Shown here: piece after piece, positions 1 through 36,195 of the stretch
Layout: every line of letters begins with the position of its first letter
Numbering within the stretch: position 1 is the first letter of the stretch
Assembly: GCA_016929595.1 (NCBI GenBank)
Contig: JAFGIN010000088.1
Span: 1 to 36,195 of the forward strand
DNA from: Chitinispirillaceae bacterium
Lineage (GTDB): Bacteria; Fibrobacterota; Chitinivibrionia; Chitinivibrionales; Chitinispirillaceae
Direction of reading: 5' to 3'
Length of the DNA stretch: 36,195 nt
Made by a program: the position numbers and the translations under genes
The notes under the pieces: model-generated
Database searches by the model: none
Seen by the model: the letters and a program-made list of their open reading frames with translations, nothing else
What the model was told of the DNA's origin: nothing

Positions 1-377
1 CAGTTAACCGGAGAAATCATATACGGGTAATCATCAAAGCTGACCGGTGTTACTGCGTCGTGATACATGACAAAATATTAAAATAGGTACAGGTACATGT
101 TGTGTCAAGGTTTTGTAGAGAGGCGAAGACGGAATGCGGAAGATTGTTGCTTTTCTTGATATAATGTGCATGTTTCATCGGGGAGGCAGTAATTATATCG
201 GTATCGGAAAATTTTTGTAATTCAGAATCGATACCGATACCGATACCGACAGCGACCCCGATTGAAAAGGTCCGGGTATCATCTGAAATATCTCATTTCG
301 GCAGTGGACGCTCATTGTCTGAACTGTGATTCTTGTGATTTGTGTGAAATACATGATCTAAGAAATGTGAAAGGTAG
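1..377 (+). repeat. Long direct repeat, copy 1, with hairpin core (copy A)
   Basis: Bases 1–120 are nearly identical to 4909–5027. After a more variable stretch the match resumes at about 153–345, matching about 5096–5280. The copy may extend left of the window. The core is an inverted repeat: ATCGGTATCGG at 197–207 pairs with CCGATACCGAT at 234–244 across a 26-base loop. The hairpin part recurs at 560–788 and 10281–10420. A TATAAT box at 159–164 opens the hairpin unit. I see no conserved reading frame across copies, so this is probably a non-coding dispersed element. Confidence 0.85.
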
Positions 378-434
378 CTATTTTGTGTAAAATGGGGTTC
401 TGCAATTTAACCTTGCGAAGGCACACGCATCATG

Positions 435-484
435 GTGTGGGATCACCGATACTGCGGCGTCCCACTGATCTTGCAAACCCACAC
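435..484. repeat. GTGTGGG…CCCACAC dispersed inverted repeat, copy 1
   Basis: GTGTGGG at 435–441 and CCCACAC at 478–484 form a 7-bp stem. The inner sequence after GTGTGGGATCAC is closely similar to 13388–13438, which has the same arms. This 50-base element therefore occurs twice in the window, both times in non-coding DNA. Its role is unknown; it may be a small palindromic intergenic repeat or a structured RNA element. Confidence 0.6.
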
Positions 485-559
485 CTTCTCGCTCTGCGAA
501 CCATATTTATAAGGAAAAGACAATGGGACAGTTCCTGGATTTATTGAAAATAATTCCTT

Positions 560-788
560 ATATATAATGTACAGGTTTCATTTCGGGCCGGAATTGATAT
601 CGGAATCGCAAAATTTTAGTAATTCATGGACGATACCGATTCTGATACCGACAGCGACCCCGATAATTACTATTAAAAAATACCGTGTATCATTTGAATG
701 TTCTCATTTTGGCGGTAGTCACGCACATTGCCTAAAATGCGATTCTTGTGATTTGTGTGAAATACATGATAAGAAATGCGAAAGGTAG
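560..788 (+). repeat. Dispersed hairpin repeat, copy B
   Basis: This is the second copy of the unit at 153–377. Its stem is ATCGGAATCG at 599–608 with CGATTCTGAT at 637–646. Relative to copy A the T-to-A change in the left arm is matched by an A-to-T change in the right arm, and one pair becomes G·U. The downstream part ends in the same motif (GATTCTTGTGATTTGTGTG, 741–759) as copy A. An open frame of 73 codons crosses it but is not kept in copies A and D. The spacer 789–848 shows nothing else. Confidence 0.8.
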
Positions 789-848
789 TTAGCTCGTGTA
801 AACAGACATTATACAATTACGATCTTAAAACCAATTATCATAAATGTT

Positions 849-2081
849 TTATACCGTTATCGAATTGATAACTTTATAAGGTAAACCACCTGAAGTCGTA
901 ATTACATCGCTTTCGATTTTTACAGTTTGGACAAAAATAAACTCTGATTCAAAACGATCTGTATTAATTACTGGTTTAAGTTTTCCGTCTTTTTCATTTA
1001 TAAGTTTGGTAATTGCATATTTAAAATCATCAACGAATCGCTCAATAACAAAAATTATTCTCTTGTCGTCCGGACTTAATCCCTTGTTGAGATGGTATTT
1101 TCGTGGACAATTACTCGTTGTTTCTGATGTAAGTGCAATATCCCCTGTTGGTCTGAATTGGTGAATGAGACTATTTCTAATACCTTTTATAGCATTCTTA
1201 ATCTTTGAATTTTTATAATTATCCGAAAAAAGGTTATCAATCGCACAAGTAATTCTACTTGAAGAGACACCAATTGCTCCAAGCTCTTTTTGATCAAAGA
1301 AAGAACCGAGTAACTCCAGCCCGCTGCACAATAAAATAAATGCATAGTAATCCATTCCATTTTGAACCATTTTATACAGATCATTTACCAGATTATTATT
1401 AAGAAAATCAAGAATGCTTTTTTTCTGGTTATTGGGGTAAGAAATTTCCGGAGATTCGTTAACCAACAAACTCTCAGGAATAAAATCCTTACTATTCTCA
1501 AAGGGGATATCTGCGGGATATGAAGGTAATGCCAATACTTGTTGTAATAGTTCAGGTTCCTGCGATAGCTTCTTTTTTAAACCGGTTTTTTGTTCTATTT
1601 TTTGCAAATCTTCAGGGTTGCATTTTCTCAATAATTCTTCAAATGTCAGTTTATCTTTAACTGTAAAAAATGATTCCATTTTTGAAAAATATACTATACC
1701 TGTTTTTCCACCTTTTACCAGGTTTGCGAGATTATTGATAGTTCCGGCACTCTTGCCATCCCAGATCAAAAAACCATAATCCGCATCTTCTGCCATCTGT
1801 TCATCTTTAAGCATGTAAAATTTGCGCCCGTTCACTTTGGGCGGAACTTCAATATGTATAGTTGCCCATTTCCCGACATTATTCCTGCATGTTTCACCAG
1901 AACAATAGACATTAACATTTTTATAATTTTTATTTTTTAATTCAGTCTGTATGTTTTTGTCAACCCCGTCAGCATCACCGATCAGTATCTGATATTCTTT
2001 ATCCATTATGTTATTCAGTCGCTCAAGCACCTGTTTGTTCAAGGTTTTGATAGATATGGAGCCGCTGATAAAAATTTTCAT
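849..2081 (-). CDS. SLOG-like nucleotide-sensor domain fused to HEPN-like domain
   Basis: This 410-residue protein has an N-terminal Rossmann-like part (about 1–130) resembling the SLOG/YspA group: an ISGS start, GDADGVD at 35–41, and DGKSAGT at 108–114. SLOG domains bind or process nucleotide-derived ligands, often in bacterial conflict systems. A linker of about 80 residues precedes a helical domain (about 215–365) with RNSLIH, giving R302-x4-H307. That spacing is the catalytic signature of HEPN ribonucleases. The rest of the C-terminus is unassigned. The start is an ATG preceded by AGGAG nine bases upstream. It overlaps the upstream phosphoribosyltransferase stop by one base (TAATG), so the two were probably translated together. 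A sense-and-degrade defence or toxin role is inference; the HEPN assignment rests mainly on one motif. Confidence 0.55.
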   Translation of the reverse strand: MKIFISGSISIKTLNKQVLERLNNIMDKEYQILIGDADGVDKNIQTELKNKNYKNVNVYCSGETCRNNVGKWATIHIEVPPKVNGRKFYMLKDEQMAEDADYGFLIWDGKSAGTINNLANLVKGGKTGIVYFSKMESFFTVKDKLTFEELLRKCNPEDLQKIEQKTGLKKKLSQEPELLQQVLALPSYPADIPFENSKDFIPESLLVNESPEISYPNNQKKSILDFLNNNLVNDLYKMVQNGMDYYAFILLCSGLELLGSFFDQKELGAIGVSSSRITCAIDNLFSDNYKNSKIKNAIKGIRNSLIHQFRPTGDIALTSETTSNCPRKYHLNKGLSPDDKRIIFVIERFVDDFKYAITKLINEKDGKLKPVINTDRFESEFIFVQTVKIESDVITTSGGLPYKVINSITV

Positions 2082-2299
2082 TACCTGTTACTCCTGGTCT
2101 TGGTTAATGTAAGGACACAAACAGTTCCTACATGGGCTTCAGAATACAACAAGTCTGTTGCCACCTCTAATGTTGCACCAGACCGGTAGAGATCATCAAT
2201 TAAAAGAACACGCTTATTAGAAAGATCATATCCAGGATTAAAAAACATTGCATTCAGGAGTACTGAAGATGAACTGTCTTCCGAAAACAACTGCTGAGA
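2081..2299 (-). pseudogene. Phosphoribosyltransferase C-terminal fragment (ComF-like)
   Basis: About 70 codons remain of what should be a protein of roughly 180–250 residues. The visible core is RVLLIDDLYRSGATL, the PRPP-binding loop of type I phosphoribosyltransferases, which bind PRPP and move its phosphoribosyl group. The open frame begins directly after a TAG at 2300–2302, which is the stop codon of the neighbouring beta-barrel gene. There is no ATG; the only possible start is a TTG at 2288–2290 without a convincing ribosome-binding site. The N-terminal half is therefore missing and the junction looks like a recombination scar. The 3' end is intact and overlaps the SLOG/HEPN gene by one base. 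Confidence 0.7.
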
Positions 2300-2659
2300 C
2301 TAAACCTGTATGATTTTGATAAAAATAAAAAGATCATTATTAAATGCATATTTCAAGCCTATACCAGTTCTAAAAACTTTTTTTTCATATAAAATATCTA
2401 AACCGCCAATGTGCGATGTTTTATTATCTCCAATTTGTCTTTCTTGAAAATGTAAAAACGATAACAAGAAAAAATATTCGATTGAAGTTTTATTCTGATT
2501 AATGCCAATACCAGTATTTAAAGAATACCCAAACTGTATTTCAGCATTTTGTAGCATTGTCTCAAAACCTGCACCTGCTTGCAAAGATAATGAAAACAAA
2601 GGAGTTACTAATCCAAACAAAACAAAAGATAATAATAAATGTAGTTTTATCATTTGCAT
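2300..2659 (-). CDS. Small secreted beta-barrel-like protein, perhaps truncated
   Basis: The likely start is the ATG at 2657–2659 or 2651–2653, since the hydrophobic segment (LHLLLSFVLFGLVTPLFSLS) follows at once; a longer frame to 2725 would prepend a hydrophilic stretch that lies in a hairpin. After the signal peptide come alternating strands such as AEIQFGYSLNTGIGI and TSIEYFFLLSFLHF, typical of small outer-membrane barrels. At about 120 residues it is short for such a protein and ends in IIQV, not the usual terminal aromatic residue. Together with the fusion of its stop codon to a broken phosphoribosyltransferase, this suggests that its 3' end was replaced. The function is unknown. Confidence 0.5.
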   Translation of the reverse strand: MQMIKLHLLLSFVLFGLVTPLFSLSLQAGAGFETMLQNAEIQFGYSLNTGIGINQNKTSIEYFFLLSFLHFQERQIGDNKTSHIGGLDILYEKKVFRTGIGLKYAFNNDLFIFIKIIQV

Positions 2660-2690
2660 GTAAGGACTTTTCCTGCAGCTTCTACGGGTT

Positions 2691-2734
2691 GCGCAACGGT
2701 TGCCGTTTGGCTTTTCAAGTGGCAAACCTTGCTC
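2691..2734. repeat. Imperfect bulged hairpin, attC-like half
   Basis: GCGCAACGGTTGCC (2691–2704) pairs with GGCAAACCTTGCTC (2721–2734) along about 12 positions with two extra bases and one mismatch. Such extrahelical bases are typical of integron attC stems. The outer boxes are weak, though: CTATAAC read on the minus strand at 2739–2745 only partly fits RYYYAAC, and no clear GTTRRRY partner follows. It lies between two minus-strand genes. It could be a damaged cassette site or simply a terminator for the gene upstream. Confidence 0.3.
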
Positions 2735-2830
2735 TGTTATAGGCTTTTAATAAGGGGGCTTCCTGTTTTTTGAATTTTACATTTCATATTTCACTTATTT
2801 TAGTTTCTGTAATTATTCCATTCAGGTGTT

Positions 2831-3499
2831 TTAAAAAAGAAAACCCAAAGATATAACATTATGGAAATTAAGATAGTAAATAGTAATATTATCCGACTGG
2901 TTTTTATAAATGTCTGTTAGCGTTCTTGTAATACTGCTTCTTAAGCCGATTTTATACTTATCCCTGATTATATACCCTAATCCAATCCCACCGACGAAGC
3001 TCAATACAAATGAATTAACTTGTTCATTACGGGATGTGATTTCTATCTCTCCGAAATAGTTTGTCCACTCATTTATATAAAATTCACCACTAACTCCTAA
3101 TCTGCCATCCAAGAGAATGTTATTTAACCTATGGTGAACAATCGGAGAAATTTCTAACGAAATAAAGTTCATTTCTTTCTCATATTTGACTTCATCTCCA
3201 GGGTAGGGAAATCCATTAATTTCTTCTATTTCCAGAATCGATTCAGAAATAGATCTCTTTGAGTACTGCAGACCCGAATGTATACCTAAAAATTTTATTA
3301 AATTCTTTTGAAATGTTATTTCAATCGGATTTAGTACATTAACTTTCTGGTATTTAACACTGTTTTCGTGCCATGGCTTATACATTGAAGTATTTATACC
3401 AACTGCAATTCCAATTTCATCTGCTATAGTATTTATTATAAACAAATTCATTATTATAACAATGAAACCAATTTGTCTGGAAAAGTTTAATTTTTTCAT
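2831..3499 (-). CDS. Outer-membrane beta-barrel protein (PorT-like fold)
   Basis: The 222-residue product has a short basic N-terminus and a hydrophobic signal segment (about 10–26). A series of amphipathic strands with alternating hydrophobic residues follows, and the protein ends in SLGFLF, the aromatic-terminated last strand expected of outer-membrane barrels recognised by the BAM machinery. The size fits the eight-stranded 'outer membrane protein beta-barrel' families common in the FCB group. GGA lies about 10 bases before the ATG. Its neighbours are short orphan genes on the same strand rather than an operon with a clear theme. The specific function is unknown. Confidence 0.65.
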   Translation of the reverse strand: MKKLNFSRQIGFIVIIMNLFIINTIADEIGIAVGINTSMYKPWHENSVKYQKVNVLNPIEITFQKNLIKFLGIHSGLQYSKRSISESILEIEEINGFPYPGDEVKYEKEMNFISLEISPIVHHRLNNILLDGRLGVSGEFYINEWTNYFGEIEITSRNEQVNSFVLSFVGGIGLGYIIRDKYKIGLRSSITRTLTDIYKNQSDNITIYYLNFHNVISLGFLF

Positions 3500-3574
3500 G
3501 ATATTTTAATCCTTTTTTGAATGGGTTTGGTTTGTAATATATGTTATACTATCAATAATCTTCTTTGTTTCTTC

Positions 3575-3591
3575 CGGCACACGATGTGCCG
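3575..3591. other. Short perfect hairpin upstream of the barrel gene
   Basis: CGGCACA (3575–3581), a CGA loop and TGTGCCG (3585–3591) form a 7-bp stem about 75 bases upstream of the ATG at 3499. It could be a regulatory stem in the leader of that gene, a terminator for anything transcribed from above, or part of a recombination site. No long T run follows on either strand. Confidence 0.35.
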
Positions 3592-3743
3592 TTCTAGCCC
3601 CCGCAGTAAATAGCCTTTAATTGGGTTGTAGAAAAACCCCATGCTTGTGAAAATGCATTGGGTATGTCAATCATACATTTCGATTCCGTTCAAATTGCAC
3701 CAATTACTTCTTGCGAAACACGTAGAAAAGGATTTTTTTACAG

Positions 3744-3849
3744 TTTCAACGGCCCCGCCCACAGCCGAAGTGTGGTAGTAAAGCGGTGTGCTCGCCGGTT
3801 TACTTACACATTTTGGCTTGGGCGTGTAGTGGATCGTTGCTGGTTGGGC
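3744..3849 (-). repeat. Candidate integron attC site
   Basis: Read on the minus strand, the site begins GCCCAAC (3849–3843, fits RYYYAAC) and ends GTTGAAA (3750–3744, fits GTTRRRY except the last base). Between them lies a long imperfect palindrome: GCCCACAGCC at 3757–3766 with GGCTTGGGC at 3815–3823 (one bulged C), and 3767–3782 with 3799–3814 (12 of 16 positions pair). A length of 106 bases is in the known attC range of about 57–141. The boxes pair only over the conserved GTT/AAC core, as expected within an array. No integrase gene is in the window. Confidence 0.45.
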
Positions 3850-4660
3850 TCTATTACCCCCCCCCCCGCTCTTACTCTTTCCAAACATTTTTTTCCTGAA
3901 CCACATTAATTGATTTTTTTTAATATTAATTGCCGGTACTCTTTTTTATACGACTTTAGAACATTTTATTTATTACCATTTCACACACATCCTTCATAGA
4001 CTTATCATTAAAAACATCAACTTTATATCCGTTAGTAATAATTTCAAAACAAGTATCATGAAAGCAAAAAATATAGTGTTTATCATCTTCAAATAAGGAG
4101 TCATTGTGGTTAGGATGTTTTCGATTCCGATTTAAAATATCCATAATCCAATCAGAATGTATAACTTCAAAAAACCGATATGATTTAAGCCCGAATTCAT
4201 AATATCTATGCCCAATTAATACTTCATCATTTGGCCAACCATCTATGATTTGACAGTAATTATTAAAACTAATACAAGCAATTCCTTTATCTCTTGCATT
4301 ATCTCTGACATTCACATATGTGCCGTCCCAATTTGGATCGGGCATATCTATATAAAACATTAAATACAATTTATATTCATTCTTAATTATATAAGGACAT
4401 GGTGCGCCACTATCCATTTTAACATTTAAATCAATTTCTTTTAAATATTGTTTTTTACTTGGGTCAAGCTTCATAAAATTATTTCTGAATGCATTTTTCT
4501 TTTCGCGATTAACATCTATATTTATTTCTTAATATTTTATATTTGACTTTCAATATTATGAGTTTTATTCTTTTTATATAATATTTTATTCTAATTTTTC
4601 TGGACCATATTTTCCTAAATCCTAATTTTTTCGCGGGGGTCCTATTTCTTTTCCGCCCAA
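3750..4660 (-). mobile_element. Candidate integron gene cassette
   Basis: On the minus strand the unit would start with TTGGGC (after the G at 4661), contain one gene (4474–3956) and end in the attC-like site. In real cassettes the first bases are complementary to the first box of the cassette's own attC, and here TTGGGC pairs exactly with GCCCAA at 3849–3844. The inverted match runs to 11 bases (GCTGGTTGGGC at 3839–3849 and its reverse complement at 4655–4665). A run of 11 C lies at 3857–3867. Without an integrase this would be an orphan cassette; small transposon terminal repeats are the main alternative. Confidence 0.4.
3956..4474 (-). CDS. Hypothetical protein of cassette-type orphan family
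   Basis: This 172-residue protein has no signal peptide or membrane segment and is rich in aromatic residues and histidine. The stretch from GHRYYEFGLKSYRFFEV, through HSDWIMDILNRNRKHP, to HYIFCFHDTCFEII resembles, from memory, a family of uncharacterised proteins found scattered in bacteria. I know no biochemical role for it. It is the only gene between the two attC-like boundaries. No clear ribosome-binding site precedes the ATG. The composition is AT-rich like the rest of this segment. Confidence 0.6.
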   Translation of the reverse strand: MKLDPSKKQYLKEIDLNVKMDSGAPCPYIIKNEYKLYLMFYIDMPDPNWDGTYVNVRDNARDKGIACISFNNYCQIIDGWPNDEVLIGHRYYEFGLKSYRFFEVIHSDWIMDILNRNRKHPNHNDSLFEDDKHYIFCFHDTCFEIITNGYKVDVFNDKSMKDVCEMVINKMF

Positions 4661-4908
4661 CCAGCTATGTCCACCAACGTTTTCAATTGCGAAGTAATTG
4701 AAAACGTTCAAACCATAAATTTCAAACAGTTCGCTATTGCTTCATTTACCACCATCTGGTCCACACATCTTCGGACCATCCCTTGAAAAACCAGAACGCA
4801 TTCAAAAAAATCAGACCTGCAAATTGTAGCTACCGTCTTTTTCAAATTACGACAACTTTTATTGCTGAACATTCATGACCCTATACGGCTGTGATGTCTG
4901 CGTGCATG
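4475..4908. other. Gene-free AT-rich stretch with inverted repeats
   Basis: I see no gene here. It contains the second cassette boundary (GCCCAACCAGC, 4655–4665) and a perfect inverted repeat: the 13-base arms at 4676–4688 and 4696–4708 (AACGTTTTCAATT and its complement) flank a 7-base loop. A smaller stem, TGGTCC at 4757–4762 with GGACCA at 4773–4778, follows. The 4676–4708 hairpin has no T tail, so it is more likely a structural or recombination feature than a terminator. Confidence 0.5.
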
Positions 4909-5290
4909 CAGTTAACCGGAGAAATCATATACGGGTATCATCAAAGCTGACCGGTGTTACTGCGCTGAGATACATGACAAAATATTAAAATAGGTACAGG
5001 TACATGTTGTGTCAAGGCTTTGTAGAAGAAGCGGTGAGGGGAAGATGCGAAGACGGGATGGTGCGAGGATGAGTGAATGCGGAAGAAAGTTGTTTTTCAT
5101 GATATAATGCACAGGTTTCATTGCGGAGCTGGAATTATATCGGTATCGGAAAATTTTTGTAATTCAGAATCGATTCCGATACCGATACCGACAGCGCCCC
5201 CGATTGAAAAGGCCCGGGTATCATCTAAAAAATCTCATTTCGGCAGTGGTCGCTCATTGTCTGAACTGTGATTTGTGTGATGTTAACTCC
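4909..5290 (+). repeat. Long direct repeat, copy 2, with hairpin core (copy C)
   Basis: This copy repeats the window's first 377 bases in the same orientation, with small indels, mainly around 5025–5095. The hairpin arms are ATCGGTATCGG at 5139–5149 and CCGATACCGAT at 5176–5186. A TATAAT box at 5103–5108 begins the unit. Together with copy 1 it brackets the AT-rich accessory block, an arrangement from which recombination could delete or duplicate the block. Confidence 0.85.
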
Positions 5291-5311
5291 CAACGATGTT
5301 TGAATAAAAAC

Positions 5312-5331
5312 AACAGAGTTACGCCTCTGTT
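5312..5331. other. Short hairpin after repeat copy C
   Basis: AACAGAG (5312–5318) and CTCTGTT (5325–5331) form a 7-bp stem with a 6-base loop, followed by TTCC. It could be a weak terminator that separates the accessory block from the operon beginning at 5529. The remaining spacer up to 5528 shows no gene. Confidence 0.3.
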
Positions 5332-5528
5332 TTCCACCAATCATCAAAAAATTTTGGCTGCAGAATACTTGAAATGTAGTGAAAACAGAACACAATCCAT
5401 TCCAAACACTCCCCGTATTCATAAAAAATCAAAAACCTTGAGTAATATGCCGAAAATAACTTAGTTTTATACTGTTATTTCTGCTAAATTATTATGATCA
5501 GTACCTGATTTTTATTAAGGATGCAACG

Positions 5529-6353
5529 GTGAAAAAATATCTGACAGCTTTTACAGTTTTTATTTCTATTTTAAGCATAGGATGTGCCCGCCAACCAGTT
5601 ATTGTTGAAGAAGAGGATGTGCAGCCACAAAAAGCGGTAACTGTACGCAGTGATAATTTCGAACAGTACATTACTGAATCAACGGTTGCAGTTATTGAAT
5701 TCTTCTCAGAAAAATGCGCTGTATGTGCAAGCCTTGCATGGGCTATTGACAGTATAAGTACTATGTTTGGCGATTCAGTATTCGTAGGAGCAAATAACAC
5801 TGATAAAGATACGCTTTATAAAAAGTGTTCAGTACCGGTAGTGCCGACATATGTTTTTTATTACAAAGGTGAAGAAAAAACGCGTCGTTCATTCACAATC
5901 AATGATCCATACGCATTTGATACACTCGTTGAACTTCTTAACAGTACCATGGCAGGAATTTCCGATACAGGAGATACTTCAACACCGATCGATACAACTC
6001 CACCCGATTATCTAACACTTACTTATGAGACTTTTGATTCTGTAGTGATGCGTAATGGTACTACCGCCATGGTATTTTTCCTGTATTCAGGAGGTGCGCC
6101 ATGTATATATATGGATTCGATAATTCGTCAGTTTGCTCCTGCGTTTGAAAATCGGGCAGTTATCGCGAAAGTGGAAGCCTGGGATGAGATGGAACTTACA
6201 GACCGGTATTCTATCGATTTTGTACCTCAGTATCTCTTCTTTAAGGACAGCGTATATATGGAAAATTTGAAACTAACCGGTACTCAGCCCGGAGATATAC
6301 TGGTAAGCGTGCTGGAAGGCCTGCTTGGTCAAAATGAAGCAAGTGCACCATAA
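5529..6353 (+). CDS. Lipoprotein with two thioredoxin-fold domains
   Basis: The start is GTG at 5529, chosen because AAGGAT lies seven bases upstream and a signal sequence follows. LSIGC (lipobox, C19) predicts a membrane-anchored lipoprotein acting in the periplasm. The first thioredoxin domain (about 40–140) has CAVC (C63, C66) and the cis-proline region VVPT (P106), so it can probably form or break disulfides. The second (about 160–270) has GGAPC with only C192 and the matching FVPQY, so its redox site is reduced to one cysteine. A Ser/Thr/Asp/Pro-rich linker joins them. It is the first gene of a plus-strand run with two envelope proteins, and it may act on them. The next gene is cysteine-rich, which would suit a thiol oxidoreductase or reductase partner. 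Confidence 0.75.
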   Translation: MKKYLTAFTVFISILSIGCARQPVIVEEEDVQPQKAVTVRSDNFEQYITESTVAVIEFFSEKCAVCASLAWAIDSISTMFGDSVFVGANNTDKDTLYKKCSVPVVPTYVFYYKGEEKTRRSFTINDPYAFDTLVELLNSTMAGISDTGDTSTPIDTTPPDYLTLTYETFDSVVMRNGTTAMVFFLYSGGAPCIYMDSIIRQFAPAFENRAVIAKVEAWDEMELTDRYSIDFVPQYLFFKDSVYMENLKLTGTQPGDILVSVLEGLLGQNEASAP

Positions 6354-6444
6354 AAATCGTACTTTTGTCATCATTATAAACAAACACGTTCCAGTTTTGT
6401 ATTGAGCATTTGAAATTGTAATCAGGTTGAATGGAGGACTTTTA

Positions 6445-7173
6445 ATGGATATTTGTTGTTCACATGTAAGAAACATGCTTTTTTTACTTATATCGGTGGT
6501 ACTCGTTTCCTTTGGTTCTGATGTTCGAAGCTCACAGGCAGAATTTGAAAGATGTGAATCTACAATGGAACGGGTTCGTCGCGGATTTACCCGATATGAA
6601 GAAACGATTCGCCGGTTAAAAGACCGTGCAGAAAAACAATCCTCAGGTGTAAATGTCGAATCACCCCAGAAAATAACGAAAATGGAAAACGAGTTAGAAT
6701 ACATTCGCGGAAGTATCGATCGTGCCGCAGGACAAGCTGTCAAAATACGTTCCGATATTTCCAATATTAAAGGCCCAACCTGTCCCTCCTGCCTGTCTTC
6801 CAGCATAAATATGTTTTGCCGTAATAGTGAGCGGCTTCTTACAGAGATAGAGGAACACCAGTATGCAGCAGCAACTCTTGAAGAACGACTGAGAAGTTCC
6901 GAAATATCCAAAACTGCATCAGGTAGTGCACCTGTAACAACTGATACCTGGAAAAAACAACGCGCAGTAATAGACTCTCTTCTATCTGAGCATCGGAAAG
7001 GACTTGATTCATGTACCAGAGAGGCCGGAATATCACTCTGGAAACAGTGTACAATAAATCTTAATGCAGCAGACAGCCTGCACAAGACCGGAGCGACACA
7101 ACGACGTGACCAGGCTATCAGGATGGTAGAAATTCTTCTTCCAAAAGCAATTAAAACGTGTTGCGGAGAGTGA
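6445..7173 (+). CDS. Periplasmic coiled-coil protein with conserved cysteines
   Basis: I chose ATG 6445 because GGAGG ends seven bases upstream; an in-frame TTG at 6427 has no such site. The 242-residue product begins with a hydrophobic export segment (MLFLLISVVLVSF). Long charged helices typical of coiled coil follow (about 30–160 and 180–230). Cysteines are frequent, including a CPSC pair near the middle (PTCPSCLSS) and CC near the end, so disulfides are likely. It is one base from the next gene (TGA then ATG), so the two are surely co-transcribed. I do not recognise the family. A structural or scaffold role in the envelope, maintained by the thioredoxin-like lipoprotein upstream, is inference. 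Confidence 0.65.
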   Translation: MDICCSHVRNMLFLLISVVLVSFGSDVRSSQAEFERCESTMERVRRGFTRYEETIRRLKDRAEKQSSGVNVESPQKITKMENELEYIRGSIDRAAGQAVKIRSDISNIKGPTCPSCLSSSINMFCRNSERLLTEIEEHQYAAATLEERLRSSEISKTASGSAPVTTDTWKKQRAVIDSLLSEHRKGLDSCTREAGISLWKQCTINLNAADSLHKTGATQRRDQAIRMVEILLPKAIKTCCGE

Positions 7174-7174
7174 T

Positions 7175-8710
7175 ATGATTCCACGTCTTTTGGTAATGAT
7201 GCTTTATATGGTAATTGCGCTTGTCATTTTAACAAATGCACAGACTGAAAATGCCGCATCTGATTCTTTGCACTACTGGAGTTACCGTGTAAAGATTCAG
7301 TCAGACAGCACTATTTCTGCAATTTTAGAAACCGCTGATGCACTTGCAAATGCAGGTCTTTACAAGGAAGCGACTGAAATACTTGGAACGCTGCCTTCTG
7401 GAAATAAGAACGTAGAAAGTGATAGCTCCGAAAATAAATTTGATAACAACCGACATCAGGATCGGCGATTGCGTCTTTCTGCTGGAACTGATTATTTTCA
7501 TCTGGAAGATGTTGATACTTCTGAAATGACTCCCGGGGAATATAAGGAATATCTTGACCTTACCCAGACGCCACTTTCCATCTGGCTGAGAGCAGAATAT
7601 GAGCGATCGTTAAGAAACGGAATGAGAATCACGCCTCAGTGGTATTTTTCCGGAACCCGTACACGCATCGAGATTCCTTCACGGATATCGATACTGAATG
7701 AAAGACTTGACATAACAGCATCAGCGAAAGCTGAAAAATGGTTTCAAGGCGACCCCTCAGATCCCATTACATTTGATTTTTTTAAAGCTTTCGACTCCGA
7801 CATGGGCGGATTATCACTGAAATTAACACCCATGAGTGAACAAACAAACCCGCATATGCTTTGGGAAATTCCATGTCGCCTCAAATGGGACCATTTCAGA
7901 GAAGATCGCTTCGGCTACGAATCGAAAATTGAATATGCTCTTTCTCCATTGTGGCAGATGCGAATCGGTTCGAAACAACAACATACAATCAGATTGAATG
8001 GTGACCTACGTTACCGTGATTATTACAGAGATATATCAGACTCCCTTGATGTTCTGCAGGTTGTTACCGAAGCAGCTCTTTTAAAACGATCTGATGGTGG
8101 TTCCTATTCAATTGCCTGTGTCTGGTATAACGATCAATATACAAATAAAAATAAATTGAATAAAATCGCCTCGATAAACCGTCTGGAACTTACAGCCCGT
8201 GGTGAAAAACAGTTCGGAAAAACAGTGCTTCCCCGCATCTTCTTTCGAATAAATCAAGAGGTGGAGGAACGCAATCCGGATAGCTTACATTTAAACAAAT
8301 ATGATTGTCAGGGGATAGAATTTCTGACTCATCCATCTGTAAGAATTAATGTTCACGAAATCTTTTTTATTGAGCCGGAATGTATAATAGAAAAAAGAAC
8401 CAGTAAAACTGAAACCATGCTCTGGCAGCCACGATTAGCTCTCGAACCCGGAGTGCGGATAGGGCTGACATCTCAAAAATATGAAGCAACCGTTTTTTCG
8501 GGTTTTCGCTGGGAACATACAGATAAGAGTTATCAATTTACAATAGAAGACAGCCGGAGTATCAAAGCCGGTCTTGATGGTACAGCTTCATTTTTTCAGT
8601 GGCTCTCGTTCAATGTAATGCTCGACTACCAGTATCGGATCTATACACCATTCAACAATCGTATGACGGAGAATCTGACTGTTGCAGCAAATGTTTCTGT
8701 TAATCGCTGA
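7175..8710 (+). CDS. Predicted outer-membrane beta-barrel protein with helical N-terminus
   Basis: The 511-residue product starts with a signal peptide ending near ILTNAQ. A short helical, TPR-like segment follows (ILETADALANAGLYKEATEIL, split by the cleavage-distal region at about 47–67). From about residue 95 there are repeated amphipathic strands (for example LRLSAGTDYFHL, GMRITPQWYFSGTR, LFRINQE-type turns) to the C-terminus, typical of a large barrel. It ends in VAANVSVNR rather than an aromatic residue, which is atypical. GGAGAG precedes the ATG and the upstream gene ends one base before it. No homologous family was recognised. It is likely the outer-membrane partner of the two preceding periplasmic proteins. 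Confidence 0.6.
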   Translation: MIPRLLVMMLYMVIALVILTNAQTENAASDSLHYWSYRVKIQSDSTISAILETADALANAGLYKEATEILGTLPSGNKNVESDSSENKFDNNRHQDRRLRLSAGTDYFHLEDVDTSEMTPGEYKEYLDLTQTPLSIWLRAEYERSLRNGMRITPQWYFSGTRTRIEIPSRISILNERLDITASAKAEKWFQGDPSDPITFDFFKAFDSDMGGLSLKLTPMSEQTNPHMLWEIPCRLKWDHFREDRFGYESKIEYALSPLWQMRIGSKQQHTIRLNGDLRYRDYYRDISDSLDVLQVVTEAALLKRSDGGSYSIACVWYNDQYTNKNKLNKIASINRLELTARGEKQFGKTVLPRIFFRINQEVEERNPDSLHLNKYDCQGIEFLTHPSVRINVHEIFFIEPECIIEKRTSKTETMLWQPRLALEPGVRIGLTSQKYEATVFSGFRWEHTDKSYQFTIEDSRSIKAGLDGTASFFQWLSFNVMLDYQYRIYTPFNNRMTENLTVAANVSVNR

Positions 8711-8723
8711 GCGTTTTGATTAC

Positions 8724-8768
8724 GAAGCCATTCTAACTAAAAAATGTTTGTAGAAAACACATGGCTTC
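8724..8768. terminator. Hairpin between convergent genes
   Basis: GAAGCCAT (8724–8731) pairs with ATGGCTTC (8761–8768), 14 bases after the stop of the barrel gene. The large loop contains a minor stem (TGTTT/AAACA). There is no T run, so it may be a 3'-end stabiliser rather than a classic terminator. The rest of the spacer to 8890 is featureless. Confidence 0.35.
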
Positions 8769-8890
8769 ATAATGACTCCCCTCCAGGGAATAAAAGCATT
8801 TTGATAAGCATTTTTTACTACAATAATTAAAGGACCAACAGCCCATTTTGGTATAATAACCTGCAAACAATGCTGTATTGCAGACGGGCA

Positions 8891-10231
8891 CTACCTTATT
8901 TTCCTGCATTCCATGTAGTATTTCTTCTCTTCGGCATCACCCATACTGAATGCTTTTCTTGGTAGTGGTCCGTGCTGACTTACCCACTGAAAAAGTCTTT
9001 CACGTGCAATAACCGGAACAAAACAGCCAAGCGCATTTTCGGAGCTCAATTTTTTTGTATCCTCCCAGCCATGGATAAAATCGATTTTTGTATCAGACTT
9101 ACTTTTGTTAAGTGCTGAAAAAATCTCATCAATATAAGCAGGTGGAAGTTTGCTTTCAGGATTAACAAACTCAACAAGAAAATATTTTGAACCGTTCCAT
9201 ATACCTGCACGTGTCTGACCCTCCGGCGAGGATAATACTTTTTTAAGGGAAATTTCATCAATTTCCACTGCAGATGCGACAAGTGGATGATTTTTAAAAA
9301 ATTCACATGCTGCATTTATGTCGGAACTGAAAACAGCTCTGTTTATCGGCTCGAAACGGAGCCCTGGTGAGTGAATATTTACAATTTCAGCAAGAGCCCA
9401 TCGTGCCGGATGAGACATAATTTCCTTTTCAGAAACACCAGCATCGAGAAGAGTCTTCTTTGTCGCAACCCAGTGTGCTTTCGCAGTAGCAAGCGAATGG
9501 TTTCCATCACCCATAGCAAAGAAAAGAGGTGTTTCTGTTTGCTGAGCCTTTTTTGCATCATCAAGAAGATCTGTGAGAATATCAGCCAGCGTTTCAAGAG
9601 ATGCAGTGTCTGAAATACCCCATCCGCTGATCGATCCACCGTTTTCCATGAGATCTGTCTTGTAAAGTAGATTTTTGTTTTTCAGTGATGCAGCGGCGCC
9701 TTCAATGAGGCGTCGTTCAGGATCGTTAATAAGGATCATGATATGGGGAAGCTCGATTGAAGCTTCTTTACGAACCCGTAAGCGTGGCGGAATCCTTTCA
9801 ACGATAGTCCCTTCTGTAGCACGAATCAATGTTATAGAGTCTTTTGCATAATCGTATCTCTCAAGATCCATTGCAAAAAGCAATCCCTGACGAAGTCCGG
9901 AAGCTTCAGTGCGACGTTCAATATACACGACCATCTCACCCTGCTCCACAAGAGTCCCAGCCTCAAGATAAGTGTTCATTGATTTGTGAATATTTTGTAT
10001 TCGTGATTCAACATCAGAAGCTTCAAGAAAAATTTCCGGAAGAGTAATGCGAAGTGTCGATAGTGCAGTACCAACTGCATTTTCGACCCGTTTCCAGTAG
10101 TTGTTGTCTGATGTATACTGGTCGCAAGCCACAACAGACCAGGTTGAAAGAACAGTTCCTTCTTTAGGCAGAAGAATTGAAGGTACTTTAATACCAAGCT
10201 GGCCAAATTTACTATTAATATTATTGTTCAT
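8891..10231 (-). CDS. DUF1015 family protein
   Basis: This 446-residue soluble protein matches DUF1015 by its opening (LPKEGTVLSTWSVVACDQYT), its motif FAMGDGNHSLATAKAHW in the middle, and its overall length (family about 400–450). The DGNHS motif resembles the core of the ParB/sulfiredoxin-type nucleotide-binding fold suggested for this family. The biochemical function is not established; in other genomes the family often sits near serine or central-metabolism genes, which is not the case here. No strong ribosome-binding site precedes the ATG. It is a single-gene unit flanked by repeats upstream and a convergent operon downstream. Confidence 0.8.
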   Translation of the reverse strand: MNNNINSKFGQLGIKVPSILLPKEGTVLSTWSVVACDQYTSDNNYWKRVENAVGTALSTLRITLPEIFLEASDVESRIQNIHKSMNTYLEAGTLVEQGEMVVYIERRTEASGLRQGLLFAMDLERYDYAKDSITLIRATEGTIVERIPPRLRVRKEASIELPHIMILINDPERRLIEGAAASLKNKNLLYKTDLMENGGSISGWGISDTASLETLADILTDLLDDAKKAQQTETPLFFAMGDGNHSLATAKAHWVATKKTLLDAGVSEKEIMSHPARWALAEIVNIHSPGLRFEPINRAVFSSDINAACEFFKNHPLVASAVEIDEISLKKVLSSPEGQTRAGIWNGSKYFLVEFVNPESKLPPAYIDEIFSALNKSKSDTKIDFIHGWEDTKKLSSENALGCFVPVIARERLFQWVSQHGPLPRKAFSMGDAEEKKYYMECRKIR

Positions 10232-10280
10232 ATCAGTTAAACACAGTCCTTCGAAAAAATTGTAGTCGAAAATCTTTATG

Positions 10281-10420
10281 AATTACTATCTGTCTCATAA
10301 TACAATGCCATAAGTTTTCATTTCGGAATCGTTATCGAAAAACATTGTAATTGAAAATCGATCCCGATTCCGATGCCAACAGCGCCCCTGATAATTACTA
10401 TGCCGATAGTCATGAGATCA
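10281..10420 (+). repeat. Dispersed hairpin repeat, copy D (diverged)
   Basis: TCGGAATCG (10323–10331) and CGATTCCGA (10365–10373) form a perfect 9-bp stem, followed by the same ACAGCG-CCCC-GATAATTACTAT tail as copy B. The stem shares the A/T swap seen in copy B, against T/A in copies A and C. This copy lacks the 3' part of the unit and sits between the DUF1015 and LamG-like genes. It fills most of the 245-base spacer. Confidence 0.7.
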
Positions 10421-10476
10421 TTAGTTATAACTATTAAGAACAGGTTTGGAAATAAATCGGTCCTATATTATCATAT

Positions 10477-11538
10477 TCATTTACCACGAAGTATGACTTT
10501 TGATCCCGAAACATCAGTTAATTCAGTATTTTTTGTTCTTATAAGGTAATATCCACTGCTGTGGCCGCTTTGACTGATATAATTATTCTTCATGCTGGCA
10601 TTGCCCGGCAATATCTTCATGGTAATTTTTCTGCCACTCAAATCGACAACACTGTATCGATTTTCTCTGTTACTGCCGATGTTAAGAGTATTTTTCATCT
10701 CTTTATTCCTGTCATACCAGGTAAATGTTTGAGGGCTGTACAATCTGCCTGTACTATCCAAAAGCAGACCACCAAGATCAGGTCCAAGAGCATATAGTGC
10801 AGCAATATCTGCAGCCGTTCTGGCTGTATTAAAAGTTAACATATATTTCATTTCACCGTTAATACCAACTCTAGGGTCCCCGGCCCCCCATCCACCAACA
10901 CGTAACGCTACGGTATCTACATAAGGTAAGGCATCCGGTATTGTTCCAATGGTTCCAGCCATAGCGCAAGGTATTCCGTTAACGTACACCTTGATACGAT
11001 CAGTATTTATGGTTTCATTCACATTTATAACTGTTACCAAAGAAAACCAGGTATCGGGTTCTGCAGTTCCCACAGGCCGGAGAAAATTTACATACGCAAG
11101 AGAGCCATCACTGATCCTTATTTGAAAAGTATCCGGATGCTGTCTGTGTATTACAATTTTTTTGGTATAAGAAACAACCTTTGCCCAGATGTTTTTTTCT
11201 ACAGAGAACTCTGCCATTCGCATCCAGCATGCAACGGTAAGCTTATTATCTGCAAGGCTTCCAATATCTTTACTGAAAACGATATTACTTTTGGTGCTAT
11301 CAAACCGATAACACTCCAGATCGCTTCTCCATCCGTAGGTCTCAGATACAAGGTTAAATGTTGCAGAAACAGAGGATGGTGCAGCAGGCCCTTTGACTGG
11401 TATGATCGTTCCAGTGTTCTTACTCGCAATGCCCGCAGGTTGTTTAAACAACCCGATTGTCAGATTTGTATCATTAAAAGATCCAACCAGTGCAGACGAT
11501 AATGACGACATCAGCAATAACAACAGTGCAGGTTTCAT
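10477..11538 (-). CDS. Secreted LamG-like lectin-fold protein with T9SS-like C-terminal module
   Basis: The 353-residue product has a signal peptide (LLLLLMSSLSSALVG). A concanavalin/LamG-type jelly roll follows at about 50–245, seen in CWMRMAEF…, WFSLVTVIN…, KVYVNGIPCA and the strand-rich GGWGAG region. The C-terminal part (about 290–353) has YSVVDLSGRKIT and SGYYLIRT, the pattern of type A sorting or fibrobacterial C-terminal modules (xVxDLxGR … GxYxIR). It is probably exported and surface-attached, binding a polysaccharide or glycan. No catalytic residues were recognised. GGAG seven bases before the ATG supports the start. It is monocistronic, divergent from the next secreted protein gene. 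Confidence 0.7.
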   Translation of the reverse strand: MKPALLLLLMSSLSSALVGSFNDTNLTIGLFKQPAGIASKNTGTIIPVKGPAAPSSVSATFNLVSETYGWRSDLECYRFDSTKSNIVFSKDIGSLADNKLTVACWMRMAEFSVEKNIWAKVVSYTKKIVIHRQHPDTFQIRISDGSLAYVNFLRPVGTAEPDTWFSLVTVINVNETINTDRIKVYVNGIPCAMAGTIGTIPDALPYVDTVALRVGGWGAGDPRVGINGEMKYMLTFNTARTAADIAALYALGPDLGGLLLDSTGRLYSPQTFTWYDRNKEMKNTLNIGSNRENRYSVVDLSGRKITMKILPGNASMKNNYISQSGHSSGYYLIRTKNTELTDVSGSKVILRGK

Positions 11539-12006
11539 ATAGTATCTCCAGTTACATTGTCAATCGGTGGTCATGGTATTTCAAGCTTTTGAAATTGTCT
11601 GAAACTGAAGACAACATACAAAACGAAACCTCTGTTTTTGGAGCGGACAGATGATGATTCTGTTTAATAACCTCTATAACACCTGATATAATATATCCTG
11701 CCCTTGATTAAAATCAAGTAATTGTTGTACTATTGTTGATTCCTCTGTTTTGAACATTTTTTAAGCCACAATGAAAATGTTCTTTCCCCCTTCTCACCAA
11801 AAACAGCATCAGTACTCGCATGATTATTACGCCGAAGAACTTTTTCAGTATATTAATCTTATGTGAGCGCTATGTTATCAATTATTTTTAAAGAGATTCA
11901 GGCTTTTGAAAAACAGTTGTAAAACAACTGCTGAGTGGAGTACAATTTCAATTCATAGATATATTGTTTACCTGTTTGTTTTAACCCTGAAAAAGGAGCA
12001 TAAGTT
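11539..12006. promoter_or_regulatory. Divergent spacer with several small palindromes
   Basis: No gene is visible in this 468-base spacer between two divergent secreted-protein genes, so both promoters must lie here. Palindromes: TTTCAA-GCTT-TTGAAA (11579–11594), CTTGAT…ATCAAG (11703–11718) and CAGTTGT-AAA-ACAACTG (11914–11930). They could be operators or leader hairpins; none has a T tail. The gene at 12007 has a strong site, AAAAGGAG, just upstream. I cannot assign −35/−10 boxes with confidence. Confidence 0.45.
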
Positions 12007-12996
12007 ATGTGCATATTAAGAAGTGCACTAATAGTTACGACAACGTTACTGACAACAGTATTGAGTGCAGCAGACATTGATTTCAATTCAACACTCATAT
12101 TCGATGATTTTGATAACGCCTGGACTGATCCCCCTAACAGAAGCTACCTGGGTGCAGCAAAAGGATATGTAGAAGAGGGACAGGTGTATAGCGGTTCGTG
12201 GGGGTACTGGTGGACTTATACTGATGATACCTATGTTTTAAGTGGCAGCGGTGATACTCTGACCGAAGACAATATGGAAGAGATGGTTGAAGATGGAGCG
12301 ATGCATGTAAAATTCAAAGTCGAGCAGAGCGAAGAAGAGTATCCGGGAGCGGAGATAGGTTGTAACCTTTTTGGTGAAAAAGATTATCTGGATCTCTCCA
12401 AGATGACCAGTGTCACTGTAAAAGCAAAAGGTACTGGTAAAGTAAGAATCAGTTTTCAGTCAAAGAATATCAAAGATGCTGGTGACTGGGGATACTGTGG
12501 TTTTCTGGTTACCCTGACATCAGCCTGGAAAGTTACCACTGTCCCAGTGGCAGATTTAGAACCAGCCCCCTATTCAAAATCAGAAGATAATGTAACATGG
12601 GCTCAAAGCAAGACTGGAATATTTGGATTCACAGTTAAAACCGAATCATCCAAGGATGCCGAACTATATCTTGACAGCATCGTTTTCAATGGTATGAAAT
12701 ATTCCGATCTCATAGATCCTACAAGTACTCTTCCATCCCCAATCGTACGTTCTGCAAAGGCACCGTCAATCACTTTCAGCAATACAGCAATTACCTATTC
12801 ACTCACTGTACCGCGAAATGTATCATTTGAAATTTTTGATATTAAAGGTACCTGTGTAAACCGTTTTTCAGATAATTGCCAGACAACAGGAATCCGCACT
12901 GTCGCAATTCCGCAATCGTTATCAAATGGAAATTATCTTGTAAAAATGACAGCGGGTAACCAGACAAATTCCTACCCGTTTTTTATCGTGAAATAA
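12007..12996 (+). CDS. Secreted carbohydrate-binding-like protein with T9SS-like C-terminal module
   Basis: The 329-residue product has a signal peptide (about 1–21) and then a beta-sandwich domain opening LIFDDFDNAW, like the CBM11/CIA30 group of galactose-binding-like folds. Aromatic residues that could stack on sugars are frequent (GSWGYWWTYTDD). The conserved end of the sandwich is LYLDSIVFNG (about 226–235). A linker leads to a C-terminal module (about 250–329) with VSFEIFDIKG, LSNGNYLVKM and FFIVK, matching the sorting-type pattern of the previous gene. It has no glycosidase domain, so adhesion or carbohydrate capture is likelier than hydrolysis. A strong AAAGGAG site supports the ATG. 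Confidence 0.7.
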   Translation: MCILRSALIVTTTLLTTVLSAADIDFNSTLIFDDFDNAWTDPPNRSYLGAAKGYVEEGQVYSGSWGYWWTYTDDTYVLSGSGDTLTEDNMEEMVEDGAMHVKFKVEQSEEEYPGAEIGCNLFGEKDYLDLSKMTSVTVKAKGTGKVRISFQSKNIKDAGDWGYCGFLVTLTSAWKVTTVPVADLEPAPYSKSEDNVTWAQSKTGIFGFTVKTESSKDAELYLDSIVFNGMKYSDLIDPTSTLPSPIVRSAKAPSITFSNTAITYSLTVPRNVSFEIFDIKGTCVNRFSDNCQTTGIRTVAIPQSLSNGNYLVKMTAGNQTNSYPFFIVK

Positions 12997-13038
12997 TTTT
13001 TTTGCTGCCCGCAAGTTTTTTTAATCCGCTTTTTTCAA

Positions 13039-13054
13039 GGCCGCTTTTGCGGCC
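13039..13054. terminator. GC-rich hairpin after the CBM-like gene
   Basis: GGCCGC-TTTT-GCGGCC is a perfect 6-bp stem, 43 bases past the stop at 12996 and followed by ATTTTCTT, so it can serve as a rho-independent terminator. Its core (CCGCTTTTGCGG, 13041–13052) is the exact reverse complement of 13113–13124, so a longer alternative pairing is possible. Confidence 0.5.
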
Positions 13055-13553
13055 ATTTTCTTCATAATTGCATGATCTGTGATCATAAGCGTAGAGTCTT
13101 TTTAATATATGGACCGCAAAAGCGGGAAGTGGGGGTACGAAGCGATTTTTTTTACGTCGAGAGATTGGTGACCCCTCACTTTGATGCTGAAGATGTCGTC
13201 GGATGAAGGTAAACCGTATTCTCAGTAGCAAGTTTGATATTTGTAATGCGTATCTCACCTGTGCCGCTCAATATTGACCTCACCCCCCGGCCCCTCTCCA
13301 GCATGGCGAGGGGAGACAAACGCGATTTACGCGTTAAACTCATCGTTGTCCAATCCAATGCTCATGTAAAGAAACCAGCTCCTCAAAGTGTGGGATCACA
13401 GATATTACGGCGCACCACAAACACTCACTAACCCACACTAAGTCGTCTACCTTCCGTAGTTTTAACGAAGGCTGGCCTCGGGCGTCCATAAGCTCAACAC
13501 CAAGCGATCACGTAACCATTGATGTCAATATACCTGAATAGTTACATTTTATT
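13055..13553. other. Gene-free, repeat-rich spacer
   Basis: No credible gene was found. The spacer holds CCGCAAAAGCGG (13113–13124, complementary to the hairpin before it) and a CCCCTC…GAGGGG stem (13291–13296 with 13308–13313) resembling common dispersed intergenic palindromes. It also carries the second copy of the GTGTGGG…CCCACAC element at 13388–13438. Short open frames here have no ribosome-binding sites or protein-like composition. Confidence 0.5.
13388..13438. repeat. GTGTGGG…CCCACAC dispersed inverted repeat, copy 2
   Basis: GTGTGGG (13388–13394) and CCCACAC (13432–13438) match the arms at 435–484. The inner stretch GTGTGGGATCAC-A-GATATT-ACGGCG differs from copy 1 at a few positions only. 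The element lies at the 3' side of the Omp85 gene. Confidence 0.6.
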
Positions 13554-16307
13554 TCAGAATGTATAGCCGATAGAGAAATGAAAAGCCCCGACATCCTTAT
13601 CATTTTTCTTATTGATTTTTCTTCCATAGAGAAGACCAATCGGGCCTATGGGGGTTAGGTATCTCACTCCCCCACCCGCTGAAAACCGGAACTGTTCAAC
13701 GCTAATTGACGAGAGCTCATTTCCGAGACGTCCGGCATCAGTAAAGGCAGCCAGTTCAAAGTTAAAGCCAAGAGTAATTCGTGCTTCTAGTGTTGCAGAT
13801 AATGATACACTGCCGCCGCTTGAATCCAAAAGGTTATCTTTGAAACCGCGCACATTTCTTGTTCCACCAAGATAGAAAAGTCTATCGGCTGGTATGGTTT
13901 CAGTACTTCCATATGGTGTTATGTACCCACCTCTTGCCACTGATGCAATGGTTAGAAATGACAGTGGTGTCAGGAACGACTTTGCTTCTACCTGAACCTT
14001 GACTATATTATCGACAAGACTTGAGAGACTTTTGGAAAAATCTGCTGAGGCACCAAAGAAAACACCTTTACGCGGTCTTGTAAATGAATCTCTTCTATCG
14101 TAAGTCAGCGTCGGAGTCAGCAGCAGTAATGTACGTGGAGCTTTTTCGTCTGCTGATAACTTCGGATTATCCAGTGTACGCCTTCTTTCAAGTTTTGCAC
14201 CTAATCCAAGTAGCATATGTTTTGATGCGGATGCGCTGAGTGCTGTGGAAATACCAAAGTTATTACTTCTCCCGATGACATTGCGCTCTGAAGTCCGCTC
14301 TACAAAAATCTCATTGCTGGAAAGAAGCGGTAATCCCAAAAGCCGTCGATCAATCAGACCGAATTTAACGCGGCCATCGAGATCTTTGAACGTCTTTTTG
14401 TCAATTGCTTCATCTATCTGACTCGCCTCAACACCTGCCATTATTTCTTTGTTAAGTCCCAGAAAATTTCGGTCTCCCGCCTCTGCATTTATATATAATT
14501 TTCTTTCCGTTTCATACCCTCCTCCCACAACTCCATGGAGAGGACGTTTTTCATTAACCTCAACAACCAGATGAACGGTATCTCTTTTTTCCCGCAATCC
14601 GATTGTTTTTAGACGAACAGAGCTGAAAATTCCCATATCCCTCAAATTATTTTGCGATGCTATCATGTCCGCAAGGGATAATGGTTTTTCTTTTATGGCA
14701 TTGAATTCACGGTCGAGTGTTCGTTTTTTAGTTCGTAATGCACCGTTATAACGTATTTCACCTAGTGTAACCAATGGTCCTGTAGTAATTGTATACCTGA
14801 TATCAGCTTTTGTGCTGTCACTACTCATTGAGACCTCTGGAGTAACAGCAACATAAGGGTACCCTTTCTCTGAAAGCTTTGCCTCAAGCAGCCTCTTGTC
14901 TGTTTTTAACCGATCAGCACGAAATGGAGTCCCCGAAACAACGGTTAGAACTTTGAGCATCTCTTTGTGTGATGAGTTTAAGCTGTCAATTGTAACACTG
15001 CCGACAACTGTTTGCGTTCCTTCATCAATAGTTACCATCACATCGACCAGGTTGTTGTTCTCCTTTGAACTAACGTTTGCTTTTGCCTGTAGAAAGCCGC
15101 TCGAAGTGTAAAGTTGTTCGATTGCGAATGCATCTTCCTGAAGTCTTTCCGGAAAAAATGCACGTTTTTTTTCACTACCTTTGTTCGTATGAAGAACCTG
15201 TCCTCTGACCACTGATTCATCAATGGCTGAGACTCCATTGATAACAATTGATGAAACCGTGGTACGTGCTCCTGTTTCAATATCAAATGTAACTATTTTT
15301 TTAGCATACTTACGCTTAATAATAGTTGTATCAAAAACCCTGGTCTTAGAATTCAGAAACCCCTCATTTTTTAAAAGTAGTGCTGTCGCCTTCTCGGACC
15401 GTCTGAGTGCACTGTTATTTTTATTTCCATTCCTGAATGCTTCCACAGCACGCTGTCTCACCTTGCGACTCAGCCCTCTTCCACAACTACGAGTGCATTG
15501 TATATCGTATCGATCACCCTCCTCAATAGTTACTACAGCATCAACATCTCCCGATACACTGTCTATCAGAAGCGTGTCATGAAAAACGACATCTGCAAAT
15601 CCGTCCTTACGATATTGTTCAACACCTTTTTTCAGATCTTCTCTGTAAATCGCTTCAATAAAACGTCCCGCACTCCCTGGCATCAATGAAACCCTCCAGG
15701 ATCTCATTGAACGTTTGATAGAAAAGTCCGATCTGGCACGATTACCCCTGATATCGATACTTCTCAACCGATAATAATGTCCCGATTTAATCCGTATGGT
15801 AACAATAGAATCACAGCTACCTGCACTGAGCTCTGTTTCAAGCTTCACTTCCGGTGCAATAAACCCCTCTCTTTGGTAAAGTGCTGTAACTATCGAATCC
15901 TGCCTCTGTATCTCCTCTGTGCGTAGCACATCACCAGGGTAAATACCAAGAGCACGTTCCACTTCATCTCTGAAAAGCGGGTAGGCATTTACTATGCGTA
16001 TATCGGCAATATATTTTGCAGGAGTAAGTAAAAAGGTTACTCCGGAATCAGACTGAACAATATTGATTGCAGCAAACATTCCGGCAAGTTTCAGTGCATC
16101 CACAGACGCAGCAAGCGATACGCTATCGGGCGTAAATACATTTTTGCAAACAATCACTTTTTCTGCGAAGTCAATAAGCTCATCACGATTCACATGATCT
16201 GCGGTTAATTCAACAGATACTTTTGATGCTGCCGAAAAAACCATCACATTCAGAATAAACGCTATTGCAACACCTGTTTTCGGGGTCAATTTAATAAGAC
16301 TACTCAT
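13554..16307 (-). CDS. Omp85-family outer-membrane assembly protein (BamA/TamA-like)
   Basis: With the ATG at 16307 the protein has 917 residues; a longer frame to 16346 would overlap tamB and remove the signal peptide from the N-terminus. After the signal sequence about seven POTRA-like units can be counted up to residue about 590, each ending in a D/E-G or T-G turn before the next strand. The C-terminal barrel carries GGTRNVRGF (the Omp85 loop-6 VRGF motif), GGVRYLTPIGPIGLLYG, and a final YTF. The family inserts beta-barrel proteins into the outer membrane, and the periplasmic POTRAs contact partners. Seven units exceed BamA (five) and TamA (three). One base separates it from the tamB stop, so it is co-expressed with the TamB partner and probably works as TamA does. 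Confidence 0.88.
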   Translation of the reverse strand: MSSLIKLTPKTGVAIAFILNVMVFSAASKVSVELTADHVNRDELIDFAEKVIVCKNVFTPDSVSLAASVDALKLAGMFAAINIVQSDSGVTFLLTPAKYIADIRIVNAYPLFRDEVERALGIYPGDVLRTEEIQRQDSIVTALYQREGFIAPEVKLETELSAGSCDSIVTIRIKSGHYYRLRSIDIRGNRARSDFSIKRSMRSWRVSLMPGSAGRFIEAIYREDLKKGVEQYRKDGFADVVFHDTLLIDSVSGDVDAVVTIEEGDRYDIQCTRSCGRGLSRKVRQRAVEAFRNGNKNNSALRRSEKATALLLKNEGFLNSKTRVFDTTIIKRKYAKKIVTFDIETGARTTVSSIVINGVSAIDESVVRGQVLHTNKGSEKKRAFFPERLQEDAFAIEQLYTSSGFLQAKANVSSKENNNLVDVMVTIDEGTQTVVGSVTIDSLNSSHKEMLKVLTVVSGTPFRADRLKTDKRLLEAKLSEKGYPYVAVTPEVSMSSDSTKADIRYTITTGPLVTLGEIRYNGALRTKKRTLDREFNAIKEKPLSLADMIASQNNLRDMGIFSSVRLKTIGLREKRDTVHLVVEVNEKRPLHGVVGGGYETERKLYINAEAGDRNFLGLNKEIMAGVEASQIDEAIDKKTFKDLDGRVKFGLIDRRLLGLPLLSSNEIFVERTSERNVIGRSNNFGISTALSASASKHMLLGLGAKLERRRTLDNPKLSADEKAPRTLLLLTPTLTYDRRDSFTRPRKGVFFGASADFSKSLSSLVDNIVKVQVEAKSFLTPLSFLTIASVARGGYITPYGSTETIPADRLFYLGGTRNVRGFKDNLLDSSGGSVSLSATLEARITLGFNFELAAFTDAGRLGNELSSISVEQFRFSAGGGVRYLTPIGPIGLLYGRKINKKNDKDVGAFHFSIGYTF

Positions 16308-16308
16308 T

Positions 16309-19300
16309 TCAGCGCCGCTCCCAGATAAAACGCAGTTCACCGCCATTTACACCACGGGTATCCTGAAATCCTGAAATAAGCAGATCTTCAAGAATCCGGT
16401 ATTCAGCAGTGGCCCGCTGCACAACTTGCGCTTCTTCTGACTCAATCGTGTATTTCGTCCTGAGCCGACGGGTAATATCTTTGCCGACTGTAACAGATAT
16501 ACGATCGGAATTTTTATTATCAGCGTTTCCTGTTTCAACCTCAATCAAGTCAAGACCCGTAGCATTCTTCAGATCATCACCAAATGTGGAGGCTACCAGT
16601 GATGCAAGCATCTGTTCCGGTGACTGACCGCCGATATCTCCATCCTTAAGATCGGAAGATGTCTTACCAAGTACAAGCAGTAAAATGATATCCTGATCTT
16701 CAAGAGATGGATCATTACTCGAAAGAGCAAACTGCAGATCTTCAATACCGCCTGAAAGTTTTATCGCTATAACCCGCTCCTTTACAGGAACCGTTCCGTG
16801 TATGTCGATTTGCGGCTCTATCGCATATGGATTAACAAAATCTATAACACCCTTATCAACCGTAAAAATTCGTTTAAGATAGGTTATTGATCCCTGCTCA
16901 ACGGCAGCTCTCCCATTGAGCGCCGGCGCAGCAAGTGTACCGGATAATTGAAGGTCTGGTTGTATGTAAAGCTGTGCTATATTGTTGTCTACACGAAACG
17001 GTGAACGTCCGGACAGATCAATATTAAAAAGCATATTTCGCAGGTACGGAAGAGTAATTTCCTGGGGGGGCGGAGCCTCCTTTCGACGACGGGGCTGATT
17101 CATTGATGCCAAAGGATTAATGATAATATCCTGATAATAAAGTCCGTCAAGCAATGTTATAACTCCCGAAACGATGGTTGTATCAGGGGTTCCCGAAATA
17201 CGCAGCTTCGAGTTAACTAACAGATCCAGCATATCGGGCATTCCTACCGGGACAGCATCCATCGTTATGTCAGCTTTTAAATCTGCTGGTGCAAGTTCTT
17301 TGAGTTTCAGATCTCCGGTCAAAGTAAACACTCCGCTGCCTATCCCAGCACGAATCGATTCAATCCGTACAGCATCCCTGGTTGCTACAATCGATCCATT
17401 AATCGAATGAAGTCTTTGAGTGATACCGGGGATGGTCATTGCTATATCGACAGGCCGTACTTCGGCCTTTAGATCGTTATCCCTTAGAGTGCCTTTAAAG
17501 GATGCATCGATATCGACACGACCTTCAATATCGTCAAAATCCGATGAAAAATATCGCGCTACAGTCAATGGCACTGTTCCCTTGAGTGCAGCATCGTGTA
17601 CACCCTCAATACTTCCGCTGGCACGTCCGGTCAGCTCACCTTCACCGGCTAGAAGTATTTTAAAATCTGGTAAATAGTACTGTTTGTCAGAAAGATCGAT
17701 TCGCAGATTGTGTGTTTCAATAACCTGTTTTCCGTTATAATTCATATCAAGTGTTTTGATTTCGAAAGAACCATCAGCCGCAGCCAGGCTGTCTGCACAA
17801 CCTGATAAGGAAACTGCAGCAGTTAAAACACCATCAAGATCCAGCCCTGTAACAGCCATAAATGGCTTCAGGAGCAAAGAGTCAATTACCGCCTTCAGTG
17901 TGATTTTTTTATCAGTTATACCATATTCAGCTTCAATGTCCGCCAGAGCCTTGCCCTTAACTTTTGCACGATTATTTTTAAATTCAAACCCCAGATCGAT
18001 GTCTTCTATAGGAATGGATCCGATAAAAATATCTTTAACACCAAGCATTCCATCTATTTTCGGATCATTGTATGTACCATCGGCTCTTACCGTGATCGAT
18101 GCAATTCCATCAAGGGAATCTATTACTGAAGCAATCTGTGGAATTGCTGCAAGACCGATCTCTTTGCCGGAAAGGGTAATATTGAAAGAATCTTTAAACG
18201 ATGCCCATCCATTAATAATAACATCGGTTCCTGGAAACGCTGAAATTTCAAGCGAATCGATGATCGCACGTTGCCCTTCGATTAATGTATTGAGATGAAC
18301 ACGTTCAATTGTCTGGCCTGCAACAGTAATTTCTTTTGAATCAAGACGAAGGTGACCATGCATATCAGACATTGTACCACTGACTGCAGCATCAATCATA
18401 ATACGTGCAGCAACTGAATCGATAAAATCACTGGTACTTATGCCTGGAGATTCAAGCTGGCAATTGAATTTCATTTTATCAACTGCAACAGGAACTCCAT
18501 TATCGAGCACTCCGGCACTACCCCTGATGAAAAGCCTTGAATCATTTATAGCTGCATCGAGCCTGTTCACGGTTGCAACACCGTCATTATCAAGTCGTGC
18601 TTCAAGAGCAAAGATAGCTGGCATCATCGTTTTATACACAAGTGAATCGACAGCAAGATCAATATGCGCCCGTGGATGTTTTATATCCCCGGCAATACTT
18701 GCGGACAGTTTTACCTTACCGTTAAGACTATCCACCGGGAAAGCACAACCAAGCAGTGCCGCAATTGATGGAACAGTAAGATCCGTTGCACCATCAACGG
18801 TACCTTTGGATAAATGGTACTTACCGGTGAGTGCAATCTTCGTATCACCAAGTTCTGCGTCAAGTTTATGCACCGAAGCTTCTCCGGTACTCACCGTTGC
18901 AGAACATGCAATGGCAGCATCAAGCGGCAATTGTCGGGAATCAAGGCAAAAGCTATCTACTTCAGCAGACAATACGACATTTGCCACAAGTGAACCTGGG
19001 TCTACCCCTTTTCCATCAAGTCGCACTGCAACATCAGCAATTCCGTACATACCAGATACAAGAGTATCCAGCGTTATCCGATCGGCATTCACATCAAGCT
19101 GGTATGCCAGCCCCTGCATCGATCCGAACCGGGATAAATAACCATCCGGAAAAAATGTGCGTGCATCAATGCTGCCAGTTACAGATGTGCTTCCGATCCC
19201 GCTTTTTACCATAAACGGATTTATCTGTAACACCCTGTCCGTCACATCAAGGTCTATATGCAACGTGTCAAGATTATATCCCATGATATCTGCACTGCCA

Positions 19301-20208
19301 CTTGTAACTGTTATTCCAAGCTTATCAGGGTTGTCAATTCTTCCAGAACAGGCAATTCCGAGTGCAACAGAACCATTCATCGCGACGTCCCCGCCAGTAA
19401 AACTTGCGACATCAGAAAGCGCAATCTTAGCATTGATGAGAGCGTTAATGGCAGGCTGCCCGGTAAAAAGGGACTTCGCATTTCCGAAAATTGACAATAC
19501 AGATTCCGCAGTACGGACTGACACGGTAACCGTATCGATATTTTTCTCACGGATCCTTGTCATCAACGAAAGGTCGTATAAACACATTTCGGTATTTTTC
19601 ATAGCCAGATTCAGGGAATCAAAGTTGATTTCCACATTAGCGGAAAATGTTCCGCTCTCACCATCAGCCTTAATCGAAAGGCCATGTGTACCGATACTGA
19701 TACTATCATAAGCGGCATCAAAGATAACACTTGCACCGATTAACTCCAGATGTCTCACATCTATGCTCATCGGCAACGAAAAGTCCTCAGATGTCGATGT
19801 AGTTGTATCCTGAGGAAGGGAATCTTTCTTAATGATTGCATCAATGATTGATAACGTTCCCGAGGAATCTGCATCCAGCACAACTCTTGGATACTCAAGT
19901 ACAGCATGTCGAACCAGTAATTTTTTTCGTAGCAGTGACAGACTGGAGATATCAACAAAAAGCCGCCGAATTACCGCCAGTTCTTTCCCTGAACTGTCAG
20001 CCAATAATACGTTGTTGATTTCAACTTTTATTGAAAATGGCGAAATGGATATCTGATCGATAGAAAATGTGCCTGGAATTGTTTTATTAATGTGGGAAAT
20101 GATAAACTGATGAACTGTATTAGAACGTGAAACTAACGCAAGCGTTCCGAATAGTATAATAACAAAAGCTATCAAACAAATAGCACAAATGGCAAAAAAA
20201 CGTTTCAA
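16309..20208 (-). CDS. tamB: TamB-like translocation/lipid-transport protein
   Basis: This 1299-residue protein is close in length to E. coli TamB. It has a single N-terminal membrane helix (about 5–27) and an AsmA-like start (ISISPFSIKVEINNVLL). A very long chain of beta-strands (the hydrophobic groove or 'taco' of this superfamily) follows. The TamB C-terminal domain (DUF490) is seen in LLLVLGKTSSDL, a VTVGKDITRRLRTKY strand, and the conserved final EDLLISGFQDTRG region. It spans the periplasm and is thought to move phospholipids or help barrel assembly with an Omp85 protein, here its direct downstream neighbour. The start is TTG, chosen because GAGGGG lies six bases upstream and no better codon precedes the membrane helix. 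The hairpin-bearing spacer 20209–20446 separates it from a divergent gene. Confidence 0.88.
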   Translation of the reverse strand: MKRFFAICAICLIAFVIILFGTLALVSRSNTVHQFIISHINKTIPGTFSIDQISISPFSIKVEINNVLLADSSGKELAVIRRLFVDISSLSLLRKKLLVRHAVLEYPRVVLDADSSGTLSIIDAIIKKDSLPQDTTTSTSEDFSLPMSIDVRHLELIGASVIFDAAYDSISIGTHGLSIKADGESGTFSANVEINFDSLNLAMKNTEMCLYDLSLMTRIREKNIDTVTVSVRTAESVLSIFGNAKSLFTGQPAINALINAKIALSDVASFTGGDVAMNGSVALGIACSGRIDNPDKLGITVTSGSADIMGYNLDTLHIDLDVTDRVLQINPFMVKSGIGSTSVTGSIDARTFFPDGYLSRFGSMQGLAYQLDVNADRITLDTLVSGMYGIADVAVRLDGKGVDPGSLVANVVLSAEVDSFCLDSRQLPLDAAIACSATVSTGEASVHKLDAELGDTKIALTGKYHLSKGTVDGATDLTVPSIAALLGCAFPVDSLNGKVKLSASIAGDIKHPRAHIDLAVDSLVYKTMMPAIFALEARLDNDGVATVNRLDAAINDSRLFIRGSAGVLDNGVPVAVDKMKFNCQLESPGISTSDFIDSVAARIMIDAAVSGTMSDMHGHLRLDSKEITVAGQTIERVHLNTLIEGQRAIIDSLEISAFPGTDVIINGWASFKDSFNITLSGKEIGLAAIPQIASVIDSLDGIASITVRADGTYNDPKIDGMLGVKDIFIGSIPIEDIDLGFEFKNNRAKVKGKALADIEAEYGITDKKITLKAVIDSLLLKPFMAVTGLDLDGVLTAAVSLSGCADSLAAADGSFEIKTLDMNYNGKQVIETHNLRIDLSDKQYYLPDFKILLAGEGELTGRASGSIEGVHDAALKGTVPLTVARYFSSDFDDIEGRVDIDASFKGTLRDNDLKAEVRPVDIAMTIPGITQRLHSINGSIVATRDAVRIESIRAGIGSGVFTLTGDLKLKELAPADLKADITMDAVPVGMPDMLDLLVNSKLRISGTPDTTIVSGVITLLDGLYYQDIIINPLASMNQPRRRKEAPPPQEITLPYLRNMLFNIDLSGRSPFRVDNNIAQLYIQPDLQLSGTLAAPALNGRAAVEQGSITYLKRIFTVDKGVIDFVNPYAIEPQIDIHGTVPVKERVIAIKLSGGIEDLQFALSSNDPSLEDQDIILLLVLGKTSSDLKDGDIGGQSPEQMLASLVASTFGDDLKNATGLDLIEVETGNADNKNSDRISVTVGKDITRRLRTKYTIESEEAQVVQRATAEYRILEDLLISGFQDTRGVNGGELRFIWERR

Positions 20209-20342
20209 CCTTCACCCCTCATAAGTATGTATGATTCGAAGATTTATTATAGGGATCAGAAAATATCCTCACGGGAGTTATTACCGTATATTTTAACTAC
20301 TGGAGCTGAAAATAGGTATCTTTCAAAAAAGAATCAAGATAG

Positions 20343-20382
20343 TTGTCGGCTATTTTTAAGAATTTTAAGTAGCCCGTGACAA
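20343..20382 (+). promoter_or_regulatory. Bulged hairpin in the divergent spacer
   Basis: TTGTC+GGCTA (20343–20352) pairs with TAGCC+GACAA (20370–20374, 20378–20382), leaving a 3-base bulge. A TTTTC follows. It is about 65 bases upstream of the gene at 20447, so it may be a leader hairpin or attenuator. A TATAAT box on the minus strand (20251–20246) could be a −10 for tamB, but its −35 is poor. Confidence 0.35.
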
Positions 20383-20446
20383 TTTTCTGTGACACAAATA
20401 TATATTCATCTTATAAAGTTTTTTTTAACTTCAAAAAAAGGACATA

Positions 20447-21001
20447 ATGATGATGATTAACACAAAAAATCGAATTTTTATGTGTATTTCGGTTGTTACA
20501 CTGTTTTTACCGGTTAAAATGGTTTTTGCCCAGGATACTCCAGAAGCAATGAAAGGTAAAAAAGTTGTAATCGCCTATGAAAAAACAGCTTTTAAAAAAG
20601 GGCTTGCAGCAGAGATCGGGCAATTGCTCAAAACGGATTCTATTAATGTTACAACAATGGAACATTCAGACAAAGCTCCTCTTAAAATCGAAGCAGCCTC
20701 CAGTGATGCAGTTTTTATTTCCGCATCCGGGGTTAATTCAAAGATTCGTCCCTGGGTTGTTACCTGGCTTGAGAATAACAAGCAACATTCCAGCAAAATT
20801 ATACTTCATGTTACACAGACGAAAAACTGGATAGTTAAAACACATGTTGACGCAGTAACATCTGCATCGTCCAAAAAGGATATGAAAAAACTCGCATCAG
20901 AGTATGCCGGGATGATAAAAACACGGCTATCCGCTTCAGTTCCGCAGAAGACAGACACTGAAGAATCTGCAACAGAGACAGACACACAGAAAGTTGATTG
21001 A
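20447..21001 (+). CDS. Secreted flavodoxin-like protein
   Basis: The 184-residue product has a signal peptide ending near VFAQ. A segment follows that resembles the first half of a flavodoxin: a strand KKVVIAY, a helix, a second strand (INVTTME), and a third (AVFISASGV). A helical tail then leads to a low-complexity Thr/Glu/Asp-rich end. The classic phosphate-binding loop (T-x-T/S-G-x-T) is absent, so FMN binding is uncertain. AAAAGGA lies six bases before the ATG. It ends 18 bases before the membrane flavocytochrome gene and should be co-transcribed with it. It might be a periplasmic redox partner or only a fold relative. Confidence 0.5.
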   Translation: MMMINTKNRIFMCISVVTLFLPVKMVFAQDTPEAMKGKKVVIAYEKTAFKKGLAAEIGQLLKTDSINVTTMEHSDKAPLKIEAASSDAVFISASGVNSKIRPWVVTWLENNKQHSSKIILHVTQTKNWIVKTHVDAVTSASSKKDMKKLASEYAGMIKTRLSASVPQKTDTEESATETDTQKVD

Positions 21002-21019
21002 CTTAACAGTTAAATCACA

Positions 21020-22336
21020 ATGAAGACGATTTTTATTCTACTTTTATTCATTTCACCAGTTGTACCGCTCAATCTTTATTTTGCGGGCAGCTGGTATTCG
21101 TTGCTTCACAGCTATTCCATAGCTATGGTATTTGGTATATTCAGTTATGTGTATTTTACAAACACACTGATTCTATCTGCCCGTATCTCTTTTGTAGACA
21201 AAATTCTGGGCAATGACCGGGTTCTCAGGATACATGCAGCCCTTGCTCAGACGGCACTGTTTTTTGCAATTCTTCATGTCACATTCAAGCTGGTGTATTC
21301 CTTTACAATTAATGTAACTATTCTTGCAGGTATCATTGCATTCATTCTTTTTCTGTTACTCATGACATTAACTGTGCTGTATATGAATGCCGGTGTCTTT
21401 TCAAGGTTCAAACTGACCGATAGAGTTAATGGTTTTTTTAAAAACAGATTCCTGATTGATTATTCGAATGTTAAACTCCTTCATAATGGTACTGTTGCAG
21501 CCGTACTCCTTATAGCGTTTCATTGTATCGGAGCTGCATCAACAGCAGAGTCTTCGCTGCGTGGAACAGTTATGGGTGGCTGGACGACCATCGCTGTTTT
21601 GATCTGGATTTATCATAAAATAGTTCGTCCATTTCGGAACAAACGTTCCAGATGGAAGATTTGTTCTGTAAAAAAGGTTGCCGGGAATATAGTGGAAATG
21701 AAAATGGAGAATCGCAATGACAAATTGTTCAAGGGTAGAGCGGGACAGTATGCATATTTCAGCTTTATTTCAAAACACTGTGGCCGCGAAGAGCATCCGT
21801 TTACTATTTCATCGTTACCGGGAAGATCAGATGTTACGATTACCGTTAAACAGCTGGGGGATTACACCCGACGGCTGGAAAATGTGCAGCCTGGTGTAAC
21901 AGCACTAATTGACGGGCCTTATGGAAAATTTGTCCCACCAGAGGGAGTTCCCTGTCTTTTTATTGCTGGCGGAATAGGAATAACCCCTTTTATTCCTATT
22001 ACTGAAGAAAAGAAGATTAATCGGGAAACTGCCCCAGTTTTTCTTATCTGGAGCGTAAGAGACAGCAAGGAGCTCTTCTGCAAAGATACTTTTGAAACCA
22101 TTCAATCCGAATATCCATGGTTTACATTTAATTCTGTTGTCACAAAAAACGATAACGGACAATCAAGTGGTAAGCGGATAGACAAAACCCTGATATCTTC
22201 ACTTGTAAACAAAAATCTTTTTTCAGAATTGCATGTTTACATATGTGGCCCGGCATCACTACGTATAGCAATGACAACACTCCTGAAAAATTTGGGTGTT
22301 AACGGTACTAGAATTCACAGTGAACGGTTTGACTGA
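21020..22336 (+). CDS. NOX/ferric-reductase-type transmembrane flavocytochrome b
   Basis: The 438-residue protein has six or so membrane segments in its first 200 residues. Histidines are placed H72-x13-H86 and H155-x12-H168, which matches exactly the two-haem spacing of NADPH oxidases (NOX/FRD). The cytoplasmic half has the FAD motif HPFTISS (259–265), the phosphate-binding DGPYGKF, the NAD(P) motif AGGIGITP (316–323) and CGP (409–411). It should pass electrons from NAD(P)H through FAD and two haems to an acceptor on the outside, such as oxygen, Fe(III) or a quinone-like compound. A secreted flavodoxin-like protein precedes it and could accept or guide the electrons. The choice between a superoxide-forming oxidase and a metal reductase is open. 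Confidence 0.8.
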   Translation: MKTIFILLLFISPVVPLNLYFAGSWYSLLHSYSIAMVFGIFSYVYFTNTLILSARISFVDKILGNDRVLRIHAALAQTALFFAILHVTFKLVYSFTINVTILAGIIAFILFLLLMTLTVLYMNAGVFSRFKLTDRVNGFFKNRFLIDYSNVKLLHNGTVAAVLLIAFHCIGAASTAESSLRGTVMGGWTTIAVLIWIYHKIVRPFRNKRSRWKICSVKKVAGNIVEMKMENRNDKLFKGRAGQYAYFSFISKHCGREEHPFTISSLPGRSDVTITVKQLGDYTRRLENVQPGVTALIDGPYGKFVPPEGVPCLFIAGGIGITPFIPITEEKKINRETAPVFLIWSVRDSKELFCKDTFETIQSEYPWFTFNSVVTKNDNGQSSGKRIDKTLISSLVNKNLFSELHVYICGPASLRIAMTTLLKNLGVNGTRIHSERFD

Positions 22337-22343
22337 CTCTTTT

Positions 22344-23576
22344 TTACACCTGCGTAGATCCATACAGTTCAATCATTTTTTTGACAAACTCTATATCTTT
22401 GCGTGCCTGACATAAATAATCATCAGTGTTATGGCTTGAATAAGCAGTAGTGCAGTTTTTTTCTGGTAATCCAACAATATCAATACCTGCAAGATTTGTT
22501 TTTTTCGTTTTCAGATATTTCATTACTTTTTCTACTGTTGATCGTATCTGGCAAGGATCAAACAATCCATCACCCCAATAGGTGCAACTTCGTTTCATAA
22601 TGTCTCTGTCAATTGATATATATACATCAGTATCATACAGATTACCGATAATGGTTTCATCAAGAAAATCCATTGCGCTACAGTCATCCCATGTCTTTAA
22701 AGTCAGTAACGCCTCAACCTCTTCATTAAAGTGGTCGAATGTTTCCTGATCAAAATCTGTGTCATCAGGGTTCAAAACGCCTTCCATGCTCATTAATATT
22801 CTGAATAAACGGTAATTTTTATTGTGGTCTGTAACATGCTCGATACAACCACATTCAATTAATGCGTCAAGGGCTTTATCAGATAACATCAGTGGTAATG
22901 GTGATGACCACCTTATTTCCCAGGGTGAATGCTCATCTTTTCTTTTCACGGTCAGATACACATTGCCATCGGCCTTATAGCGCCTGATCTCCTGTGGTCC
23001 ATTAACTCCCTTGAAATACTGCTGAAGGGCAATTCCAACAGCGGGAAGATGTTTCCATACACGTTGAGCATTTCCTAAAGTCATGTACGTGATCCGATTC
23101 TGTTTTGAAAAAGACAACTCCTTTTGCAGACACTCATTAAAAAATGCACTCCCCCACCCATCAAAGCTCACTTTCGAAATATTTCTGAAATCATCGTGAG
23201 AATCGAAATTAATGATTAATTTGTTTCTGCGCGACCCAAACTTATTAAAAGCAAGCACTGCAAGAAGATATGACATTTGATGAGAAAGATTAAAATCAAC
23301 AACGGTAAAAAACGGCTGTTGTTTGAATGGAAAGAGTTTTTGCAGAGCATCCAAATTATTTCTGAAAAACGAAGCGTTTATCTCACCCTGTTTTATATTT
23401 CGACTACCTATAATAGAGGCTATCGTAAGAGCATCGATTGTTTTATCGATCTGATAAAATTTTCCAATTGCTGTTCCATCACTGTAACTCCCTGTTTCCA
23501 GTTCGATAGGAACATTCACCTGATCTGGTCGTACAGGTTGTAACGTGGACATATCGATGCTAACAGTAAGCTGCAT
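22344..23576 (-). CDS. UPF0489 family (arginase/deacetylase-fold) protein
   Basis: This 410-residue soluble protein matches UPF0489 (relatives of eukaryotic C5orf22). Visible motifs are DFNLSHQ (H99), the metal-binding DSHDDF (D125, H127, D128) and SIDRD (321–325). These correspond to the two metal-ligand stretches of arginases and histone-deacetylase-like enzymes (DxHxD and SxDxD), so a di-metal hydrolase is likely. The substrate is unknown. Its tail faces the flavocytochrome gene with seven bases between the two stops, so the genes are convergent and no terminator hairpin is visible. The start is the first ATG (23576); an alternative ATG eight codons inside exists and neither has a good ribosome-binding site. 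Confidence 0.75.
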   Translation of the reverse strand: MQLTVSIDMSTLQPVRPDQVNVPIELETGSYSDGTAIGKFYQIDKTIDALTIASIIGSRNIKQGEINASFFRNNLDALQKLFPFKQQPFFTVVDFNLSHQMSYLLAVLAFNKFGSRRNKLIINFDSHDDFRNISKVSFDGWGSAFFNECLQKELSFSKQNRITYMTLGNAQRVWKHLPAVGIALQQYFKGVNGPQEIRRYKADGNVYLTVKRKDEHSPWEIRWSSPLPLMLSDKALDALIECGCIEHVTDHNKNYRLFRILMSMEGVLNPDDTDFDQETFDHFNEEVEALLTLKTWDDCSAMDFLDETIIGNLYDTDVYISIDRDIMKRSCTYWGDGLFDPCQIRSTVEKVMKYLKTKKTNLAGIDIVGLPEKNCTTAYSSHNTDDYLCQARKDIEFVKKMIELYGSTQV

Positions 23577-23764
23577 TGCGGCTCATTTCTTCAAAAAGCT
23601 GTGGATTGTTTTTTAAACATGAATTCCGTCGGTTGATCGCCAGATAATAGCTCTCTACCAATGTAGAGATAATTTTATTGTAATATTAATTATGAGTAGC
23701 AAATTACACAATAAAGATAGAGTTCTGAACTACATTTCATGAACATAAAAATATTCCATAGATG

Positions 23765-23793
23765 TTTACATTATCCCCAAAAACAGATATAAT
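23765..23793 (+). promoter_or_regulatory. Near-consensus sigma-70 promoter
   Basis: TTTACA (23765–23770), a 17-base spacer, and TATAAT (23788–23793) form a near-ideal promoter. Transcription would begin about seven bases after the −10, almost exactly at the ATG of the next gene (23802), predicting a leaderless mRNA. The ATG has no ribosome-binding site, which agrees. Confidence 0.6.
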
Positions 23794-23801
23794 AAATAGT
23801 T

Positions 23802-24137
23802 ATGAACCATACAAACAGAAAAGACTTAATAGATGAGTTACGTGTACTGGCTGGAATTGCTCAGGAAAGAGAAAAAGAAGAGGATGTAGCTACACTCTTA
23901 AAACAATTTGAGGAATGGAAAAGAAAATTTTCAGATGACATTGATCTGGAAAATATAATCAGTGCCACTCATGATATTATTGATAAAAACAGATGGAAAG
24001 AGTATATTCGCGATAACGAGTTCATTGTTATCAGAGCATTATATAAAACTATTATCACAGAAGAAGATATGAGCCCTGAGCTGTATAGCTCTCTAAAACC
24101 GAAAATCGATGCAGTAAAAAAAGTCCTGGGTCGGTGA
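23802..24137 (+). CDS. Small charged helical protein, unknown
   Basis: The 111-residue product is hydrophilic, alpha-helical and acidic/lysine-rich, without signal peptide, cysteines or known motifs. Its length and composition suggest a small regulatory or scaffolding protein, but nothing more can be said. No Shine–Dalgarno site lies before the ATG, and the strong promoter described above is immediately adjacent, so it is probably translated leaderless. The next in-frame Met is near residue 90, so no alternative start is plausible. I am fairly sure it is expressed, unsure of its role. Confidence 0.55.
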   Translation: MNHTNRKDLIDELRVLAGIAQEREKEEDVATLLKQFEEWKRKFSDDIDLENIISATHDIIDKNRWKEYIRDNEFIVIRALYKTIITEEDMSPELYSSLKPKIDAVKKVLGR

Positions 24138-24195
24138 TTAACAAAGTATCAGATTGGTTGTTCTATTATAAACCGATACCAGATTTTTCCTAATT

Positions 24196-24486
24196 TTAAT
24201 TATTTAGAATTCCCCATTCACAGAGGATTTCATCCGAAAGCCTCAAAGCATCAGCAAAATTAACTTGAGATAATACATGTCTGGCAGCCATTGCTGTATT
24301 GGGATTATTCTGCATCATAGTAAAAAGAGATACCAGCGCCTGGCTTCGATTGCTCCAGTTGAAAGTCTGGAGTATGTTTTGTTGATCAGAAAACTGAATC
24401 ATTTGACGAAGATACTTTAGTGCTTCTTCTTTTTTTGCGGTTGCATTTGCATGAAGTTCATTAAGAATATTCTGAGCACGAAAGAA
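24196..24486 (-). pseudogene. Truncated gene remnant (C-terminal end)
   Basis: The frame is open for 97 codons from a stop at 24487–24489 to the TAA at 24196, and reads as a plausible helical protein end (ILNELHAN…KKEEALKYLRQ…ILCEWGILNN). No ATG, GTG or TTG lies upstream of the internal ATG at 24402, and that ATG has no ribosome-binding site. The coding-like composition starts well before it, so this looks like the 3' remainder of a larger gene whose 5' end is lost. I do not recognise the family. The following 24490–24753 spacer holds the leader of the aminopeptidase gene, with no other gene seen. Confidence 0.45.
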
Positions 24487-24753
24487 TTACCTCTGCGCTA
24501 CCGGCCCCTCTTCCATAGAAGTTTTTCCAGACCGGTTAAATCATAAACACACCGCACTGTCTTTTTTGTCTTCCTTTAAAGAGGATCTCTAGCAATATTA
24601 GGAAATCAGGGGTTTTCAGTTTCACGTTTCCAATGAACTGAAAATAAATAAACTGATTTTTTCACTTAAGATGTGCTCCCAGGCCTCAAAAGTTGTATCA
24701 AACAGTTGCACATACTGCGATCAATGCCTATATTTCAACAAAAGGAGTATATC

Positions 24754-27240
24754 ATGCCAGATCGTCTTCCACAAACCGTTCTCCCGAAGAATTACAATCT
24801 CACTTTTGATGTCGATTTCGAACAATTTACATTTATCGGTAAAGCTGAAATTCTTGTTGAGATACAACAGATAACCCCGTTTCTCAGATTGCATTGTGAA
24901 GAGTTGGACATTGCAGACATAACAATAAGAAGAGAAAATGAGCCGTTCCAGATATCATTCGAATTGTCAGAAGGTGAATTACATGTTAAACCTGTTCTCC
25001 CATTAGAACCGGGCAATTATTTTTTACGTGCTGATTTTTCAGGTAAACTCAATGATGATCTCTGTGGTTTTTACCGGAGCCGTTACATCGATACTAACGG
25101 TCAGGTGGCGTATCTTGCAACCACTCAATTTGAAGCTCCCTATGCGCGGAAAGCATTTCCCTGCTTTGATGAACCTGCATTCAAGGCATCTTTCAGAGTT
25201 TCTCTCACTATCCCCGAGCATATGACTGGAATCTCCAATATGCCTGTGGAATCAGAAACTCTCAACAATGGACGTAAGTCGATCAATTTTGTTCCAACGC
25301 CTCCCATGTCTACGTATCTTCTGTATATGGGAGCCGGTAATTTCGATTTTATTGAACAGATACGTGATGGTCGGTCAATACGGGTATATGGGGTAAACGG
25401 AAAATCGAAACAGGGTACATTTGCATTACAGTTTGCTGCTGATGCGCTTGAGTTTTTTGAACACTACACTGATGTTCCGTATCCACTGCCCAAACTTGAT
25501 CTTCTTGCTATTCCTGATTTTGCCGCCGGTGCGATGGAGAACTGGGGTGCAATCACATTCAGGGAAGTGCTCCTGTATGTTGATGAGTCCACAACGTCAC
25601 TTATGATCAGAAAAAATATTGCAGAAGTCATCGCACATGAGTTGTGGCATCAGTGGTCAGGAAATCTTGTGACCATGAAATGGTGGGACGATTTATGGCT
25701 TAACGAAGCGTTTGCTACCTACCAGGCATTTAAAGCTGTTGATAGGTATTTTTCACAATGGCATATCCTTGATGACTTTATCGATGGGGAGACAAAAGCT
25801 GCATTTACCATGGATATGCTCTCCACTACGCACCCAATCGCCGTGCCGGTGCATACAGCAAATGAGATCGAAGAGATTTTTGATGATATCAGTTATGGTA
25901 AAGGCGGAAGCGTTTTGCGTATGATTGAAGAGTATATCGGCGTTGAAGCATTCAGAAAAGGGGTAACGGCATACCTTAAGAAATTCTCTTATAAAAACGC
26001 AATTGCTGAAGATCTCTGGGAGACGCTGGAACAGTACAGTGGATCACCAATAAAAGAGATCCTTATTTCCTGGATTACCAAACCTGGATTTCCACTCCTT
26101 AATGTAACGAGAAAAGAATCTTCTATTCATCTTACTCAGCAACTTTTTTCATCAAAGAATACTGTTTCACCCTCCCCCTGGCCAATACCGCTTACCTGGA
26201 TATCACAAAACGGTTCAGATGAGCTGCTGTTCAATACAAACGAATGTACCATTGCAGTAAATGGTACTTTCATCAAATTCAACAAGGCGCAAAGCGGATT
26301 CTACCGAACCCGTTATGACAAACAGATGTACACTGAGCTGTTAACGCCTATTAAAAGCCGTCAACTCCACGAATACGACCGCTGGGGAATTCTTAATGAC
26401 CTGTGGGCTTGTGTATTTGCAGGATATGCAGCACTTTCTGAGCTTCTGGAACTGATGGACTGTTATGATACTGAGGATCATCTGTTCGTACTGCGGGAAC
26501 TCTTTTCACAATGCAGGGAGATAAGTCAACACCTTCGACTTACTGACCAGGGTCAATCCCTTTTTAACAGATACAGGACTCCATTCGCAAAAGCACTCGA
26601 TATACTTGGATGGCAACCAGTTGATCATGAACAACCCTGTGATAAACAACTCCGTCCAATTGCAATAGAATTTCTTATCCGTTCGGGAGATGAAGAGGTA
26701 CAACAGAAAGCTTTTGACAAAGCACTCGACTATCTGGATAACGGATCGCTGGAACCAGACCTTCGGACATCCTGTCTAAGTGCTGTATCTGCTATAGGAA
26801 CCAGAGAGCTTTTCAACAAGGTTAAAAAGGCTTATGAGGAAAAATCTACCACAGAAGAAAAATTATCATTGCTTGGTGTTCTCTGCGAATTTACCGACCC
26901 ATCACTTCTTACGGACTACCTCGATTACAGCTTAACAGATAATGTCAGGCGTCAGGATCTCCGGACTGTTTTTTCCCGTACAGCACGTAACCCGAGCACC
27001 CCCGAACTGTTTTTTGACTGGGTCAGGCAGAACTGGGAAAAACTTCAAGAGTTAAGAAAGTCGCACTTTGTCTACATGGGGTTACTTCAGGCTTTAATTA
27101 ATACAGCTCCGGATGAAAACAGCCTCGATAGCGTACGTGATTTTCTTTTGAAAAACAGCAGCGGTTATGTAAAAACCAGAGCAAATGCATTCGAAAGAGC
27201 TCAACTGTCTATCGCTTTCAGAAACAGGTGTAACATATAG
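24754..27240 (+). CDS. M1 family zinc aminopeptidase
   Basis: I chose ATG 24754 because AAAGGAG lies six bases upstream; an earlier in-frame ATG (24673) lacks this. The protein has 828 residues. It contains GAMENWG (259–265), which binds the peptide N-terminus, and the zinc site HELWH (295–299) with E318, the classic HExxH-x18-E. The nearby VTMKWWDDLWLNEAF also matches the family. A beta-sandwich N-terminal domain, the thermolysin-like domain (about 230–450) and an ERAP1-type helical C-terminal domain (about 500–828) are all visible. It trims N-terminal residues from peptides in the cytoplasm (no signal peptide). It is monocistronic in view, with a convergent MBL-fold gene downstream. Confidence 0.92.
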   Translation: MPDRLPQTVLPKNYNLTFDVDFEQFTFIGKAEILVEIQQITPFLRLHCEELDIADITIRRENEPFQISFELSEGELHVKPVLPLEPGNYFLRADFSGKLNDDLCGFYRSRYIDTNGQVAYLATTQFEAPYARKAFPCFDEPAFKASFRVSLTIPEHMTGISNMPVESETLNNGRKSINFVPTPPMSTYLLYMGAGNFDFIEQIRDGRSIRVYGVNGKSKQGTFALQFAADALEFFEHYTDVPYPLPKLDLLAIPDFAAGAMENWGAITFREVLLYVDESTTSLMIRKNIAEVIAHELWHQWSGNLVTMKWWDDLWLNEAFATYQAFKAVDRYFSQWHILDDFIDGETKAAFTMDMLSTTHPIAVPVHTANEIEEIFDDISYGKGGSVLRMIEEYIGVEAFRKGVTAYLKKFSYKNAIAEDLWETLEQYSGSPIKEILISWITKPGFPLLNVTRKESSIHLTQQLFSSKNTVSPSPWPIPLTWISQNGSDELLFNTNECTIAVNGTFIKFNKAQSGFYRTRYDKQMYTELLTPIKSRQLHEYDRWGILNDLWACVFAGYAALSELLELMDCYDTEDHLFVLRELFSQCREISQHLRLTDQGQSLFNRYRTPFAKALDILGWQPVDHEQPCDKQLRPIAIEFLIRSGDEEVQQKAFDKALDYLDNGSLEPDLRTSCLSAVSAIGTRELFNKVKKAYEEKSTTEEKLSLLGVLCEFTDPSLLTDYLDYSLTDNVRRQDLRTVFSRTARNPSTPELFFDWVRQNWEKLQELRKSHFVYMGLLQALINTAPDENSLDSVRDFLLKNSSGYVKTRANAFERAQLSIAFRNRCNI

Positions 27241-27302
27241 TATTGCAATTAAACGATCGAAAAAATGCTATGGGCTTAGTTTGATCCTGCAGTTTTTAAG
27301 CC

Positions 27303-28046
27303 TCATATCACAATTGTCTCTCCATCATTGACAACCTTCACATGGTGAGTATGAAGAGTTTTCAATTCGTTTCGTATTGCAGCATTAGTATGAACAGCTG
27401 CCAGAGTTTTACAATGAAGACGGTGACGGTACTCAATCAGTTCATGAAAAGAGATGTGATCACTCCCCTCTTTTTCCATTGTCGTACATTCGATAATGCC
27501 AAGGTCCCGGTTATCCATCAAAAGTGGAATCGTTGCATTCCATCGGGTATCACCGGTAATTGCAATCTGTTTATCGCCAATTGAAATGTTGTATCCAAGT
27601 GATTCCCTGGAATGGAGCATTGGATAAGTGTCAACCATAATATCATCGGAAATCGGAATTGTATCCTTACGTATAATTTCCAGTTCTTTGAATTCCAGCC
27701 ATGGGACATAATCTACTTCAGGGTAAGTGGCCTCGATTAGTTGAATAATTCTTTTTTCTGTTCCAGCGGGTCCGATTATTCTTAATTTTGGCATTTTGTA
27801 AATTACTGCAAAATTAATTAACTGAAAAGGGATTCCCGCAACATGGTCACCATGAAAATGGGTTAACAGAATCTGATTCACCTTAATCGCGGGAATTTTC
27901 ATTCGTTCCATTCCCAGCAAAAATGTAGGTCCTGCATCAACAGCCATATAGTGCTCACCAGATTCAATGATAATGGATTGATTCAAGTATCCATCATGAT
28001 TGAATGCATTACCGGTTCCCGCAAAATGTACTTTGATCTCTTCCAT
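27303..28046 (-). CDS. MBL-fold metallo-hydrolase (RNase Z-like)
   Basis: The protein of about 247 residues (start ATG 28046; 28061 and 28118 are in-frame alternatives, and the ATG at 28046 has GGGGAG just before it) carries LLTHFHGDHVAG, the HxHxDH zinc site of the metallo-beta-lactamase superfamily, and AITGDTRWN, whose Asp bridges the second metal. A histidine after this (AAVHTNA) is probably the last ligand. The layout, with FAGTG at the start, resembles the RNase Z / phosphodiesterase branch. It lacks clear marks of tRNase Z itself, so the substrate is open (RNA 3' ends, cyclic nucleotides, or others). Cytoplasmic, without signal peptide. No operon partner is seen. Confidence 0.75.
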   Translation of the reverse strand: MEEIKVHFAGTGNAFNHDGYLNQSIIIESGEHYMAVDAGPTFLLGMERMKIPAIKVNQILLTHFHGDHVAGIPFQLINFAVIYKMPKLRIIGPAGTEKRIIQLIEATYPEVDYVPWLEFKELEIIRKDTIPISDDIMVDTYPMLHSRESLGYNISIGDKQIAITGDTRWNATIPLLMDNRDLGIIECTTMEKEGSDHISFHELIEYRHRLHCKTLAAVHTNAAIRNELKTLHTHHVKVVNDGETIVI

Positions 28047-28118
28047 AATCTCCCCTGCCATAGTATTACCTGAACTTGGCGATAATCTGTCGCGAATAAC
28101 GCGCAATCTATTGCGCAT

Positions 28119-28449
28119 GAAAAAAGTGTGCCAATTTTACTAATTAACGAGAACTGAAAACAACAGACCATTGGTCGTTAGACGGTGTAATCGGAGCGCA
28201 ACTTCGACCTCTGCCCAGCTATTCTCATCCATTTTCCTCCATTCGCTTCTATAGTGTATTATATTCGCTCTTCTTCTTTCTCAGCAACATAAACAGTTCG
28301 AACCGCAATAATGATTTTCTAATCTTATCCACTTAATCGCACATATCTAACTTCTGAAATTCATGATTATAAAATAATCATACTGGCACACACTTTGAGG
28401 TACATTGAGTACACCACCCCCACTACCCAAATAAAAAAAGGACTAGTTT
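28119..28449. promoter_or_regulatory. Divergent spacer before the zinc-ribbon gene
   Basis: I see no gene in this 331-base spacer. It must carry the promoters of the MBL-fold gene (minus) and the zinc-ribbon gene (plus). No repeats, riboswitch-like folds or strong −10/−35 pairs were noticed. Confidence 0.4.
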
Positions 28450-28644
28450 ATGAATACTGATGTATCAAAGGAACTATGCGTAATTTGCGGGAAAATAGAG
28501 ATAAACGGATACTGGTACCGTCCACTAAAAGTTCCACCACACGAACCAAGTTACCGTGGAGCAATCTGTCCCGAATGCCGTAAAAAAAGAGAACAGAAAA
28601 AAAAGTGCGAAGAAGATGCCTCGAATAATATCAAGGCATCCTGA
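28450..28644 (+). CDS. Small zinc-ribbon protein
   Basis: The 64-residue basic protein has two CxxC knuckles, CVIC at 10–13 and CPEC at 40–43, separated by a strand-rich segment (GYWYRPLKVPP). This fits a single zinc ribbon. The tail is lysine/glutamate-rich (CRKKREQKKKCEE). AAAAGGA lies eight bases before the ATG, so the start is solid. Such proteins bind RNA, DNA or a partner protein; I cannot name the family. It converges on the ATPase–TPR gene with a shared hairpin between them. Confidence 0.7.
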   Translation: MNTDVSKELCVICGKIEINGYWYRPLKVPPHEPSYRGAICPECRKKREQKKKCEEDASNNIKAS

Positions 28645-28669
28645 CCTGAGCTATCATAAAGAATTACCT

Positions 28670-28696
28670 GGTTACGGTTCTGATGTAACCGTTACC
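28670..28696. terminator. Hairpin between convergent genes
   Basis: GGTTACGGTT (28670–28679) pairs with AACCGTTACC (28687–28696) with one mismatch and a 7-base loop. It starts 26 bases after the zinc-ribbon stop and abuts the stop codon of the minus-strand gene. It can fold on either strand, so it is a candidate bidirectional terminator, although the flanking T runs are weak. Confidence 0.45.
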
Positions 28697-31600
28697 TATT
28701 CTGTCTGAACTGGAATTGATACTGAATCGTCGTTGTTCTGTACTTCATCAAGTTTATTAAGGAAAATTTCTGCATCAGCAGTTCCAGGTTTTTTAGCGAT
28801 CGCCTTTTTCAGTATTTGACGCGTCTGATCAAGATCCTGACCATTTGCATCAAATGATTTCAACGTTTGAAGCTTCTCTGTTGCCAGAGTACTGTTACCA
28901 ACCATAACATATGCAGAAACTAGATAGGAATTGATCCAGCTCTCATCAGGTTTCAGGACGATCGCTTTTTCCGCCGATTCAATTGATTTTTTATAATCAG
29001 CTGTTTCATAGGCTGAAATAGTCAGATTGCTTAAAGCGCCGAAATGATCATGTTGAAGTTCGATAACTTTCTTGAATGAAGCGCTTGCATCATCGTAGTT
29101 ATGCCATGCCAGATATGCAGTACCAAGATTGTACCATGCATCGATATGAGCTGCCTCCAGATTGACTACTTTACGATATGCCTGAATTGCTTCGCCATAC
29201 TGTTGCAGGGTATGAAAAGCAATACCCATCTGAAACCAGATATCAGCATTTTCCGGTGAGATTCTTGATGCTTCGCGGTAGGAGATAATTGCATTTTCAA
29301 GTTGATTAATGGCATGATATGCAGTACCAAGATTGAACCATGCAGCCCCGTAATCCTGTTCTCTGTCAACGATCTGTACATACACATCAATAGCACTCGG
29401 ATAATCGCCAAGTGCATGAAAGGCCACAGCTGTATTGAACCAGGCTTCAGTAAAATCGGGTTTTTGATTCGTTATCATGCTGTAATATTGAATAGCATTT
29501 TCAAATTCACCCAGAGCATGGCATGTCAATGCAAGGAAGTAGAGGTTATCGGTGTTTTCGGGAGCTGCTTGAGCCACTCTGCTGAACCCATCTTTTGCTT
29601 CAGCATATTTCCCCATCTGATAATAGCATTCCGCAACACCAATAATAGACTCTATAGTATCCATTTGAATCTCAAGAGCTTTATTGAATGCTTTAATTGC
29701 CTCTTCAAAGCGTGTCAACTCCTTAAGAGAAACTCCAAGATTGTGATATAATTCATACCTGACCTGCGTAAGATTGGTTGCTTCTTCAAACGATTTTACA
29801 GCTGATTCATGAAACTGGAGCGCTGCATAAGACAAACCAAGATTGTACCATATATCAGGATCTGAGCGCCAGAGTTCTGCAGCCTTAACAAACGATTCTA
29901 TGGCTTTGTCATGAGCCTGTTTTTTTGCATAAGAAAGACCTTTTCTGTACCAGGCATCATGAGAATCTGGTGTTAATTCGGTAGTTTTCGTAAATGCTTC
30001 AATCGCAGCATCATACTGCTCAAGCGTCATATGAACGCGCCCTTTTTGAAACCACGAATCAGTATTCTCAGGTTCGATTTCAACCGCATTTGAAAACGCT
30101 TCCACAGCAAGTTCAAACTGCTCCTGAATTTTATGAGCAAGTCCTATACTGTGCCACGTTCCTTTGTGTGATGGATCAACCTCGATAGCTTTATGAAATG
30201 CACTGATAGCATCTGTATAATGAGTCTGAGCATAATAGCTGTTTCCGATTTCATCCCATGTTTCAGCATTCTGAGGGTTGATATCAGCAGATTTTTTATA
30301 TGCAGTCAGCGCATCCTTGAAATTACTCATCGCAGTATGAGACTTGCCAATGATGAAATATGCATCCGCATGCCGGGGATCACATTCAACTGCTTTCAAA
30401 CCGGTATGTATTGAATTTTCGTATTTGTCTGCTTTGAACCAGGCGTTAGAAACATTGTAAAGTAACTGTGCGTTTTCCGGTTGAAACTCGGCGGCTTTTT
30501 CCAGTGCCGCGGCTGCATCAGAAAACTGTTTCATGGTAAAATACTCAAGTCCGAGTGCTTCCAGCGCCTCAAAATAATCATCACGGATTTCGATTGCTTT
30601 TTTGTATGAGAAAACAGCTTCCTGTGATATTGATAACGCAGAGTTTGATTTACCCATGAGATACCAGGCAGTTGCGTTTGACGAATCAATAGATACCACT
30701 TTACCATATGATTTTACCGCATCTTCATACTGTTCAAGACACTGGTATGAGTTGGCTAATTCAAAGCAGATCTCAGCACTCGGAGGCCCTTTCTCGATTG
30801 CTTTTCCAAAAGCAATTACAGCTTCACGGTGATTTCCCAGGTAATTATTACATGTTCCCAGACTATGCCAGGCATCCTGGAAATCGGGATTTATTTTTAC
30901 TGCTTTTTCCAGAGTCTCTACAGCATTATCATACTGTTCCATGCTGATATAAGCATTACCCATATCAAGCCAGGGCAGAAAACTCTCCGGACGTACTCCT
31001 GATGCCTGTGAAAACGCTTCTACAGCAGACTGATAATTGGAATTTGAAAAAAAAGCATACCCCAGCATGAGAAAATCTTCAAAGAGGAATACCTTGACAT
31101 TATCAAGAGTCTGAAGATTGGAAAGCGCTCTTTTGAAATGTTGTAACGCTTCATCGAAATTATTCAATCGGAAAGCAATCCGTCCGGCAGTATGATTAAG
31201 AAGCGCTTTTCTTTCATCACTGAATGAACCGCTGCAACCCGTAAGATATGAAAGAATTTCATGTTCTTTTCCGTCTACAGGAGCACGATTGCGAAACATT
31301 GATGGAGTATTGAGATATAACCCCTGCTCCATTAAGTCCAGCGTATCCTGATGAACCGTTGAAAGAACAGGTCTGAACTCTTCAATCTGCCAGAGAAGAT
31401 CCATTGCACATTTATTGTTAAAATGAATCAGTTCAAGATAGAACCCCGGAAACGATTGAAATGCCTCATCCGGTGATGTCCACAACATATTCGTGAATTT
31501 ACCAGTCAAAATATTGCAGTAACGTTCGTCCCTGTACCGTTTCTCAAGGGATGGGATTGCAAGACAGAGCTGAAGTAACTGATCATCATAATATTCTGAA

Positions 31601-32922
31601 CTTACAGAAGAAAAGGTGTTGAAAAATTCATTTAATGAAGAATCGCTTCCCGCTGCGGACTCCTGCAAAAGGTATGAACGGATACTGGAACGTACAACAG
31701 CATGAATCCGTCTATTTTTTACAAAAGCAAAAGAATCCGACAATTCAGTGGCAGCTGCATTAACGTCAGAGAACGAGATATTCCAGAGCTTTGACAGAAG
31801 TGCCGGAGAAAACTGATTGCACATACAGATATGAAAAATCCGATCCCTGGCAGCAGTATTTTCAGTGCTTGAAACTAATCGATCAATCACCTCTGCCGTT
31901 AGTGATTCCATGTCGGATATTTCAGACTGTACATCCCTGATCACATCTCCAAGAGGCTTTTTCTTTTCAAGATAGTCTGCAATATCCTGAACAATTACAG
32001 GTATTCCGGCAGAGTACATCTCAATTTTTTTGACATCCTCATCAGCAAGATTCAGAAAAAGTTTTTGAGAAATATGTGAAATATCAAATGTTGACAATGT
32101 AAGATCACGGAAATTGAAAGAAAAGCATGATTCCTCGCTGTATGTACTCCTGAATCCCCGTGCAAAGTTACTGCTTCCACAGATTATTGTTAAAATACGA
32201 TTTTTCTGATCGTATAGACGACTGAGAAACTGATGCGTTAACCAGGCTTCTATATCGGCACTTAACAGTTCTACACTATCAATAGCTAGTACCAGAGAGG
32301 ATTCAGATGATGCTTCAGCGAATCCGTTTGCGAGTAACTCGGTTGATCTGGCATCAGCTTTCTCAAGCAGATCAGAATCCTGTTTTGAAAATTTTTTTCT
32401 AACCCACTGCTCACAGCTTTTATGCAAATCTGCATCTTCAAAAGAGACCGGTTCGAGAAAGAGTTCCCTTGCCCACTCATCAACGATGAGTTTTTCCTCA
32501 GTTTCTGATAATTTATCCAGTTTTGAAGACAAGTCCTGATACCTTGTAAAAAATTGTGCAAGTCCGAGCTCTTTTTCCGTAACAACATCAAAGAGTACGC
32601 TCATAAACTCTTTCGGAGTTACAGGCAGTCGTCCCTTACGCTGAAATAACTCCTCCATATCAATTGAAATAACCTTTACACTTTTCCTGACTTCGGAACC
32701 TGTATCTTGCGCTATTTTGATACACTGTTTGAGTGCCGCTGATTTTCCAAGGCCATTTTCGCCAGTGAAAAGAAGTATTTTGGGAGAAAACGGATCAAGA
32801 TCACGCTGTTTCCCGAAAGATAAAAAAGAGCGCGAATCCTTGGATTCTTCGATCATTTTACTGAAAAAATCTTTAAAAATTCTTTTGAGTGTGGAACGTC
32901 CTGCAAAAACATCTTTTCTCAT
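28696..32922 (-). CDS. P-loop (STAND-like) ATPase with long C-terminal TPR array
   Basis: ATG 32922 is preferred because AAGGAT lies six bases upstream; an earlier frame start at 32955 has none. The 1408-residue protein opens with a P-loop domain: GENGLGKS at 54–61 (Walker A) and LAIDS at 212–216 (Walker B, D215). A helical/winged-helix region (about 270–580) follows, as in AAA+/STAND regulators. From about residue 590 to the end there are about 23 TPR units of 34 residues, each with the W-x2-L-G-x2-Y signature (many begin WxxxG and end in a repeated A-F/A-Y). TPRs bind proteins; the ATPase probably switches their state. No enzymatic output domain is visible. It is a single gene upstream of the polA gene (opposite strand). 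Sensor, assembly factor and defence-type sensor are all possible. Confidence 0.8.
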   Translation of the reverse strand: MRKDVFAGRSTLKRIFKDFFSKMIEESKDSRSFLSFGKQRDLDPFSPKILLFTGENGLGKSAALKQCIKIAQDTGSEVRKSVKVISIDMEELFQRKGRLPVTPKEFMSVLFDVVTEKELGLAQFFTRYQDLSSKLDKLSETEEKLIVDEWARELFLEPVSFEDADLHKSCEQWVRKKFSKQDSDLLEKADARSTELLANGFAEASSESSLVLAIDSVELLSADIEAWLTHQFLSRLYDQKNRILTIICGSSNFARGFRSTYSEESCFSFNFRDLTLSTFDISHISQKLFLNLADEDVKKIEMYSAGIPVIVQDIADYLEKKKPLGDVIRDVQSEISDMESLTAEVIDRLVSSTENTAARDRIFHICMCNQFSPALLSKLWNISFSDVNAAATELSDSFAFVKNRRIHAVVRSSIRSYLLQESAAGSDSSLNEFFNTFSSVSSEYYDDQLLQLCLAIPSLEKRYRDERYCNILTGKFTNMLWTSPDEAFQSFPGFYLELIHFNNKCAMDLLWQIEEFRPVLSTVHQDTLDLMEQGLYLNTPSMFRNRAPVDGKEHEILSYLTGCSGSFSDERKALLNHTAGRIAFRLNNFDEALQHFKRALSNLQTLDNVKVFLFEDFLMLGYAFFSNSNYQSAVEAFSQASGVRPESFLPWLDMGNAYISMEQYDNAVETLEKAVKINPDFQDAWHSLGTCNNYLGNHREAVIAFGKAIEKGPPSAEICFELANSYQCLEQYEDAVKSYGKVVSIDSSNATAWYLMGKSNSALSISQEAVFSYKKAIEIRDDYFEALEALGLEYFTMKQFSDAAAALEKAAEFQPENAQLLYNVSNAWFKADKYENSIHTGLKAVECDPRHADAYFIIGKSHTAMSNFKDALTAYKKSADINPQNAETWDEIGNSYYAQTHYTDAISAFHKAIEVDPSHKGTWHSIGLAHKIQEQFELAVEAFSNAVEIEPENTDSWFQKGRVHMTLEQYDAAIEAFTKTTELTPDSHDAWYRKGLSYAKKQAHDKAIESFVKAAELWRSDPDIWYNLGLSYAALQFHESAVKSFEEATNLTQVRYELYHNLGVSLKELTRFEEAIKAFNKALEIQMDTIESIIGVAECYYQMGKYAEAKDGFSRVAQAAPENTDNLYFLALTCHALGEFENAIQYYSMITNQKPDFTEAWFNTAVAFHALGDYPSAIDVYVQIVDREQDYGAAWFNLGTAYHAINQLENAIISYREASRISPENADIWFQMGIAFHTLQQYGEAIQAYRKVVNLEAAHIDAWYNLGTAYLAWHNYDDASASFKKVIELQHDHFGALSNLTISAYETADYKKSIESAEKAIVLKPDESWINSYLVSAYVMVGNSTLATEKLQTLKSFDANGQDLDQTRQILKKAIAKKPGTADAEIFLNKLDEVQNNDDSVSIPVQTE

Positions 32923-33408
32923 AGCTAAATCCTTCAAAAACCACCAGGGAAACAACGTTCAGTCATAATGTTTACAAATATAGCAATACCCACCAGATAA
33001 TTCAAATTCATTTAAGCGATTATTCTTAGAAGTTAGAAGTGTGAAGTAAGTAATCTGAAATCAGAATATATTTCGCACTTCTTCCCTGAACCTTAACCAG
33101 ATTCTACCGTATCGCTGCTCTGTATAGTTTAACATCAAAACAACCCACCGGGTTCTGTTTCATTATTTAAAAAATAATCAAACCTGATGACCGTAAGCTC
33201 AAACCTGCGTCATTGTACTATAAAGACATATACAATTTAGTACTATTCACCAGAAAAACTGTTTATTTTTTCTGAATTTCAGGGGATTAGAGTTTTTTTG
33301 TGAACTCACCTTCTCCAGAACTGTATATTCCAAAATACTACTTAGCATACTGTTCGTGGGCAGATATAAATGATTAAAAATCACAATAATTACAGAGAGT
33401 ACGACTGA
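32923..33408. promoter_or_regulatory. Divergent spacer before polA
   Basis: No gene is visible in this 486-base spacer. It must hold the promoters of both neighbours. The only structure seen is ATTATTT-AAA-AAATAAT (33162–33178). CAGAGAG at about 33392–33398 is the likely ribosome-binding site of polA. No riboswitch was recognised. Confidence 0.4.
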
Positions 33409-36069
33409 ATGGATAAACGACAACTATTTCTGATAGATGGACATGCATTAATCTACCGTTCTTACTTCGCATTCATCCGCAACCCGCTGATGAACTCCAA
33501 AGGACAGAATACCAGCGCAGTCTTTGGCTTTGCTAACTACATTATAAAACTTCTGGAAACATATACGTGTTCCTATTGTGCCGTGGTTCTGGATAGCAGC
33601 AAACCAACGTTCAGACATGAAATGTACACCCAGTACAAAGCTAATCGCCAGGAGATGCCCGATGATTTAAAATCACAAATTCCAATAATTAATGAAGTTA
33701 TACGTGCACTCAATATCCCCGTAATTTGTGAAGATGGGCTGGAAGCTGATGATCTTATCGGGACTATTGCCAGAATGGCTGAAAACGAAGGGTTTGAGGT
33801 TTTTCTTGTTACAAAAGATAAAGACCTTATGCAGCTTATCAGCCCGAATGTAAAAATGCTTGCACCAGAAGGCACCGGCACACTTCAGAGCATCGGAGAG
33901 AATGATGTGCTAGAAAAGATGGGCGTACCACCCGCAAAGATTGTTGATTACCTTGCCCTGGTCGGGGATTCCTCAGATAATATTCCCGGAGTTCCTGGTA
34001 TCGGTCCCAAAAATGCCATTAAAATACTTGAGCTGTGCGGCAGCGTTGATGCGCTTCTTGAAAATTCATCAATACTGGGAAATGCCAAACTTATTCAAAA
34101 GATAGAAGAAAACCGAAATGATCTTAAACTAAGCAAAGAACTTGCAACACTCCGCACCTCATCTTCTCCAATCGATCTGGAAACATTTAAGAGAGGAAGC
34201 GTTAATGGTGAACGGTGCAAAGAGCTTTTCAGAGATCTTGAATTTCACTCATTAATACGAAAGACAATGTTTGGAGAACCCGATGCACCGGATGAAAATA
34301 TCATTACAATCAATATGGAGGATCATTTTGAAGAAGTAACAGAAAAATTAAAGGCTGCCGATTATATTTCGATCTATTTTTTTCTGTCTTGTGAAGATGT
34401 CATAAACGCATCAGTTCTTGGAGCCTCATTCTCTATCAACAGTAACATGTCGTATACACTTACAATGCAGGACAACCCCGGCGAACAATTGCTGCGTTTG
34501 AAAGATGTTTTTGAATCTGAAAAAATACGAAAAACCGGACATGATATAAAATCAATTATTCAGATACTCAAAAGATATGAAATTACACTTCGTGGGATAT
34601 CTTTCGATACAATGATCGCCGCGTACCTGCTTGATCCGGGAAAAAGGGATTACAGTATTGACATTCTCTGCGGAGAGTGGTTGAAAAAAGATCTTCCACC
34701 GGTCTTATCCCTCCTTGGCGAAGGAAAAAATAAAGTTACCCGCTCACAATTACCGGTTAAAACAATCGCTGATTATTGTGCAAAGGTCTCAAGCTATTTA
34801 TATCAAATGAAAGACCTGATGATGGCGAAGCTTGACAGTTCAAAACTTGTACCGTTGCTTGAATCTATAGAATTACCTGTTGCCCGGGTACTTGCAGAAA
34901 TGGAACTGCATGGTATTCTCATTAACAAAGAATTACTGGGTGCTCTCTCAAAAGAATATGGAGAACTGCTGAATCATCTCTCGGATGATGTTTTTCGCCT
35001 TGCCGGAGAAACATTCAATCTTAATTCACCAAAACAGATTGGAGAGATACTATTCGAAAAACTACAGATTCCAGGATCAAAAAAAACAAAAAACGGGAGC
35101 CACTCAACAAATGCTGAAATCCTCGAGACATTGGCACCTGACTACCCTGTTATTGGTAAAATACTGGAATATCGTGAGTTACAGAAGCTCTGCTCGACCT
35201 ATATCGATGCACTTCCCATGCAGATAAACACGTTGAGCGCAAGGGTACATACAACATTTAACCAGACTATAGCAGCGACGGGGCGTTTGTCAAGTACCAA
35301 TCCTAATTTACAGAACATCCCTATACGCAGTGAGGAAGGACGCCGTATTCGGGAAGCGTTTGTTGCGCAGGAAGGCTTTACGCTTATCTCAGCTGATTAC
35401 TCTCAGATTGAATTGCGAATTCTTGCACACTTATCTGAAGATCCATTTTTGATTGAGGCGTTTCGCAATGATAAAGATATTCATACTTTGACCGCATCAG
35501 CTATTTTCAGCTGTTTTCCGGAAATGGTGACCGCAGATATGCGTCGTGCCGCAAAAACTATTAACTTCGGTTTAATGTACGGCATGGGTCCAATGAATCT
35601 CTCTCGTCAGTTATCGGTATCCTTTTCTGATGCAAAAAAATTTATTGAAACCTATTTTTCGCAATTCCCCAAAATTAAAACGTACATGGAATGCTCAATA
35701 CAAAAGGTGCGGGATTGCGGATACTCTGAGACCATGTTCGGTAGAAGACGCTTCCTGCCAGATATTAATGCCGCAAATAGAGTTATACGTGAAGCAGCCG
35801 AACGAACTGCGGTTAACACACCGGTACAGGGCGCTGCAGCAGATATTATTAAACTTGCAATGATCAGCGTAGATAAAGAAATTAAGGAACATTTCCCATC
35901 CGCCCGCATGCTGCTTCAGGTGCATGATGAATTGATCTTTGAGGTTCCGCTTGAAATTGCGGAATCGTTAAAAGAATCCGTTATCGCGAAAATGAGTACA
36001 GCTGCAAAACTTCTTGTCCCGCTGAAAGTCGAGGCTGGGATTGCCCAAAACTGGCGTTTTGCACATTGA
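33409..36069 (+). CDS. polA: DNA polymerase I, degenerate proofreading site
   Basis: The 886-residue protein has the three-domain layout of PolA. The 5' flap nuclease (about 1–290) shows IDGHALIYRS, YKANRQEMP and EADDLIGT. The polymerase carries motif A DYSQIELR (D663), motif B RRAAKTINFG (R712, K716) and motif C VHDE (D840), so gap filling and primer removal should be intact. The middle 3'–5' exonuclease domain (about 300–480) lacks the DxE motif of E. coli (D355/E357 in that protein), and the second site reads GHDIKSI instead of a D-bearing equivalent, so proofreading is probably lost, as in Taq and other natural PolA variants. It works in replication and repair in the cytoplasm. No co-transcribed neighbour is visible. 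Confidence 0.93.
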   Translation: MDKRQLFLIDGHALIYRSYFAFIRNPLMNSKGQNTSAVFGFANYIIKLLETYTCSYCAVVLDSSKPTFRHEMYTQYKANRQEMPDDLKSQIPIINEVIRALNIPVICEDGLEADDLIGTIARMAENEGFEVFLVTKDKDLMQLISPNVKMLAPEGTGTLQSIGENDVLEKMGVPPAKIVDYLALVGDSSDNIPGVPGIGPKNAIKILELCGSVDALLENSSILGNAKLIQKIEENRNDLKLSKELATLRTSSSPIDLETFKRGSVNGERCKELFRDLEFHSLIRKTMFGEPDAPDENIITINMEDHFEEVTEKLKAADYISIYFFLSCEDVINASVLGASFSINSNMSYTLTMQDNPGEQLLRLKDVFESEKIRKTGHDIKSIIQILKRYEITLRGISFDTMIAAYLLDPGKRDYSIDILCGEWLKKDLPPVLSLLGEGKNKVTRSQLPVKTIADYCAKVSSYLYQMKDLMMAKLDSSKLVPLLESIELPVARVLAEMELHGILINKELLGALSKEYGELLNHLSDDVFRLAGETFNLNSPKQIGEILFEKLQIPGSKKTKNGSHSTNAEILETLAPDYPVIGKILEYRELQKLCSTYIDALPMQINTLSARVHTTFNQTIAATGRLSSTNPNLQNIPIRSEEGRRIREAFVAQEGFTLISADYSQIELRILAHLSEDPFLIEAFRNDKDIHTLTASAIFSCFPEMVTADMRRAAKTINFGLMYGMGPMNLSRQLSVSFSDAKKFIETYFSQFPKIKTYMECSIQKVRDCGYSETMFGRRRFLPDINAANRVIREAAERTAVNTPVQGAAADIIKLAMISVDKEIKEHFPSARMLLQVHDELIFEVPLEIAESLKESVIAKMSTAAKLLVPLKVEAGIAQNWRFAH

Positions 36070-36139
36070 TACTTACAATTATACATGACGACATCAATAG
36101 TTGCGATCATTTATACCCTTACATTTTTACAACCCCTAT

Positions 36140-36185
36140 CCCATCCTTCCCCCGTTAACGGGGGAAGGTGCCGAAGGCGGATGGG
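36140..36185. repeat. Compound palindromic intergenic repeat
   Basis: CCTTCCCCCGTT (36145–36156) runs straight into AACGGGGGAAGG (36157–36168), a loopless palindrome with 12-base arms. An outer pair, CCCATCC (36140–36146) with GGATGGG (36179–36185), flanks it. This type of C-rich/G-rich palindrome is a common dispersed intergenic repeat in bacteria. It lies about 70 bases past the polA stop and may end its transcript. Confidence 0.7.
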
Positions 36186-36195
36186 GGAAAATCAG

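Follow-up and report, generated by a model that had tools for sequence, protein, structure and literature searches.

A probable integrase-less cluster of cassettes from a divergent integron-like system

The minus strand of positions 2673-4678 likely carries a short, partly decayed cluster of cassettes that has no integrase and belongs to a divergent integron-like system of the phylum. This system is probably independent of IntI. The window, that is, the whole stretch of DNA that we analyzed, is 36,195 nucleotides long and constitutes an entire contig (C156); the draft genome to which it belongs has 6.6 Mb and is 95% complete. As judged from sequence comparisons, the lines of evidence are a family of attC-like sites, the tandem arrays that they form, two kinds of complementary boxes at the cassette ends (R boxes and outer boxes), array genomes in which IntI was not detected, and four array heads occupied by recombinases other than IntI.

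The first cassette (positions 3751-4678, minus strand; 928 bp) extends from the G of GTTGGTGG at 4678 to the last base ahead of the next GTT (3750). Searching upstream with a cassette's own end gives plausible starts even where no previous site is detected, and position 4678 is the best match to the end of this cassette (score 13.6, compared to 13.3 for the best of 60 shuffles). Because this search points to G4678, the cassette spans 3751-4678, CCACTAC is its R″ box, and GTTGGTGG (4671-4678, minus strand) is the partner of that box. The attC-like site 1 (3744-3832, minus strand) consists of the R″ box CCACTAC (3826-3832), a hairpin core, and the R′ box GTTGAAA (3750-3744). Its R″ box, which would normally end in AAC, is decayed. 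The strand folds into a single extended hairpin with bulges (−23.5 kcal/mol, z = −2.9, with 1 of 200 shuffles equally good), which confirms the bulged palindrome reported in a preliminary description of this DNA. No Rfam match was detected near site 1, and no relatives of the hairpin core were found in viral contigs and plasmids.

The 11-base inverted match at the ends of the cassette, also reported there, is real as well (on the forward strand, GCTGGTTGGGC at 3839-3849 versus GCCCAACCAGC at 4655-4665; 11 of 11 positions complementary, with 805 nt between the arms). However, its GCCCAAC and GTTGGGC motifs are not the R boxes that they were taken for, but second, outer inverted repeats at the cassette termini. 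Read on the minus strand, these outer boxes are GCCCAACCAGC at the cassette end (3839-3849, within a conserved GAGCCCAACCAGNAACGATC) and GCTGGTTGGGC at the cassette start (4655-4665). The claim that the cassette start complements its own attC box therefore holds for CCACTAC and GTTGGTGG, in which the complementarity is partial, and does not hold for the 11-base match, which is the outer pair. The sole gene of the cassette (3956-4474, minus strand) encodes a 172-amino-acid orphan, as previously noted: its product has no match in Pfam or PADLOC and no relative in 167 genomes of the phylum or in viral contigs.

The attC-like site 2 (2673-2749, minus strand; R″ CTATAAC) has the same orientation as site 1 and is located just beyond the 3′ end of the gene of cassette 2 (2831-3499, minus strand), which lies between the two sites and encodes an OMP_b-brl_2 beta-barrel protein (Pfam PF13568; 30.3 bits, cutoff 27). 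A search for convincing complementarity between the start and the end of cassette 2 found none. No recombinase or integrase was found on the 36-kb contig, in agreement with the earlier proposal of a cassette without an integrase. Given that site 1 has no AAC, cassette 2 has no matching start, and the contig has no recombinase, the window looks like a decayed, integrase-less remnant. Site 1, having lost its AAC, is presumably inactive.

Beyond the window, a copy of the palindrome is found on contig C20 of the same genome, and the palindrome plus its flank CGATCGTTnCTGGTTGGGCTC is found in another genus. Aligned copies from six genomes exhibit compensatory base changes at 13 of the 23 predicted pairs. 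A model of these aligned copies (R2) finds sites in 10 of the 167 phylum genomes, and the later addition of an eleventh genome (G039) brings the count to 11/167. On several contigs, from several genomes, two to four sites follow each other in one orientation with genes between them; tandem arrays are also present on contigs C130 and C121 of the window's own genome. Other copies are therefore found both in this genome and in its relatives. The clearest array (G057:C133) has sites at positions 36, 1311, 2876, and 4216, interspersed with genes, and a neighboring array gene in a relative encodes a Fib_succ_major domain, which points to Fibrobacterota as the probable phylum. Every genome with arrays is a draft, and many of the arrays run up to the end of a contig. 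A search for literature linking integrons, attC, and Fibrobacter found no relevant paper.

The sites of this family share the hairpin consensus ACAACAG..GCCAnAATG..CACTnCGGC..ACCCGTT. By eye, a one-base bulge in the 3′ arm, a candidate for the unpaired base of L′, is noted in several sites and also in the alignments. We built a further model (R3) from 23 sites, leaving out those of the window and of contig C20; the AAC of the R″ box is invariant among these training sites. With filters off, R3 detects the two sites of the window at 3738-3839 (minus strand; 42.9 bits, E = 1e−7) and 2673-2749 (minus strand; 25.9 bits, E = 7e−4), while the third-best match reaches only E = 0.5. The window itself is thus a tandem arrangement of two minus-strand sites with the gene 2831-3499 between them. 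Some of our tests were designed post hoc; the search of the window with R3, the control with canonical cassettes, and the upstream search for cassette starts were run later.

To represent canonical attC sites, we used a model (R1) of 24 attC sites that adjoin IntI genes at loci from many phyla; it is a stand-in for the IntegronFinder models and not those models themselves. R1 recovers held-out arrays beside intI on the correct strand. With filters off, it finds nothing significant in the window (best match 8.1 bits, E = 3.7, located elsewhere than site 1); it also has no significant match in the 6.6-Mb genome and 0 matches at E ≤ 10 in 191 kb of related array contigs. Conversely, R3 has 0 matches in 369 kb around IntI genes. 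On the basis of the R1 results for the window, the genome, and the related arrays, we rejected the reading of these sites as canonical attC. From the integron-like cassette of the preliminary description, the attC-like palindrome 3′ of the gene and the inverted ends are retained and the canonical attC is dropped: the attC model gives no match, yet other sites of the divergent family do exist in the genome. The authors of IntegronFinder mention clade-specific attC models (PMC9024848).

The search for an IntI gene that was proposed together with the cassette also gave a negative result, as the genome of the window has no IntI above the TIGR02249 cutoff; its best recombinase matches leave positions about 180-237 of that profile uncovered. 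None of the array genomes, all of which are drafts, has an IntI at E ≤ 1e−60. Instead, in four genomes, including that of the window, a tyrosine recombinase is encoded directly ahead of the first cassette and in the same orientation. The distance from the recombinase stop codon to the cassette GTT is about 119 nt in G039:C377, 133 nt in G015:C380, 299 nt in the window's own genome (C121), and 440 nt in G037:C49, and an A precedes the GTT at all four array heads (4/4). For G015, the boxes at the two cassette ends were paired by eye and no hairpin core was detected, and the start of the C121 cassette is borderline (13.2, compared to a maximum of 14.6 in the shuffled null). Several arrays have no recombinase within reach. 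The recombinases of G004:C27 and G004:C5 are not counted among the heads because they face their array from the far end. A 439-amino-acid recombinase on contig C39 of the window's own genome is at most a possible array head and was not counted as one: it is followed by GTTATAGGCAAT..GCCTATAAC, but a search for sites of the family there found none.

The four head recombinases fit the NF040815 profile of tyrosine recombinases better than TIGR02249 and leave the IntI-specific region of the latter uncovered. They do not form a single clade, and several have an additional N-terminal part. NF040815 recombinases are XerA/XerC-like, and NCBI gives them the name "site-specific tyrosine recombinase/integron integrase"; we know of no action of NF040815 recombinases on cassette arrays. 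Counts of NF040815-type genes prove little, because XerC and XerD match the profile and nearly every genome therefore has them. We infer that the head recombinases are probably the integrases of these arrays.

Alternatively, the same arrays could depend on an ordinary IntI, either lost from the drafts or supplied by other strains, with the sites representing a distant clade of attC. IntI above the TIGR02249 cutoff is present in 13 of the 167 phylum genomes, one of them in the same family as the genome of the window. Given that the array genomes are drafts and that their contigs often break at arrays, the missing IntI could be due to assembly loss. We nevertheless consider this explanation rather unlikely, for the genomes with IntI and the genomes with arrays do not overlap at all among the 167, R1 and R3 each fail on the contigs of the other group, and a different recombinase occupies the four array heads. 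IntI integrons of the same phylum, for example those of G003, G025, and G031, have attC sites beside intI, and those sites, unlike the ones described here, match R1 or the canonical pattern and not R3.

The integron-like reading is further supported by complementarity between the two ends of the same cassette. The R″ box of an integron site is complementary to the opening bases of the cassette to which that site belongs. Across 19 neighboring pairs of sites in our arrays, the R″ box of a site agrees with the reverse complement of the R′ box of the previous site at 3.9 of 6 variable positions, compared to 2.4 in other combinations (0 of 20,000 random draws as good, P < 5e−5). Examples of full matches are GTTATGTGC, GTTGTGTGC, and GTTGTTTGC. 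Beyond the R box and a short spacer of unequal length (often CAAT versus TGT), there is a second match of about 11-18 bp, with a mean local score of 11.6, compared to 6.2 (standard deviation, 1.4) when the two ends come from different cassettes (0 of 5000 draws as good, P < 2e−4). In canonical integron cassettes (n = 31), the R-box signal is kept (3.5 of 4), whereas the outer-box signal is absent (7.0 versus 6.7). The idea that the outer motif spreads alone was discarded after a pattern search, the matches of which were mostly coding or due to chance.

The 11-base match of the window, taken alone, is weak evidence and not decisive: there are 13 inverted pairs of this length in positions 2500-6500 (5.1 expected; up to 16 in 100 shuffles) and 4 within positions 3600-4800 (0.4 expected). 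Its significance comes from the recurrence of this arrangement in other cassettes. For each of 10 cassettes, the predicted fold of the circle junction is more stable with the cassette's own start than with every other start (in the window, −50.5 kcal/mol, compared to a mean of −34.1 kcal/mol with other starts). These folds restate the complementarity and add nothing to it, as such predictions favor long complementary ends by construction.

The same comparisons make it very improbable that the sites are dispersed REP-like or terminator hairpins that lie 3′ of genes by accident, with the 11-base match being due to chance. Some copies are indeed solitary, such as that on contig C20, and 11-base inverted matches are fairly common in this AT-rich stretch, but independent hairpins would not be expected to have boxes at one end of a cassette that complement those at the other. 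A transposon or MITE with terminal inverted repeats, which the preliminary description had kept open on account of the inverted ends and which would also fit a palindrome copy elsewhere in the genome, is scarcely credible because the terminal repeats are cassette specific, varying among cassettes and matching only within one; moreover, the units are arranged head to tail, a hairpin separating one from the next, and a search for a transposase in the window's unit found none.

The closest known elements are chromosomal integrons and CALIN elements, clusters of attC sites that by definition have no integrase (PMC9024848). As in these elements, cassettes are arranged in tandem and in one orientation and usually have a single gene, a palindromic site 3′ of that gene, R″ and R′ boxes with AAC and GTT, and a start that complements their own R″ box; a recombinase is found close to the head, and there are CALIN-like pieces without an integrase. 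Unlike in those elements, the sites are missed by the 24-site canonical attC model and have a hairpin consensus of their own, the cassettes carry a second, outer inverted box, and the recombinase has no IntI-specific region and is oriented as the cassettes are.

We propose that a cassette of this system would be a mobile, circle-forming unit, with the order of a GTT start box, an outer box, usually one gene, an outer box, R″ ending in AAC, a hairpin core, and the next GTT. After excision, the start of the cassette would adjoin its own hairpin within the circle, so that the R boxes and the outer boxes would pair and a long hairpin could form from one strand. Exchange at G|TT by a tyrosine recombinase would then link the circle with an attI-like site at the array head or with the site of another cassette, presumably with the folded single strand as the substrate. 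We lean toward the view that the arrays represent a second kind of integron, in which recombinases without the IntI-specific domain would act on hairpin sites extended by cassette-specific outer boxes. In such integrons, the stem of the circle would be much longer than that of the integrated site, which would make excision and insertion unequal. According to the current view, recombination of cassettes as folded single strands depends on IntI with its additional domain (PMC9024848). Should the arrays be run by XerA/XerC-like recombinases that have no such domain, then either the trait has originated repeatedly or it does not require the domain. The outer boxes would represent a structural rule that is novel for recombination sites. 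Because the arrays have their own recombination sites, outer ends, and apparently a different recombinase, standard integron searches probably miss them, and surveys with standard models would probably overlook them as R1 did.

The cassette boundaries agree with an exchange at G|TT. Cassette 1 begins at the foot of a 13-bp perfect palindrome (4676-4708, minus strand) at its upstream edge. When the flanks are joined across the cassette, the pairing increases from 13 contiguous positions to 21 of 26 positions, while only 2 of the outer 13 positions match when the cassette is present. In G019, a site adjoins a truncated IS end at the GTT box. The pairing of the joined flanks hints at an insertion at G|TT beside a hairpin, the case of G019 is likewise no more than suggestive, and the palindrome is possibly a decayed target or a site 0.

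Several features were noted in and around these loci. A 340-base direct repeat (83% identical; positions 1-340 and 4909-5281) flanks the accessory region 1-4900 of the window, and the contig starts within its first copy. A CGGTATCGG-rich palindromic repeat at positions 196-263 and 562-680 occurs genome-wide, matching at dozens of places spread over many contigs. Positions 849-2290 (minus strand) carry a truncated phosphoribosyltransferase gene with a weak PADLOC match to ShosT/PsyrT that overlaps a 410-amino-acid gene, and the pair looks like a broken defense-type toxin-antitoxin system. In the array G057:C133 (locus L185, positions 231-4073), the cassette genes encode an Mrr-type nuclease and products with weak AbiGi and Cas13-ApeA matches, on the basis of which some cassettes may carry anti-phage genes. 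Behind the 439-amino-acid recombinase on contig C39 (L243, positions 10774-12800), there are two related genes, each preceded by the repeat GCCTATAACAGGT; GCCTATAACAG is common to that repeat and to site 2 of the window. Finally, three separate arrays of the window's own genome, on contigs C214, C121, and C130 (L227, L228, and L191), share an identical TGCGGCC..GGCCG.TTGTTAATAAATAGGATAG after their last site, which is perhaps a common array end.
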